NCBI GenBank assembly: GCA_017540175.1
Contig: JAFYBN010000061.1
Coordinates: 1-56,913, forward strand
DNA: 56,913 nt
Direction: 5' to 3'
Source of the DNA: Clostridia bacterium
GTDB lineage: Bacteria; Bacillota; Clostridia; Oscillospirales; CAG-272
Under the pieces are notes generated by a model. That model had not been told where the DNA came from and searched no databases. It was given only the letters and a program-made list of their open reading frames with translations. Numbering within the stretch: the first letter of the stretch is position 1; every line of letters starts with the position of its first letter. This document shows positions 1-56,913 of the stretch, piece after piece. The position numbers and the translations under genes were made by a program.

Positions 1-129
1 GAATGCGCGCGGCGCATTCATCTTCTCGGAGTTTCCTCGTTCGACAGCTTCGCCACAACCTCAGCTTCCGAGTATACTCCGGTTTGAATTTGAAGCGAAC
101 GTAAGAAACTCCACGCGGGTCTCAAAGCG
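1..129. other. non-coding stretch left of the tRNA terminator
   Basis: No convincing gene is seen. The first 19 bases form a perfect short hairpin (GAATGCGC, loop gcg, GCGCATTC). The rest is unstructured to the eye and is cut by the window edge. The open frames crossing it run through the tRNA fold-back repeat and are treated as non-coding. Confidence 0.5.
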
Positions 130-187
130 CCCTTTGCGAAAAAATCCCCATGACCCGTTGGGTCATGGGGATTTTTTACGCAAAGGG
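130..187 (-). terminator. fold-back terminator of tRNA-Ser that includes the tRNA 3' end
   Basis: Reading leftward from the tRNA, the sequence gives an 18-base arm (AAAAAATCCCCATGACCC), a 3-base loop and the exact complement ending in TTTTTT, so this is a strong intrinsic terminator. The inverted repeat continues outward by nine more bases: CGCAAAGGG inside the tRNA acceptor end (179-187) is matched by CCCTTTGCG at 130-138, with a single unpaired A at 178. Total arm length is 27 bases. Confidence 0.85.
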
Positions 188-268
188 TGGGATTCGAACC
201 CACGGTCGGTTATTAGCCGAACACACGATTTCCAGTCGTGCGCCTTAGACCAGCTCAGCCACCTTTGC
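179..268 (-). tRNA. trnS: tRNA-Ser (GGA anticodon)
   Basis: A 90-base class II tRNA. The acceptor arms GCAAAGG and CCTTTGC pair, followed by discriminator G. The anticodon stem CACGA/TCGTG encloses the loop CTGGAAA with anticodon GGA. A long variable arm (about 20 bases, TTCGGCTAATAACCGA region) marks it as serine type, and the T arm contains GGTTCGAATCC. The 3' CCA is not encoded (TAA follows), so it must be added by nucleotidyltransferase. It has its own promoter at 349-378 and terminator at 130-187. Confidence 0.95.
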
Positions 269-348
269 GTGTGCTGTGTCTATTACCGGTTGGTGCCGGG
301 ACACTGTTCACTTGTGCCGTTCCGGGGTATTCCCCGAACCGCTTCGTC

Positions 349-378
349 ATTATATCACACCGGACGATGATTTGTCAA
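349..378 (-). promoter_or_regulatory. sigma-A promoter of tRNA-Ser
   Basis: On the minus strand TTGACA (373-378) and TATAAT (349-354) are separated by 18 bases, a full match to the housekeeping consensus. Transcription would begin about 75 bases before the mature tRNA 5' end, leaving a leader to be trimmed by RNase P. Confidence 0.85.
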
Positions 379-423
379 GTGTTTTGCGCGAAAAAAGTAT
401 TGGAGGAAATCACCGAATTTTTC

Positions 424-468
424 AAAAAACCGCGCCGGATCTTCGCACTTCTCCGGCCGCGGGGGGTT
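424..468 (-). terminator. probable terminator after the RNHCP gene
   Basis: Reading leftward, a GC-rich stem (CCGCGGCCGG paired with CCGGCGCGG, one bulge) is followed by TTTTTT. It lies 28 bases past the RNHCP stop codon. Confidence 0.6.
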
Positions 469-495
469 TCAGCGATCCCGGTCCCGGAATTCTTC

Positions 496-810
496 TCATC
501 CGTGTGCCGCCGTCAGACGGATGAGCTTTTCGCGGTCGTCGTCCGCGGCGGCCTTGTTCCTTCGCACCGCGCCGCACACCCGGCACCGATGCGTCAGGAT
601 GAACCCCCGCTTCGCGTCCGGCTCGGCGAACACCGCGTCCATGACGCCTCCGCAGTCCGCCGCGCGGTCGCCCGGATTCACGTCCAAATGAAGCGAGCAC
701 AAACAGGACGGACAATGGTTGCGCGAGGTATAGCGCAGCGGCGGAACCTCCTTCCCGCAGTTCGCGCACACGAAGCCGGAATCGTTTTTCGTAAATCTTT
801 TACCGTCCAA
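496..810 (-). CDS. RNHCP domain-containing zinc-ribbon protein
   Basis: A 104-residue protein of unknown cellular role, named for the motif RNHCP, which is present (TSRNHCPSCLCSLHLD). Two zinc-ribbon-like Cys pairs are visible at each half: CANCGKE near the N terminus, CPSC in the motif, and CRVCG near the C terminus, followed by RNKAAADDDREKLI, the conserved C-terminal family tail. The start chosen is TTG at 810 because AGGGAG lies about 10 bases upstream and the protein then begins at the conserved MDGKRFTKNDSGFVC. The frame stays open to another TTG at 891, but that has no ribosome binding site. Divergent from the secreted protein at 925. Confidence 0.85.
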   Translation of the reverse strand: MDGKRFTKNDSGFVCANCGKEVPPLRYTSRNHCPSCLCSLHLDVNPGDRAADCGGVMDAVFAEPDAKRGFILTHRCRVCGAVRRNKAAADDDREKLIRLTAAHG

Positions 811-924
811 AAGGCAGCTTCTCCCTTCCCTGCGCGGATTTTCCGCGCCGCTTTTTCCCGTGCGGGTATAAACCCGTCCGCCGGGATCCAAACTAAATCC
901 GAACCCAAATCGGAGGTACCCGAC

Positions 925-1509
925 ATGAAAAACAATCGTTTCTTTGCATTCCTGTTTACCGCTCTGCTCGCCGCGGCGCTCACGCTCATGCCGATCCCCG
1001 CGGCGGCGACGGGCGTTTTCTCCGCCGGCGGCACCGCTCCTGCGAGCGATCCCGTCCCCGGCAGCGCCGCCGGTCAGCCCGTGGGCTCCGCTGACACCCC
1101 GAACGCCGCGGACTATGACACGGCTCCGTCGAACGGAACGCCTTCCGGTCGGAATTCCGGCGGCACGGCGTCCGACGACGTGTCCGGCAGTCTGACGTCC
1201 GGCAATACCGCGACGGATCGCACGTCCGGCAATACCACATCCGGCAATACCATGCCCGGCAATACCATGTCCGGCAGAACGACATCCGGCGGAACGGCAA
1301 CTGACCGGACAACATCCGGAAGCACGGCGTCCAACACGGCGGGCAATACGTCAGCCGGTTCGGCTTACGCGTCCGGTGTCCCGACGGCAGCCGCGGAGCG
1401 GCATCTGCTGACGCTGGTCCCCCTGCTTGCCGCCGCGGGGCTGCTTTTCGCCGGCTCGCTCCGAGCCCGCACCCGCCGCACAACGCGGCGCGGGACGCAG
1501 CTCTTCTGA
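925..1509 (+). CDS. secreted Thr/Ser/Gly-rich low-complexity protein
   Basis: A 194-residue protein of unknown function. Residues 1-27 are a clear signal peptide (MKNNRFFAFLFTALLAAALT, then AAATG at the cleavage region). Residues about 35-150 are low complexity, with repeated SGNT/TSGNTxxGNT units encoded by an imperfect 15-base tandem repeat (ACATCCGGCAATACC and variants, about 1195-1330). The C terminus has a hydrophobic segment (LLTLVPLLAAAGLLFAGSL) and an Arg-rich tail, so it may be membrane-anchored; no LPXTG sorting signal is seen. The start is set by GGAGG nine bases before ATG 925; the longer upstream open frame is not credible. It could be a mucin-like surface stalk. Confidence that it is a gene is fair; function unknown. 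Confidence 0.7.
   Translation: MKNNRFFAFLFTALLAAALTLMPIPAAATGVFSAGGTAPASDPVPGSAAGQPVGSADTPNAADYDTAPSNGTPSGRNSGGTASDDVSGSLTSGNTATDRTSGNTTSGNTMPGNTMSGRTTSGGTATDRTTSGSTASNTAGNTSAGSAYASGVPTAAAERHLLTLVPLLAAAGLLFAGSLRARTRRTTRRGTQLF
1195..1330 (+). repeat. imperfect 15-base tandem repeat within the secreted protein gene
   Basis: Units of the form acatccggcaatacc recur about six to eight times with substitutions, giving the SGNTxSGNT protein repeat. Length is likely to vary between strains. Confidence 0.7.
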
Positions 1510-1513
1510 AATC

Positions 1514-1566
1514 GAACGCCGCCGACCCGCGATCCGATCCGCGGGAAAGCGGCGTTTGTTTCTTTG
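1514..1566 (+). terminator. intrinsic terminator after the secreted protein gene
   Basis: AACGCCGC pairs with GCGGCGTT around a nested CCGCGATCC/GGATCGCGG-like hairpin and is followed by TGTTTCTTT. It sits between convergent genes. Confidence 0.65.
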
Positions 1567-1570
1567 GATC

Positions 1571-2545
1571 TCAGATCCCGACGAACCACGTGGCGCCGTG
1601 AACGACCTCCGCTTCGAGCGTGCCTTCGAGGGGAAAGATTTCCCCGTCGAGGCAGAAGCGTTCGGGTCCCCGGATCGTCATGCGGCGGCACCGGGTGAAC
1701 TCGACCACACCCTTGAACTTCTCGCGCACCTCGCCGTTTTCTTTGAGGTAGGTGCCCTTTCTGTAATCGCCGACGAGGGAAATGAATTTCCTCCGTGACA
1801 CGTCGTTCACCACGAGCACGTCGAAGTACCCGTCCGTCAGGCTCGCGAGCGGAAGGGCGTGGAAGCCGCCCCCGCAGAAGGAGCCGTTGCCGCACGCGGT
1901 CAGCAGGATACTCTTCTGATAGGTCTTGTCGGGAACGGGATTGCCTTCCGTATCGACGCAGTCCTCCAGCGTGATCTCGGCGTCCGTTGTCTTCTTTTTG
2001 ACGAGGGTCTTTGCGACGCCCGCGATGTAGGCTCCGCTTCCTTTGAGAAGCGGCTTGGTTTTCAGCCGGTTCGTCTCCCAGACGACGGTGCAGTCGAAGC
2101 CGATGTTCATCATATTGGCAAACCACCGCTCTTCCCCGCCCGCCCGGACGCGCACAAGGTCGATCTTTGTGGGCTCGAGCTTTTTGATCGCGCCGGAATC
2201 GTTCGCGTGTGTGGAAAAATCGTTCCCGCTCCCCGCGGGGATCACGGAAAACGACGCCGTCGCCGCGTTCCCGGACTGCATGATGCCGTTGACCGCCTCA
2301 TACACCGTTCCGTCCCCGCCGTAAACGACGACGTGGGCGCACGGCTCGCGGACAAAGATTTCCCGCACCAGATCGGTGATCTGTCCCGGCTTGTCGCTCA
2401 GAATCATCTCACCCTTTGTATTCTCCACCGCGTGCTTCGCCGCCATGAGATGCTTGCCGGCGCCCGCCGCGGGGTTGAGAATATGAAGCTGATGCCGTTC
2501 GTAAACGGGCGGGAGGTAGGCGTCCGTCCCGGGTTGTTCTTTCAT
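1571..2545 (-). CDS. diacylglycerol kinase family lipid kinase (DagK/YegS type)
   Basis: Phosphorylates a lipid such as diacylglycerol with ATP at the cytoplasmic face of the membrane, recycling lipid released by envelope synthesis (family knowledge). The 324 residues match the usual 290-330. Visible landmarks are LHILNPAAGAGK near residues 21-31, the nucleotide-binding VVYGGDGTVYEAVNGI near 93-108, and IPAGSGNDFS near 122-131, followed by the C-terminal beta-sandwich with CGNGSFCGGGF and a final LDGE motif. The ATG is preceded by AAAGGAGAG. It lies 99 bases downstream of the DUF6472-like gene and is the last gene of the PBP2 cluster. The exact lipid substrate cannot be read from sequence. 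Confidence 0.9.
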   Translation of the reverse strand: MKEQPGTDAYLPPVYERHQLHILNPAAGAGKHLMAAKHAVENTKGEMILSDKPGQITDLVREIFVREPCAHVVVYGGDGTVYEAVNGIMQSGNAATASFSVIPAGSGNDFSTHANDSGAIKKLEPTKIDLVRVRAGGEERWFANMMNIGFDCTVVWETNRLKTKPLLKGSGAYIAGVAKTLVKKKTTDAEITLEDCVDTEGNPVPDKTYQKSILLTACGNGSFCGGGFHALPLASLTDGYFDVLVVNDVSRRKFISLVGDYRKGTYLKENGEVREKFKGVVEFTRCRRMTIRGPERFCLDGEIFPLEGTLEAEVVHGATWFVGI

Positions 2546-2644
2546 GTTCCTCTCCTTTTCGTAATCCGCGCGTTTTTCGTCCCGCGCGCTCCGCTTCGCT
2601 GATCGATCCGCCCGCTTCGCGCTCCGCGCCGGACGGCCGCAGGA

Positions 2645-2872
2645 TCAATTTTGTTTTCTCACGGACAGGTATTCGTCATAAAAGCGATAAAAGCGGCAGA
2701 CGTACCCGGCGTCGGCGCGTTCGCGGTACGCGTCGTCCTCGTCGATGTCCGCTGTGCATCCGAGCGTCCCCGCCTCGTCGATCACGTCGTAATAGACGCA
2801 GGATTCGCAGGGCGCGGCCTTCGGCTTCGGTTTCGTCCGTTTTTCGGTCTTTTCGGTCTTTTCGGTCGTCAC
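2645..2872 (-). CDS. small cysteine-containing protein, DUF6472-like
   Basis: A 75-residue protein with a Lys-rich N-terminal tail (TEKTEKTEK, then KPKPK) and a compact domain with four cysteines (CESCVYYD, LGCTAD, VCRFYRFYDEY), resembling the small Clostridial family DUF6472; metal binding by the cysteines is an inference. It starts at GTG 2872, overlapping the endonuclease III stop codon (GTGA), with GGGGAGAG just upstream, so translation is probably coupled. The longer in-frame upstream start at 2977 lies wholly inside nth and is rejected. Confidence 0.75.
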   Translation of the reverse strand: MTTEKTEKTEKRTKPKPKAAPCESCVYYDVIDEAGTLGCTADIDEDDAYRERADAGYVCRFYRFYDEYLSVRKQN

Positions 2873-3594
2873 GGCTCTCCCCCGTCTCTTCCGTCCGCGC
2901 GGGTCCCGCCCGTTCCTGCAGGTGATGATTCCCCGTACCGGCAGGCTCCCGCCGCGCGGATGGGGCAGGACGCGCATTTCGGCGCCCGCGCCGTGCAGAC
3001 GTCCCTGCCGAAGAGCACCATGCGGTGGCAGTACGCCGCCTGTTCCGCGCCGGGGACGATCCCGCTCAGGATTTTTTCGACTTTATAAGGATCCTTCAGG
3101 TCGACGGGATAGAACCCGAAGCGCCCGTTGATCCGGATGCAGTGCGTGTCCGCGACGATGCCGGGCTTGCCGTACACGTCGCCGAGGATGAGATTCGCGA
3201 TCTTTCTCCCCACGCCGGGCAACCCGAGCAGAGCGTTCATTTCGTCCGGAACGCGCCCGCCGTATTCGTGCACGATGATCTGCGACATGGCGATGCAGGA
3301 CGCCGCCTTCGTGTGGAACAGACCGCAGGGGCGGATGATCTCTTCGACCTCCCCCTGCTCCGCCTCCGCCATGGCATGCGCGTCGGGGTATTTTCGGAAC
3401 AGCGGCACGGAGACGATGTTCACCCGCTCGTCCGTGCACTGCGCGGACAGGCGCGCCGCGATGAGGAGTCTCCACGGGTCGCCGCCGTATTCAAGCGAGC
3501 ACAGCGCGTCCGGATACCGCTCCTTCAGGATGCCGTGAATGATCCGTACGTCCGGGAGTTCCGGCACGGCTTCGGTCTTCTTTTTCGCTCCCAT
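2869..3594 (-). CDS. nth: endonuclease III (DNA glycosylase/AP lyase)
   Basis: Removes oxidised pyrimidines in base excision repair. 241 residues. The helix-hairpin-helix LPGVGRKIANLIL contains the catalytic Lys, and the catalytic Asp follows in IVADTHCIRINGRFG. A [4Fe-4S] cluster loop is present near the C terminus with Cys spacing C-x6-C-x2-C-x7-C; the last interval is longer than the usual five. After the cluster there is a 20-residue Gly/Ser/Asp-rich tail. Start at ATG 3594 because GGGGAGG lies nine bases upstream; ATG 3612 is possible. It begins six bases after the PBP2 stop and overlaps the next gene, so it is part of the PBP2 operon. Confidence 0.93.
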   Translation of the reverse strand: MGAKKKTEAVPELPDVRIIHGILKERYPDALCSLEYGGDPWRLLIAARLSAQCTDERVNIVSVPLFRKYPDAHAMAEAEQGEVEEIIRPCGLFHTKAASCIAMSQIIVHEYGGRVPDEMNALLGLPGVGRKIANLILGDVYGKPGIVADTHCIRINGRFGFYPVDLKDPYKVEKILSGIVPGAEQAAYCHRMVLFGRDVCTARAPKCASCPIRAAGACRYGESSPAGTGGTRADGRDGGEP

Positions 3595-3599
3595 ACCGA

Positions 3600-5903
3600 T
3601 CAGCCTCCCCATCCTGCAGCCACGTCCTGCGGGGCCGCATACCCCGTCGAATCCGCGTAAGCCGTATAGTCCGTGTACGTATAGCCCGTATAGGCGGGGA
3701 CTTCTCCGGTCGAGCCCGCGGCCGCGGCCGCAGCCGCCGCGGCGGCTTCCTGCGCGCGTTTTTCCTCTTCCTCGGCCAGCCGCTGCCGCTCGGCTTCGGC
3801 TCGCAGGGCTTCGACGTCGAAATAATAGTCGAAGACGTCGCGCACGGAATAGCCCGCTTCGGTACCGCCGGACGCCTGCTCGATGATGCAGGTCACGACG
3901 ATCTCCGGGTTGTCGAACGGCGCGAAAGCGGTCATGACGCCGTTGTCGGATTTGTTGGAATAGACCTGCGCGGTACCGGTCTTGCCGCCCACGGGGATGT
4001 CGTAGCCCGCGAAGACGGACGCCGCGGAACCGTTGTCCATAACGCCCTTCATGCCTTCCTTCACGATCCCGACGATCTCGTCGGGGATCGTGATCCGGTC
4101 GATGACGGTCTTTTCGGACTGATATACGATCTCTCCGGTCGTGTAGTCGCGCACTTCCTTCAGAAGATGCGCGCCGTACCGCGTGCCGTGGTTTAAGATG
4201 GTCGAGATATAGCACCCGAGCTGCAGCGGCGTGAACAGGTTGTCGGACTGCCCGATCGCCGCCTGCAGGGTGTCGCCGGGCCCCCACTGCAGAAGCCCGT
4301 TGTCGCTGCGGTAATCGGGTCCGGCGAGGATGCCGGTCTTTTCCGGCAGCTCGATGCCCGTCGGCTGTCCGAGCCCGTAATGCGCGCAGTATTCGTTCAT
4401 TTTTTCGATGGTGAGCTGCCGCCCCACGTCGAAGAAGAAATAGTTGCAGCTCTCCTGGATCGCCTCCACGACCTTGATCGGGCCGTGGACCTGACCCGTG
4501 AGCAGGTAGAGCCAGCAGCGGGGCGTATAGCCGAGGTCGGCGTAATACATGTAAATGCCCTGCGCGTCGATGACCGTGTCCTTCGTGATGGTCTTTTCCA
4601 TGAGCGCGGCGGTCGCCACCCCGACCTTGAACGTCGAGCCGGGCGCGTACGCGCTGTTGATGGCGCGGTTCAGCATGGGGCTGTTTTCGTCCGAGTTGAG
4701 CGTCGCGAAATCGCGCGAGAAGGTCGCGAGGTTGTAGGTGGGATAGGAGCCGATCGCGAGGATCTCGCCGGTTCGGACGTCGAGCGCCGTCAGCGCGCCG
4801 CAGGACGCGTCCTCGCCGGTCAGAGGCTTGTACGGATTCGCCTCCCTGCGGATGCGGAAAATGTTCTCGGCGAGCCCGTTTTCCGCCGTGATCTGCATGC
4901 CGATGTCGATCGTGAGATAGATGTCGTGCCCCGCGACCGGTTCTTTCGTGATCTCGGAGTCAACGATGTTGCCGTAGGCGTCCTCCGTCACGGTGCGGGT
5001 GCCGTTCTGTCCGCGCAGATAGTCCTCGAAGACGGCCTCGCAGCCGTCCAGCCCGACGACCGCGTCGTAGGAATACCCGCGTTCGGTATAGGTTTTGATG
5101 TCTCCCTGGATCTTTCCGACCCTGCCGAGGATGTGGGAGAGATAGCCGGGATAGCAGTAGACCCTCTCCGCGGACGCCTTGACCGTGAAGCCGCGGGAAT
5201 AAAGCTCCTCCACGGCGGAGACGAACGAAAGAGACGCCCCCTTCACCACGGAATAGGGCTCCATGGCGGAAAACTCCGAAAGCACCATGTCGAGCCGGAT
5301 GAGAAGCAGCTCGGCGGCGGTGGAATAGGGGTACTGATAAAGCGTCGAGGTTGTGTTCGTGACGGCGTCCTTCTCCGTTTTCAGGATGCCGAAATAGAGC
5401 ATCATGGCGCGCGCTTCCTCGTCCCCGGACGCGCCCTCGGCGACGTTCAGCTCCGTGATGAAGCGGCGGTAGCGCCTGCCGCGCGCCGTCTCGGCAAATC
5501 CGATCGGAGAGCGCACGGAAACCCCGTCGGAGCGCACGAGGGGCTCGACGGAGGCTTTCGGCTCGACCAGCGCGTTCTCCTCGCCGCAGCGGACGGCGAT
5601 GGCGCGGAGCTCGAGCAGAAGCTCGTTGATTTCATCGTTCGAGGACGGGGCGGTCTGATAGTCGAGCTCCAGATCGTAGGTGTCCGCGTTGACGACGAGG
5701 GGGGTTCCGTTCCGGTCGAAAATCTCCCCGCGGCGCGCCTGAATGACTTCCGTTCTGGTGCGGTAGACGGCGCGGGTTGACATCGAATAATAGTCCTGCC
5801 CGGAAACCTGTAAGTAAAGCAGCCGTCCCGTGTAGATGAAGGCGACGGCGATGCAGACGGCAGCGAGCGCTATGAGCCGCGGGGTATGGGTTCGTTTTAT
5901 CAT
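3600..5903 (-). CDS. class B penicillin-binding protein 2 (peptidoglycan D,D-transpeptidase)
   Basis: Cross-links peptidoglycan stems, probably for elongation (MrdA/PBP2 type). 767 residues from the chosen start. One N-terminal membrane anchor (LIALAAVCIAVAFIYTGRLLYLQV, about residues 9-32) precedes the PBP dimerisation domain with RRGEIFDRNGTPL. The transpeptidase domain has the nucleophile in STFK (Ser423), an SCN motif, and KTGT (Lys641). The C terminus ends in a Glu/Ala coiled stretch, nine consecutive Ala, and a Tyr/Thr-rich tail (YTGYTYTDYTAY). The start at ATG 5903 is not backed by a good ribosome binding site; the frame is open to GTG 6041, which would add a basic Pro/Arg/Asn tail encoded by tandem repeats. 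First large gene of an operon with nth. Confidence 0.9.
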   Translation of the reverse strand: MIKRTHTPRLIALAAVCIAVAFIYTGRLLYLQVSGQDYYSMSTRAVYRTRTEVIQARRGEIFDRNGTPLVVNADTYDLELDYQTAPSSNDEINELLLELRAIAVRCGEENALVEPKASVEPLVRSDGVSVRSPIGFAETARGRRYRRFITELNVAEGASGDEEARAMMLYFGILKTEKDAVTNTTSTLYQYPYSTAAELLLIRLDMVLSEFSAMEPYSVVKGASLSFVSAVEELYSRGFTVKASAERVYCYPGYLSHILGRVGKIQGDIKTYTERGYSYDAVVGLDGCEAVFEDYLRGQNGTRTVTEDAYGNIVDSEITKEPVAGHDIYLTIDIGMQITAENGLAENIFRIRREANPYKPLTGEDASCGALTALDVRTGEILAIGSYPTYNLATFSRDFATLNSDENSPMLNRAINSAYAPGSTFKVGVATAALMEKTITKDTVIDAQGIYMYYADLGYTPRCWLYLLTGQVHGPIKVVEAIQESCNYFFFDVGRQLTIEKMNEYCAHYGLGQPTGIELPEKTGILAGPDYRSDNGLLQWGPGDTLQAAIGQSDNLFTPLQLGCYISTILNHGTRYGAHLLKEVRDYTTGEIVYQSEKTVIDRITIPDEIVGIVKEGMKGVMDNGSAASVFAGYDIPVGGKTGTAQVYSNKSDNGVMTAFAPFDNPEIVVTCIIEQASGGTEAGYSVRDVFDYYFDVEALRAEAERQRLAEEEEKRAQEAAAAAAAAAAGSTGEVPAYTGYTYTDYTAYADSTGYAAPQDVAAGWGG

Positions 5904-5927
5904 GGCAAAATCGTCTGTTCGTTTTTC

Positions 5928-6000
5928 GATTGATCGGTTTGATCGGTTTGATCGGGTCGGTTGGGTCCGGTCGGGTCGTTCGGGTCGGGTCGGTCGGGGA
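5928..6000. repeat. short GATCGGTTT / GGTCGG tandem repeats upstream of PBP2
   Basis: Three GATCGGTTT-like units grade into GTCGGGTCG/GGTCGGGT units. The sequence is open in more than one minus-strand frame and would encode Pro/Arg/Asn/Ser repeats if PBP2 starts at 6041. Confidence 0.65.
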
Positions 6001-6042
6001 CTTCGGTTCTGCGTCGGCGCCGCTTTCCCCTCCCCGCCCACC

Positions 6043-6085
6043 GCGGTTCATCGCGGCTCATTGCGGCTCATTGCGGCTCATCGCG
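6043..6085. repeat. 10-base tandem repeat (gcggctcatt)x4
   Basis: Units at 6043, 6053, 6063 and 6073 read gcggttcatc, gcggctcatt, gcggctcatt and gcggctcatc. It lies in the gap between the small membrane protein gene and PBP2. Confidence 0.85.
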
Positions 6086-6094
6086 CCGGCGTTC

Positions 6095-6442
6095 TCATGC
6101 CGCGCGCTTCTTCGCGAGCCGTTCGGCGCGTTTCAGCGCGGCGCGCCGTCTTGCAGAGAGCATGCGCTTCACGAGCCACGCGGCGACGAGGACCGCTCCG
6201 ACGAGGAGCACGCGGATTTGGGTGTCGAAGCCGATCTCCATGCGGAAAAGCTCCCGTCCGGGGGCGTTCTTGCGGAAATACACGTCGCGCATGAAGAACT
6301 TCTTGCGCACGAGCAGCGGATTGCCCGCCCGGAGCTTTTTCACCGCTCCCCGGACGGTTTTCTCAGCGTCCGCGGCGTGCCGACGAAGGTTCTTCGCGCC
6401 GTCCGCCGCCATCTGACTCAGGGGGATTTGTTTTGTCATCAT
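6095..6442 (-). CDS. hypothetical small membrane protein
   Basis: 115 residues, not recognised. An N-terminal amphipathic Ala/Lys/Arg-rich half (MAADGAKNLRRHAADAEK) is followed by a single membrane segment (IRVLLVGAVLVAAWLVKRML, about residues 78-97) and a strongly basic cytoplasmic-type tail (RRRAALKRAERLAKKRAA). The start at ATG 6442 has AAAGGA seven bases upstream. A consensus promoter (6523-6551) lies about 80 bases upstream. It is the first gene of the leftward run leading to PBP2, so an envelope role is possible but unproven. Confidence 0.65.
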   Translation of the reverse strand: MMTKQIPLSQMAADGAKNLRRHAADAEKTVRGAVKKLRAGNPLLVRKKFFMRDVYFRKNAPGRELFRMEIGFDTQIRVLLVGAVLVAAWLVKRMLSARRRAALKRAERLAKKRAA

Positions 6443-6522
6443 CGAGGCGTCCTTTCTGGGCGGCGCGTTTCCCGCCCCGCTCACGCCTTAGTATAACAAA
6501 AACACTGTCCCTTATACCTCTT

Positions 6523-6551
6523 ATTATAGCACACGAAAAATGACGTTGCAA
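6523..6551 (-). promoter_or_regulatory. sigma-A promoter of the small membrane protein/PBP2 cluster
   Basis: On the minus strand TTGCAA (6546-6551) and TATAAT (6523-6528) are 17 bases apart. The start point would be about 70 bases before the ribosome binding site of the 6442 start. Confidence 0.75.
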
Positions 6552-6753
6552 GGGAAAAAACGAAAAACCGCGCGGGATTTCGGAAAAACGCGGGAGTGAG
6601 TCCCCCTCTCCGCGGACGATCCGTCAAAAGCCGCGGCGGATTCAGCCGCCGGCTCCCCTCCCGCGTCCGCTGCGGGGTCATCACCGACAGAGCCGCCCGG
6701 GGGCGGTTTTTCCAAAACCCGCACAAAAATTTCCCCGTGTTTTCGATTCCTTA

Positions 6754-6782
6754 TTGATTTTATATAAGTTCTATGCTAAAAT
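6754..6782 (+). promoter_or_regulatory. sigma-A promoter of the oxidoreductase/ThuA cassette
   Basis: TTGATT (6754-6759), a 17-base spacer and TAAAAT (6777-6782), about 22 bases before the ribosome binding site of the first oxidoreductase gene. This implies a very short leader. Confidence 0.7.
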
Positions 6783-6810
6783 AGAAAAAAAGTCCAAAGG
6801 AGCACTGCGC

Positions 6811-7869
6811 ATGACACCGAAGAAGGTCGGTTCCGTCGGACTGGGCGGCATCTCGAGCGCCGTACATCTTCCCGGGATCTCCCGCTCCCCCGATCTCGTT
6901 CTTTACGCTCTCTGCGACATCGACGAAAAGAGGCTGCACGAGCGCGGCGAACAGTACGGCGTGCCCGAAGAGCGCCGCTTCACCGATTACCGCGATCTCG
7001 TCGCGTGCCCGGGCGTGGAGGTCGTCGACATTTCCACACCGAACAACGTCCATCTCGAAATCGCGCTGGCCGCCGCGAAGGCGGGCAAGCCCTACTGCGT
7101 CGAAAAGCCCGTGACCATGGATACCGCCGAAGCCCTCACGCTCGCGCAGGCGACCCACGAGGCGGGCGTGAAAAGCATGATCTGCTTTTCGTACCGGTAC
7201 AAGGCCGCCGCGCGGTACCTGCGCTCCCTCATCCTGGGCGGCAGGCTCGGGCGCATTCACCACGTGAACATGCAGTATTATCAGGCGTGGGGACTCGCGG
7301 AGGCGGACTGTCCGCTCGTATGGCGGTATGTGAAATCCGTCGCGGCGTCCGGAGCGCTGGGCGACCTCGGCTGTCACGGGCTCGACCTCGTGTCCTTCGT
7401 CACGGGGCAGCGTTATGAAGCGGTCAGCGCACACCTGGGGACCATTGTACACGAGCGCAGGCTTCCCTCAGGAGAGGGAAAGGGTCCGGTCGACGTCGAC
7501 GATTTCTCGAACATCCTCGCCGAAATGTCGGGCGGGATCTCCGCTTCCTTCCAGATCTCCCGCTTCGCCTACGGACGGGGGAATTACCAGCGCATGGAGG
7601 TCTACGGCGAGCACGGCGCGCTCGTCTACCATCTCGACCGTGTCCCCGGCGTGGACGAGCTCGAGATCTGCGACGCGTCCACGGGGAAGAAATACGTCCC
7701 CGCCGAGATCCCCGTTCAGTTCCGCGTCGATCAGATGCAGGCGTTCGCCGATCTTCTCGCCGGAGAGGACGACGGGCTGAACGCGTCCATCGACGACGGC
7801 GTCGAAAACGAAAAGCTGCTCGACGGCATCCTCGCGGCGTCCGAGAGCAAACGCTGGGTCACGCTCTGA
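6811..7869 (+). CDS. Gfo/Idh/MocA family oxidoreductase (first copy)
   Basis: A probable NAD(P)-dependent sugar or polyol dehydrogenase. 352 residues with an N-terminal Rossmann fold (VGSVGLGGISSAVHLPGI near residues 5-22), the family Glu-Lys-Pro motif (VEKPVTMD near 97-104), and the C-terminal alpha/beta domain with the active-site region LGDLGCHGLDLV. ATG 6811 has AAAGGAG nine bases upstream; the in-frame upstream ATG near the promoter is too early. It heads a cassette with a ThuA-like protein and a second paralogue. The substrate cannot be read from sequence. Confidence 0.9.
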   Translation: MTPKKVGSVGLGGISSAVHLPGISRSPDLVLYALCDIDEKRLHERGEQYGVPEERRFTDYRDLVACPGVEVVDISTPNNVHLEIALAAAKAGKPYCVEKPVTMDTAEALTLAQATHEAGVKSMICFSYRYKAAARYLRSLILGGRLGRIHHVNMQYYQAWGLAEADCPLVWRYVKSVAASGALGDLGCHGLDLVSFVTGQRYEAVSAHLGTIVHERRLPSGEGKGPVDVDDFSNILAEMSGGISASFQISRFAYGRGNYQRMEVYGEHGALVYHLDRVPGVDELEICDASTGKKYVPAEIPVQFRVDQMQAFADLLAGEDDGLNASIDDGVENEKLLDGILAASESKRWVTL

Positions 7870-7913
7870 CCGCGGCACATCCGTCAAATCATTCCTGAAA
7901 AGGAGAAATCCAT

Positions 7914-8627
7914 ATGAAAATCACAGTTTGGAACGAGTTCGCCCACGAAAAGACCGACGAAGCGGTCCGGGCGATCTACCCCGACGGCATCCACATGACC
8001 ATTGCGCGGTTCCTCACGGAAGCCGGATTCGAGGTGCGCACCGCCACCCTCGACGATCCGGAGTGCGGACTGACCGAAGAAGTGCTGAACGACACCGACG
8101 TGCTCTTCTGGTGGGGCCACATGCGCCACGGAGACGTGCCTGACAGCGTTGTGAACCGTGTATATAAGCACGTCATCGGGGGCATGGGCATGGTAGTCCT
8201 GCATTCCGGTCACGCGTCCAAAATCTTCCAGAAGCTCATGGGAACGCCTTCCGGCGAGCTGAAATGGCGCGAATCCGGAGACAAGGAGATCCTCTGGGTC
8301 ATTGAGCAGGGGCATCCCATTACGCGCGGGCTCGGCGAAAACATCATCCTCGAGCACGAGGAGACCTACGGCGAGCACTTCCTCGTCCCCGCGCCGGACG
8401 AGCTCGTGCTCATCAGCTGGTTCACGGGCGGCGAGGTCTTCCGCTCCGGCTGCGTGTACAAGCGCGGCCGCGGCAAGATCTTCTATTTCAGACCCGGTCA
8501 CGAATCCGTCCCGACCTATCACAACCCCGAGGTCCAGAAGCTGCTCTGCAACGCCGCGAACTACGTCTACACGCCGAAAGCGGACGCGCCGTACAAATAC
8601 GGCTGGGTCCCGCCGACGGTAAAATAA
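7914..8627 (+). CDS. ThuA-like domain protein
   Basis: A 237-residue protein of the ThuA family (glutamine-amidotransferase-like fold), first named from trehalose utilisation in rhizobia; its biochemical role is not settled. Motifs seen are ITVWNEF and DGIHMTIA at the N terminus, DVLFWWGHMRH, GMVVLHSGHASK, and a C-terminal GRGKIFYFRPGHE with the conserved HESVPTYH. No signal peptide, so probably cytoplasmic. AAAAGGAG precedes ATG 7914. Placed between two Gfo/Idh/MocA genes with gaps of 44 and 19 bases, as in thuA-thuB-type loci, suggesting joint oxidation or isomerisation of a carbohydrate. Confidence 0.88.
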   Translation: MKITVWNEFAHEKTDEAVRAIYPDGIHMTIARFLTEAGFEVRTATLDDPECGLTEEVLNDTDVLFWWGHMRHGDVPDSVVNRVYKHVIGGMGMVVLHSGHASKIFQKLMGTPSGELKWRESGDKEILWVIEQGHPITRGLGENIILEHEETYGEHFLVPAPDELVLISWFTGGEVFRSGCVYKRGRGKIFYFRPGHESVPTYHNPEVQKLLCNAANYVYTPKADAPYKYGWVPPTVK

Positions 8628-8646
8628 AGAACGCGAGGAACTGAAA

Positions 8647-9816
8647 ATGGAAAAAGTACGCTACGGTGTGATCGGCATCGGCAACATGGGTACCGGTCAC
8701 GTTCAGAGATTGATCGCCGGAAGGATCCCGGGAGCGGAGCTCACCGCGGTCTGCGACATCAAGCAGGATCGTCTGGACTGGGCGAAGCAGGCCTGCGGCG
8801 ACCGTGAGATCGGGTATTTTCTCGACTCCCACGAGCTGATCGAAAGCGGACTTGTCGACGCGGTCATGATCGCGACGCCCCACTACTTCCACCCCATCAT
8901 CGGCATCGACGCCTTCGAGCACGGACTCCACGTCCTGAGTGAAAAGCCGATCGGGGTCTATACGAAAAAGGTCCGCGAATTCATGGCGGCCGCGGAGAAA
9001 TCCGGCAAGGCGTTCGGGATCATGTACAACCAGCGGACCGACGCCTTCTATCAGAAAATGCGTGAAATGGTGAAGGACGGCGTGCTGGGCGATCTGAAGC
9101 GCTGCGTCTGGATCATCACCGACTGGTACCGCACGCAGGCGTATTACAACAGCGGCGGATGGCGCGCGACCTGGGCCGGCGAGGGCGGCGGCGTCCTCAT
9201 GAACCAGTGCCCGCACAACCTCGATCTGTGGCAGTGGATCTTCGGCATGCCCTGCGCGATCTACGCGGACTGCGCGTACGGCAAGTACCACGACATCGAA
9301 GTGGAAGACGACGTGACCGCGATGGCGAAGTATCCGAACGGCGCGACGGGCGTGTTCATCACCACCACGGGCGAGTATCCCGGCACGAACCGTCTCGAGA
9401 TCACCGGCTCGAAAGGCAAGCTCGTCTATGAGCGCGGACGCCTCACCTACACCAAGCTCGCCGTCGACGAGCGCGAATTCACCTTCTCCTCGAATCAGGG
9501 CTTCGCGTCCATCCCGTGCGAGACCTGCGAAATCGAAGTCCCCGCGGGGCACGGCGAACAGCACGACGGCATTTTCAAGAACTTCACGAACCACATCCTC
9601 TTCGGCGAAGAACTGCTCGCGCCGGGCTGTGAGGGAATCAACGGCCTGTCGATCTGCAACGCGATGCTGCTCTCCTCGGCGAAGGGCAAATGGGTCGAGA
9701 TCCCGAACGACGGCGAGGAGTTCTGGGAATGGCTTCAGGGCATGATCAAAACCTCGCGCCTGAAGGACGACGCCGGGGTCGTGTTCGACACGGAAGGATC
9801 GTACGGGAACAAGTAA
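8647..9816 (+). CDS. Gfo/Idh/MocA family oxidoreductase (second copy)
   Basis: 389 residues. The Rossmann motif YGVIGIGNMGTGHVQ is at the N terminus, the EKP motif is SEKPIGVYT, and the C-terminal domain includes NQCPHNLDLWQW, a conserved active-site histidine region. Longer than the first copy by about 37 residues and only distantly alike, so it probably acts on a different step or substrate. It ends the cassette and is followed by a dispersed hairpin element and a shared bidirectional terminator. Confidence 0.9.
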   Translation: MEKVRYGVIGIGNMGTGHVQRLIAGRIPGAELTAVCDIKQDRLDWAKQACGDREIGYFLDSHELIESGLVDAVMIATPHYFHPIIGIDAFEHGLHVLSEKPIGVYTKKVREFMAAAEKSGKAFGIMYNQRTDAFYQKMREMVKDGVLGDLKRCVWIITDWYRTQAYYNSGGWRATWAGEGGGVLMNQCPHNLDLWQWIFGMPCAIYADCAYGKYHDIEVEDDVTAMAKYPNGATGVFITTTGEYPGTNRLEITGSKGKLVYERGRLTYTKLAVDEREFTFSSNQGFASIPCETCEIEVPAGHGEQHDGIFKNFTNHILFGEELLAPGCEGINGLSICNAMLLSSAKGKWVEIPNDGEEFWEWLQGMIKTSRLKDDAGVVFDTEGSYGNK

Positions 9817-9819
9817 CCG

Positions 9820-9940
9820 AAAGGGGAAACGCGGCTTTCTTGTAATGAAAGCTCGCGATGCTCCGCATCGCCGGCAAAGAACTTTCATACGAGTGGAACA
9901 GCGAACCGCTCAAAGTGCAGTTCGGGGTAACGCGAAGCGC
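9820..9940 (+). repeat. dispersed hairpin element, copy A
   Basis: Begins GGGGAAACGCGGCTTTCTTG, continues through a hairpin whose arms are GAAAG and CTTTC around GCGATGCTCCGCATCGC, then a conserved block ending CTCAAAGTGCAGTTCGGGGTAA. The same order and much of the sequence recur at 33381-33495 (reverse strand), and the hairpin half recurs twice at 18336-18500. Open frames within it are considered spurious. Confidence 0.8.
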
Positions 9941-10032
9941 ACCGTTGAACCGTTTTGAATTCTGCGTGATTACATCGCTGTTTCAGCACGGGAATAGTAT
10001 AAGCGGATCACCGGATATCCGCCGCAGCAACG

Positions 10033-10065
10033 AAAAAGGGAGGCTCGCTTGAGTCTCCCCTTTTT
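10033..10065. terminator. bidirectional terminator between the oxidoreductase cassette and rplQ
   Basis: AAAAAGGGAGGCTC, loop, GAGTCTCCCCTTTTT: a stem with one mismatch flanked by A and T runs, so it can end both the rightward cassette and the leftward ribosomal run. Confidence 0.85.
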
Positions 10066-10078
10066 GATTGGATCCGGA

Positions 10079-10459
10079 TTATTTCTTCTCGGTTTCCTCA
10101 GCCTGCTTCGGCTCAACGCCCATGAAGCGGATGAGCGCCATTTCGGCGCCGTCGCCGCGGCGGGGACCGAGCTTGAAGATCTGGGTGTAGCCGCCCGTGC
10201 GATCCGCGAACGAGGGAGCTACTTCGTCAAAGAGCTTTTTCACCGCGTCTTCCTTGGTGATGAACGCAAGCGCCTGACGGCGGCTCGCGAGGGTATTTTT
10301 CTTGCCAAGCGTTATCATCTTTTCGGCAAGCGAACGCACTTCCTTCGCGCGGGTGAGCGTCGTCTCGATCGAACCGTTTTCGATGAGATAGGTCACCATT
10401 CCGCGGAGCATAGAATTTCTGTGCGCGGTAGGTCTGCCGAGCTTTCTGGTTCCGGGCAT
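10079..10459 (-). CDS. rplQ: 50S ribosomal protein L17
   Basis: Large-subunit protein at the outer side near the exit tunnel. 126 residues, normal length for the short bacterial form. The N-terminal signature [18 protein letters not shown] is intact, followed by [14 protein letters not shown]. The C terminus has a short charged tail (EETEKK). AAGGAGG stands nine bases before the ATG. Last gene of the ribosomal run, 82 bases after rpoA. Confidence 0.97.
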
Positions 10460-10541
10460 GTTCCATGTCCTCCTTTTGGAAAAGTCCGGTTACTGCTGTA
10501 ACCTCTATCTGTTTCTTGATGTGTTTGTGTCGGGGCAGGAC

Positions 10542-11513
10542 TTATTCGTCGTCCTTCTTCAGTTCGAGACCGAGCGAATGGAGCTTCTGGATCACTTCTT
10601 CGAGCGATTTCTTGCCGAGGTTGCGGACCTTCATCATTTCCTCTTCGGTCTTGTTGATGAGGTCTTCGACCGTGTCAATGCCGGCGCGCTTCAGACAGTT
10701 GAAGCTGCGGACCGACATGTCAAGTTCCTCAATGGTCATCTCAAGGACCTTCTCCTTGATGGTTTCTTCGCGCTCTACCATGATTTCCGCGTTCTTTGCT
10801 TCGTCGGAAAGATCGACGAACAAATTGAGATGTTCGTTGAGAATCTTGGCTCCGAGGGAAATCGCTTCCTTCGCTAAGATGACGCCGTTCGTGAGTACTT
10901 CAAGCGTGAGCTTGTCGTAGTCCGTATTGCTTCCGACACGGGTGTTGTCGACGGTATAGCTTACGTTGTAGACGGGTGTGTAGATCGAATCCGTGAAAAT
11001 CGTTCCGATGGGCGCCGCCATACCCTGATTGTTCTGCTGGTACAGCTGCTTGTTGCGCTCCTGCGAAACGTAGCCGCGGCCGTGATCGAAGGTCAGCTCC
11101 ATGTAGAAGCGGACATTGTTCTCGATGGTGGCAATGTGGAAGTCGGGATTCAGGATCTCGATGTCCGCGTCCGCCTTGATGTCGCCCGCCGTGATGTCGC
11201 ACGCGCCGGTGATATCGATGAGAACCGTCTTCGGACCGTCGGTGTGCAGCTTCGCGGTGATGCCCTTCACGTTGAGCACGATTTCGGGAACGTCTTCCTT
11301 GACGCCCGGAATGGTGGTCATTTCGTGGAGAACGCCGTCGATCTTGATGTTCGTCACGGCAACGCCCGGAAGGGAGCTGAGGAGAACACGGCGCAGCGAA
11401 TTGCCGAGGGTGATCCCGTAGCCTCTTTCAAGCGGCTCGATGATGAATTTTCCGTTTCGTCCGTCTTCGCTTAAGTTGATGGTGGCAATGTTCGGCTTTT
11501 CAATTTCTAACAT
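10542..11513 (-). CDS. rpoA: DNA-directed RNA polymerase subunit alpha
   Basis: Assembles the core polymerase through its N-terminal domain and contacts UP elements and activators through its C-terminal domain. 323 residues. N-terminal features include [20 protein letters not shown] (about 28-47); the C-terminal domain follows a flexible linker near residue 240 and contains [11 protein letters not shown], the helix-hairpin-helix region, ending [19 protein letters not shown] lies about 10 bases before ATG. Cotranscribed with rpsD upstream and rplQ downstream. Confidence 0.98.
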
Positions 11514-11685
11514 TAAATAATAACCCTCCGTCTGTTATCTTTGCCAAATCCACTCTCTGAAAGCCCGCCGTGGGCTTCGATGATTTCTGCAAAACCGTGT
11601 GAGACCGCGTACTTCGGAACCGTAAACTGCCCAGAGGAATTCCGAAGGAAGGGACGCCTTCCACGACGGTCTCCCGCATGGGTTA
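11514..11685. other. 172-base gap between rpsD and rpoA
   Basis: No gene and no clear promoter seen. Contains short imperfect inverted repeats (for example around AAAGCCCGCCGTGGGCTT, 11560-11577) but no T-run, so it is probably only an untranslated spacer. Confidence 0.4.
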
Positions 11686-12285
11686 TTACTTGGAATAAAG
11701 TTCGACGATGAGCTGCTCGTTGACTTCGTAGTCGAGCTCTTCGCGGATCGGGAGCGACTTCAAAGCGGCGGTCAGGTTCTCTTTGTCGACTTCAAGCCAA
11801 GAGGGGGAAAGTCTGGTTTCTGCCATCTCCGCCAGTTCCTTGAACTTCGCGGAAGACTTCGAAGTATCCTTTACGGAAACAACGTCGCCGACCTTCAGAA
11901 GCAGGGACGGGATGTTGACCTTCTTGCCGTTGACTCTGAAATGATTGTGCCGGACAAGCTGTCTCGCTTCTCTGCGGGTCTTGGCCATGCCCATTCTGAA
12001 AACGACGTTGTCAAGTCTTCTCTCGAGGAGCTTGATGATGTTTTCGCCGGTGATGCCAGCCTGCTTTTCAGCGATTTCATAGTAATGCTTGAACTGGTTT
12101 TCCTGTACGCCGTAGATGAACTTCAGCTTCTGCTTTTCCTTCAGCTGGACGCCGTACTCGGAGAACTTTCTGCGCACGTTCGCGCCGGGGTGACGGTTGC
12201 TTTCTTTCTTGTCGTAGCCAAGGACGGCCGGGCTGATATCGAAATCGCGGCACTGCTTGGCGATGGGGTCATGACGAACTGCCAT
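11686..12285 (-). CDS. rpsD: 30S ribosomal protein S4
   Basis: Primary 16S rRNA binder of the small-subunit body; in some bacteria it also represses its own operon. 199 residues. The N-terminal Cys4 zinc site of the C+ form is absent (only one Cys near the N terminus), so this is the zinc-free type. The S4 RNA-binding domain is RRLDNVVFRMGMAKTRREAR onward. GGAGG precedes ATG. Its position in the alpha run, before rpoA, is standard. Confidence 0.97.
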   Translation of the reverse strand: MAVRHDPIAKQCRDFDISPAVLGYDKKESNRHPGANVRRKFSEYGVQLKEKQKLKFIYGVQENQFKHYYEIAEKQAGITGENIIKLLERRLDNVVFRMGMAKTRREARQLVRHNHFRVNGKKVNIPSLLLKVGDVVSVKDTSKSSAKFKELAEMAETRLSPSWLEVDKENLTAALKSLPIREELDYEVNEQLIVELYSK

Positions 12286-12431
12286 GTTGGTTTTTCCTCC
12301 GTTATTTTAAATAAAGTATCGGCACTGAGCTGCCGACGCCGAGCAAACGTGGGCTCGGTATAAGTCTTGTCCGGCCTCTCTCTTGCTCTTGTTTTCGCTC
12401 TTGTTCTGACGCAGCCGGACTGAATGAAGAA

Positions 12432-12827
12432 TCAGACTCTTCTGCGCTTGGGCGGACGGCATCCGTTGTGCGGGATGGGAGTCACGTCCTTGATGAGGGT
12501 GATGTTGAGACCGGTCGTCTGAAGCGCGCGGATGGCGGCTTCTCTGCCGTTGCCGGGACCCTTGACGTACACTTCGACGGTCTTCATGCCGTGTTCCATC
12601 GCGCCCTTCGCAGCGGCTTCCGCGGCAGTCTGGGCGGCATAAGGCGTGTTCTTGCGGGAGCCCTTGAAGCCCTGTCCGCCGGAAGACGACCATGCGATGG
12701 TGTTGCCCTGTACGTCCGTGATGGTGATGATGGTGTTGTTGAAGGTCGAGGAGATGTGCGCGTGACCCGCTTCGACGTTCTTTCTGTCGCGGCGCTTTTT
12801 GATGACCTTCTTTGCGACTTTCGCCAT
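12432..12827 (-). CDS. rpsK: 30S ribosomal protein S11
   Basis: Platform protein that contacts the mRNA exit region with S7. 131 residues. Conserved segments include [35 protein letters not shown] and the C-terminal [22 protein letters not shown] lies six bases before the ATG. Separated from rpsM by 12 bases. Confidence 0.97.
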
Positions 12828-12839
12828 AACTCTCTCCTT

Positions 12840-13208
12840 TTATTTCTTCTTGTTTGCGATGGTCTTGGCGGGACCTTTTCTCGTTCTCGCGTTCGTCTTG
12901 GTTCTCTGACCGCGGACGGGAAGACCCTTTCTGTGGCGGATTCCGCGATAGCAGTTGATTTCAGTCAGTCTCTTGATGTTGAGCTGGACTTCGCGGCGGA
13001 GTTCGCCTTCAACCGTGTAGTGGTTTTCAATCTCGTCACGCAGCTTCGCGATGTCTTCTTCGGTGAGGTCCTTGGCTCTGGTGTCGGGATTGACGCCGGT
13101 CTTCGCAAGGATGTCACGCGCGCTCTTCAGACCGATACCGTAGATGTAGGTCAGAGCGATTTCGACGCGCTTCGCGTTCGGGATATCAACGCCGGATATA
13201 CGTGCCAT
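12840..13208 (-). CDS. rpsM: 30S ribosomal protein S13
   Basis: Head protein forming intersubunit bridges and touching the P-site tRNA. 122 residues. It begins [19 protein letters not shown], carries the helix-two-turn-helix region, and ends in the basic [16 protein letters not shown] tail. AAAGGAG precedes the ATG. 27 bases after rpmJ. Confidence 0.97.
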
Positions 13209-13235
13209 TTGGTTCTGTGCTCCTTTCTTTGAGAA

Positions 13236-13349
13236 TTAACCCTGCTTCTGTTTGTGCTTCGGATTCTCGCAGATGACCATGACGTGGCCATGCCGCTTGA
13301 TGATCTTGCACTTCTCGCAGATTTTTTTAACGGAAGGCTTGACTTTCAC
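13236..13349 (-). CDS. rpmJ: 50S ribosomal protein L36 (zinc-binding form)
   Basis: The smallest large-subunit protein, 37 residues, starting at GTG 13349 with AAGGTGG seven bases upstream. The zinc ligands are present: CEKC, then IC and the final His in NPKHKQKQG (C+ form). It is short enough to be missed by gene callers. Lies between infA and rpsM, the usual order. Confidence 0.95.
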
Positions 13350-13406
13350 AGTGATACCACCTTTCTTTGTTTTGCTGAGGCGTCTCTGTACCGCGGCATA
13401 CCTGTC

Positions 13407-13628
13407 TCAGCCCTTGGTACGCCAAGTGATTCTTCCCTTGGACGGATCATAGATCGAGACCTCTACCGTGACCTTATCGCCCGGCAGGATCCTGATATAA
13501 TTCATCCGCAGCTTGCCCGAAATATGCGCGGTCACGATCATATTGTTCGGCAGCTTTACCTTGAAGGTTGCGTTTGGAAGTGCTTCTACGACGACACCTT
13601 CAAATTCAATAACATCATCCTTCGGCAA
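13407..13628 (-). CDS. infA: translation initiation factor IF-1
   Basis: Binds the ribosomal A site during initiation. 73 residues from TTG 13628, which gives the family N terminus ([18 protein letters not shown]) and has GGGAGGG about six bases upstream; the longer open frame to 13700 is rejected. The OB fold includes [19 protein letters not shown] and ends [12 protein letters not shown] start is notable for a gene that is usually highly expressed. Confidence 0.95.
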
Positions 13629-13710
13629 ACATTTCCCTCCCTGATCGCTTGGTACTGTTGCGGTGAAAAACACCGTCTGCGTGAACCGGTGAAAAGACAC
13701 CGTCTAATTA

Positions 13711-14040
13711 TTATAAATCAAAGCTCTCGCTCCTGTCAAGGGGCTTTTTCTCATTTCCGAACCGAATTTCGTATTTTGCGCAAATTTCAGCGATTTGCCC
13801 ATCGTCCGGAGATTCGGTCAGTTTCTTCCTGTCGCTTTCGCCGGGGACGCCCAGCAGCCTGAGATGCGCCGGATTCTTGTGTTTCCGGCTTTTCAGAGGA
13901 TGCAGCTTCCCATCCGCGATCACGAGCGGCGCCGTGGGGCAGTCCGGGTCGATTTCCACCACCGCGAAGGTGCGGAACCGATCCCTGCCCTGAATCGAAC
14001 GGACGATGACCCCGGGGAGTCGGATTTCATTTTTATCCAT
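13711..14040 (-). CDS. KOW domain-containing RNA-binding protein
   Basis: 109 residues. The N-terminal part, with LPGVIVRSIQGRDRFRTFAVVE, matches the KOW-type (L14e/L6e-like) protein commonly found between map and infA in Clostridia. It then has LVIADGKLHPLKSRKHKNPAHL, a basic segment likely to touch RNA. Exact function is not established; association with the ribosome is an inference from its place. Start at ATG 14040, 18 bases after map. The region between it and infA (83 bases) shows no gene. Confidence 0.85.
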   Translation of the reverse strand: MDKNEIRLPGVIVRSIQGRDRFRTFAVVEIDPDCPTAPLVIADGKLHPLKSRKHKNPAHLRLLGVPGESDRKKLTESPDDGQIAEICAKYEIRFGNEKKPLDRSESFDL

Positions 14041-14058
14041 TTTATCCCCGCGTCCCCG

Positions 14059-14814
14059 TCAGTCGACCTTGGTGAGCATTTCAGGCCCGTTTTCGGTGAG
14101 CGCGACCGTGTGCTCGTAGTGCGCCGAGAGCGATCCGTCCGCCGTGACGACCGTCCAGCCGTCGCTGAGCTCGCGGACCTCCGGACGCCCGAGATTGATC
14201 ATCGGCTCGATGGCGATCACCATGCCCCTGCACAGCCGTGCGCCCCTGCCCGCTCTTCCGAAGTTCGGAACGTTCGGATCCTCGTGCAGGTCCGCGCCGA
14301 CGCCGTGTCCGACGTATTTCTTGACCGTCGAGCAGCCGTTCGCGGTCACATAGCCGTCGATCGCCGCGCCGATGTCGCCGATGCGCGCGTCTTCCTTCCC
14401 TGCCGCTTCGAGCCCTAGGAAGAAGCTCTGCTTCGTGACGTCGATGAGGCGCTGCGCCTCGGCGGAGATTTTTCCGACCGGGAAGGTGTTCGCGCTGTCG
14501 CCGTGGAAGCCGTCGATGTACGCGCCCACGTCAAGCTTGACGATGTCGCCCTCTTCCAGAACGGTGTGATAGGAGGGAATGCCGTGAATAACCTGGGTGT
14601 TGACCGAAATGCACGCCGAGCCGGGGAAGCCGCCGTACCCGAGGAAGGACGGCTTCGCGCCGCATTTCTCGATGTAGTGGCGGATCCGGTCGTCGATCGC
14701 CTTGGTCGATACGCCCGGTCGGATCATTTCGGCACCCGCGAGGATCGCCTCGCCGGTGATCCTTCCCGCGATGCGCATGAGTTTGATTTGTTCGGGTGTT
14801 TTGACGATAATCAT
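14059..14814 (-). CDS. map: type I methionine aminopeptidase
   Basis: Removes the N-terminal Met from new proteins. 251 residues, the short bacterial form with no zinc-ribbon extension. Metal ligands are visible in DVGAYIDGFHGDSANTF (two Asp), GHGVGADLHEDPNVPNF (His), IEPMINLG (Glu) and the C-terminal HYEHTVALTENGPE (Glu). Starts MIIVKTPEQIKLMRIAG. Follows adk by 41 bases, the normal secY-adk-map order. Confidence 0.97.
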   Translation of the reverse strand: MIIVKTPEQIKLMRIAGRITGEAILAGAEMIRPGVSTKAIDDRIRHYIEKCGAKPSFLGYGGFPGSACISVNTQVIHGIPSYHTVLEEGDIVKLDVGAYIDGFHGDSANTFPVGKISAEAQRLIDVTKQSFFLGLEAAGKEDARIGDIGAAIDGYVTANGCSTVKKYVGHGVGADLHEDPNVPNFGRAGRGARLCRGMVIAIEPMINLGRPEVRELSDGWTVVTADGSLSAHYEHTVALTENGPEMLTKVD

Positions 14815-14855
14815 ATTGCTTTTGCCTCTTCTTCACCCTCGCGCGGCGGGAGCGT

Positions 14856-15500
14856 TCAGCCCTCGAGCGCGGCGGCGGTGAGCGCGGTGGTATCCTCGAG
14901 CTTCTCCTGACCGTAAACGATCTTGAGCAGGCCCTTCTGATCGTAGAACTCCTTCAGCGGCTCGGTCTGGGCGTGGTAGATCTCGAGACGGCTCTTCACA
15001 ACGGCGGGATCGTCGTCCGCGCGGATGGTGAGGGGCTCGCCGCATACGCCGCAGTTCTCGCCCGCCGGGGAGGGCTTGTACTTGACATGGTAGGTCGCGC
15101 CGCATTTCTTGCAGACGCGTCTGCCGCTCATGCGGGTCATGATGTCCTCGTCGGCGACTTCGATGGAAATGACGTCCGTGATGCAGACGCCCATTTCGTC
15201 CAGCGCCGCGGCCTGAGGAACGGTTCTCGGGAACCCGTCGAGGATGAAGCCGTTTTCGCAGTCATCCTTCGCGAGGCGCGCCTTGATGATGTCGATCACG
15301 ACGCTGTCGGGAACAAGCTCGCCCTTCGACGTGTAGGACTTGACCGCCTCGCCCAGCTCGCTGCCGGAAGCGATCTCCTCGCGGATGATCTGACCGGTGG
15401 AGATGGCGGGAATGCCGTAACGCGCGGAAATCAGCTCCGCCTGCGTGCCTTTGCCCGCTCCGGGCGCGCCGAGAAGAATCAGATTGAGTTTTCTTTCCAT
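14856..15500 (-). CDS. adk: adenylate kinase, zinc-lid type
   Basis: Interconverts AMP, ADP and ATP. 214 residues. The P-loop is GAPGAGKGTQ at residues 12-21. The LID domain carries a Cys4 zinc site (CKKCGATYH and CGVCGEP), the Gram-positive type. DGFPRT and the AMP-binding segment are intact. Start ATG 15500 preceded by AGGAGG. Confidence 0.97.
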   Translation of the reverse strand: MERKLNLILLGAPGAGKGTQAELISARYGIPAISTGQIIREEIASGSELGEAVKSYTSKGELVPDSVVIDIIKARLAKDDCENGFILDGFPRTVPQAAALDEMGVCITDVISIEVADEDIMTRMSGRRVCKKCGATYHVKYKPSPAGENCGVCGEPLTIRADDDPAVVKSRLEIYHAQTEPLKEFYDQKGLLKIVYGQEKLEDTTALTAAALEG

Positions 15501-15660
15501 GTGTTCCTCCTTCTTCTTTGGGGGGATGAAATCCGGATTTCAGCACGAAAATGGCGGCGTGATGCACCCCCATTTTCATTCGCAGAAGACGGGACGGGCG
15601 GGGAATTGTGCGTGGGAGCTCCCCGCCCGGTCCGTCGCTTATTGACTGCGGAATTCCCGA
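15501..15660 (-). other. 160-base secY-adk gap with two hairpins
   Basis: Reading leftward the message would pass CGGGCGGGGA/TCCCCGCCCG (15595-15629, a perfect 10-base stem) and then GAAAATGG/CCATTTTC (15547-15577, a perfect 8-base stem). Neither is followed by a T run, so they are more likely processing or attenuation structures than terminators. No gene seen. Confidence 0.6.
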
Positions 15661-16980
15661 TTAACCGAGGAATCCCTTGTAATGACGCATCGTCATCTGA
15701 GCTTCGATCTCGCGGATCGTCTCGAGAATGACGCCGACCACGATGATGATCGAGGAACCGCCGAAGGCGAGGCCCGCGAGGGAGCCGCCGGAGACGATGT
15801 TGATGATCATCGGGAGCACGGCGACCACCGCAAGCAGGATCGCGCCGATCAGGGTGATGCGGTTTAAGATCTTCGTGATGAACTCAGCCGTCGGACGACC
15901 GGGACGGATACCGGGGACGGAACCGCCGTTCGTTTTCAGGTTGTTCGAAATCTCCACCGGGTTGAAGGAGATGGAGGTGTAGAAATACGCGAAAGCGATG
16001 ATGAGGATGAACGTGAAGACCGCGTAGAACCAGCTGCCCGTTCCGAAGAAGTTGAAGAACTTATCCCAGCCCGAACCCTTCGCGGGATTCGTGAACGCCT
16101 GAATCGTCGGGAAGATGGAGCAGATCGAGGAAGCGAAGATGATGGGCATGACGCCGACCATGTTGACCTTGATGGGCAGATTGGACGACTGACCGCCGTA
16201 CATCTTTCTGCCGACGACCTTCTTCGCGTACTGGATCGGAATTCTCCGTTCGGAGTTGGTGAGCCAGACGATGAAGGCGATCATGGCGATCGCGAGCGCG
16301 AGAGCCGCCACGGCGATGATGATGCCGAGCCAGAACGGGATCGTGCTGTCGCCGAACTTCATCTTGCCGGTGACAAGGTTGATGAGAGAGCCGACGAAGG
16401 AAGGCAGACGGGACACGATGTTTGCGAGAAGGATCAGGGAAATACCGTTTCCGATACCGTTCTCATTCACCTTTTCGGCGAGCCACATGACGAGGGCGGA
16501 GCCTGCGGAGTAGCACGTGACGATGACGCACGCGCGGAAGAAGCTCGAGGCGCCGGAATCGATGAGGATGCCGTAGGATTTCATCATCTGGTAGTAGCCG
16601 ATCGCGGAGATCAGACCGAGACCGACGGTAACGTACCGGGTGATGGTGTTGATTTTTTTCTGTCCTTCCTCGCCCTCTTTCGCAAGCTTTTCAAGAGCGG
16701 GGATCGCGATGGTCAACAGCTGCATAACGATGGACGCCGTAATGTACGGGTTGATGCCCAGCGCAAACAGCGTCGCGTTCGCGAATGCCGAACCGGTCAG
16801 GAGATTCAGGTATGCGAAGATCCCCTGCGTCATGACCGCGTTGGTGCTCAGCGCGGAGGAGTTCACATAGGGAACCGGAACCGCGGAACCGAGGCGGAAC
16901 AGCACGATGATCATCATCGTGAAGAGGAGCTTCTTCTTCAGATCGGGGATTTTCCAGGCGTTTTTCAGCGTTTTGAACAC
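15661..16980 (-). CDS. secY: protein translocase subunit SecY
   Basis: Channel of the Sec translocon in the inner membrane. 439 residues with ten predictable membrane segments. Recognisable parts are the N-terminal AWKIPDLKKKLLFTMMIIVLF, the plug-region residues after it, the cytoplasmic loop IPIQYAKKVVGRKMYGGQSS, and the end AQMTMRHYKGFLG. Begins 1 base after rplO ends (on the minus strand), so it is tightly coupled. Confidence 0.98.
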   Translation of the reverse strand: MFKTLKNAWKIPDLKKKLLFTMMIIVLFRLGSAVPVPYVNSSALSTNAVMTQGIFAYLNLLTGSAFANATLFALGINPYITASIVMQLLTIAIPALEKLAKEGEEGQKKINTITRYVTVGLGLISAIGYYQMMKSYGILIDSGASSFFRACVIVTCYSAGSALVMWLAEKVNENGIGNGISLILLANIVSRLPSFVGSLINLVTGKMKFGDSTIPFWLGIIIAVAALALAIAMIAFIVWLTNSERRIPIQYAKKVVGRKMYGGQSSNLPIKVNMVGVMPIIFASSICSIFPTIQAFTNPAKGSGWDKFFNFFGTGSWFYAVFTFILIIAFAYFYTSISFNPVEISNNLKTNGGSVPGIRPGRPTAEFITKILNRITLIGAILLAVVAVLPMIINIVSGGSLAGLAFGGSSIIIVVGVILETIREIEAQMTMRHYKGFLG

Positions 16981-16981
16981 T

Positions 16982-17425
16982 TTACTTCACCTCGGTCTTT
17001 CCACCTGCCGCTTCAATCTTCTCTTTCGCAGCAGCCGAGAAGACCTTGGCTTCAACGGTTAATTTTTTGGTGATCTCGCCGTCACCGAGAATCTTCAGCC
17101 CGTCAAGAGGCTTGGTGATGATGCCCGCTTCCATCAGCTTTTCGAGATTGACGACGTCGCCGTCTTCAAATCTGTCGTTCAGCTGGGAAACGTTTACGAT
17201 CGAGTAGTTCACGGCGAAACGGTTCTTGAAGCCTCTCTTCGGCAGCTTCCGGTACAGGGGGAGCTGGCCGCCTTCGAATCCGAGACGGACGCCGCCGCCG
17301 GAGCGGGCGTTCTGACCCTTGTGACCCTTGCCCGCGGTCTTGCCGTTGCCAGACCCGGGACCTCTGCCTTTACGATAAGAATCCTTCACGGAACCGGGAG
17401 CCGGTGAAAGTTCATGGAGTTTCAT
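16982..17425 (-). CDS. rplO: 50S ribosomal protein L15
   Basis: Late-assembly protein of the central large subunit. 147 residues. The flexible glycine-rich N-terminal arm has [19 protein letters not shown], followed by [20 protein letters not shown]. The last domain has the usual ALKILGDGE-like segment ([13 protein letters not shown]). Sits directly upstream of secY. Confidence 0.97.
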
Positions 17426-17476
17426 TGCTATCCTTCCTCCTTATAAGAAATGGTTGTTTGTTTCTGTCGGAGGGCT

Positions 17477-17653
17477 TCAAGCCTTCTCCACGGTGACGAG
17501 ATGGGCAAGAATGCGAACCTTGCCGTCCAGCACCGGACCCTCTTCATGCTCGATGCAGTCGCCGATCTTTCTCAGGCCGAGGGACTGCGCGGTCGCCTTC
17601 TGATTCGGCTTCGCGGTGATGAGGCTCTTCTTTAACGTAACTTTTACCTTCAT
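17477..17653 (-). CDS. rpmD: 50S ribosomal protein L30
   Basis: 58 residues from ATG 17653, preceded by GGAGGG nine bases upstream. The motif pair LKKSLITAKPNQKATAQSLG and LRKIGD is typical of the short bacterial L30. The longer open frame to 17791 is a shadow of rpsE. 14 bases after rpsE. Confidence 0.95.
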   Translation of the reverse strand: MKVKVTLKKSLITAKPNQKATAQSLGLRKIGDCIEHEEGPVLDGKVRILAHLVTVEKA

Positions 17654-17667
17654 TGGAACATCCCTCC

Positions 17668-18171
17668 TCAGCCGATGACCTGCTCGACGCTGATGCCGCG
17701 GGTCTTCGCGACTTCTTCCGCCGTGCGCAGGGATCTCAGACCCTCGAACGTCGCCTTCACAACGTTGGTCGGGTTGTTGGAACGCAGGCACTTGGAACGG
17801 ATATTCTTGATGCCCGCAAGCTCTACGACCGCGCGAACGGTCTTGCCCGCGATGATACCGGTACCTTTGGCAGCCGGCTTCAGGAGAACCTGACCCGCGC
17901 CGTACTGGCCCAGAACCTCATGCGGAATGGTCCCATCCTTCAGGGACACTTCGATCATGTTCTTCTTCGCGTCTTCGATTGCCTTGCGCGTCGCTTCGGA
18001 AACTTCGGCAGCCTTGCCGAGGCCGTAGCCCACATGACCGTTTTCATCGCCGACGATCATCAGAGCCGCGAAACGCGCGATGCGGCCGCCCTTGACGGTT
18101 TTGGATACACGGTTCACAACGACGAGCTTTTCCTTGAGTTCAAGCCCCTCGGGATTGAATCTTTTTGCCAT
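17668..18171 (-). CDS. rpsE: 30S ribosomal protein S5
   Basis: Accuracy-related protein at the back of the small subunit. 167 residues. The N-terminal double-stranded RNA-binding-like domain ([16 protein letters not shown]) precedes the S5 C-terminal domain with [17 protein letters not shown]. It is separated from rplR by 355 bases holding an inverted pair of hairpin elements, an abnormally large gap for this operon. Confidence 0.97.
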
Positions 18172-18526
18172 AGAATTGATTCCTTTCTCAGCCGGAGGTC
18201 TTCTTGCGCCTCCGACTGCTGCCGCCTTTTTCGACAGATATGATGTTTAATGATGAATTAAACAGTGTACAAACCGGCCTTCTCACAAGTCCGTTTGTCC
18301 GGGAGTTCGGAGTTTTGCCCGACCGGCTCCGCTGCGGGAGAACGCGGCTTCTTTGTAAATGAAGCCCTGCGCATATATGCGCGGCAAGAAACTTCATTGC
18401 TGCTTTTGGTGATCCCATACGGGATCGCCAAAAGCAGTTATAAAGTTCTTTGCGGCGATGCAAAGCATCGCGGGCTTTCATTTCAAGAAAGCGACCGTCC
18501 CCCGTGGTGGTGACGGGTGGATAAAC
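18172..18526. other. 355-base insertion between rplR and rpsE
   Basis: Neighbouring ribosomal genes are mostly 4-30 bases apart, so this gap is out of place. It contains the inverted pair of dispersed elements (18336-18500), a short CCCGT/ACGGG hairpin at 18500-18517, and about 150 bases of spacer (18190-18335) without recognisable features. No gene, promoter or T-run terminator seen. Open frames here lack support. Confidence 0.6.
18336..18500. repeat. dispersed hairpin element, inverted pair (copies B and C)
   Basis: The left half (18336-18396) starts GAACGCGGCTTCTTTGTAAA and has the hairpin arms GAAGC/CTTC around GCGCATATATGCGC. The right half (18437-18495) is the same type of unit reversed, with GCGATGCAAAGCATCGC. 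Between them, CTGCTTTTGGTGATCCC and GGGATCGCCAAAAGCAG form another long stem with one mismatch. The whole can fold as one cruciform. Confidence 0.8.
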
Positions 18527-18886
18527 TCAGAACTTCAGACCGCCTTCTCTGGCGCCGGCTGCGAGCTCCGATACACGTCCGTGATAGATATAACCGCCGC
18601 GGTCGAAGACAACTTCGGAAATACCGGCAGCGAGAGCTTTTTCAGCGATCATCTGACCGACCTTCTTGGCGGCTTCCTTGTTGGAGCCGATGCCGTCGAA
18701 GCCTTTTTCGGTCGAGGAGGCGGCGACGAGAGTCACGCCCTTGACGTCGTCGATGATCTGGGCATAGATATGGGCGTTGGAACGGTAAACAGCAAGACGG
18801 GGACGTTCGGCAGTACCGGAAATCTTGCTGCGGACTCTGGCGTGTCTCTTGAGTCTCTGCACGTTTTTATCTTTCTTGGTAACCAT
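18527..18886 (-). CDS. rplR: 50S ribosomal protein L18
   Basis: Binds 5S rRNA in the central protuberance. 119 residues. Conserved segments are [20 protein letters not shown] and the C-terminal [24 protein letters not shown] precedes ATG. The next gene downstream, rpsE, is displaced by the repeat insertion. Confidence 0.97.
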
Positions 18887-18904
18887 GTTTCACGTCTCCT
18901 TTCT

Positions 18905-19444
18905 TTATTTACCGGCCTTCCCGGCTTTGCGGCGGATGTGCTCGCCGGAGTACTTGACGCCCTTGCCGTGGTACGGTTCGGGGGGTCTCTTGGAGCGGAT
19001 ATCCGCTGCGACCTGACCGCAGACCTGCTTATCGAACGACTTCACGATGATGGTGTTGGCGTCCGGCACGTCGAACTGGACGAGGTCGGTTTCTTCGAAG
19101 TAGATCGGATGGGAGTGACCGAGGTTGAGCACGAGACGCTTGCCTTCCTTCGCGGCACGGTAACCGACGCCGACGATTTCGAGCTTCTTCGTGTAGCCTT
19201 CGGAGACGCCCACGACCATGTTGTGGATCAGGGTTCTCGTCAGCCCGTGGAGAGCGCGGTTCTGCGCTTCGTCGTCCGGGCGGCTGATATGGAGCACGGG
19301 GCCGTCCATTTCCACTTTGATGGAAGCGGGAGCCTTATAGGTGAGTTCGCCCTTCGGGCCTTTAACGGTGATCTGGTTGTTATCTCCTACGTTTACGGTA
19401 ACGCCTGCGGGAACCGTGATCGGAGCTCTGCCAATTCTGGACAT
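18905..19444 (-). CDS. rplF: 50S ribosomal protein L6
   Basis: Near the factor-binding site. 179 residues, two L6 repeats. Starts MSRIGRAPITVPAGV; the C-terminal signature is RSKRPPEPYHGKGVKY. 18 bases before rplR. Confidence 0.97.
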   Translation of the reverse strand: MSRIGRAPITVPAGVTVNVGDNNQITVKGPKGELTYKAPASIKVEMDGPVLHISRPDDEAQNRALHGLTRTLIHNMVVGVSEGYTKKLEIVGVGYRAAKEGKRLVLNLGHSHPIYFEETDLVQFDVPDANTIIVKSFDKQVCGQVAADIRSKRPPEPYHGKGVKYSGEHIRRKAGKAGK

Positions 19445-19469
19445 TGTAATACCTCCTCTTTCCTTTCCC

Positions 19470-19868
19470 TTACCAGACGAAAGCGAGAATCTCGCCGCCG
19501 ACGTTTTCTTTTCTTGCCTTCTTGTCGGTCATAATGCCCTTCGACGTGGAAACGATGGCGATACCGAGACCGTTCATGACCTTCGGCATCTCTTCGCAGC
19601 CGGCGTAAATACGGAGACCGGGCTTGGACACTCTCTTCAGTCCGTGAAGGACCTTGGTCTTGCCGGGGCCGTACTTGAGAGCGACACGGATGACGCCCTG
19701 CTTGCCGTCCTCGATCACCTGCACGCTCCGGATATATCCCTCGGCGAGAAGAATGTCGGCAATGGCCTTCTTCAGGTTGGAAGCGGGGATATCGACGGTT
19801 TCGTGCTTCGCGTTATTCGCGTTTCTGATTCTCGTCAGCATATCGGCGATAACGTCTGAAATCTGCAT
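19470..19868 (-). CDS. rpsH: 30S ribosomal protein S8
   Basis: Binds central 16S rRNA and in several bacteria represses the spc operon. 132 residues from ATG 19868, which has AGGAGG nine bases upstream and gives the family start [17 protein letters not shown]; an earlier in-frame start at 19892 is rejected. The C-terminal signature [18 protein letters not shown] is intact. Confidence 0.96.
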
Positions 19869-20107
19869 AGTGGTTTTCCTCCTGTCATGCAAGTAATTTG
19901 ATCTTGCTGCCCGACAGTTCTTTCAGCCCTCGGGCTTCCATGCTTTGCCGGGCCGCTGCCGATGGTAAAATCCGCTTTGGGATTTCCTTTCGGCATGGAC
20001 TTCGGGCGCGCGGGTTTTCCGCTTACGCCCATTTTTTATCCGAACGGGAGCGAACCCCGCCGATTCGGGGCTCCTCCCTGTCAGATCATGGGAAACGGGG
20101 GTTTCGC
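19869..20107. other. 239-base gap between rpsN and rpsH
   Basis: No gene is seen. Short inverted repeats are present (for example CCCCGCCGATTCGGGG near 20056) without a T run. The gap is larger than most in the operon and may mark a weaker processing or regulatory point. Confidence 0.4.
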
Positions 20108-20293
20108 TTACCAGGACGCCTTCTTCACGCCCGGGATCTCACCCTTGTAGGCAAGTTCGCGGAAGCAGATACGGCAGATACCGTACTTGCGGAGGTAGGC
20201 GTGAGGACGTCCGCAGATCTTGCAGCGGTTGTATTCGCGGGTGGAATACTTCTGCGGTCTCTGCTGCTTGTTGATCATGGATTTCTTTGCCAT
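20108..20293 (-). CDS. rpsN: 30S ribosomal protein S14, zinc type
   Basis: 61 residues, the short zinc-binding form. Four Cys are visible in CKICGRPH and CRICF. The end is the usual GVKKASW. Needed for assembly of the small-subunit head. 18 bases after rplE. Confidence 0.97.
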
Positions 20294-20311
20294 TCTCTTA
20301 CCCTCTCTCTC

Positions 20312-20854
20312 TTACTTTGCGAACGGAGCGCCGAACATCGCAAGGAGTTCCTTGGCTTCCGCATCGGTGGGCGCGGTGGTGACGAAGCAGATGTCCATAC
20401 CGCGGATCTTTTCGACCTTGTCGTATTCGATTTCAGGGAAGATGAGCTGTTCCTTGAGACCGAGGGCATAGTTGCCTCTGCCGTCGAACGCGTCCGGGTT
20501 GATGCCCTTGAAGTCGCGTACTCTCGGAAGAGCGAAGTTGAAGAGACGATCCATGAACTCGTACATCATTTCGCCGCGGAGCGTGACCTTCGCGCCGATC
20601 TTCATGCCCTGACGAAGCTTGAAGTTCGCGACGGACTTCTTCGCGTAGGTGGGGACCGCCTTCTGCCCGGTGATCTGGGTGAGCTCGCCGATGATGTTGT
20701 CGATCACCTTGGAGTTTTCCTTGGCGTCGCCGGCACCGACGTTCACGACGATCTTGTCGAGCTTCGGAATCTGCATCACGCTCTTGTACTCGAACTTCTT
20801 GTACAGAGCGGGAGCGATCTCGTTCTTGTATAAATCTTTAAGTCTTGCAGCCAT
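20312..20854 (-). CDS. rplE: 50S ribosomal protein L5
   Basis: 5S rRNA-binding protein touching the P-site tRNA. 180 residues from ATG 20854, which has GGAGGT six bases upstream; a TTG two codons earlier abuts the ribosome binding site and is rejected. Segments [20 protein letters not shown] and [20 protein letters not shown] are typical. Confidence 0.96.
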
Positions 20855-20869
20855 CGTCAAACCTCCGCA

Positions 20870-21187
20870 TTAAAGCTCTGCGCCGCACTTGGTGCAGACG
20901 CGGATTTTCTTGCCGCCTTCGATCTTGTGCGCGGCGCGGACGCCCTTCTTGCACTTGGGGCAATAGAGCTGGACCTTGCAGGCGTACATAGCGGCGGGCG
21001 CTTCCACGATACCGCCCTGTTGCTGGGCGTTTCTCGGTTTCACGTGCTTCTTGACGATGTTGGCGCCTTCGACGATGACCTTGCCCTCTTTCGGGGAGAC
21101 CTCGACGATTTTGCCGATCGTGCCCTTGGCGTTGCCGGACGCGACGATCACCTGGTCGCCGGTCTTTACATGAAGTTTATTTGCCAT
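20870..21187 (-). CDS. rplX: 50S ribosomal protein L24
   Basis: Initiator of large-subunit assembly. 105 residues with the N-terminal KOW motif (KTGDQVIVASGNAKGTIGKI) and a C-terminal Cys4 pattern (CPKCKKG, CTKCGAEL), the zinc-containing form. Confidence 0.97.
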   Translation of the reverse strand: MANKLHVKTGDQVIVASGNAKGTIGKIVEVSPKEGKVIVEGANIVKKHVKPRNAQQQGGIVEAPAAMYACKVQLYCPKCKKGVRAAHKIEGGKKIRVCTKCGAEL

Positions 21188-21202
21188 TTCACATTTCCTC
21201 CA

Positions 21203-21571
21203 TTAAAGAACTTCCGGCGCGAGGGACAGGATCTTCGTGTACTCGTGCTCGCGGAGTTCGCGGGCAACGGGCCCAAAGATACGGGTTCCCTTGGGGTTCT
21301 TGTCGTCGGCGATGATCACCGCCGCGTTTTCGTCGAACCGGACGTAGGAACCGTCGTTTCTGCGGATACCCTTCACGCTTCTCACGATGACGGCCTTCAC
21401 GACGTCGCCCTTTTTCACGACGCCGCCGGGGGTTGCTTTCTTGACTGCGCAGACCACCACGTCGCCGATGTTGGCGTAGCGTCTGCCGGTGCCGCCGAGG
21501 ACGCGGATGCACATAAGCTCTTTCGCGCCCGTGTTGTCGGCAACCTTCATAAGAGACTGCTGCTGAATCAC
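21203..21571 (-). CDS. rplN: 50S ribosomal protein L14
   Basis: Intersubunit bridge protein and docking site for silencing factor RsfS. 122 residues starting [19 protein letters not shown]. Carries [14 protein letters not shown]. 167 bases separate it from rpsQ upstream. Confidence 0.97.
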
Positions 21572-21738
21572 TGCTGTATCCTCCTGATTTGATTCGCCGC
21601 GTTCTTGGACGCGGACACTCGAGGAGCCGCATAGCCGGCTGTGCGGTGGTTCGGGACCCGAGGCGGTTTCCCGCCCGATCGCCGCGACGCGTATTCACGC
21701 CGGATCGCCGCGATACCGCACCCTCGGTAGAAATTGAA
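21572..21738. other. 167-base gap between rpsQ and rplN
   Basis: Not coding. Contains a GGCGG-GAAA-CCGCC hairpin with a GNRA-type loop (about 21662-21676, minus-strand message), a direct repeat of GCGGCGATC and a GCCG/CGGC stem. No T run. Possibly a regulatory or processing site. Confidence 0.45.
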
Positions 21739-21996
21739 TTATTTTGCCTTTTCGATGATCTGGACCAGTCTCCATCTCTTGGTCTTGGAGAGCGGTCTGG
21801 TTTCCATGACTTCCACGGTATCGCCGACGCCGCATTCGTTGTTCGCGTCGTGCGCGTGAATCTTCGAGGTTCTCTTCACGATCTTACCGTAGACGGGGTG
21901 CTTCACGTGGTCTTCGATCGCCACGACGATGGTCTTGTCCATCTTGTCGCTCACGACCTTGCCCACTCTGGTTTTTCTGAGAGCGCGTTCTTCCAT
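21739..21996 (-). CDS. rpsQ: 30S ribosomal protein S17
   Basis: Early 16S rRNA binder with an OB fold. 85 residues. [20 protein letters not shown] at the N terminus and [15 protein letters not shown] near the end are family segments. 13 bases after rpmC. Confidence 0.97.
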
Positions 21997-22009
21997 TTTC
22001 TTCTCCCCC

Positions 22010-22198
22010 TTACGCCTTCTTCTCGGCGATGACGGTCATCACGCGAGCGATATCCTTCTTGGTATCCGCAATTTTATGGGGATTGTCAAGCTGGTGGATA
22101 GCGTGCTGGAACCGGAGGTTAAAGAGCTCGGTCTTTAAATCTTTGAGCATGGTTTCCAGCTCTTCGCTCGATTTGGTTCTGAGTTCTGTTGCCTTCAC
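22010..22198 (-). CDS. rpmC: 50S ribosomal protein L29
   Basis: Small helical protein beside the exit tunnel, part of the docking site for SRP and trigger factor. 62 residues. Starts [20 protein letters not shown] and includes [17 protein letters not shown]. Three bases after rplP. Confidence 0.96.
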
Positions 22199-22201
22199 AG
22201 C

Positions 22202-22636
22202 TTAACCCTCCACTTCTTCTTCCAGTTGTGCCTTGGTAGCGAAACGGCATTTGATCGGGAGCTTGTGCATGGCGAGACGCATAGCTTCTCTCGCGATCTC
22301 TTCGCTGACGCCGCCCATCTCGAACAGAACTCTGCCCGGCTTGACGACGGCTACCCAATACTCGGGAGAACCTTTACCGGAACCCATTCGGGTTTCAGCC
22401 GGCTTCTCGGTGATCGGCTTGTCGGGGAAAATTTTGATCCAGACCTGACCGCCGCGCTTAATGTAACGCGTCATTGCGATACGTGCGGCTTCGATCTGAT
22501 TCGAGGTGATCCAAGCGGGTTCGAGGGCGACGAGGCCGTATTCGCCGTTGGTCACGCGGTTGCCGCGGAGAGCCTTGCCCTTCATGCGGCCGCGCTGTAC
22601 TCTTCTGTATTTGATTTTACCGTTCGGCTGTAACAT
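22202..22636 (-). CDS. rplP: 50S ribosomal protein L16
   Basis: Organises the A-site tRNA-binding region. 144 residues. Starts [20 protein letters not shown]; the segment [20 protein letters not shown] is conserved. Its ATG shares one base with the rpsC stop codon. Confidence 0.97.
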
Positions 22637-23517
22637 TAGTTCGCTCCTCCTTCGTCCTTCTTCGGCGCGCCGGACTGAGCGGGTCTCGGACCCTGCGCGT
22701 TCATGCCCGGAGCGGTGCGCGGTCTTCTCGGATCATTGAAGCGGGAGTCGCGCTGACCGTCACGGCGGTTCGGGTTTCTTCCGTCACGGCGGTCACCGTC
22801 GCGGCGGTCGTTTCTCCGGCCGTTTCTGCGGTCGTCGGTTCTCGGCTTTCTTCTTTCGTCCGCGCCGGTCTTGGTGCGGGCGACTTCGGAAAGGACCTCT
22901 CCCTTGTAGATCCAGACCTTGACGCCGATCTTGCCGTAGGTGGTGTTCGCTTCGGCAAAGCCGTAGTCAATGTCCGCGCGGATGGTCTGCAGCGGAATCG
23001 TACCCTCGTGGTAGTGCTCGGTACGCGCGATTTCCGCGCCGCCGATACGGCCGTTGAGGTTGATCTTGATGCCCTTCGCGCCCAGTCTCATCGTGTTGCG
23101 GATGGACTGCTTCATGGCGCGGCGGAACGAGATGCGGCGCTCGAGCTGGGAAGCGATGTTCTCGGCGACGAGCTGCGCACACATGTCGACGGGCTTGACT
23201 TCGAGGACGTTGACCGCGACGGGAGCGCCGGCGATCTTCGAGATGTCCTCTCTCAGCTTGTTGATGCCCGCGCCTTCGCGCCCGATCACCATGCCCGGCT
23301 TCGCGCAGTGGACGTAAACCACGATGCGGCCGGAGTGATCGCGCTCGATCTCGACCTGCGGAACGCCCGCCTGGAAGAGGGTCTTCTTGACGTACGAGCG
23401 GATCTTATAGTCGTTGACGAGGGTGTCGCCGAATTTCTCGTCGGGGGCGTACCATCTGGAATCCCAGTTCTTGATCACGCCTACGCGGAGACCGTGCGGA
23501 TTAACTTTCTGTCCCAT
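22636..23517 (-). CDS. rpsC: 30S ribosomal protein S3 with long basic tail
   Basis: Part of the mRNA entry site. 293 residues, about 70 more than the common length. The N-terminal KH domain contains [16 protein letters not shown]; the S3 C-terminal domain has [20 protein letters not shown]. The extra residues from about 215 onward form a disordered Arg/Asp/Asn-rich tail with repeated RRDG, RRNG and RRND units and a final Gly/Pro-rich stretch. Similar extensions occur in some Clostridia. Confidence 0.96.
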
Positions 23518-23531
23518 GTTCGACTACCTCC

Positions 23532-23867
23532 TCATTCTTTCTCAGCCACGGCGATGGTGATGTGGCTGGTTCTCTTCAGGATTCTGTCCGCGGAGCCCTT
23601 GCCGCGGGGCATGATTCTCTTGAGGGTCATGCCGGGGCAGACATAGCATTCGCTGACATACAGCGTGTCGCGGTTCATCTGGAAGTTGTTTTCCGCGTCC
23701 GCCGCGACCTTGTTGAGGAGCTTCAGCACCTCGGGGCTCGCCGCCTTGCGGGTGTTCTTCAGGATACCGACCGCAGCTCCGACGTCCTTGCCGCGGATGA
23801 GGTCGAGGACGATCTTGACCTTACGGGGGGAGATGCGGATGTGTTTCTGTGTCGATTTCGTTTCCAT
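23532..23867 (-). CDS. rplV: 50S ribosomal protein L22
   Basis: Its beta-hairpin lines the exit tunnel and affects macrolide binding. 111 residues. KHIRISPRKVKIVLDLIRGK at the start and the hairpin end PRGKGSADRILKRTSHITIA are visible. Confidence 0.97.
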   Translation of the reverse strand: METKSTQKHIRISPRKVKIVLDLIRGKDVGAAVGILKNTRKAASPEVLKLLNKVAADAENNFQMNRDTLYVSECYVCPGMTLKRIMPRGKGSADRILKRTSHITIAVAEKE

Positions 23868-23887
23868 CTTACTTTTCTCCCTCGTGA

Positions 23888-24169
23888 TTATTTACCGTTA
23901 TTGGAGGTCTTGGAGCCGGCGTGACCCTTGAAGGTTCTGGTCGGCGCGAACTCGCCGAGCTTGTGGCCGACCATATCCTCGGTGACGTAGACCGGGACGT
24001 GTTTTCTGCCGTCGTGCACCGCGATGGTGTGTCCCACGAATTCCGGGAAAATGGTAGAGGCTCTCGACCAGGTTTTGAGAACTTTCTTCTCGCCCTTTTC
24101 GTTCATTGCGCAAACTCTCTGATAGAGCTTCGCTTCGACGAAGGGGGCCTTCTTTAAACTTCTGCTCAT
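23888..24169 (-). CDS. rpsS: 30S ribosomal protein S19
   Basis: Head protein contacting S13. 93 residues, starting [19 protein letters not shown] and carrying [20 protein letters not shown] and [12 protein letters not shown]. 13 bases after rplB. Confidence 0.97.
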
Positions 24170-24182
24170 TTAAGCTGCCTCC

Positions 24183-25013
24183 TTATTTCGCGTTTCTGCG
24201 CTTGACGATCATCTTGTCGGTACGCGCTTTCTTGTTTCTGGTCTTATAACCGAGCGCGGGCTTGCCCCAAGGGGTGACAGGACCGGGACGACCGATCGGG
24301 GAACGGCCTTCGCCGCCGCCGTGCGGGTGGTCACACGGGTTCATGACGGAACCGCGCACCGTGGGACGGATGCCCATGTGGCGCTTTCTGCCAGCCTTAC
24401 CGATCTTGACGGTGTCGTGTTCGATGTTGCCGACCTGACCGACGGTGGCCTTGCAGTCGGCGCGGACGTAGCGCATTTCGCCGGAGGGGAGACGGATCAG
24501 GGCGAGGTCGCCTTCGCGGCCCATCAGCTGAGCCTGCGCGCCCGCGGAGCGGACGAGCTGACCGCCGTTGCCCGGATAGAGCTCGACGTTGTGGATGAAC
24601 GTACCGACCGGAATGTTCGCGAGCGGCAGGGTGTTGCCGGGGACGATGTCCGCGTCGGGACCGGAGTAGAGCACCGCGCCGTCCGTCACGCCGACGGGAG
24701 CGAGGATGTAGCTCTTCTTGCCTTCTTCATCCTTCAGAAGGGCGATATAGGAGGTGCGGTTGGGATCGTATTCGACGCCGACGACGGTCTGAGCCTTCTG
24801 GCTCTGACGCTTGAAGTCGATGATACGATATTTCTGACGGTTGCCGCCGCCCTTGTGACGGACGGTGATGCGGCCGTAGGAGTTGCGTCCGGCATGCTTC
24901 TTCTTGGTAGCGAGAAGGGACTTTTCGGGAGTAAACTTCGTGATCTCCTCGAAAGAAGGAACGGACATGTGCCGTCTTGCCGGCGTTGTCGGCTTATACT
25001 TGATGGTAGGCAT
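24183..25013 (-). CDS. rplB: 50S ribosomal protein L2
   Basis: Required for subunit joining and close to the peptidyl transferase centre. 276 residues. The C-terminal signature [20 protein letters not shown], containing the conserved His, is intact, and the tail is strongly basic. Confidence 0.98.
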
Positions 25014-25031
25014 TCGTTCTTTCCTCCTTCA

Positions 25032-25328
25032 TTAGTTCAGGCCTTCGAAGAACTCGATGGTCTTGGAGTCCTCGGTCAGCGTGACGATCGCTTTCTTCCA
25101 GGAAGCGGTTTTGCCTTCGACGTAGCGGAGTCTCTTCGGCTTCGCCTTCATGTTCATAGTGTTGACGGACTTGACCTTCGTGCCCTCAAACATGGTTTCG
25201 ACCGCCTTGGCGATCTCGGGCTTGGTGGCGTCCTTCGCGACCTCGAACGAATACTTTTTCTGAGCGAGCATATCCATGGAGCGCTCGGTGATCAGAGGCC
25301 GGATGATGATGTCCTGTACGAATTTCAT
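25032..25328 (-). CDS. rplW: 50S ribosomal protein L23
   Basis: Exit-tunnel docking site for trigger factor and SRP. 98 residues. IIIRPLITERSMDMLAQKKY at the start and the loop GTKVKSVNTMNMKAKPKRLR are typical. Its ATG overlaps the rplD stop by four bases (ATGA). Confidence 0.97.
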   Translation of the reverse strand: MKFVQDIIIRPLITERSMDMLAQKKYSFEVAKDATKPEIAKAVETMFEGTKVKSVNTMNMKAKPKRLRYVEGKTASWKKAIVTLTEDSKTIEFFEGLN

Positions 25329-25951
25329 GATGCGTAAACCTCCTCGATTTTTTCTGCCGCAGCCTTGGCTACGATGAAGGAGTCGCAGTTCAGGATGTCA
25401 TACACATTGATGGTGCTCGTGTACGCGACCTTCACGCCGGGGATGTTCGCGAAGCTGCCCCAGACCTTGTCGTCCTTTTCCGCGAGCACGACGAGGACCT
25501 TCTTTTTCGCGTCGACGGCTTTGAGCATCTTCACCATGGTCTTCGTCTTGTATTCGGCGGTCTCGATCTTGTCGATGACGATGAAGTCGTTGTCCGCGAC
25601 CTTGGAGGAGAGCGCGGAGGTCATCGCGATGGCCTTGACCTTCTTGTTGAGCTTGGTCTTGTACAGACGCGGCTTCGGACCGAGGGCTACGCCGCCGTGC
25701 GTCCACTGGGGAGCGCGGGTCGAACCCTGACGGGCGCGGCCGGTGCCCTTCTGTCTCCAGGGCTTCTTGCCGCCGCCGGAAACTTCGGTGCGGGTGAGGG
25801 TGGACTGAGTACCCTGTCTCTGATTGCCGAGGTAGCATTTCACTGCGGCATGGAGGACAGCGCCGTTGATATCCGCCGCGAAGACTTCGTCGGACAGCGT
25901 CATCGTGCCGACCGCTTCGCCTGCCATATTAAGAACTTTGATTTCGGGCAT
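25325..25951 (-). CDS. rplD: 50S ribosomal protein L4
   Basis: Tunnel-lining protein; in gammaproteobacteria it represses the S10 operon, which is not known here. 208 residues. The extended loop is GGGKKPWRQKGTGRARQGST, followed by PQWTHGGVALGPKPR. Confidence 0.97.
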   Translation of the reverse strand: MPEIKVLNMAGEAVGTMTLSDEVFAADINGAVLHAAVKCYLGNQRQGTQSTLTRTEVSGGGKKPWRQKGTGRARQGSTRAPQWTHGGVALGPKPRLYKTKLNKKVKAIAMTSALSSKVADNDFIVIDKIETAEYKTKTMVKMLKAVDAKKKVLVVLAEKDDKVWGSFANIPGVKVAYTSTINVYDILNCDSFIVAKAAAEKIEEVYAS

Positions 25952-25971
25952 TTTCTCTTCCTCCTTCCGGC

Positions 25972-26604
25972 TTATGCTTTCACGCTGTCGCGGATGAACA
26001 CGATGCCGCCCTTCGCGCCCGGGACCGCGCCCTTGACCGCGATGAGGTTCTTCTCGGTGTCAATCTTCACGACTTCGAGATTCAGAACGGTAACCTGCTC
26101 GTTGCCGTACTGACCCGGCATGATCTTGTTTTTGAAGATTCTGGACGGGGACGAGTTCGCGCCCATTGAGCCGGGCTGACGGTGAACGGGACCTACGCCG
26201 TGCGTCATGCGGAGCTTGTGCGCGTTCCATCTCTTGACGACGCCCGAATAACCGTGGCCTTTCGTAATCCCGGTAATGTCGACTCTGTCGCCGGAGGCGA
26301 AGGTATCGGCGGCGATTACGTCGCCCACGTTCAGGGCGGAGATGTCAGCGAGACGGAATTCCTTCAGGCAGCGCTTCGTGGAAACGCCGGCCTTCTTGAA
26401 GTGACCCGCCGCGGCTTTGTTCGCGAGCTTCGGACGCATGTCCTGGAACGCGAGCTGAACGGCTTCGTAGCCGTCCGTTTCATTGGTTTTCTTCTGTGTC
26501 ACGAAGCAGGGACCTGCTTCGATGACGGTGACCGGAATGACGGATCCGTCTTCTGCGAAGATCTGCGTCATGCCGAGCTTCTTTCCGATGATGCCTTTCT
26601 TCAT
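25972..26604 (-). CDS. rplC: 50S ribosomal protein L3
   Basis: Initiates large-subunit assembly. 210 residues. [16 protein letters not shown] at the start and [20 protein letters not shown] in the central loop, with the Gln that is methylated in some bacteria. Preceded by a 178-base gap from rpsJ that contains a leader-like segment. Confidence 0.97.
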
Positions 26605-26782
26605 CGAAATCTTCCTCCTTGAAAGTAGGTTATTGGTTGACGCCTTTGGTTCGCCGGCAGCCGACCGGCGGGCGGCAACATGACCTGACCGTCATCAAGC
26701 ACCGGGACTTTGCGCGGGGATCACGCTCGTCCCTTTCGCTCTGTACGGGTTCAGATTGGCTTTTTGAGGGGTTTCGGAGCGA
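26605..26782 (-). promoter_or_regulatory. leader-like segment between rpsJ and rplC
   Basis: On the minus strand it contains GCTTGATG, then GTTGCCGCC and GCCGGTCGGCTGCCGGCG, in the same order and spacing class as a segment of the rpsJ leader. No promoter is obvious within it. Inferred to be a regulatory or processing structure in the S10 message. Confidence 0.4.
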
Positions 26783-27094
26783 TCAGAGCTTCACGTCGAT
26801 GTCGACGCCCGCGGGGAGTTCCACCGCCATGAGCGCTTCGACGACCTTCTGGGAAGGCTTTCTGATCTCGATCAGTCTCTTGTGGGTTCTCTGCTCGAAC
26901 TGTTCGCGGGAGTCCTTGTACTTGTGGACCGCGCGCAGGATGGTGACGATCTCCTTCTCGGTCGGGAGCGGAATCGGCCCGGAGCATTCCGCGCCGTTGC
27001 GCTTCGCGATGTCGATGATCTTCGCCGCAGCCTGGTCCGCGAGCGTGTGCTCGTAGCTTCTGATCTTCACTCTGATCTTTTCCTGTACTGCCAT
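26783..27094 (-). CDS. rpsJ: 30S ribosomal protein S10
   Basis: Small-subunit head protein, also NusE in transcription antitermination. 103 residues from ATG 27094, which has GGAGG seven bases upstream and gives [20 protein letters not shown]; the longer open frame to 27184 is rejected. First gene of the ribosomal run. Confidence 0.97.
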
Positions 27095-27337
27095 GTTTGC
27101 CTCCTTGGTGCAAATTATGTGATGTTTGCTTGACGTCGAGGCGCTGAACACGCTCCCGGGTGTGCCGCGTCTCCCCCAAATCAAAACCGAGCTGGGTCAG
27201 GCTCGGCGCTCGGATGCGGCGCGGCTCGGGTGTGCTCCTTCCGCCCGATCGGATCGGACATACTCCACGGAAATTCCCCGCCGCCAGACAGTTGGCAGGC
27301 GGCAACCTCCCGCTTCATCGCACATCAAGCGGAGTCT
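27095..27337 (-). promoter_or_regulatory. 5' leader of the S10 operon
   Basis: About 235 bases separate the promoter from rpsJ. Reading the message: GCTTGATG, GGAGGTTGCCGCC, GTCTGGCGGCGG, then further hairpins such as ACACCCGGGAGCGTGT (near 27140-27165) just before the ribosome binding site. No gene seen. Long structured leaders before rpsJ are common sites of ribosomal autoregulation; the mechanism here is unknown. Confidence 0.55.
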
Positions 27338-27366
27338 ATTATACCATATCATCGCTGTTAAATCAA
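27338..27366 (-). promoter_or_regulatory. sigma-A promoter of the ribosomal run
   Basis: Minus strand TTGATT (27361-27366), a 17-base spacer and TATAAT (27338-27343). It is the only strong promoter seen for the 32 leftward genes. Confidence 0.85.
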
Positions 27367-27525
27367 GGCTTTTTTCCACAAAAAAATCATGTCAGTTTCA
27401 ACGAAATTAATTTTTTTGCGGGCATTTTTTCGGTCCATCTGACGGCGGGGTTGATTTTTGCCCAAAAATCGGGCAAATTCCGAGCGATTTGTATGCCCGC
27501 GGGGCGTTTTTTTCTTCCGTTCCTC
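27367..27525. other. intergenic region between divergent S10 and membrane protein promoters
   Basis: AT-rich relative to the window, with short hairpins: GCCC-AAAAATC-GGGC near 27460 and GCCC-GCG-GGGC followed by GTTTTTTT (27495-27513, rightward). The latter resembles a terminator without an obvious upstream gene. No coding sequence seen. Confidence 0.45.
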
Positions 27526-27554
27526 TTGTCAAACGGTTCAATTTATGCTATTAT
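27526..27554 (+). promoter_or_regulatory. sigma-A promoter of the membrane protein/TelA/TPM genes
   Basis: TTGTCA (27526-27531), a 17-base spacer and TATTAT (27549-27554), with a possible alternative TATAAT three bases on. The start point near 27562 argues against the ATG at 27563 and for the one at 27602. Confidence 0.65.
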
Positions 27555-27601
27555 AATAATGTATGATTCAAGCCGACCCCATCTCACGAAAGGCATCCTC
27601 C

Positions 27602-28555
27602 ATGAGCGAAAACAAAAAGCGTCCCTTTTTACGTCTCCCGATCGCCGCACTGAGCCTTGCGCTTCTCATCGCCGTCACCTATCTCGCCGCGATGCTGAAC
27701 GATTTTGAATATACCATCGGGCATTTTGAAAACGGCTCCGTCCCCTTCATCCTGTGCGCGGTCTTCACCGCCCTCACCGTCTGTCTTCTGATCGTCACGG
27801 CGGCGGCCGCGAACCGGCGCACCGTCTATGAGGACTTCCCCGCCCCGTCCCCGCTCGGCCTGTTCGGCGCCTCTCTCGGCGCTCTGCTCGCGTTCGCGCT
27901 TGCCGCGCTGGCGCTCGTACACGCGAAGAGCATGCTCAGCGCGGTCATGTCGCCGGAGATGGTCGGCATCCCGCCCGAAAAGCTGCGGTTCTGGTCGGCG
28001 CTGCTCGGACTCTGTCTGTGCGCCTCTCTCATCCTGCCGTTCTTCGAAAAATACAGGCGGCATCCCCTGACCGGCATTCTCGCGTGCCTCGGCGCGCTTT
28101 CCGTCAATCTCGAAATGTTCGCGGTGTACTTTGATTTCTCCATTCCGCTGAACAGCCCCGTGCGCAATTTCACCGTTCTCGCCGAGGCGTCCGTGCTTCT
28201 CTTCCTCGTGAGCGAAGCGCGTCTCGCCCTCGCCAAAAAGCCCGCGAAGCTCGCGCCCGCGTACCAGCTCTTCGCCTCCGCCGCGGCGGCGTCGCTCGGG
28301 CTGGGCGTCGCGCTCGGAGCGGCGGTCTACCGGCTCGCCGCGCTCGGGATGGATCCCGTCCCCTCTCCGGAGCCGAACCTTTCCCTGCTCCGTCTCGCGA
28401 TGTACATCGGGATCGGAGTCCGCGCCGCCGACCGCCTCATCGCCTCATCGAAGCTCGTGCGGACCATGACGCCGGAGGAGATCGCGGAAGCGAAGCGGCT
28501 CGAAAAGGAAGAAAAAGAAAAGAAGAAGAAAAACAAAACCGAAGAGAAAAGCTGA
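27602..28555 (+). CDS. hypothetical polytopic membrane protein
   Basis: 317 residues, not recognised. Seven or eight hydrophobic helices can be seen, beginning LPIAALSLALLIAVTYLAAM near residue 12, and the C terminus is a highly charged cytoplasmic-type tail (EEKEKKKKNKTEEKS). ATG 27602 has GAAAGG about eight bases upstream. It is 80 bases before the TelA gene and shares its promoter, so it may belong to the same envelope or stress module. No catalytic motif is visible. Confidence 0.75.
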   Translation: MSENKKRPFLRLPIAALSLALLIAVTYLAAMLNDFEYTIGHFENGSVPFILCAVFTALTVCLLIVTAAAANRRTVYEDFPAPSPLGLFGASLGALLAFALAALALVHAKSMLSAVMSPEMVGIPPEKLRFWSALLGLCLCASLILPFFEKYRRHPLTGILACLGALSVNLEMFAVYFDFSIPLNSPVRNFTVLAEASVLLFLVSEARLALAKKPAKLAPAYQLFASAAAASLGLGVALGAAVYRLAALGMDPVPSPEPNLSLLRLAMYIGIGVRAADRLIASSKLVRTMTPEEIAEAKRLEKEEKEKKKKNKTEEKS

Positions 28556-28635
28556 ACCTCCGCCCGCCGCAAGGGCAGCGGACAACGGAACAAATCACGC
28601 CGAATTCACAGGCTATGTCAATAAAGGAGTCAAAC

Positions 28636-29832
28636 ATGGACAACGAAATCAAACTTACCCTTGATCCGAACGCAGCTCTCGGCGCCGCCGCGGCTCAGCC
28701 GGCTCCCGCCGCTCCCGATCCGCTCGCCGCGGCGGCCGCCGCCATGGCGAAGACCGCGGCGGAAGGCCAGAAGGAAGAAAAGCCCTCCGGTCCCGCCATT
28801 GACGAGTCGATGTTCAACGAAGCGGAACGGCGCGCCATCGACGATTTCTCGAAGCAGATCGACATCACCGACTCCTCCATGATCCTGAGCTACGGCTCCG
28901 CGGCGCAGAAGAAAATCTCGGATTTCAGCGACACCGCGCTCGGCAGCGTCCGCAACAAGGATTTCGGCGAGGTCGGCGGAATGATCACGTCGCTGATCGG
29001 CAATCTGCGCTCGCTGAACGACGACGCGGATTCGAAGGGCTTCCTCGGGCTCTTCAAGAACACCAAGCGCAAAATCGAAAACCTCAAGACCCAGTACGAC
29101 AAGTGCGAGACCTCCGTCAACCAGATCGTCGGGATCCTCGAGCAGCATCAGATCACCCTTCTGAAGGACGTTTCGATGTTCGACCAGCTCTATGAAATGA
29201 ACCTCAGCTATTTCAAGGAGCTTTCGATGTACATCCTCGCGGGCAAGAAGCGCCTCGCCGAAGAACGCGCCGTCACCCTGGTCGAGCTGAAGAACAAGGC
29301 GCAGCAGAGCGGACTTCCCGAGGACGCGCAGGCGGCGAACGACTTTGAGGAGCAGTGCACGCGCTTCGAGCGCAAGCTCTACGACCTCGAGCTGACCCGC
29401 ATGGTCTCCATCCAGATGTCTCCCCAGATCCGTCTCGTGCAGAACAACGACACCATGATGACCGAAAAGATCCAGACCGTCATCATGAACACCATCCCGC
29501 TCTGGAAGAGCCAAATGGTCATCGCGCTCGGCATCGAGCACTCACGTCAGGCCATGGAGGCCGGCAGGCTCGTCACCGACATGACGAACGAGCTCTTAAA
29601 GAAGAACAGCGAAGCCCTGCATCAGGCGACCGTCGCCGTCACCAAGGAGGCGGAGCGCGGCATCGTCGACATCGAAACCCTTACGCACACCAACGAGGAA
29701 CTCATCGCGACCTTAAACGACATTCAGCAGATCCAGAAGGAAGGACGCGAAAAGAGAGTCGCCGCGGAAGCCGAACTCGGGCGCATCGAAACCGAGCTCA
29801 AGGAAAAGCTCATCAACATCACCAAATCTTGA
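28636..29832 (+). CDS. toxic anion resistance protein, TelA family
   Basis: 398 residues. TelA-family proteins were named from tellurite resistance, but in Gram-positives they are linked to envelope and antimicrobial stress; the biochemical role is not known. The N terminus is Ala/Pro-rich and disordered (to about residue 45). The helical family domain follows, with GFLGLFKNTKRKIENLKTQY and the C-terminal IMNTIPLWKSQMVIALGIE typical of the family; the end is coiled coil. AAAGGAG precedes ATG 28636; the ATG 21 bases earlier precedes that site. 13 bases before the TPM gene. Confidence 0.9.
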   Translation: MDNEIKLTLDPNAALGAAAAQPAPAAPDPLAAAAAAMAKTAAEGQKEEKPSGPAIDESMFNEAERRAIDDFSKQIDITDSSMILSYGSAAQKKISDFSDTALGSVRNKDFGEVGGMITSLIGNLRSLNDDADSKGFLGLFKNTKRKIENLKTQYDKCETSVNQIVGILEQHQITLLKDVSMFDQLYEMNLSYFKELSMYILAGKKRLAEERAVTLVELKNKAQQSGLPEDAQAANDFEEQCTRFERKLYDLELTRMVSIQMSPQIRLVQNNDTMMTEKIQTVIMNTIPLWKSQMVIALGIEHSRQAMEAGRLVTDMTNELLKKNSEALHQATVAVTKEAERGIVDIETLTHTNEELIATLNDIQQIQKEGREKRVAAEAELGRIETELKEKLINITKS

Positions 29833-29845
29833 TCGGGGACCCACT

Positions 29846-31117
29846 ATGAAAGCTAATTACCGTATCCGTGTCCGCGCCGTCGCGTACGCGCTGCTGCTCG
29901 CCCTTCTGCTGGCAGTCGCCGCGCTCCCGGCCGCGGCGGAAGTCACCTATCCGGCCAAGACCGAAGACAAAATCGCGGACGAGGCCGGCATCCTCTCCGA
30001 GTCCACGGTGAAGTACCTGCGCGACATGAACGAGACGCTGAACAAAGAGGTCCACACCGTGATCTCCATCTGCACCGTCAAAACCACGGACGGCGTCAAT
30101 ATCGGCAAATACGCCCGCGGACTCTACGAGAACTGGGGTCTGCCCGCCGGCATCCTCATCGTCATCGCGACCGAAGACGAGGACTTCTACATCCTGCCCA
30201 GCGTATCGGTCACCGAGGCCATCGGCAACGAAGCGCTCGAGGCCATCCGCGACGAGTACATCGAGGCGGACTTCGCCGAGAAGCAGTACGACCGCGCCGT
30301 CAAGAAGGCCATCACGCAGCTTTCGAGCACCATGCGGGACAAGCTGAAGCCCGCGGATCCCACGGCCGCCCAGCCCGACGATTCCGCCGAGCAGCCCGCC
30401 GAAAAGAGCTCCGTCGGTTCCGTCATCGTCAAAATCTTAAAGATCATTCTCATCATCGTGCTCGTCCTCGTCGCCCTCTTCGTGATCCTCTTTGTGGCGG
30501 CGCTCTTCAACGACAGCGCGGCGGCGTTCATGCAGAAATACATCTTCCGCCGCGGAAAGAACACGAACGTGCAGAACCAGCGGCAGTACTACGACGAGCG
30601 GCTGTACGGGGATGACAATCCCCCGCGTCAGCGCCGCGAACCGCCGGCGAACCGCCCGCAGAATCCGGGCGCGAACCGTCCCGCCCGCACCGCGAACCCC
30701 TCCATGCGTCAGAATCCGAACGCCGCGCCGGGTCAGGTCTATTACAACGCCGACGGCACCGTGAGGACGCCCGCCGCCCGCCGGAATACGGGCTACGCTC
30801 AGAACCCGCAGGCGGAGCAGAACAGCCAGTACGCACAGCTCGGACAGGGCGGTTCGTACGGTCAGAACAGCCAGTACGGACAGAGCGGTCAGTACGGTCA
30901 GAACAGCCAGTACGGGCGTCCGTACCCGCAGAACGGTCGGTACGCGCAGAACACACAGTACGCGCAAAACGGCCAGACCGGCCAGACCGGCCAGAGCGGA
31001 CAGTACGCGCGGACGCAGGCGGTGACCCGCCCGACCCAGCAGACCCAGCCCCAATCCCAACCGATGGACGGGAACGCGACCCGTTCCTACACCATCGTGC
31101 CGAGAAACGACGACTGA
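29846..31117 (+). CDS. TPM-domain membrane protein with Gln/Tyr/Gly-rich repeat tail
   Basis: 423 residues. A signal peptide (residues about 10-30, AYALLLALLLAVAALPAAAE) is followed by an extracytoplasmic TPM domain (about 40-170; VNIGKYARGLYENWGLPAGI and the DEDFYILPSVSV segment). A second membrane helix follows near 200-222 (IILIIVLVLVALFVILFVAA). The cytoplasmic remainder is low complexity: Asn/Pro/Arg-rich, then SQYGQ/SGQYGQN-type repeats (about 325-390). Directly downstream of telA. TPM domains act in photosystem repair in plants and have phosphatase activity in some members; function in Clostridia is not known. The 3' end is partly duplicated downstream. Confidence 0.88.
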   Translation: MKANYRIRVRAVAYALLLALLLAVAALPAAAEVTYPAKTEDKIADEAGILSESTVKYLRDMNETLNKEVHTVISICTVKTTDGVNIGKYARGLYENWGLPAGILIVIATEDEDFYILPSVSVTEAIGNEALEAIRDEYIEADFAEKQYDRAVKKAITQLSSTMRDKLKPADPTAAQPDDSAEQPAEKSSVGSVIVKILKIILIIVLVLVALFVILFVAALFNDSAAAFMQKYIFRRGKNTNVQNQRQYYDERLYGDDNPPRQRREPPANRPQNPGANRPARTANPSMRQNPNAAPGQVYYNADGTVRTPAARRNTGYAQNPQAEQNSQYAQLGQGGSYGQNSQYGQSGQYGQNSQYGRPYPQNGRYAQNTQYAQNGQTGQTGQSGQYARTQAVTRPTQQTQPQSQPMDGNATRSYTIVPRNDD

Positions 31118-31147
31118 AAACCGACCGCGGCGGCGCACCGTCAGACA

Positions 31148-31235
31148 CTGACCGTCGGGCGCTGACCCGTCAGGCGCTGACCCGTCGGGCGCTGACCCGT
31201 CGGGCGCGGATCCGTCGGGCGCTGACCCGCGAGGA
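31148..31235. repeat. 15-base tandem repeat (ctgacccgtcgggcg)x5-6
   Basis: Units at 31148 (14 bases), 31162, 31177, 31192, 31207 and a decayed one at 31222. Lies between the TPM stop codon and the partial copy of the TPM 3' end. No spacers, so not a CRISPR array. Confidence 0.9.
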
Positions 31236-31261
31236 CCGGCAGGTCCCGTCCCGGCCCCTGC

Positions 31262-31332
31262 CGACGGACGGGAAGACGTTTCCACACCATTGTACGAAAA
31301 ATCGACGACTGAAAACCGACCGCGGCGGATCC
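31262..31332 (+). repeat. partial duplicate of the TPM gene 3' end
   Basis: The bases from GACGGGAA through CACACCATTGTACGAAAAAT to CGACGACTGAAAACCGACCG match 31067-31133, which encode the last codons, stop and following bases of the TPM gene. The copy has indels, is out of frame and is not expected to be translated. Confidence 0.75.
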
Positions 31333-31364
31333 CTCCGTTCCGAAAGGAGCCGGATCCGCCGCGG
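31320..31364. other. perfect 13-base hairpin before the ABC-F gene
   Basis: CCGCGGCGGATCC and GGATCCGCCGCGG are separated by 19 bases. No T run follows (cattcttg), so it is a poor intrinsic terminator; it may still protect or process the message between the TPM and ABC-F genes. Confidence 0.6.
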
Positions 31365-31383
31365 CATTCTTGAAAACTGACAC

Positions 31384-33327
31384 ATGATATCGATCAGCAC
31401 CAATAACCTTGCCTACCGCATCGGCACGCGGGAGATCCTCGGCGGCGTCACGTTTTCGCTGGAGGACGGCGACCGTCTCGCCGTCGTCGGCGTGAACGGG
31501 AGCGGGAAATCCACCCTGCTCAAGATGATTTCCGGGGAATACGAGCCGGACGAAGGCGAGGTCATGATCGCCAAAAACAAAACCCTCGGGATCCTCCATC
31601 AGGACGACGCGTTCAGCCTGGATTCGCCGGATGCGGGGGGCGATCTCTCCGTATTCGGACAGATGCTCGCCACCCAGCCGGAGCTCGTCCGCGCGGAAGC
31701 GCGGCTTGCCGAACTGCAGCGTCTGCTCGACGAGGCGATATCGGACGAAGAGCTCCGCCGTCTGTCCGCGGAATACGACGCCCTGAACACCCGGTTCATC
31801 CGGGACGGGGGACTGTATTACAAATCGCGGTGCCGGAGCATCCTCACGAATCTCGGCTTCGGGGAGGAGGTACACGCGCGCCCCGTGACCGAGCTCAGCG
31901 GCGGTCAGCGCACGCGGCTCGCCCTCGCGCGGCTTTTGTTCCGGGAGCCGGACATCCTCATTCTCGACGAGCCGACGAACCATCTCGACCTCGACACCAT
32001 GCTCTGGCTCGAGGGGCATCTTTCCGCCTATCCGAAGAGCAAGACGGTCATTCTCGTGTCCCACGACCGCCTTTTCCTCGACCGCGTGACGAACAAGACC
32101 CTCGACATCGAGCACTGCCGCGCAAAGCTCTACAAGGCAAAATACTCCGTTTACGCGGAGATGAAGAAGAAGGACCGCGCCGAGGCGGAAAAGAAATACA
32201 TGCTCCAGCAGCGGGAGATCGCGCGGCAGGAGGCGTACATCGAACAGCAGCGGCGCTGGGGACGCGAGCGCAACATCATCGCCGCGGAGTCGCGGGAAAA
32301 GGCGCTCGCCCGCATGGAAAAGCTCGAAAAGCCGAAGGCGCTGCCGAAATCCATCCGCTTCAAGCTGAATTCCTCCGGGGAATCGGGGAACGAGGTCGCG
32401 GAGGCGAAAAAGCTGACGATGGGCTTCGGCTCGCACATCCTGTTCCGGAATCTCTCCTTTCTCGTGAAGAAGCGGGAGCGTGTCTTCCTCTACGGCCCGA
32501 ACGGATGCGGGAAATCGACGCTCATCAAGCTCCTGCTCGGGCAGCTCGAACCGCTCGGCGGGGAGATCGAATTCGGCTACAACGTCACGGTGGGCTATTA
32601 CGATCAGGAGAATCAGAACCTGACCGAGGAAAACACCGTGCTCGACGAGCTGTGGAACGCGTATCCCCACCTCACGCAGACCGAGATCCGCGACACCCTC
32701 GCGCTTTTTCTCTTCCGCGGGGACGACATCGAAAAGGAGGTCCGGGTCCTGTCCGGCGGAGAACGGGCGCGCCTCACCTTCGCGAAGCTCATTCTCTCGA
32801 AGATGAACCTGCTCATCCTCGACGAGCCGACGAACCACCTCGACATCGAATCGCGGGAGGCGCTCGAGAACGCGCTCGAGGAATTCGACGGGACCATCAT
32901 TGCGGTGTCGCACGACCGCTATTTCATCCGGCGGCTGGCGACGCGCTTCATCGATCTCGGCAGCGGCGGCGCGGATTTCCGCGGAAGCTGGGACGAATAC
33001 ATGGCGCGCCGCGCCGCGAAGGCCGGTGAGGAAAAGCCCGACGCCCGCGAACCGGAAAAGACCGCGAAGGAGGAATACCTCGACCGCAAAAAAAGCGACG
33101 CCGACCGCAGAAAGCTCGAACGCCGCCGGGCGCAGGTCTCAAAGGAGATCGGGGAGCTCGAAAAGAAGCTCGCCGAAATCGACGATCTGCTGTTCGGGGA
33201 GGCGGCCACCGACTACGTCCGCGCGGCTGAGCTGACGGACGAAAAGACCGTCGCCGAGGATCGCCTCATGCAGCTGTACGAAGAAGACGAAACCCTTGCC
33301 GCCGAGGGGATCACGATCACGGCATGA
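31384..33327 (+). CDS. ABC-F family ATPase
   Basis: A cytoplasmic, two-domain ATPase without membrane segments; family members act on the ribosome as translation factors or antibiotic-protection factors. 647 residues. First ATPase: Walker A GVNGSGKSTLL (about 39-49), signature LSGGQRTRLALARLL, Walker B ILILDEPTNHLDL. A Lys/Arg/Glu-rich linker follows (KKDRAEAEKKY region, about 255-330). Second ATPase: GPNGCGKSTLIK, LSGGERARLTFAKL, LLILDEPTNHLDI. The C-terminal coiled coil (from about 555) resembles Uup/EttA-group extensions. The ribosome binding site before ATG 31384 is weak. It ends at a strong bidirectional terminator. Confidence 0.93.
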   Translation: MISISTNNLAYRIGTREILGGVTFSLEDGDRLAVVGVNGSGKSTLLKMISGEYEPDEGEVMIAKNKTLGILHQDDAFSLDSPDAGGDLSVFGQMLATQPELVRAEARLAELQRLLDEAISDEELRRLSAEYDALNTRFIRDGGLYYKSRCRSILTNLGFGEEVHARPVTELSGGQRTRLALARLLFREPDILILDEPTNHLDLDTMLWLEGHLSAYPKSKTVILVSHDRLFLDRVTNKTLDIEHCRAKLYKAKYSVYAEMKKKDRAEAEKKYMLQQREIARQEAYIEQQRRWGRERNIIAAESREKALARMEKLEKPKALPKSIRFKLNSSGESGNEVAEAKKLTMGFGSHILFRNLSFLVKKRERVFLYGPNGCGKSTLIKLLLGQLEPLGGEIEFGYNVTVGYYDQENQNLTEENTVLDELWNAYPHLTQTEIRDTLALFLFRGDDIEKEVRVLSGGERARLTFAKLILSKMNLLILDEPTNHLDIESREALENALEEFDGTIIAVSHDRYFIRRLATRFIDLGSGGADFRGSWDEYMARRAAKAGEEKPDAREPEKTAKEEYLDRKKSDADRRKLERRRAQVSKEIGELEKKLAEIDDLLFGEAATDYVRAAELTDEKTVAEDRLMQLYEEDETLAAEGITITA

Positions 33328-33353
33328 AAAAACCGCCCTGAGGCGGTTTTTTT
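33327..33353. terminator. bidirectional terminator between ABC-F gene and dxs
   Basis: AAAAAACCGCC-CTGA-GGCGGTTTTTTT directly after the ABC-F stop codon; symmetrical, so it can also stop leftward transcripts that pass dxs and the repeat element. Confidence 0.92.
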
Positions 33354-33380
33354 CACTTGAAAACGCAGCAAAAATCCGGG

Positions 33381-33497
33381 GGCTTCACATTACCCCGAAC
33401 TGAACTTTGAGCGGTCCACTGTACCAGTCGTATAAAAGTTTCTTGCCGCACAGCTTGCTGTGCAGGGCTTCATTTTCAAAGAAGCCGCGTTCCCCCT
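33381..33497 (-). repeat. dispersed hairpin element, copy D
   Basis: Reverse-strand copy of the element at 9820-9940: GGGGGAACGCGGCTTCTTTG, hairpin arms GAAGC/CTT around CACAGCAAGCTGTG, then GACTGGTACAGTGGACCGCT and CAGTTCGGGGTAATG. It lies seven bases beyond the dxs stop. Confidence 0.8.
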
Positions 33498-33503
33498 TTT
33501 CGT

Positions 33504-35399
33504 TTATCCGAGAACCGTCCCCATCCACTCCGCGAGCGAATCGACGTCCAGCCCGACAAGGCGCATGAGCTCGTCCAGGGACGCGTGCGGCAGAAAACCG
33601 TTCTCGACCGCGCGGATGAAAACGTCCTTCCCCCGCAGGTCCGCCGAGGCAGCGAAGCTCTCCCCCACCCCGCCCGAGCGGATGCCTTCCTCCACAAACA
33701 TAACCTTTTCCGCGCCGCGCAGGAGAGCGCGAAGCTCCCCGTCAAACGGAAGCGGCACGATCCGCTCGAGAAGGATCACCTCGATCCGTGCCCCGGGCTT
33801 TGACTCCGCGGCGCGTTTTGCCGCTTCGGCGGCGTTTTTCGCGATCCTGCCGTAGGTCATGACGCAGGAATACCCCCGTCCCGCCGCGTCCGATCCGTCG
33901 TCTCCCGACGGCGCCGGGGCGCCGAAGAAAACGGATTTCCAGTCCCCATGGGACTCCCATGCAAAATCGTAAACCGCCTCGCCGCCCTTCGGCACGCGCA
34001 CGACGGTAACCCCGCCGCTTTCCTCAGCCCGCCGCATGACGCGCTCAAGCTCCGCGTAGGTGTCGGGCGAATCGATGCGGATGCCCGGAATTCGCGCGAA
34101 GAGGGCGGCGTCGTATATGCCCTGATGCGTCACGCCGTCGCCGGGAACGAGCCCCGCGTGGCTGAGCAGCAGAAGAAGATCCGCTTTCTGCAGCGCGGCG
34201 TCGTGCCACAGCTGGTCGAACACCCGCTGCGCGAAGGTGGAGTACAGCACGACGGCGGGTTTCAGTCCCGCGAGCGCCATGCCGCCCGCCATCGCGACCG
34301 CGTGCTCCTCGGCGATGCCGACGTCGTAGAACCGGTTTGGATACCGCTCGGCGAAATCCGCGAGCCCGCATCCGTCCTTCATGGCGGCGGTGATCGCCGT
34401 GACCCTGCCGTCCCGCTCCGCCATCGCCAGGAGCTCCCGTCCCATCCGCTCGGCGAACGGGGAGGCGGAAACCTCGCCCACACCCTTTGTGAGGTCGAAC
34501 GGCGCGACGCTGTGATATTTCTCGGGATGCTCCTCGGCGTCCGGATAGCCCCTGCCCTTTTTCGTCACGACGTGGACGATGACCGGGCAGTCCTTGGTTT
34601 TCGCCTCCTCGAGCACATGGGTGAGGCGCTTGATGTCGTCCCCGCGCACGGGACCGATGTACTCCAGTCCGAGCTTTTCGAAAAACGTCTCGGAGCCCGT
34701 GGTGCGCTTGATGAAATCGCGGATCCTGCGGCCCGCGGCAATAAAGACGGGTCCGATCAGGGGAATGCGGGAAAACACGCGCTTGAAACCGAGCTTGAAT
34801 TGGAAATACCCCTGGCTCGTGCGGATATAGGAAAGATAGCGCGACAGCCCGCCCACGTTTTCGGAGATGGACATCGTGTTGTCGTTGAGCACGATGCACA
34901 GGCGCAGATCGCTCCCCGAAAGCTGGTTCAGGGCCTCGTAGATCATGCCGTTGGTGAAGGAGCCGTCCCCTACGACCGCCGCCGTCCACCGCCCGCTCCC
35001 GCGGGTCTTCTCCGCCTCCGCGAACCCGATCGCCGCGGACAGGGACGAGCCGCTGTGCCCCGCCGTCGTCGCGTCATAGGGGGATTCCTCCCGGTTGGTG
35101 AAGCCCGAAAGCCCGCCCTTCTGCCGCAGGGTCGAAAAACGGTCCGCCCGCCCGGTGAGCAGCTTGTGCGCGTACGCCTGATGCCCCACGTCGAAGACGA
35201 TCTTTTCCGAGGGCGTGAGAAAAACGCGGTGAAGCGCAATCGTAAGCTCCACCGCGCCGAGGTTCGACGCGAAATGCCCGCCGTTTTTCGCCGTGGTCCC
35301 GCAGATCGCGGCGCGAAGCTCTCCGGCGAGCTCACCGAGCTCTTTTTCGTCGAGACGGCGCAGATCCTCGGGAGAGCGGATCCTGTCGAGCAGACTCAT
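33504..35399 (-). CDS. dxs: 1-deoxy-D-xylulose-5-phosphate synthase
   Basis: First enzyme of the MEP isoprenoid pathway: pyruvate plus glyceraldehyde 3-phosphate give DXP, using thiamine diphosphate. 631 residues. The TPP-binding motif GDGSFTNGMIYEALNQL is near residue 140, and the transketolase pyrimidine domain has DVGIAEEHAVAMAGGMA. C-terminal transketolase domain intact. Its ATG overlaps the dnaB stop codon (ATGA), so the two are translationally coupled, an unusual partner for dxs. Confidence 0.96.
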   Translation of the reverse strand: MSLLDRIRSPEDLRRLDEKELGELAGELRAAICGTTAKNGGHFASNLGAVELTIALHRVFLTPSEKIVFDVGHQAYAHKLLTGRADRFSTLRQKGGLSGFTNREESPYDATTAGHSGSSLSAAIGFAEAEKTRGSGRWTAAVVGDGSFTNGMIYEALNQLSGSDLRLCIVLNDNTMSISENVGGLSRYLSYIRTSQGYFQFKLGFKRVFSRIPLIGPVFIAAGRRIRDFIKRTTGSETFFEKLGLEYIGPVRGDDIKRLTHVLEEAKTKDCPVIVHVVTKKGRGYPDAEEHPEKYHSVAPFDLTKGVGEVSASPFAERMGRELLAMAERDGRVTAITAAMKDGCGLADFAERYPNRFYDVGIAEEHAVAMAGGMALAGLKPAVVLYSTFAQRVFDQLWHDAALQKADLLLLLSHAGLVPGDGVTHQGIYDAALFARIPGIRIDSPDTYAELERVMRRAEESGGVTVVRVPKGGEAVYDFAWESHGDWKSVFFGAPAPSGDDGSDAAGRGYSCVMTYGRIAKNAAEAAKRAAESKPGARIEVILLERIVPLPFDGELRALLRGAEKVMFVEEGIRSGGVGESFAASADLRGKDVFIRAVENGFLPHASLDELMRLVGLDVDSLAEWMGTVLG

Positions 35400-36733
35400 T
35401 TTTCTCCGCTCCGTTCCTGTGCAAGATTGGTGAACTTGGTGAACCGCCCGATCCAGCCGAGCTTGACGCGCCCGAGGGAGCCGTGACGGTTCTTCGCGAT
35501 GATGACCTCCGCCACGGATTGGTCGACGGTTTCTTCCTTATAATATTCGTCGCGGTAGAGGAAGAGCACGATGTCCGCGTCCTGCTCGATCGCGCCGGAG
35601 TCTCTGAGGTCGGACAGCATGGGGCGCTTGTCCGTCCGGTTTTCCGGTCCGCGGGAAAGCTGGGCGCAGCAGATCACCGGGACCTCGAGCTCCTTCGCCA
35701 TGAGCTTGAGCCCGCGGGAGATCTCGGCGACCTCCTGCACGCGGTTGTCGATCCTGCGGTCGCCCTGCATGAGCTGCAGATAGTCCACGACCACAAGGCC
35801 GAGGTTCTTCACCCGGCGCAGCTTCGATTTCATCCCCGTGACCGTGATGCCCGGGGTGTCGTCGATGAGGATCTCCGTTTCGGACAGGCGCGAGGAAGCA
35901 AGGGCGATGGCGTTCCAGTCGTCCGGCTTCGAGAGCTCTCCCGATCTCATTTTATAGCTGTCTATCTGCGCCTCGGCGGAAAGCATGCGGTTCGCGAGCT
36001 GTTCCGCGGACATTTCGAGGTTGAAGACGCAGACGGTCTTTTTCGTTTTATACGCGGCCTCCACGGCGATGTTCATGGCGAACGCGGTCTTTCCCATGCC
36101 GGGGCGCGCGCCGATCAGCACGAGGTCCGCCTTGCCCATCCCGACGATGGTATTGTCCAGCGCGTCGAAGCCCGTGGGGGTCCCCCTGAGCGCCTCGGGA
36201 TCGTTGTTCAGCGCCTGAAGCCGTTCGTAGACCTGCACGAGCGCGTCGCGGATGTGGATGAAGTTCTTGTTCTCCCGGCCCTCCGCGATGCGGTAGATTT
36301 TCCCCTCCGCGTATTCGACCAGCGCCTCCGCTTCGTCGTCCCCCGCGTAGGAAACCTCCGCGATGTCCTCGCCCGCTTCGATCAGCTGGCGCAGGATCGC
36401 CTTGTCCCGCACGATCTTCGCGTAGTCCTTCGCGTTCGCCGCCGTCGGAACCGTTTCCGCCACAAGCTTTAAGTATTCCCTGCCGCCCGCGTCGGAATAA
36501 ACCCCGGCTTGGGTCAGCTCCTCGATCAGGGTCACGACGTCGATGTTCTTCGATTTGAGGTACATCGACTGCATCGCGCCGTAGATCTCGCGGTGCTCCG
36601 GCAGGTAGAAATCGTCCGCCGCGATCAGGTTGGCGATGAGATCGAGGCACGCCGGATCGATGAGGATCGATCCCAGCACCGACTGCTCCGCCTCGAGCGA
36701 AAACGGCATTCGTCTGTCAAGTTCCGAATTCAT
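35396..36733 (-). CDS. dnaB: replicative DNA helicase DnaB
   Basis: Hexameric helicase that unwinds the fork (called DnaC in Bacillus). 445 residues. N-terminal primase-binding domain (PFSLEAEQSVLGSILID near the start), RecA-like domain with Walker A GARPGMGKTAFAMN (about residues 206-219), Walker B region LVVVDYLQLMQG, and DLRDSGAIEQDAD near the end. No intein. 37 bases after rplI. Confidence 0.97.
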   Translation of the reverse strand: MNSELDRRMPFSLEAEQSVLGSILIDPACLDLIANLIAADDFYLPEHREIYGAMQSMYLKSKNIDVVTLIEELTQAGVYSDAGGREYLKLVAETVPTAANAKDYAKIVRDKAILRQLIEAGEDIAEVSYAGDDEAEALVEYAEGKIYRIAEGRENKNFIHIRDALVQVYERLQALNNDPEALRGTPTGFDALDNTIVGMGKADLVLIGARPGMGKTAFAMNIAVEAAYKTKKTVCVFNLEMSAEQLANRMLSAEAQIDSYKMRSGELSKPDDWNAIALASSRLSETEILIDDTPGITVTGMKSKLRRVKNLGLVVVDYLQLMQGDRRIDNRVQEVAEISRGLKLMAKELEVPVICCAQLSRGPENRTDKRPMLSDLRDSGAIEQDADIVLFLYRDEYYKEETVDQSVAEVIIAKNRHGSLGRVKLGWIGRFTKFTNLAQERSGEK

Positions 36734-36770
36734 GTTTCAAACCGTCCTTGAAGGAAGGGTGGGAAGCGGT

Positions 36771-37217
36771 TCACGCACCGTGTACGAGCACGCTCAGCTT
36801 GCCCGCGATCTCCGGGTAGAGCTTCACGTCGACGGTGTAGGTCCCGTAAGCCTTGATGGGCGCGTCGAGCACGATCTTTCTCTTGTCGATCTCGATGCCG
36901 TACTGTTCCTGCAGCGCGTCGGCGATGTCCTTGTTCGTCACGGAGCCGTAGAATTTTCCGTCCGCGCCCGCCTGGATCGAAATCTTCACGAGCATGGCTT
37001 CGAATTTCGCCGCCGTCTCGCGCGCTTCCTTCTTCTCGAGCTCGACCCGTCTCGCCTTGGCGGCCTCCTTCGCGCGGATCTCGTTCAGAATCTTCGCGTC
37101 CGCCTCAACGGCGAGCTTTTTCGGAATCAGATAATTGCGGGCGTAGCCGTCCGATACGTTTACGATCTCGTCCTTTTTGCCCTGTCCCTTTACGTCCTGA
37201 AGCAGCACTACCTTCAT
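36771..37217 (-). CDS. rplI: 50S ribosomal protein L9
   Basis: Long two-domain protein reaching out from the L1 stalk base; supports reading-frame fidelity. 148 residues. Signature [17 protein letters not shown] (about residues 25-41) with connecting helix [17 protein letters not shown]. Its place between gdpP and dnaB is the typical Firmicutes order. Confidence 0.97.
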
Positions 37218-37286
37218 TTGCCTGCACCTCCGTTTTCTTTCCGCCGGATGGACCGGCTCATAAAATCATTTCGATGTGGATTTGCG

Positions 37287-39305
37287 TCAGTTGATTTTTT
37301 CGATCGCCTTGTCGATCGCCGCTTTCAGGCGGACGAGAACATCCTCCGTGGACGTGTCGGCGATCTGCGCCGCCGCGCCTTCGAAGTGCCCGCCTCCGCC
37401 GATTTCCTCCATGATGAGCTGCACGTTGATCTCCCCGCCGGAACGGGCGGAGATCTTCACACTGTCCCCGACGCGCAGGACCGTGAACGCCGCCTTGATG
37501 CCTTCCACCTTGACGAGATTGTCCGCCGCCTTCGACACGATCACGCGGCTGAGATCCTCCTCGGTCTCCACGACGGAAATCGCGCAGCAGCCACGGTAGA
37601 TCTCGACGCCCTGGCGGAATTTCGCCTCGCCGCTGTAATCCTCAAAGCTCTCCTTGAAGAGCTCCCGGACCGCGCTCATATCCGCGCCCCGGTCGCGCAG
37701 GTACATCGCGGCCGCGAAGGTCCTCGTGCCCGTGTTCTTCGTGAACTGCCCCGTGTCGAGGATGATGCCCGCGAGGATGACCCCCGCCTCCGTCGCGGAA
37801 AGCTCGTCCCGCGGGAGCACCTGCTCGAGCATTTCGGAGATCATTTCGCACGCCGAGGACGCGGACGGGTCGATGTACTCCACGTCCGGTTCCTTTTCAA
37901 ACTCCGCCACCTTGCGGTGGTGGTCGATCACGGCGAGATTTTCCGCCCGTTCGACGATCTCGGGGCATTCCACGATCTTCAGGTTCGAGACGTCCGCGAT
38001 CACCACGAGGGTGCCGACACCGAGCAGATCGAGCGCGTCCGCGCGGTCGACGAAGATGCCGAGGAAGTCCTCCTCGCCGTCCAGCATCCGCCGCGCCCCG
38101 ATGATGTCCCGGTTCGCCGCGTCAACGACGACGTTGACCCGCGCGCCGCACACCATGGCGATCTTCGCCAGCCCCACGCAGGCTCCGAACGCGTCGTAAT
38201 CCGCGTGGGAGTGCCCCATGATGAGGACGTTCGAGGCGTTTTTCATCCTCGTCATCAATTCGTTCGAGACGACGCGCGCCTGCACGTTCGAGCGCTTCTG
38301 CACCGAACGGGTCACGCCGCCGAAGAATTCCGTCGTGAAATCGCCCTTCACGACCGCCTGGTCGCCGCCGCGCTGCAGGGCAAGCTCGAGCGCCGCGTGC
38401 GCCGCCTTTTCCTTTTCCTCAAATGTTCCGATGACGTTCGAAACGCCGATCGACACCGTGAGGGGGAGGCTCGTGTCGTCGACCTTCACCGCGCGCACCC
38501 GGTCGAGGATGTCAAATTTCGACGCCGTCAGCTCGCTCAGCACGCGCGCCTCGGTCACGAAGATATACTTGTCGCGCTCGTATTCCTTGAGAACGCCGTC
38601 AAAGCGGTCCGCCCATTCTCTCAGCACCTCGTCCACGCGCATTGCCGCGGGGCGGTACTGCTCGCTGCTGTACTGCATCATTTCGGCGAGGTTGTCGATG
38701 ATGATGTAGCCGACGACGGGTTCGCCCGCCGTCAGATCCTCCCGCAGGCGGTCGAGCTCGGTCGTCTCCGTCGTCAGGATCAGGGCGAAATCTTCCTCTT
38801 CCGTGCGGATGTGGCTGTATTTCGCGATGAAGGAGCGTCCTTCGCATTCGATCCGCTTGCCGTCGCTCTGCGCCCGGATATCGGCGAGCGATACGCCGAA
38901 CAGCTCGTTCACGGATTCGCCGTACAGCTTGTTGTGCTCGGAATAAAGCTCCTCCGTCGCGGTGTTGTACCAGATCAGCCGGTCGGACGAGTCGCAGATA
39001 AAGATCGGGGTCGTCATCTGCAGCACGGCGTCGAACATGATCTTGCCCATGACCGGCACGAGGTTTTCGGCGCGGGCGTGCTTTTTCCGCCGCTCGAACA
39101 GGAAATAAACCGCGGCGGCGACGGCGAGGTAAAGGGCAAGGGCGGCCGCCCCGCATTTCAGCGCGCCGAGAGCCGGGGCGCGCGCGAGGACCACCGCGTA
39201 CACCGTCATGCAGACGATCGCCGCGATGAACAAAGCCCACGCCGTTTCCTTGCGGACGCCGCGCAGATCGTTTCGGGATTTCCCGGTTTTCGTGGATTTC
39301 GGCAT
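37287..39305 (-). CDS. gdpP: GdpP-type cyclic-di-AMP phosphodiesterase
   Basis: Hydrolyses c-di-AMP to pApA, setting the level of a messenger for osmotic and cell-wall balance. 672 residues. Two N-terminal membrane helices (about 22-66) are followed by a PAS-like domain, a degenerate GGDEF domain (its active-site motif is not intact), a DHH domain with GHSHADYDAFGA and VIDHHRK, and a DHHA1 domain with EEIGGGGHFEGAA. All catalytic DHH motifs appear present. 28 bases after the DUF2232 gene. Confidence 0.95.
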   Translation of the reverse strand: MPKSTKTGKSRNDLRGVRKETAWALFIAAIVCMTVYAVVLARAPALGALKCGAAALALYLAVAAAVYFLFERRKKHARAENLVPVMGKIMFDAVLQMTTPIFICDSSDRLIWYNTATEELYSEHNKLYGESVNELFGVSLADIRAQSDGKRIECEGRSFIAKYSHIRTEEEDFALILTTETTELDRLREDLTAGEPVVGYIIIDNLAEMMQYSSEQYRPAAMRVDEVLREWADRFDGVLKEYERDKYIFVTEARVLSELTASKFDILDRVRAVKVDDTSLPLTVSIGVSNVIGTFEEKEKAAHAALELALQRGGDQAVVKGDFTTEFFGGVTRSVQKRSNVQARVVSNELMTRMKNASNVLIMGHSHADYDAFGACVGLAKIAMVCGARVNVVVDAANRDIIGARRMLDGEEDFLGIFVDRADALDLLGVGTLVVIADVSNLKIVECPEIVERAENLAVIDHHRKVAEFEKEPDVEYIDPSASSACEMISEMLEQVLPRDELSATEAGVILAGIILDTGQFTKNTGTRTFAAAMYLRDRGADMSAVRELFKESFEDYSGEAKFRQGVEIYRGCCAISVVETEEDLSRVIVSKAADNLVKVEGIKAAFTVLRVGDSVKISARSGGEINVQLIMEEIGGGGHFEGAAAQIADTSTEDVLVRLKAAIDKAIEKIN

Positions 39306-39333
39306 ATCGAATCAGCCTTTCCGAAGGAGGAGG

Positions 39334-40398
39334 TCAGTCCGCTCCTCCCTTTTTTTCTTGATGAAACCGCCGCCGCAGCACGAAGACCGCGCCCCACACC
39401 GAGGTGAGAAGCATGAACGGGAACGCGCCGAGCACGGAAAACAGCACGAACAGCAAGAGGAACGCGAGCAGTTTTTCCCGCGAGACGTAGAAGAGCTTTT
39501 CCTCCAGCCGCTCCGAAATGCCCCGCACGCCGACCGCGGAACACGGCAGCGCCATGACGAGCAGCGCGCTTTTGAACATGGCGTGAAGCAGGGGCGCCGT
39601 CTCGGACGGGGTGAGCAGGGTGAGAACGAGGACGCCCGCGTAAATCGCCGCGTAAACGGGAGGCAGGGTCACGCCGCCGTCCTCGTCCGTGAACACCGCC
39701 TCGCATCCGAGGACCGTGAACATCCGCCGGATCATGAGGTCGGCAAACCACGCGAACCCGACGCAGAGCATGCCGAAATAGGCGGGCGTCATGACGAACA
39801 GGTCCCGCGCCGTTTCACGAAAAAGGGAGGCGTCGAAGGTCTCGCCCCCGCCGAGGATGGCGGAATAAGCAGTCGCGATGAGCGCGGGGATCTCTTTCAT
39901 ATACGTCTCCGTCAGCGCGGCAAAGCTGCCGAAGTCCACCGCGACCCGCCCGGCGGCGGCGAGCCCGAACCCGATCGCCGCGGCGACCGCGAGGGACGCG
40001 ATCCGGCGGAAGCGCGTTTCCTTCGAGATCAGCGATACCGCGAAGACATAGGAGGTGAACAGGATCGCGAGGGTCAGGGAAAACGCCTCCGCGAACCGCG
40101 CCCCGAAGAGCAGCATCGCGCCGAAGGAGAGCGGCGTCGCGAGAAGGGACGCGAGCCTGCGCCAGAGCAGAATGACGAGGGCGTAGGTCATGACGGCCAG
40201 TGGCAGAAACGGCAGGGACGCGAGAAGCCCCGCGATGTTCGCGGAATGCAGCGGCGCGTCCGCCGCGGGGGATGCCAGCCGCGCCGCGGCGGCGGACGTG
40301 AGCGCCGTTGCGAGCATGAAGAGGATCGCGAGGGGAAGGCGCATTTCGGGCAGATCATCCCTGCGCCGCATGACGGAAAAGACCGCGCTGCGTTCCAT
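39334..40398 (-). CDS. DUF2232 (YybS-like) membrane protein
   Basis: 354 residues with about eight membrane helices. Its place directly before gdpP and rplI matches yybS of Bacillus and relatives, a conserved but uncharacterised neighbour of the c-di-AMP phosphodiesterase. Typical family features are the N-terminal helix cluster and the late segment MFKSALLVMALPCSAVGVRG. GGGGGAA lies a few bases before ATG 40398. First gene after the promoter at 40454-40482. Confidence 0.85.
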   Translation of the reverse strand: MERSAVFSVMRRRDDLPEMRLPLAILFMLATALTSAAAARLASPAADAPLHSANIAGLLASLPFLPLAVMTYALVILLWRRLASLLATPLSFGAMLLFGARFAEAFSLTLAILFTSYVFAVSLISKETRFRRIASLAVAAAIGFGLAAAGRVAVDFGSFAALTETYMKEIPALIATAYSAILGGGETFDASLFRETARDLFVMTPAYFGMLCVGFAWFADLMIRRMFTVLGCEAVFTDEDGGVTLPPVYAAIYAGVLVLTLLTPSETAPLLHAMFKSALLVMALPCSAVGVRGISERLEEKLFYVSREKLLAFLLLFVLFSVLGAFPFMLLTSVWGAVFVLRRRFHQEKKGGAD

Positions 40399-40453
40399 GC
40401 CGATTCCCCCTTTCTCCCTGCGCGCCGATGCCCGCGTCAGGATATTCTTCTTT

Positions 40454-40482
40454 ATTATACCACACTATCCCGCCTACATCAA
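40454..40482 (-). promoter_or_regulatory. sigma-A promoter of the yybS-gdpP-rplI-dnaB-dxs run
   Basis: Minus strand TTGATG (40477-40482), 17-base spacer, TATAAT (40454-40459), about 50 bases before the start codon. Confidence 0.8.
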
Positions 40483-40520
40483 CCGATAATTATGAAGATA
40501 ATTATGAATTTTGTGATTTT

Positions 40521-40564
40521 GCCGGGCTTCCGCCGGGCTTCCGCCGGGCTTTCGCCGGGCAGAA
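40521..40564. repeat. 11-base tandem repeat (gccgggcttcc)x4
   Basis: Units at 40521, 40532, 40543 and 40554, the last diverged. It lies between divergent promoters. Confidence 0.9.
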
Positions 40565-40608
40565 GCCGTGGAATCGCGGTTTTTTTCGCTCCTCCCCGCG
40601 GATGGGTC

Positions 40609-40637
40609 TTTACGGACGCGGTTTTTTGTGCTATACT
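40609..40637 (+). promoter_or_regulatory. probable promoter of the 40674 membrane protein/GH36 run
   Basis: TTTACG (40609-40614), 17-base spacer and TATACT (40632-40637), about 20 bases before the ribosome binding site. Confidence 0.6.
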
Positions 40638-40673
40638 GATTTCAGAAACTGCATCACGAAAAGGAATCGTCTT

Positions 40674-41081
40674 ATGAAAAATCAACCCGCCAAGCGCACC
40701 TCCGCGCCCTCCGGCAAAAGCAGCGCCGGCACGCCCGACAAGCGCCCGACCGTCTTTCTCTTCTCCTGCATCGGCGGCATTCTCTACGTCGTACCCGCCC
40801 TCTCCGCGATCTTCCTCGGCGTGACCGCGGAAGGCGGCATGAGCACGGGCTTCATTCTCGGGATCGTCGCCCTTGCCCTCGGCATTCCGAACTCCCTGTT
40901 CGCCATGCGCGCCTTTTCGAAGCGGAAATACCGTCCCCCGGTCATTGCGGCGGCGTCCGCTCTGATCGCGCTTCATCTCGTCTGCCTGTACATGCTCGGC
41001 ACGTGGTACGTCATGCTCTCCCCCGCCCTCATCCTGCTCGTTCTGATGATCGTTTTCTCGTCCGTGATCGAGAATCACTGA
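40674..41081 (+). CDS. hypothetical membrane protein with four helices
   Basis: 135 residues, not recognised. A 28-residue basic, Ser/Pro-rich N terminus (KNQPAKRTSAPSGK) is followed by four hydrophobic helices, the first being VFLFSCIGGILYVVPALSAI. ATG 40674 has AAAGGA eight bases upstream; the longer open frame begins before the promoter and is rejected. Gap to the galactosidase gene is 54 bases, so they may be cotranscribed. Confidence 0.75.
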   Translation: MKNQPAKRTSAPSGKSSAGTPDKRPTVFLFSCIGGILYVVPALSAIFLGVTAEGGMSTGFILGIVALALGIPNSLFAMRAFSKRKYRPPVIAAASALIALHLVCLYMLGTWYVMLSPALILLVLMIVFSSVIENH

Positions 41082-41135
41082 GGCCGAGAGGAAAAAGCGA
41101 AAAGGCTTCCGAACAAACCGAGAAAGGACTTCTTC

Positions 41136-43373
41136 ATGATCACCGTTTCAAGAAACTCCCTCGGCGAGCCCGTTTTTCATCTGCGCGCGGGCGGCGCCTC
41201 CTATATTCTCACCGTGTTTCACGGCTTTCTGCTGCACCTGTACTGCGGCGCGGCGATTTCCGACGACGACCCGGAATGGCTTCTTGTCCGCGTCGGGCAC
41301 GATTCCGTCGTTCCCCGCCCCGCCTCCACGCCGGAGGGCTGGTTCTCGCTCGACATCGCGCCGCTCGAATACCCCGCTTACGGCACGGGGGATTACCGCC
41401 CCTCCGCCGTGATGCTCCGCTCGCTCGGGGGCAATGTGACTCCCGGCTCGGCGGCGACCGCGCTCTGCTACGTCTCGCACGAGATCGTGCGCGGCAAGCC
41501 CGTCCCGGAGGCGGACCGCCAGCCCGCCGTGTACGCCTCCCCGGACGAGGCGGACACCTTGATCGTCACGGCGGAGGACCCCGCGGACGGCGTGCGCGTG
41601 CGGCTGTACTATATCGTCCTGCGCGCCCTGCCCGTCTTCTGCCGCCGCGCCGTGATCGAGAATTCCTCCCCCGCCCCTGCCGAGCTCGAGCGGGCGTATT
41701 CCGCGTCCCTCGATTTCACGGGACTCTCCCGCCCCGCCGAGCTGCTCCACCTCTGGGGCACCTGGGGCAGGGAGCGGCACATCGAGCGCACCCCGCTCTG
41801 CCACGGAACGGTATCCGTTTCTTCCCGCCGCGGCGCGTCGTCCCACCACCACAATCCCTTCGCCGCCCTTGTTGAGGACACGACGACGGAGGACAGCGGG
41901 CTCGCCGTCGGCGTCAGCCTGATCTATTCCGGCAATTTCGAGATCCTCTGCGACACGGATCCCTTCGGCTCGATCCGCCTGCTCGCGGGCATCGACCCGA
42001 CCGATTTCAGATGGCGGCTGGAGCCGGGTGAGACCTTCGTCACTCCTGAGGCGGTGATCGCCGTCTCGGACGAGGGGCTCGGCAAGATGTCGCACGCCTT
42101 CCACCGGCTCTTCCGAGAGCATCTCTGCCGCGGAGAGTGGCGGGACCGGGAGCGTCCCGTGCTCGTGAACAACTGGGAGGCAACCTATTTCCGCTTTGAC
42201 TCCGAGAAGCTCCTCGCCATCGCGAAGGACGCCGCGGACTGCGGCATCGAAATGCTCGTCATGGACGACGGGTGGTTCGGCGAGCGCAACGACGACAGAT
42301 CCTCTCTGGGCGACTGGTTCGTGAACGAGGAAAAGCTCCCGGGCGGGCTCGCCCCCCTCGTCGAGCGCGTAAACGCGCTCGGGCTGCGCTTCGGCATCTG
42401 GTTCGAGCCGGAGATGATCTCGCCGAAGAGCAAATTGTTTGAGGCGCATCCCGACTGGGTTCTCTCGACCGCGGGGCGGGAACGCTCGATCGCCCGTTCG
42501 CAGTACGTGCTCGATCTGACCCGCGCCGACGTGCGGGACTACATCGTGGACGCCGTCTCGTCGATCCTTTCGTCCGCGAACATCGAATACGTGAAGTGGG
42601 ACTTCAACCGCAACCTCACCGAAGCGGCGTCGGCCTCCCTCCCCGCCGAACGGCAGGGCGAGATCTTCCACCGCTATGTGCTCGGGCTCTACGACGTGCT
42701 CGAGAGGATCACCGCGGCGCACCCACGCCTGCTGCTCGAAGGCTGCTCCAGCGGGGGCGGGCGGTACGATCCCGCGATGCTCTACTATTCGCCGCAGTTC
42801 TGGACCTCGGACGACACCGACGCCATGGAGCGGCTCGACATCCAGCTCGGCACGAGCATGGTCTATCCTCCCTCGTCGATGAGCTGTCACGTCTCCGCCT
42901 CCCCGAACCATCAGACGGGGCGGGAGACCTCCTTCGTGACGCGGGGACATGTGGCAATGGGCGGCGCGTTCGGGTACGAGCTTGATCTCACGATGCTGAC
43001 GGACGAAGAAAAAAGCCTCGTGAAGAGGCAGATCGCGGACTATCACCGTTATTACGCGCTCATCAACCGTGGCGATTTCCACCGCCTGATCCTGCCGGAC
43101 GACCGCGTGAACAGCAAGAGTGGCCGCGCGGCGGCATGGATGGTCGTATCGGAGGACAAATCCGAGGCGCTCGTGACCTTCGTCGTCATCCGGACGTCGA
43201 TCCACCCGGTCTATTTCCTGCGGCTGCGGGGACTCGATCCCGCGGCGCTGTACGAGGACGGCGAAGGGCATGCGTACCGGGGCGATTCCCTGATGCGCGC
43301 CGGGCTGAATCTTACGAAAAACTACCGGGACGGGGAATCCGTCGTGATCCATCTGACGCGGAGGGACGCATGA
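41136..43373 (+). CDS. alpha-galactosidase, glycoside hydrolase family 36
   Basis: Releases alpha-1,6-linked galactose from raffinose-type sugars and galactomannan fragments. 745 residues with no signal peptide, so cytoplasmic. N-terminal beta-sandwich, catalytic barrel with the family motif EYVKWDFNRNL (probable nucleophile Asp489), CSSGGGRYDPAMLYYSPQ, and WTSDDTDAMER (probable acid/base Asp559). The central LVMDDGWFGERNDD is also typical. AAAGGA precedes ATG. The stop overlaps the methyltransferase start (ATGA). No sugar transporter is in the window. Confidence 0.95.
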   Translation: MITVSRNSLGEPVFHLRAGGASYILTVFHGFLLHLYCGAAISDDDPEWLLVRVGHDSVVPRPASTPEGWFSLDIAPLEYPAYGTGDYRPSAVMLRSLGGNVTPGSAATALCYVSHEIVRGKPVPEADRQPAVYASPDEADTLIVTAEDPADGVRVRLYYIVLRALPVFCRRAVIENSSPAPAELERAYSASLDFTGLSRPAELLHLWGTWGRERHIERTPLCHGTVSVSSRRGASSHHHNPFAALVEDTTTEDSGLAVGVSLIYSGNFEILCDTDPFGSIRLLAGIDPTDFRWRLEPGETFVTPEAVIAVSDEGLGKMSHAFHRLFREHLCRGEWRDRERPVLVNNWEATYFRFDSEKLLAIAKDAADCGIEMLVMDDGWFGERNDDRSSLGDWFVNEEKLPGGLAPLVERVNALGLRFGIWFEPEMISPKSKLFEAHPDWVLSTAGRERSIARSQYVLDLTRADVRDYIVDAVSSILSSANIEYVKWDFNRNLTEAASASLPAERQGEIFHRYVLGLYDVLERITAAHPRLLLEGCSSGGGRYDPAMLYYSPQFWTSDDTDAMERLDIQLGTSMVYPPSSMSCHVSASPNHQTGRETSFVTRGHVAMGGAFGYELDLTMLTDEEKSLVKRQIADYHRYYALINRGDFHRLILPDDRVNSKSGRAAAWMVVSEDKSEALVTFVVIRTSIHPVYFLRLRGLDPAALYEDGEGHAYRGDSLMRAGLNLTKNYRDGESVVIHLTRRDA

Positions 43374-44200
43374 AAAACCTCTTTATCCGAACGAAGGACG
43401 CCGACTGGCAGAAGCTCGAGGTCTTAAAGACCAACCGCAACAAGCGCTACCGCTATTTCGAATTCCTCGCGGAGGGCGTGCGCAACATCAACGAGGCGCG
43501 CGCGAACGGATGGGAATTCTCCTCGCTGATCTACGCGAAGAACGCCCCCCTCTCGGACTGGGCGAAAGCCGTTCTGCGCGAGACGAGAACCGACTTCAAC
43601 ATCGAACTGACCCCCGCGCTGATGGCGGAGCTCTCGGACAAGGACGAGACCTCGGAGCTCATGGCGGTCGTGAAAATGCGCCCGGACGATCCCGCGGCGA
43701 TCCGGTTCCGCGGCGCTCCCCTCATCGGTCTGTTCGACCGCCCGTCCAACAAGGGCAACCTCGGCACGATCCTGCGCACCCTCGACTGCCTCGGCGCGGA
43801 CGGACTGATCCTCACGGGGCACGGCGTGGATCTCTACGATCCCGAGGTCGTGGGCGCGTCCATGGGCTCGTTCTTCAAGGTCCCCGCCGTCCGCATCCCG
43901 AAGCACGGCGATCTCGAACAGTATTTCAGCCGTCTGCGGAGCGAATTCGGGGAGCTTTCGGTGCTCGGGACGACCGCGCACGCTGAAAAGCCCCTCTGGG
44001 CGTGCGACCTCAGCCGCCCCACGGTCTTCATGATCGGATGCGAGACCGACGGGCTCTCGGAAGGCCTGCGCCCGTTCTGCACCGAACTCGTCACCATTCC
44101 TATGGCAGCGGACAGCTCCGCGTCGTCCTTCAACGTCGCCTGCGCCGCGACCGTGATGTTTTACGAAGCGGTGCGGCAGAGGAGCGGGGGGAAAACATGA
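43370..44200 (+). CDS. SpoU/TrmH family RNA 2'-O-methyltransferase
   Basis: Methylates ribose in tRNA or rRNA using S-adenosylmethionine with a knotted SPOUT fold. 276 residues from ATG 43370. Motif 1 is RPSNKGNLGTILRT, motif 2 FMIGCETDGLSEG, motif 3 IPMAADSSASSFNVACAATV. The N-terminal 110 residues are a substrate-binding domain. Target base unknown. It overlaps the gene before and the gene after by four bases each, so the three are translationally coupled; the link to a galactosidase is not obvious. Confidence 0.9.
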   Translation: MKNLFIRTKDADWQKLEVLKTNRNKRYRYFEFLAEGVRNINEARANGWEFSSLIYAKNAPLSDWAKAVLRETRTDFNIELTPALMAELSDKDETSELMAVVKMRPDDPAAIRFRGAPLIGLFDRPSNKGNLGTILRTLDCLGADGLILTGHGVDLYDPEVVGASMGSFFKVPAVRIPKHGDLEQYFSRLRSEFGELSVLGTTAHAEKPLWACDLSRPTVFMIGCETDGLSEGLRPFCTELVTIPMAADSSASSFNVACAATVMFYEAVRQRSGGKT

Positions 44201-44649
44201 AGTACGAACACGAAAGCACGGACATAGACCGCTTCAGCCTGCACGACTGCCGGGCCACCTCGGCGGAATTTACACGGGAGGACGGGCGGCTGGTGTTCCG
44301 ATTCCCGGACGGGATCTTCGCCTCGGATTATTCCGACGACTGGCCGAACACGGGACGCGCAGAGGTCGAATTCCGGATCGACCCGATGCGGGGCGTCACG
44401 GTTTACCTATTTGAGGATGCGGGGGACGCCGCCGTCCGCAGGGAATGCCCGCTGTGCGGCCTGATCGAAAAAATCAACGCGCTTAAATGGGAGCTCGAAT
44501 TCGCCTACCGCTACGACGGGTACGAGGAAATCCTTTATAAGTGCTGGCTCTGGGAGAAAGATTCGCCGCACACGTACGAGTGCGAGCTGTGGATCGGCAC
44601 GAAGGACGATGTCGTTTTCCGGTGGGACGCCCCCGCAAAAACGTGCTGA
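44197..44649 (+). CDS. hypothetical acidic protein
   Basis: 150 residues, not recognised. Starts MKYEHESTDIDRFSLHDCR; rich in Asp, Glu and aromatic residues, with CPLCG and a late YKCWLW segment, and no signal peptide or membrane helix. The pattern of alternating strands (VEFRIDPMRGVTVYLF, YECELWIGTKDDVVFRWD) suggests a small beta-rich cytoplasmic protein. Start overlaps the methyltransferase stop (ATGA), with GGGGGG upstream. Confidence 0.75.
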   Translation: MKYEHESTDIDRFSLHDCRATSAEFTREDGRLVFRFPDGIFASDYSDDWPNTGRAEVEFRIDPMRGVTVYLFEDAGDAAVRRECPLCGLIEKINALKWELEFAYRYDGYEEILYKCWLWEKDSPHTYECELWIGTKDDVVFRWDAPAKTC

Positions 44650-44797
44650 ACGCCGCCGCTTCCCGCGCCCGACCGTTTCAAATACTCCGCTTCTCCCGTG
44701 TCTGCCCGCGCCGGCGCGGCGCTGGGCGTTTGTCTCCTCTGGTTACGCTTGACGAAATCTGTTCGGCGTCACAGCCGAGCCGCCGTCGGGAGGGAAT

Positions 44798-45229
44798 ATG
44801 AAACCGCACACGCTGCCGCAGAGAAGATCCGATTTTCCGAAAGCGGAGTTTCTCAAAACGCTCTTTGACGAGACGGTCCGCGCGGCGGCGCTCGAATCCC
44901 TGCCGCGGGGTGGGAAGGAGGCGGTCTTTACCGAGGACACGGCCGTGATCTGCTCGGTCTGGCTCCTGCTCGATCCCCTGCGGCTGGAGGCGCGCAGCGC
45001 GGTGGAATGCGAGATCGAAGGCACAAAAGCGCCGCCCGCAAAGCGTACGCTGCCGCTTTCGCCCCGCGTCCGGTATTTCACCGCCCACAGCCACGCGGGA
45101 GAACCGATCACGCCGTCCCCCGACGATCTGCTGCGCTATTACATCCTCGACGAGGAACACGGCGCGGGTGTGAACTACATCGTCGACCGCTTCCGGGCGA
45201 TCCGGATCGGAGAGGAGACGGATGAATAA
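44798..45229 (+). CDS. hypothetical protein
   Basis: 143 residues, not recognised. Soluble, with a central strand pair (ICSVWLLLDPLRLEARSAVE) and a C-terminal DDLLRYYILDEEHGAGVNY segment. GGGAGG lies five bases before ATG 44798. The 148 bases before it hold no clear promoter, so it may be the last gene of the 40674 run; it ends 21 bases before a bidirectional terminator. Confidence 0.7.
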   Translation: MKPHTLPQRRSDFPKAEFLKTLFDETVRAAALESLPRGGKEAVFTEDTAVICSVWLLLDPLRLEARSAVECEIEGTKAPPAKRTLPLSPRVRYFTAHSHAGEPITPSPDDLLRYYILDEEHGAGVNYIVDRFRAIRIGEETDE

Positions 45230-45244
45230 GCGAAAAGAATAAAA

Positions 45245-45305
45245 AACGAAGGGCTTCCGCCCCGCCGCGATGATTCGGACGGGAACGGAAGCCCCCTTGT
45301 TTTCG
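45245..45305. terminator. bidirectional terminator between convergent runs
   Basis: GGGCTTCCG (45251-45259) pairs with CGGAAGCCC (45286-45294), with an inner CCC-CCG/CGG-GGG stem. The leftward side is followed by TTCGTTTTTT and the rightward side by CCTTGTTTT. Confidence 0.85.
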
Positions 45306-45373
45306 AGGAACCGCCGCAGCCGCATCGGCGCGGCGGCGATTTGTTTATGATTTATGTTTCCTATGATCGCGGT

Positions 45374-46603
45374 TCATTTGCCGGACCCGGCGCGCGCCTT
45401 CTCCGAGCCGGGCTTTTCCCGGTCGATCCGGAACGCGACGGAACGCTTCAGGTATTCGAGATAATCAAAGTCGAGGCACATCGCCTTGCCGGGCGTGTCG
45501 GACAGCTTCGCCACGGGTCGGCCGTTGACGTACTGGAGCTTGATCACGATGTTGAGGGGCTCTACGCAGGTGTCGTTCGAGACGAAGGTGCCGATGCCGA
45601 AGGAGACCTTCGAGCGGCCCGAAAAGTAGTCGTACAGCTTCTGCGCGCGGTCGAAATCGAGGCTGTCGCTGAAGAGGAGCAGCTTCGACATGGGGTCGAC
45701 GCCGTATTTCTTATAGTGCGCGATCATCTTCTCGCCCCAGGAATAGGGGTCCCCGCTGTCGTGGCGCACGCCCGTGTAGTTGTTCACCATCGAGCGGGTG
45801 AAATCGAGGAGGAAGAGGTCGGTGGTGATCGTGTCGGTCAGCGCCGTCCCGTTGTCGCCGTCGTACTCCGCGTACCAGTCCTGCATGGCGTAGTGGTTGG
45901 TATAAGCGAGCGGGATGGAGTCGATGCCCTGATACATCTGCACGAACTCGTGCGCGTAGGTTCCGATCGGGGTCACATTGTACTTCATGGCAAGGTACAC
46001 GTTCGAGGTGCCCGCGCAGTTCTTCGTCTCGGTGACGAAGCGGCGGACCACCTCGTCCTCCCATTCGCGCGAAAGCCGCCTGCGGCATCCGAATTCCGCG
46101 AATTTGAAGGTGTAGGTCCCGTCGTTCATCGCCTTGATCTTTTGATCGAGCTTTTCTTCGGCGGATTTTCTCAGCGTCTCGTAATCGTACGCCATGCGGA
46201 AATACACCTCGTTGATGATCTCGAGCAGGTAGATCTCAAACTGCATCGCGGAGAACAGGGGTCCGTCCACCACCACGCTGAGCTCGCCCGCCGGGGAGAG
46301 ATCGATCGACACGTAATCCGCGATGGGGTGCCACAGGCGCAGAAATTCCACATAGTCGTTCTTGATGAAGCGGATGGAGCGCAGATAATCGAGCTCCTTT
46401 TTCCGGAACCGGAGCGAGCAGAGATGCGCGACCTGCGCCTTGATCTCCTCCGCCATCTCGGGCGTGAACGTCACGCCGCGGTTGCGGCATTTGAAATAAT
46501 ACTGCCCGCAGAGATCGGTGTGCTTGTGGAAGATCACCTGATCCATGTTGAATTTATAAAGGTCCGTATCGAGAAGGGACTGAACGATGGGTTCGAATTT
46601 CAC
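45374..46603 (-). CDS. pncB: nicotinate phosphoribosyltransferase
   Basis: Converts nicotinate and PRPP to nicotinate mononucleotide, with ATP hydrolysis. 409 residues. MKFEPIVQSLLDTDLYKFNM starts the protein, as in the PncB family; the phosphoribosyl-binding region is near GVRHDSGDPYSWGEKMIAHY and LLLFSDSLDFDRA, and GIGTFVSNDT follows. Last gene of a three-gene NAD salvage operon, 39 bases after the adenylyltransferase. Confidence 0.95.
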   Translation of the reverse strand: MKFEPIVQSLLDTDLYKFNMDQVIFHKHTDLCGQYYFKCRNRGVTFTPEMAEEIKAQVAHLCSLRFRKKELDYLRSIRFIKNDYVEFLRLWHPIADYVSIDLSPAGELSVVVDGPLFSAMQFEIYLLEIINEVYFRMAYDYETLRKSAEEKLDQKIKAMNDGTYTFKFAEFGCRRRLSREWEDEVVRRFVTETKNCAGTSNVYLAMKYNVTPIGTYAHEFVQMYQGIDSIPLAYTNHYAMQDWYAEYDGDNGTALTDTITTDLFLLDFTRSMVNNYTGVRHDSGDPYSWGEKMIAHYKKYGVDPMSKLLLFSDSLDFDRAQKLYDYFSGRSKVSFGIGTFVSNDTCVEPLNIVIKLQYVNGRPVAKLSDTPGKAMCLDFDYLEYLKRSVAFRIDREKPGSEKARAGSGK

Positions 46604-46642
46604 GGCAGTTTCCTTTCTTTCGGTATGTATTTCGGGGTCACG

Positions 46643-47236
46643 TCAAATGCTCGCGGTCTCGGGGTTTGCCTGGGCGGCGAGGACGATCTCCCGCAGCGCG
46701 GCGAACTCGGGCCAGAACTCTTCCGGCGAAAACGCCCGGAAGGATTCAAAATCGTTTTCGAGGAAGAACGAGCGCATCCGCGTCGCGGAGATATCGATCG
46801 TTTTGGGTACGTACAGCTCGGCGACGGAAACCCCTTCCACGCCGTCGAACCAGTCGATCCGCCTTTCCTCCTTGCCGGAAATCATGAGATCCGGCGGCTC
46901 GGAAAACCGCGCCGTCACCTGCTCGAGCACATACGCGCCCCAGCGCGCGTTGTTCCCCACGCCGATGTCGGGCAGCGGGTAAATGCGTACAGTCTCGCCG
47001 TACAGGCTCCCGATGAGCCGCTTGCGCGTCTCGTAATCAAAGGGGTTCTTCACGGTCCCCGCCTCCTGCGAGGAGCCGATGAAAACGCCGACCTCGTCGC
47101 ACAGCTCGACCGCCTTTGAGATCATTTGCCGGTGCCCGTTGTGGAAGGTCTGGAACCGTCCCACGACGATGCCGAGCCGATACGGTTTTTTCATTTCCGC
47201 GCCTGCCGCCGCGGCGCATTCCTCCCGCGCGCTCAT
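46643..47236 (-). CDS. nicotinamide/nicotinate mononucleotide adenylyltransferase-like protein
   Basis: A nucleotidyltransferase of the NadM/NadR type that would join ATP to NMN or NaMN. 197 residues. GIVVGRFQTFHNGHRQMISK contains the HxGH motif, and ISATRMRSFF is the second ATP-binding motif. The chosen ATG 47236 overlaps the nicotinamidase stop (ATGA), suggesting coupling; ATG 47194, just before the conserved KPYRLGIVVGRF, is equally possible and neither has a clear ribosome binding site. Its place between nicotinamidase and PncB supports an NAD role; whether NMN or NaMN is preferred is not readable. Confidence 0.85.
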   Translation of the reverse strand: MSAREECAAAAGAEMKKPYRLGIVVGRFQTFHNGHRQMISKAVELCDEVGVFIGSSQEAGTVKNPFDYETRKRLIGSLYGETVRIYPLPDIGVGNNARWGAYVLEQVTARFSEPPDLMISGKEERRIDWFDGVEGVSVAELYVPKTIDISATRMRSFFLENDFESFRAFSPEEFWPEFAALREIVLAAQANPETASI

Positions 47237-47757
47237 CTCACGTCGATCTGGCAGCTTCTCATGGTTTCGAGCGCCGCCTCGTGCTTCTCGGGCGTGACGC
47301 CGGCGCAGCACGCCGCGTCCACCGAGATCGGAGCCTCGGGGAAGCTCGCCTTGAGAATCAGCGCGTTGCTGACCACGCAGATGTCCGTGCACAGCCCGAT
47401 CACCTCGAGCTCGAACTCTTCGTCCCCTGCCGCCTCCGCGACAAGGCGCGGCAGATCGACGGAGCCGAACGTGCGCTTTTCGACGGGGGTGTATTCCCTC
47501 GCCCCGAGCGCCGCCGCGATTTCGGCGTCGAGCTCCCAGCCCGGCGTCCCCTTCAGACAGTGGGGCACGGGCAGCTTCTTCCCCTCGGCGGTATCCATGT
47601 AGTTCTCGCCGTGTGTATCAAAGGTAACGAAGATATCCCCGTCGAAGAACCTGATCTTTTTGACTGCCACGGGGACGATCGCCGCCGCCTCGGGACTTCC
47701 GAGCGCGCCGTCCACAAAGTCCTTCTGCATATCGACTACAATGAGAAACCTTTTCAT
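47233..47757 (-). CDS. pncA: nicotinamidase-type isochorismatase hydrolase
   Basis: Deamidates nicotinamide to nicotinate, the substrate of the PncB two genes downstream. 174 residues from ATG 47757. The catalytic triad appears as Asp in FLIVVDMQKDFVDG, Lys in EKRTFGS, and Cys in LCTDICVVSNA, with the cis-peptide region before it. TFDTHGENY supplies likely metal ligands. GGAG precedes the start by about ten bases; the upstream frame extension with Pro/Gly repeats is non-coding leader. First gene after a perfect promoter. Confidence 0.88.
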   Translation of the reverse strand: MKRFLIVVDMQKDFVDGALGSPEAAAIVPVAVKKIRFFDGDIFVTFDTHGENYMDTAEGKKLPVPHCLKGTPGWELDAEIAAALGAREYTPVEKRTFGSVDLPRLVAEAAGDEEFELEVIGLCTDICVVSNALILKASFPEAPISVDAACCAGVTPEKHEAALETMRSCQIDVR

Positions 47758-47910
47758 TTGCAACTCGCTCCCTGTTCCGTATCTCGGGTATGCCGGAGTT
47801 CTCCCCCGCCGGGGGTTCCGGGGCTTCCCGGGGCTGTCTGGACTGCCCGGGCTTCCCGGCGCTTCGGCTCCGGTCGGGACGGACGTTTTTGTGCTGTCCC
47901 CGTCACGGAA

Positions 47911-47939
47911 ATTATAGCAAATCGGGCGCTTTTTGTCAA
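47911..47939 (-). promoter_or_regulatory. consensus sigma-A promoter of the NAD salvage operon
   Basis: Minus strand TTGACA (47934-47939), 17 bases, TATAAT (47911-47916): a perfect match. The leader of about 150 bases (47758-47905) contains runs of CCGGG and GGGAAGCC that can pair, but no recognised riboswitch. Confidence 0.9.
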
Positions 47940-48130
47940 GGGGGCGAGACGGGCAAGCCAAAGAAGAAAGGGACGAACGGCGAGCCGCCGTCCGGCGATT
48001 TCCCCGCGCGGCGGCATGGAGAAAACGAGCCCCGTTTTCGCCCCTCCGTCCCGCGCCCGATTCTTTCGAAAATCAAAATAATCCGGTTCGTTTTTTCGCG
48101 GACGCGATTTTTCAAAACGCGCTTTTTATC

Positions 48131-48159
48131 TTGACAAGAAAAACCTGCCATGCTATAAT
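48131..48159 (+). promoter_or_regulatory. consensus sigma-A promoter, distal
   Basis: TTGACA (48131-48136), 17 bases, TATAAT (48154-48159): a perfect match 405 bases before the first kinase. Nothing obvious is encoded directly downstream, so it gives the kinase a long leader or makes a small RNA. Confidence 0.8.
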
Positions 48160-48448
48160 TATGAACAGATTATTACTTGTCGGGCATGCCGGACAAATAC
48201 CGCAAAGTCCGGCGCACAAACCGTCCCGAAGCCTGCCGGGCGCGTCGGCTCCGCCCTGCCGGGCACATGCCGCCGCGGCGGGAAACGATTGACAAAACCG
48301 GGGGGCGCGCCCGTGGTATCATAGAGCGACGGACGCGGATGACACACCCCGCGCAAGCGGGAGAACCCCTGCCGCGCGGCGGCGAAAAACGTCCCGCGCA
48401 AACCGCGGTCCGGCCCCTGCGGATTTCGCGTTTTTCGCGGCAAAACGG

Positions 48449-48478
48449 TTGACAGGTTCCCGCATCCGGTGATATAAT
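48449..48478 (+). promoter_or_regulatory. sigma-A promoter, proximal to the first receptor kinase
   Basis: TTGACA (48449-48454), 18 bases, TATAAT (48473-48478), about 85 bases before ATG 48564. A diverged copy of this region precedes the second kinase. Confidence 0.85.
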
Positions 48479-48563
48479 GAAATAATCGGGCGCCTGACGT
48501 CCGATTCGACCGGATACGTTTACATGACAGCATACGCATGATTGGTATATAGAGAGGTTTGAC

Positions 48564-51500
48564 ATGGATCACGAAAACGACCTGCTGAAATCCGTCTGGC
48601 CCGAGTGGCGGATCGTACGCCGGATCGGAAGGGGTTCCTTCGGATCGGTTTACGAGGTCGTCCGCGGCACGGGCGATCTCACCAGCCGCGCCGCCGTCAA
48701 GATCATCGAGATACCGTCCGATCCCGCCGCGGTCGACGCGCTGAGATCCGAAGGAATGGACGACGAGGGGACCCGCACCTATCTCGAGGGCGTCGTCCGC
48801 GATTTTGTGGGCGAGATCCGCGTTATGAACTCGCTCAAGGGCGCGCCGAACGTCGTCTCGATCGAGGATTACCGCCTCATCAAGCGGACCGACACGTTCG
48901 GCTGGTTCATTCTGATCCGCATGGAGCTGCTCACGCCGTTTACGAACGTCATGAGCAAGGGGCCCCTGAGCGAGGAGCAGGTGCTGACGCTGGGGCGGGA
49001 CATCTGTTCCGCGCTCACGGTCTGCGGGGAGCTGAACATCCTTCACCGGGACATCAAGCCGCAGAACGTATTTGTCGACCGCTTCGGTTCGTATAAGCTC
49101 GGGGACTTCGGCATCGCCCGCAAGATCGAGCAGACGGCGAGCGCCCTCTCGCACAAGGGAACGTATAATTACATGGCCCCGGAGGTCTCCCGTCAGGAGC
49201 CGTACGACAACCGCGCGGACATTTGCTCGCTGGGCGTGATGCTGTACCAGCTCATGAACGAGAACCGCCTGCCCTTTATTGAAAACGCGTCCCAGCTCAC
49301 GGATCCGAACGGACGGCTTCAGGCGCTGAGCCGGCGGCTGAGCGGCAATCCCATGCCGCCGCCGTGCCGGGCATCGAAGGAATTCGCGCGCATCATCCTG
49401 AGGGCGTGCGCCTTCCGCCCCGAGGACCGCTATCCCGACGCGAAAACGTTCAAGACCGATCTCGAGCGCCTGCTCTTCGCACGGTCCTCCGCCGCCGAAG
49501 CGCCGGGGACCGCGGCGATCCCCACCGCGAGGTCCGAAGCGGGTGCGAAGCCCGCTCCAGCAGCGAAGCCCGAAGCGGGAGTGATGTCCGCTCCCGACGC
49601 GAAATCCGCAACAGGGGCGAAGCCCGAAGCGGGTGCGAAGTCCGCTCCCGACGCGAAGCCCGAAACGGGGGCGAAACCGACTCCCGACGCGAAATCCGGA
49701 GCGGGAGCGAAGCCCGGAGCACCCTCTCAAGGGGAGGGCGAGAAAAAGAAACGCCGCGTCCCGGTCATCCTGATCGCCGCGCTCGCGCTTGTTCTTTGCG
49801 GCGCGATCGCCGCGGTTCTGTTCACGACCGTGTTCGCCGGAGTCGACGTTCCCGGACTCGTCGGGCAGACGAAAGAGGCCGCGATCGCCGCGCTGTCCGA
49901 AAAAGGTCTTGCCGCGGCGTCTCAGACGCGCTATGACGACGCGCCGGAGGGCACGGTCGTCGCACAGAGCCCCGAACAGGGTGCGAAGGTGAAAAAGAAC
50001 ACGGAGGTCGTGCTCACCGTCAGTCTCGGGCCGGACAGCGCGACGGGCATCACGGTCAGTACGCTGCCGTCCAAAACCTCCTATTTCATCGGCGAATCCC
50101 TCGATACCGCCGGGCTCACGCTGACCGAGCACCACAGAAGCGGCGGCGAGGAAGAGATCCGGGACGGCTTTCTGTGCGAACCCGAGGTGCTCGACCGCCA
50201 CGGCACGCAGAATGTCACCGTCACGTACGACGGCATGACCGCCGCATTCGAGGTGACCGTCGAACGGGTCGTCCTGACGGAGCTTCTGATCCGGGACCAG
50301 CCGGCAAAGACGAGCTATTTTGTCGGGGAATCCTTTGACAAAACGGGGCTCACGCTGTTTGCCGCCTACAGCGACGGATCGACGAAGGTGGTCGAATCCG
50401 GCTTCAGCTGTCCCGCGGAGTACTTCGGCGAGGCGGGGATGAAAACGATCACCGTTTCGTATGGCGGCATGAGCGTGGATCTGAACGTGAACGTCGAAGC
50501 GGTCACTCTCACGAAAATCGAGATCAAGAAAGAGCCGAACAAGACGGAATACTTTGCCGGCGAAACCCTGAACGATTCCGGGATCGCGCTGACCGCCTAT
50601 TATTCAGACGGCTCGTCCAAGACGGTTACAAAAGACATTCTCTGCTCCCCGACCGCGCTCGGGACCGCGGGCACAAAGGCGATCAAGGTCTCCTACGGCG
50701 GTCTTGAAACGAGCTTCAACGTAACCGTTCTGAAAGCCGCGCTGACGGGGATCGAGGTCGTCGCCGTGCCCGTGAAGACGGAGTATTTCGTCGGCGACCG
50801 GCTCGACGCCGAGGGGCTTGCCGTGACCGCCTCCTACACCGACGGATCAAGGAAAACCGTTACGGGCGACTGCGAGCTGACCGACACCTCCTTCGACACG
50901 CCGGGGGAGCGCACGGTAAGCGTCACGTATCAGGACAAGCACGCGTCCTTCTCCGTGACCGTAAAGAGCGTCGAGGTCCGGTCGATCCGGATCGCGTCGA
51001 AACCGCTCAAAACGGTCTACGACGCCGGAGACCGGCTCGCGGAAGACGGGCTCACGCTGCTCGTCACTTATTCGAACGACACGGTGAAAACGGTCTCGGA
51101 CGGCTTTTTCTGCAATCCGGACCGGTTCAATTACGCCGGGACGCATACCGTCAGCGTCAGCTACGGCGGCATAACTGAATCCTTCAGCGTCGAGGTTCTG
51201 GACAATCTGGGGCACACCCCCGGCAGCCCGAACCTTCTCTCCGGCACGGTGATCGGCAATATGCTCGGCTGGGGAGGCGATCCGGCCGCTGGCGCCGCGG
51301 CGGCGTTCGACGGCGACCCGAACACCTATTTCGATCCGCCCGAAAAGGGCGGCGACAACTGGTGCGGCATGGACTTCGGCAGGAAAGTGGTCCTTGAAAA
51401 GGTCGCCATCCTGTCCCGCGTGGATTGGAACGACCGCTTCGTCGGCGCGACCATCGACGGCTCGAACGACGGCAAAAACTGGACAACGCTCTGGCGGTCC

Positions 51501-52070
51501 TTCGACATGGGTGTGAATCCCCTCTACTACGTCGTGACCGAGTTTGAAAACAACACCGGCTATTCCATGTACCGTTATCACAACGAAGCCGAACACGGCG
51601 ACGTCGCGGAGATCGAATTCTACAGCGCGGACGCTTCGTCCGTGAATCCCCCTTCCGGCAGCACCGCGGCTCTCCTGAGAGGCACGGTGATCGGCAATAA
51701 GCTCGGATGGAGCGACGACCCGGCCGTAGGCGCCGCGGCGGCGTTCGACGGCGATCCGAGCACCTATTTCGATCCGCCCGACAAGGGCGGCGACAACTGG
51801 TGCGGCATGGACTTCGGCAGAAAAGTGGTTCTTGCGAAAGTCGCCATCCTGTCCCGCGCGGATTGGAACGACCGCTTCGTCGGCGCGACCATCGACGGCT
51901 CGAACGACGGCAAAAACTGGACGACGCTCTGGCAGTCTTCCGAAACAGGCACAAACCCCTTCTACTACGTCGTGACCGAGTTTCAGAACAACACCGGCTA
52001 TTCCATGTACCGTTATCACAACGAAACCGAACACGGCGACGTGGCCGATATCGAGTTTTACGGATATTAA
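48564..52070 (+). CDS. transmembrane Ser/Thr kinase with PASTA, Ig-like and two discoidin-like domains
   Basis: 1168 residues. Cytoplasmic kinase domain (about 15-300): glycine loop GRGSFGSVY (22-30), Lys46 in AAVK, HRDIKPQN with catalytic Asp163, DFG at 181, APE. A Lys/Ala/Pro/Glu-rich linker with AKPEAGAKSAPDAK-type repeats (about 325-390) leads to one membrane helix (VPVILIAALALVLCGAIAAV, about 398-424). Outside: one PASTA-like repeat (VPGLVGQTKEAAIAALSEKG, about 427-490), five Big_3-type Ig-like repeats of about 78 residues (about 494-885; recurring KTxYFVGExFDxxGLTL), then two F5/8 type C-like domains (about 890-1030 and 1036-1168). GAGAGG precedes ATG. A receptor kinase, inferred to sense an extracellular ligand, possibly glycan; ligand and substrates unknown. 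No PP2C phosphatase or division genes are adjacent, unlike PrkC. Confidence 0.9.
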   Translation: MDHENDLLKSVWPEWRIVRRIGRGSFGSVYEVVRGTGDLTSRAAVKIIEIPSDPAAVDALRSEGMDDEGTRTYLEGVVRDFVGEIRVMNSLKGAPNVVSIEDYRLIKRTDTFGWFILIRMELLTPFTNVMSKGPLSEEQVLTLGRDICSALTVCGELNILHRDIKPQNVFVDRFGSYKLGDFGIARKIEQTASALSHKGTYNYMAPEVSRQEPYDNRADICSLGVMLYQLMNENRLPFIENASQLTDPNGRLQALSRRLSGNPMPPPCRASKEFARIILRACAFRPEDRYPDAKTFKTDLERLLFARSSAAEAPGTAAIPTARSEAGAKPAPAAKPEAGVMSAPDAKSATGAKPEAGAKSAPDAKPETGAKPTPDAKSGAGAKPGAPSQGEGEKKKRRVPVILIAALALVLCGAIAAVLFTTVFAGVDVPGLVGQTKEAAIAALSEKGLAAASQTRYDDAPEGTVVAQSPEQGAKVKKNTEVVLTVSLGPDSATGITVSTLPSKTSYFIGESLDTAGLTLTEHHRSGGEEEIRDGFLCEPEVLDRHGTQNVTVTYDGMTAAFEVTVERVVLTELLIRDQPAKTSYFVGESFDKTGLTLFAAYSDGSTKVVESGFSCPAEYFGEAGMKTITVSYGGMSVDLNVNVEAVTLTKIEIKKEPNKTEYFAGETLNDSGIALTAYYSDGSSKTVTKDILCSPTALGTAGTKAIKVSYGGLETSFNVTVLKAALTGIEVVAVPVKTEYFVGDRLDAEGLAVTASYTDGSRKTVTGDCELTDTSFDTPGERTVSVTYQDKHASFSVTVKSVEVRSIRIASKPLKTVYDAGDRLAEDGLTLLVTYSNDTVKTVSDGFFCNPDRFNYAGTHTVSVSYGGITESFSVEVLDNLGHTPGSPNLLSGTVIGNMLGWGGDPAAGAAAAFDGDPNTYFDPPEKGGDNWCGMDFGRKVVLEKVAILSRVDWNDRFVGATIDGSNDGKNWTTLWRSFDMGVNPLYYVVTEFENNTGYSMYRYHNEAEHGDVAEIEFYSADASSVNPPSGSTAALLRGTVIGNKLGWSDDPAVGAAAAFDGDPSTYFDPPDKGGDNWCGMDFGRKVVLAKVAILSRADWNDRFVGATIDGSNDGKNWTTLWQSSETGTNPFYYVVTEFQNNTGYSMYRYHNETEHGDVADIEFYGY
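49530..49735 (+). repeat. imperfect tandem repeat in the first kinase's linker
   Basis: Units such as GCGAAGCCCGAAGCGGGTGC alternate with GCGAAGTCCGCTCCCGAC, giving the AKPEAGAKSAPD protein repeats between kinase and membrane helix. Confidence 0.75.
51243..52070 (+). repeat. 438-base tandem duplication encoding the discoidin-like domains
   Basis: The copy beginning GGCACGGTGATCGGCAATAT at 51243 recurs at 51681 with few differences over nearly the full domain, including long identical stretches such as GGCGACAACTGGTGCGGCAT. The offset is 438 bases (146 codons), so the frame is kept. Confidence 0.92.
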
Positions 52071-52332
52071 GCCGCCCGCAGAGTCTGCCCGGATCCCTCG
52101 GAGAACGGGAAAAAAGCCCGATCCCCGCAGGCGGCGGGATACGCCCGGCGGCAGGCAAAGCTCCGCCTCCCGTGTGTGACGGCACGGCACTCCGGCTGCC
52201 GTCGGATCACGCGCGTTTCTGTACCCAAAACGGCTGACACACACCCTTCTTCGGCGATATGACGGGAGCCGGGCACAGAGAGCCCGATGCTCCGGAAAAC
52301 AAACACATCCCTATACAGAAAGGTTCATTTTT
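52071..52332. other. 262-base region between the two receptor kinases
   Basis: No gene or T-run terminator. The right part is a diverged copy of the first kinase's proximal promoter region (see 52234-52263), so the pair was duplicated together with upstream sequence. The GC-rich left part has short inverted repeats only. Confidence 0.55.
52234..52263 (+). promoter_or_regulatory. diverged promoter copy before the second kinase
   Basis: CTGACA (52234-52239), 18 bases, TATGAC (52258-52263). It shares the flank AAAACGG before the -35 and CGGYGATAT around the -10 with the promoter at 48449-48478, but both boxes have decayed, so the second gene may rely on read-through. Confidence 0.45.
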
Positions 52333-55300
52333 ATGGACATCGAAAATGACCTGCTGAAATCCGTCTGGCCCGAGTGGCAGATCGTGCGCCAGCTCGGAAA
52401 GGGCTCCTACGGTACGGTGTACGAGATCGTCCGCACCGACGGGGGCTTCACCAGCAACGCGGCGGTCAAAATCATCACGATCCCGTCCGACCCGGCGGTA
52501 GTGGATACGATGAAATCGGAGGGGATGAACGAAACGGCGGCTCGGACCTATCTCGAGAGCATCGTCGACGATTTCGCGCGCGAAATCAGCGTGATGAACT
52601 CCCTCAAGGGCGCGCCGAACATCGTCTCCATCGAGGACTACCGTCTTCTCAAAAGGACGGACACGCTCGGCTGGTTCATTCTGATCCGCATGGAGCTGCT
52701 CACCCCCCTCTCTTCCTATATGTCGGAGCATCCCTTCAACGAAGAGGCTACCGTCAAGCTCGCGCGCGACATGTGTTCCGCGCTCGATTACTGCGCCAAG
52801 CTGGACATTCTCCACCGCGACGTCAAGCCTCAGAACGTTTTCGTCGACAAATTCGGAACGTTCAAGCTCGGCGACTTCGGCATCGCGCGCAAGATCGAGC
52901 AGACGGCGAACGGGCTTACCCACAGGGGCACCTACAATTACATGGCGCCCGAGGTCGCCCGACAGGAGCAGTATGACAACCGGGCGGACATCTATTCGCT
53001 GGGCATCATGCTCTATCAGTTCATGAACAGCAGCCATCTGCCCTTTCTGCAGACGGAGTCCCAGCTCACCGATCCGGAATCACGGATGCGGGCGCTCCAA
53101 ATGCGTTTCAGCGGCAAGCCCCTGCCGCCGCTGACGAACGCCTCCCCGGAGTTCGCGCGCATCATTCAGAAGGCGTGCGCCTTCAAGCCCGAAAACCGCT
53201 ACGATTCGGCGAAGGCGATGAAGAAAGACCTCGACAAGCTGGCGGCGGGTGTCGGAAACGAGGACGATAAGAAGAAGCCTCCGAAGAAAAAAGGGCTGCG
53301 CATCGCGCTCCTTGCCCTTCTTTTGCTCCTCGTCGTCGGCGGCGCCGCATTCGGCATCGCCTCCGTCATCACCAAGGCGAACGCAAAGATCACCGTGCCG
53401 AACGTCGTGGGCTATACGGAGGAAGACGCCGCCTCGGTTCTGAAACAGGCGGGACTGGTCAGCCTGCGGGAGATCGAATACTCCTCCGAGGCGGATCGCG
53501 GCAAGGTCCTGCGCCAAAGCGTCGCGTCCGATCAAAAGGTCAAAAAGAACACGAAGGTTGTGCTCACCGTCAGCGGCGGCGAAGATTTTATTGAGAGCAT
53601 CCGAATCGGGGTTAGTCCGACGAACACCGACTATGTCACCGGTGAACGGATCAACACCGCCGGGCTCACGCTGATCCCGATCTACGCGAGCGGCGAGGCA
53701 GGCGAGCCGATCTCGGACGGCTTCAGCGTTGAGCCCGAGACATTCGACGCGCCGGGCGAGCAAACCGTGACCGTGAGGTACGGCGATCTTTCCGCACAGT
53801 TCCCCGTGACCGTCACGGAGCGTCCGATCCCTCCTGCCCACGTAACGGGCATCGAAGTCAAGGACAATCCGACGACGAACGCGAAGTATCACGTACACGA
53901 CAAATTCGATCCGACGGGGCTGACGCTGACCGCCTTCATGAGCGACGGCACGGAGCAGACGGTCACATCCGGCTTCCGGTGCACGGTCGACGGGAGCAAT
54001 TCCGACGTATTCGGCAAGGCGGGTAAGATCGACGTCAAGGTCAGCTATACGGACCCGCGGTCGGACGAGACCTTCAGCACGAAGCTGAACGTGAAGGTCT
54101 CCGAAAAGCTCACGTCCGTCAAGGTCAAAACGATCGACGGCGCGAAGGTCGAATACCATCCCGGCGAAGCGTTTGACGGGACCGGATTCCTTTTGACCCT
54201 TCACTACGACGACGGTTCGGCAAGAGGCCGGAATGATGATATTTCGAAAGGATTTGCGTTCAAGTCCGAACCGTTCGACTCGGAGGGAGAGAAGACCGTC
54301 ACATTTACCTACACGGATCCGGACACGAAAGCCGAGTATACCGATGTGTTCACCGTGATGGTCAGGAACGCGGTGCCGACGGAGATCACGCTCAAAGACA
54401 AGCCGAAAACGACTGCCTATAAAGTCGGCGATAGATTCGACAAGACAGGGCTGACGCTGAATGTGACCTACGACGACGGACATACGGAAACGGTCACGAA
54501 CACAAGCGCATTTGCCTGCACGGTCGAAGGCACCGATTCCGATACGTTCACCAAGGCGGGCAGCTCCGTCAAAGTCACCGTAAAATACGGCGGTCTGACG
54601 ACGAAGGGACCGATCACGGTGAAGGTCTACCAGCTGACGGGGATCGAAGTCAAATCCGGACCGTCAAAGACGAATTATGTCGTCGGCGACGAGTTTGACC
54701 CGAAGGGGCTCAGACTGACCGCGGTCTATAAAGCGGGCAGTGAGGAAAACAGAGAAGATATCCCGGACGGGGATCTCAAGGATACGGACAAATTCAGCTG
54801 GACGATCAAGGGCAGCAGTACCGGCAAGTTCAACGCGACCGGCGACAATATCACCGTCACCCTCTCGTATCGGGACCAGACCGTAACGACACCCCGGACA
54901 AAGGATCTGCCCGTGAAAGTCAGCGCCGTGCTGAAGGAGATCAAGGTCAAATCCATGTCGAAGACGACGGAGTATTTCGTCGGCGATCAATTCGACAAGA
55001 CGGGGCTGACGCTGAATGTGACCTACGACAACGGCACGAAGAACGGAACGACGAAGGAGATCTCGTCGGGCTTCACCTGCAAGGCAGAGTCCTTCGGCAC
55101 TGCGGGAAATAAAAAGGTCACCGTCACATACAAGGAAGGCTCGGTCGAGAAAACGACCTCTTTCGACGTGACCGTGCTCAAGCTGACGAAGATCGAGGTG
55201 AAGAATCAGCCGAAGACGACGAAGTATTTCGTCGGCGACAAATTCGATCAGACCGGACTGACGCTGACCGCGACCTACACCGACGGCACGACGAACGGCA

Positions 55301-56709
55301 CGAAGAAGGAGATCGAGGTCACGACGGGCTTCATCTGCAAGCCCGAGTCGTTCAGCAAGGCGGGAGAGATAACGGTCACGGTCGAATACACGGACAAAAA
55401 CAAGACGACGACCGTGAAAACGTCCTTCCCCGTGACCGTGAAGGAAAGACCCGAGCTGACAGGGATCACGGTCAACGCCGGCAGCGTCAAAAAAGACTAT
55501 TTCTACGGCGAAGCCTTCAATCCGGCAAATCTTGTTGTGACCGCGAACTACAGCGACGGCGACGCGCGGCAGGTCACGAACTACGACTGGGAGCCCAAGA
55601 GCTTTTATACGAAGGGCAGCGTTCCGGTCACCGTCAGCTATACCGAAGGCACAAAGACCGTGAAAGCGAAGGAGCCGATCTATGTGAACGTCACGGCGCA
55701 GGTGACGGGGATCACAGCTCATACCGACAACGTGAAGCATGAGTATTTCGTCGGTCAGTTCTTCGATTCGACAGGTCTTGTCGTGACCGCGAATTACAGC
55801 GACGGGACTTCAACGCCCATCTACGACTACACCTGTACGGCCGAGTCCTTCGCCACACCGGGAAATAAGACCGTCACCGTTTCCTACTGGGGTCTGACCG
55901 ATACGTTCCCCGTGACTGTCAAAGAGATCTTGCCGACGAAGATCGAGCTCTATTCTCCGCCGAAAAAAACGGTTTACTTCCTCAACGAGCCCTTTGACAA
56001 GACAGGGCTGTCGCTGACCGTGACTTACAATAATAATACAGCGGAAACGATCTCGGACGGCTTCACGTGCACAGCCGAATCCTTTGCCACGCCGGGAAAT
56101 AAGACCGTCACCGTTCAATACAAAGGTCTGACCCTGAACCCGCCGCTTACAGTGACTGTCCAAAAGAAGGATCCCGTAGTAACCGGGGTCAAAGTCAGTC
56201 TCTCCGGCAACCCGCGGACGGAATACCTCGTCGGCGACAAATTCGATCCGACGGGATTCGCGCTGAAAAAGGTCTACGACGACGGAACGGAATCGGAACC
56301 GATGACGAGCGGCTTCAGCAACGACGCTCCCGCGAAGTTCACGCGCGAAGGATACGAAAAAATCACCTTCACGTACAAGGATCCGGGAACCGGGAAAGAG
56401 TTTAAAGACTCCTACAGCGTGTCGGTCGAGTACGGCAGGATCACGGACGCGTCAATCACGAGCAATCCCTATAATCAGAGCTATAGTTTAGGGGATTCTC
56501 TCGATCTGTACGGCATCGAGGTGACGGTGGTGTACGAGAACGGCTACACGGAGGAATGGGGTTCGAACCGTATAGAGCCCCTCGTCGACGAAAATCCCGA
56601 AAATGCCGAACAACTCAGACATTCCAGCTCAAGCGCGTCGATCTCGTTTGTTGTCAGCGACGGGAAAGGATTCAGCAAAGAACTCGTCTTCTACATCGAA
56701 GTGAATTGA
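52333..56709 (+). CDS. transmembrane Ser/Thr kinase with PASTA and twelve Ig-like repeats
   Basis: 1458 residues, paralogue of the preceding gene. Kinase domain (about 15-300): GKGSYGTVY (22-30), Lys46, HRDVKPQN with Asp163, DFG, MAPE; the first 300 residues are very alike in both proteins. A short Lys-rich linker replaces the long repeat linker, then one membrane helix (IALLALLLLLVVGGAAFGIA, about 325-345), one PASTA-like repeat (VPNVVGYTEEDAASVLKQAG, about 355-416), and twelve Big_3-type Ig-like repeats of 76-95 residues to the C terminus (420-1458), each with a KTxYFVGDxFDxTGLTL-type strand and a closing KVTVTY-type strand. No sortase signal and no discoidin domain. Likely a long stalk sensor; ligand unknown. 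Confidence 0.9.
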   Translation: MDIENDLLKSVWPEWQIVRQLGKGSYGTVYEIVRTDGGFTSNAAVKIITIPSDPAVVDTMKSEGMNETAARTYLESIVDDFAREISVMNSLKGAPNIVSIEDYRLLKRTDTLGWFILIRMELLTPLSSYMSEHPFNEEATVKLARDMCSALDYCAKLDILHRDVKPQNVFVDKFGTFKLGDFGIARKIEQTANGLTHRGTYNYMAPEVARQEQYDNRADIYSLGIMLYQFMNSSHLPFLQTESQLTDPESRMRALQMRFSGKPLPPLTNASPEFARIIQKACAFKPENRYDSAKAMKKDLDKLAAGVGNEDDKKKPPKKKGLRIALLALLLLLVVGGAAFGIASVITKANAKITVPNVVGYTEEDAASVLKQAGLVSLREIEYSSEADRGKVLRQSVASDQKVKKNTKVVLTVSGGEDFIESIRIGVSPTNTDYVTGERINTAGLTLIPIYASGEAGEPISDGFSVEPETFDAPGEQTVTVRYGDLSAQFPVTVTERPIPPAHVTGIEVKDNPTTNAKYHVHDKFDPTGLTLTAFMSDGTEQTVTSGFRCTVDGSNSDVFGKAGKIDVKVSYTDPRSDETFSTKLNVKVSEKLTSVKVKTIDGAKVEYHPGEAFDGTGFLLTLHYDDGSARGRNDDISKGFAFKSEPFDSEGEKTVTFTYTDPDTKAEYTDVFTVMVRNAVPTEITLKDKPKTTAYKVGDRFDKTGLTLNVTYDDGHTETVTNTSAFACTVEGTDSDTFTKAGSSVKVTVKYGGLTTKGPITVKVYQLTGIEVKSGPSKTNYVVGDEFDPKGLRLTAVYKAGSEENREDIPDGDLKDTDKFSWTIKGSSTGKFNATGDNITVTLSYRDQTVTTPRTKDLPVKVSAVLKEIKVKSMSKTTEYFVGDQFDKTGLTLNVTYDNGTKNGTTKEISSGFTCKAESFGTAGNKKVTVTYKEGSVEKTTSFDVTVLKLTKIEVKNQPKTTKYFVGDKFDQTGLTLTATYTDGTTNGTKKEIEVTTGFICKPESFSKAGEITVTVEYTDKNKTTTVKTSFPVTVKERPELTGITVNAGSVKKDYFYGEAFNPANLVVTANYSDGDARQVTNYDWEPKSFYTKGSVPVTVSYTEGTKTVKAKEPIYVNVTAQVTGITAHTDNVKHEYFVGQFFDSTGLVVTANYSDGTSTPIYDYTCTAESFATPGNKTVTVSYWGLTDTFPVTVKEILPTKIELYSPPKKTVYFLNEPFDKTGLSLTVTYNNNTAETISDGFTCTAESFATPGNKTVTVQYKGLTLNPPLTVTVQKKDPVVTGVKVSLSGNPRTEYLVGDKFDPTGFALKKVYDDGTESEPMTSGFSNDAPAKFTREGYEKITFTYKDPGTGKEFKDSYSVSVEYGRITDASITSNPYNQSYSLGDSLDLYGIEVTVVYENGYTEEWGSNRIEPLVDENPENAEQLRHSSSSASISFVVSDGKGFSKELVFYIEVN
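54900..56160 (+). repeat. DNA-level similarity among Ig-like repeat units
   Basis: Adjacent units match closely in DNA, for example the blocks at about 54960 and 55212 (252 bases apart) and at about 55810 and 56068 (258 apart, both containing CCGGGAAATAAGACCGTCAC). This points to recent unit duplication or conversion. Confidence 0.75.
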
Positions 56710-56913
56710 GGCTGCCGCGGCCTTCGGGTCCGCGTCTTCCCCGCCGGAAGCGTCAATCGGACGTGAAAGGGCCTGTCGCAAATAGTCCCAAAAGTTTTCG
56801 TCCACCTTTTTCAAAAGGTGGTGTGGGTGTTGCAGTTCGCTCTGCGAACTGCTGCAGCGCCCTGACCCGAGGTCCCGAGATTCGCGCGGAGCGCGAACTC
56901 TCCGACCTCGGAA
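56710..56913. other. hairpin-rich non-coding segment at the right edge
   Basis: Contains CCACCTTTT/AAAAGGTGG (about 56800-56821), GCAGTTCGC/GCGAACTGC (about 56834-56854), TTCGCGC/GCGCGAA (about 56882-56898), and an outer CCGAGGTC/GACCTCGG pair. The stretch before it (56710-56770) shows no T-run terminator for the kinase gene. It looks like a mosaic of palindromic repeat units cut by the window end. Confidence 0.6.

Follow-up and report, generated by a model that had tools for sequence, protein, structure and literature searches.

Tandem receptor Ser/Thr kinases with long Ig-like ectodomains in a Clostridia bacterium, and relatives with exchanged ectodomains

Two adjacent genes near the end of a contig from a Clostridia bacterium code for closely related kinases with different extracellular regions, raising the question of whether they are an isolated oddity or part of a broader system coupling varied surface receptors to a common output. 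The window is the whole stretch of DNA analyzed, 56,913 nucleotides in length. Gene 1 (P0001; 48564..52070) codes for a receptor Ser/Thr kinase of 1168 aa and gene 2 (P0002; 52333..56709) for one of 1458 aa; both are ORFs on the forward strand, as are all of the features described below. A promoter-like site, TTGACA-18-TATAAT (48449..48478; called from consensus matches only, 12/12), is located 85 bp upstream of gene 1, and the region from 48000 to 52500 contains five promoter-like sites, all grades counted, versus a mean of 0.8 in shuffled sequences. The 262-bp gap between the genes contains no forward-strand terminator match, which together with the promoter match suggests that the two genes may be co-transcribed. 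The contig ends 204 bp past gene 2, within a repeat.

Both proteins have the receptor-kinase anatomy that a first-pass annotation had read from the sequence, with an intact kinase, one helix, and one PASTA repeat in each ORF, and Pfam matches all four of the families it had named (Pkinase, PASTA, Big_3, and F5_F8_type_C). In gene 1, the kinase domain (residues 16-290; 48609..49433; E 1.4e-36) is followed by a hydrophobic membrane helix with a basic flank toward the kinase (residues 401-419; 49764..49820), a single PASTA repeat (residues 427-487; 49842..50024; E 3.6e-14), and, as annotated, five Big_3 Ig-like repeats (residues 492-884; 50037..51215; five Pfam stretches, E 1.9e-46) and two F5/8C modules (two F5_F8_type_C stretches, E 1.8e-20), the first at residues 886-1026 (51219..51641; Pfam and CBM62 profile) and the second at residues 1028-1168 (51645..52067; Pfam, profile, and fold). 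Gene 2 is organized similarly, with a kinase domain (residues 16-298; 52378..53226; E 3.1e-42), a hydrophobic helix also with a basic flank toward the kinase (residues 324-342; 53302..53358), and a single PASTA repeat (residues 353-414; 53389..53574; E 9.3e-15), then Big_3 repeats only (residues 419-1458; 53587..56706). The 12 repeats annotated here are recovered, like the five of gene 1, by a motif search and by a profile built from the repeats themselves, the latter being the sole support for four of the 12 and scoring the twelfth weakest; Pfam alone finds eight stretches (E 6.2e-69). Both kinases retain Lys-46, Glu-84, and the HRD, DFG, and APE residues. They share 68.2% identity over 305 aa, and the PASTA repeats share 46%. 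The kinases are sisters in the tree (SH-aLRT 99), bearing out the proposed paralogy.

The two F5/8C modules of gene 1 share 83% identity, and their original discoidin-like label holds at the level of Pfam, with CBM62 the closest relative by both profile and fold. The CBM62 profile matches across the whole module (E 2.2e-19), as do the top matches of the fold search, 2yfu (E 4.6e-11) and 2yg0 (E 9.1e-11). The counterpart is the CBM62 of Clostridium thermocellum Xyl5A (PDB 2yb7, 2yfu, 2yg0, and 5g56), which has 29 to 30% identity to the gene 1 modules in the fold alignment and is joined to an arabinoxylanase rather than to a kinase receptor. The gene 1 modules would most likely bind galactose-type residues in glycans from plants or the host, and the gene 1 arm is probably glycan-sensing. 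Similar Big_3 and F5/8C modules are present in other proteins of the same genome, two of those scanned also having Laminin_G_3 or CBM9.

To the annotators' knowledge no system of this form had been described, and nothing describing the family or its architecture and ectodomains was found in the open-licence literature (titles and first lines); the form itself is not unique. Relatives were collected in a single scan that used two peptide patterns derived from the window kinases and kept the best 80 of 147, giving a biased sample of 76 GTDB loci. Family kinases are found in many of the gut Clostridia sampled, frequently in tandem, and at least two are adjacent in 22 of the 101 loci with family kinases, counting the window and C6, the site of another tandem kinase pair in this genome, with LRR ectodomains. 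The C6 pair and these 22 loci rule out the window pair as a lone curiosity. Across 25 pairs of adjacent family kinases, that of the window among them, median identity is 71% for the kinase versus 25% for the ectodomain, the between-locus control for ectodomains having a median of 21% and a 95th percentile of 27%; the window pair (36%) is above this control because both arms carry Big_3. Post-kinase segments were listed for 124 proteins, and the 117 scanned (seven short ones left out) match 73 Pfam families. Related TPR or LRR models make up many of these, and NPCBM, DUF6273, Sel1, and SH3_3 are also among those in relatives. The window pair holds the longest arm in the sample, with its 1116-residue arm longer than those of all 109 complete relatives and its 749-residue arm surpassed by one.

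PASTA and Ig-like repeats recur together at L143 and, with the PASTA match below cut-off, at L168; our own PASTA profile matches 2 of 153 other kinase ORFs, at L143 and at L176, a long-branch kinase with three repeats. That PASTA and Big_3 were inherited together with the kinase is doubtful, as L166 and L168 share Big_3 and their kinases branch elsewhere. The best relatives of the window kinases are family kinases (44 to 55% identity, versus 34% to the PrkC of the same genome, at C16), although the first kinase tree places this PrkC within the family, on a long branch marked as uncertain, and so does not prove the family separate from PrkC; fragments were left out of both trees and PrkC, L176, and L032 out of the second. 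The pair was not found in the other 24 sampled genomes of the genus, 19 of which are <90% complete. When the kinase-PASTA-Big_3 portion of gene 2 is the query, matches at E 1e-100 are seen in 6 of 394 genomes at the order level and 1 of 391 at the class level, its own genome included in both, and matches outside its own genome span only the kinase part. The window pair is best read as a receptor-kinase pair duplicated in this lineage, from a larger family with exchanged ectodomains.

The relatives have recurring neighbors, the commonest clusters being PP2C phosphatases, double-FHA ABC transporters, type VII secretion system (T7SS) proteins, and an uncharacterized protein. PP2C is present in 44 of the 76 GTDB loci (in 38 of them no more than 200 bp from a family kinase), the FHA-ABC transporter in 20, and T7SS genes (any relative of EssC, WXG100, or DUF4176) in 15, and no locus has both of the latter two. 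These counts include L089 and L090, which are from one MAG and identical in the 4 kb checked, and, among the FHA-ABC loci, L110, where the gene is truncated, and L138, where it is 5.1 kb from the kinase. EssC is above its curated cut-off in all three examples scanned, and both FHA-ABC proteins scanned with Pfam (L089 and L213) have two FHA domains, ABC_tran, and ABC2_membrane. On the kinase tree, the two secretion partners require three changes across 34 loci, versus a mean of 11.3 and a minimum of 6 in 300 shuffles. A 430-aa neighbor protein has no Pfam match (L094 copy) and no NCBIfam match (L217 copy). At L213, from the window's taxonomic family, the genes on one strand code for PP2C, two kinases, a 368-aa protein with a lipoprotein-like start, a third kinase, and an FHA-FHA-ABC protein, and the three receptor kinases differ past the helix. 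The idea that several receptors feed one pathway, raised for the window pair, is thus supported in relatives by the predicted operon at L213, and may extend to the window pair.

The window pair itself has none of these partners nearby, with no relatives of PP2C, FHA, EssC, WXG100, or DUF4176 among the window ORFs and no double-FHA ABC protein found in the genome. PP2C is encoded only at C16, beside the PrkC-type PASTA kinase, and at C112 and C115. The reported lack of a PP2C gene beside the pair stands for the contig, with everything downstream beyond 204 bp lying outside it. Such absence is common in the family but not the rule: no PP2C is seen in 32 of the 76 loci, 13 of which have 1.5 kb or more of flank on each side. 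Division genes, also reported as missing, were not seen beside the pair when ORFs from 44 to 57 kb were judged by eye.

In the explanation we favor, held to be somewhat more probable than not, the receptor has a conserved signaling end, comprising the kinase with its basic juxtamembrane stretch and the one helix, and a variable sensing end, with a membrane-proximal PASTA repeat and then an Ig-like stalk. Stalks of 5 or 12 repeats would place the tips at different distances from the membrane, with two CBM62-like modules forming the gene 1 tip and Ig-like repeats alone that of gene 2. Ligand binding may promote dimerization and trans-autophosphorylation, and both kinases would then phosphorylate shared cytoplasmic targets, which in relatives are likely to be FHA-containing secretion proteins (the double-FHA ABC transporter or EssC of the T7SS), with PP2C resetting them. 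In the window's genome, the phosphatase and FHA partner would need either to act in trans, from genes at C112 and C115, or to be encoded past the contig end. A wider reading, which we offer tentatively and hold to be possible but not the probable outcome, is a receptor-diversification system of gut Clostridia, in which tandem kinase-and-helix copies with ever-changing ectodomains all report to one FHA-controlled export machine (double-FHA ABC or EssC), such that outside cues time secretion; the window pair would then be an outpost detached from it. The ectodomain types named for this reading are Ig, CBM62-like, CBM26, LRR, RCC1, FMN-binding, and beta-lactamase-like.

An alternative is that the pair are PrkC-like envelope sensors, in which PASTA would detect peptidoglycan or its precursors, the Ig and CBM-like modules do no more than cross the wall or anchor in it, and the kinases report wall state rather than outside glycans. 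The position of the one PASTA repeat in each protein, directly past the helix, fits this, as does the top-scoring NCBIfam model, PASTA kinase PknB/Stk1, and the PASTA repeats of Bacillus subtilis PrkC bind muropeptides, according to an excerpt of PMC6213207. However, the scores to NF033483 (183.8 and 180.6 bits) are far below the cut-off of 450, our PASTA profile matches few other kinases of the set, with the L168 match below the Pfam cut-off, and the genome already has a PASTA kinase with PP2C at C16, making this explanation unlikely. Somewhat more doubtful still is that these are adhesins carrying a kinase, whose long arms attach to mucus or plant fiber and whose kinase reports contact (mechanical or by occupancy) rather than a soluble ligand. 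The exceptional arm lengths and the similar Big_3 and F5/8C modules elsewhere in the genome, with Laminin_G_3 or CBM9 in two of the proteins scanned, are consistent with adhesion, but neither protein matches a Pfam wall-anchor family, and many relatives have ectodomains that are short or composed of LRR, TPR, or DUF6273, which alone do not suggest adhesion. A role as an anti-phage or conflict kinase is very improbable. The PADLOC mad6 (E 3.7e-52 and 1.9e-58) and PD-T4-6 models do match the kinase domain, but the mad6 matches are confined to it, the NCBIfam MAD6 model (NF047741) scores 105.8 and 121.7 bits against a cut-off of 460, and the commonest neighbors of the relatives are those listed above. 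The open-licence literature yielded nothing relevant on MAD6.

To our knowledge, most bacterial receptor kinases have no established extracellular ligand. The sugar-binding modules here (CBM62-like ones in the window pair, CBM26 and NPCBM among the relatives) make both ligand and output open to guess and test, and the family offers naturally occurring chimeric receptors with which to study signaling by such kinases. If the receptor-diversification reading is correct, the same kinase with an exchanged ectodomain and a recurring secretion partner would let gut bacteria tune secretion to their surroundings.

Among known systems, the PASTA kinases PrkC, PknB, StkP, and Stk1 share with the window pair an N-terminal cytoplasmic Hanks-type kinase, one helix, and extracellular PASTA, but the window proteins have one PASTA repeat rather than several, long Big_3 arms in both and a CBM62-like tip in gene 1, lack an adjacent PP2C on the contig, and fall below the NF033483 cut-off. 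A second parallel is with PknF and Rv1747 of Mycobacterium tuberculosis, which are neighboring genes. Rv1747 is an ABC transporter with two FHA domains that is phosphorylated by PknF, according to a table entry and a reference title in PMC6213207. The window kinases have relatives that similarly adjoin a double-FHA ABC transporter, a likeness of domain make-up, although the window pair has no such neighbor. Clostridioides difficile CD2148 is likewise a membrane Ser/Thr kinase that a Clostridia genome encodes in addition to PrkC, but is described in an excerpt of PMC9674922 as monocistronic and without PASTA domains, and is likened here by description. Bifidobacteria belong to a different bacterial phylum, and their PKB2/PFNA system provides a further comparison. 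According to excerpts of PMC8430577, PKB2 is a gut receptor Ser/Thr kinase with an extracellular region highly variable between species, and some PFNA clusters also include fha and the phosphatase gene prpC; the core partners differ (an FN3 protein, AAA ATPase, DUF58, and transglutaminase), and these excerpts make no mention of tandem kinase copies.

The ORFs at 48564-52070 (gene 1) and 52333-56709 (gene 2), both on the forward strand, are judged from their domain content to be genuine genes and code for adjacent receptor Ser/Thr kinases. Each protein begins with a Hanks-type kinase domain in which Lys-46, Glu-84, and the HRD, DFG, and APE residues are all kept, and the first ~305 residues are 68.2% identical, in agreement with the first-pass annotation, which described nearly the same kinase in both. 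Its account of one membrane helix and a single PASTA repeat per protein also holds (the order after the kinase is linker, basic stretch, helix, and PASTA), as does that of five Ig-like Big_3 repeats followed by two F5/8C modules in gene 1. The twelve Big_3 repeats proposed for gene 2 are recovered with a motif and a self-trained profile, but Pfam finds only eight; the mean identity among the 17 repeats of the two proteins is 34%. The 1,116-residue window arm exceeds those of all 109 complete relatives, and just one of these has an arm longer than the 749-residue window arm. A promoter-like site with a perfect consensus match lies 85 bp upstream of gene 1. The 262 bp separating the two genes have no listed promoter-like or forward-strand terminator-like site, and from their sequence the genes are likely co-transcribed. 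No zinc-ribbon match is listed by Pfam for the window kinases; such matches are present N-terminally, ahead of the kinase domain, at two sampled loci from the window's taxonomic family, L212 (5922-8933) and L213 (3114-10096).

In the organization that we propose for this family of receptor kinases, the conserved kinase half would signal and the exchanged ectodomain half would sense. At 22 of 101 loci, at least two family kinases lie next to each other, and in 25 adjacent pairs the median identity is 71% for the kinases and 25% for the ectodomains, compared with 21% (95th percentile, 27%) for random ectodomains taken between loci. The window pair ectodomains share 36% identity, a consequence of both being made of Big_3 repeats, and some other adjacent pairs are also higher, reaching up to 57%. 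At an E value of 1e-4, 117 post-kinase segments match 73 Pfam families, although many of these are TPR or LRR models that overlap. Ectodomain types are mixed within single arrays. Of the five kinases arrayed at L150, three carry CBM26, RCC1, and chitobiase C-terminal-like domains between them and two lack a match, and a kinase at L139 (10898-12088) has FMN_bind and F5/8C-type domains after the helix and is possibly a redox sensor. Of the two kinases at L096, one has TPRs and the other (13310-14527) a beta-lactamase-like domain (PF13354, E = 1.6e-15) with a List_Bact repeat, and we take the latter to resemble a beta-lactam sensor. PASTA and Ig-like repeats are found at L143 (Big_2) and L168 (Big_3, with a PASTA match under the cut-off), whose kinases branch apart from the window pair.

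The F5/8C modules suggest glycans as the predicted ligand class for the sensing half of gene 1. A profile built from 11 modules (the gene 1 pair plus nine encoded at other loci of the same genome) matches CBM62 of Clostridium thermocellum Xyl5A over the whole module (2yb7, E = 2.2e-19; 5g56, E = 3.9e-18), and the next-best match after the CBM62 structures is 3cqo (E = 2.9e-4). The predicted fold (mean pLDDT, 82.8) has as its top two PDB matches 2yfu (4.6e-11) and 2yg0 (9.1e-11), both the Xyl5A CBM62, followed by one at 1.4e-7. The Xyl5A paper ties CBM62 to D-galactose in xylan side chains (PMC5063996). Four other proteins of the window genome with this module were scanned; one also contains Laminin_G_3 and another CBM9.

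The pair is present in 1 of 25 genomes of the genus, its own; two others have 44%-identical kinases and a third has broken pieces. Within the taxonomic family, 17 of the 295 genomes have a match at E ≤ 1e-40, and a gene 2 kinase-PASTA-Big_3 query at 1e-100 matches 6 of 394 order genomes and 1 of 391 class genomes (own genome included throughout), with matches outside the own genome confined to the kinase part. A single, biased two-peptide-pattern scan of GTDB contigs, mainly metagenome assembled and with ORFs called by length, yielded 76 loci from the best 80 of 147; these are labelled mostly as Clostridia from guts and rumens, with one Treponemataceae and one Erysipelotrichaceae. A 143-kinase tree places the two window kinases as sisters (support 99), nearest to the pair at C6 of the same genome and one same-genus kinase (support 86, not starred). 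The tree does not separate the family from PrkC, since the PrkC at C16 of that genome falls inside it on a long branch marked as uncertain. No description of the family was found in the open-licence literature searched.

The window genome has nine Pkinase loci. The C16 PrkC-type kinase has two PASTA repeats above the cut-off and an adjoining PP2C, and C6 (L031, 8015-14049) contains a second tandem receptor pair, with kinases 90% identical and LRR_5, BspA-type LRR ectodomains. PP2C, kinase, and FHA domains occur at each of C112 and C115, which hold the four FHA domains found in the genome; C112 (L035, 3559-5972) is a separate cluster of PP2C, a kinase with FHA, and FHA proteins. A 1,106-residue protein at C42 (L037, 3005-6325) has about twelve Big_3 repeats without a kinase match and is a possible source of such repeats within the genome.

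No partner gene lies beside the window pair up to the contig end, 204 bp after gene 2 and inside a repeat. For this interspersed ~145-bp repeat (56769-56913), 41 matches are listed across the genome, counting the window copy; many of these are partial, and several sit at the ends of contigs. By eye, it includes an inverted repeat that may serve as a terminator. Window ORFs include no relative of PP2C, FHA, EssC, WXG100, DUF4176, or an uncharacterized ~430-residue protein, the only partner-type relative being an ABC ATPase (31384-33327). A double-FHA ABC protein was not found in the genome, a query with one matching ABC portions. The ~430-residue protein lies near family kinases at L217 (9709-11079), L218 (5214-6575), L219 (1840-3135), L120 (11582-12904), L094 (16765-18054), and others. 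The spacing that separates it from the preceding kinase is 2 bp at L166 and L168 and 28 bp at both L120 and L141, and it is wider elsewhere. Scanned copies have no Pfam or NCBIfam match, and C95 of the window genome has a distant match near another kinase.

Elsewhere, the output in much of the family is most likely secretion. Among the 76 GTDB loci (best 80 of 147), PP2C is present at 44; at 38 it lies no more than 200 bp away in the same orientation, and at 31 it is directly upstream of a kinase. It was not seen at 32, 13 of which have at least 1.5 kb either side. A double-FHA ABC protein is encoded at 20 and EssC, WXG100, or DUF4176 relatives of type VII secretion at 15, never both together, and 28 lack these and PP2C alike. 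Two of two ABC examples have two FHA domains, ABC_tran, and ABC2_membrane in Pfam, and three of three EssC examples exceed the curated cut-off, with FHA-type matches near their N termini. Partner type tracks the kinase tree, with 3 changes over 34 loci (shuffled mean 11.3, minimum 6; 300 shuffles). At L212 the genes for PP2C, the kinase, and FHA-ABC share a few bases at their junctions. L213 has the order PP2C, two kinases, a 368-residue protein whose start is lipoprotein-like, a third kinase, and FHA-ABC; after the kinase domain, one of its three kinases lacks a Pfam match, another has YARHG with TPR, and the third has DUF6273. The association is frequent but not universal, because among nine further stretches, taken around other relatives and C6, L214 (a second kinase locus in the L213 genome) to L219 have a kinase but neither PP2C nor FHA-ABC. 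Regulation of an FHA-bearing transporter by a kinase is a known mechanism, as the double-FHA ABC transporter Rv1747 of Mycobacterium tuberculosis is phosphorylated by PknF (cited in PMC6213207).
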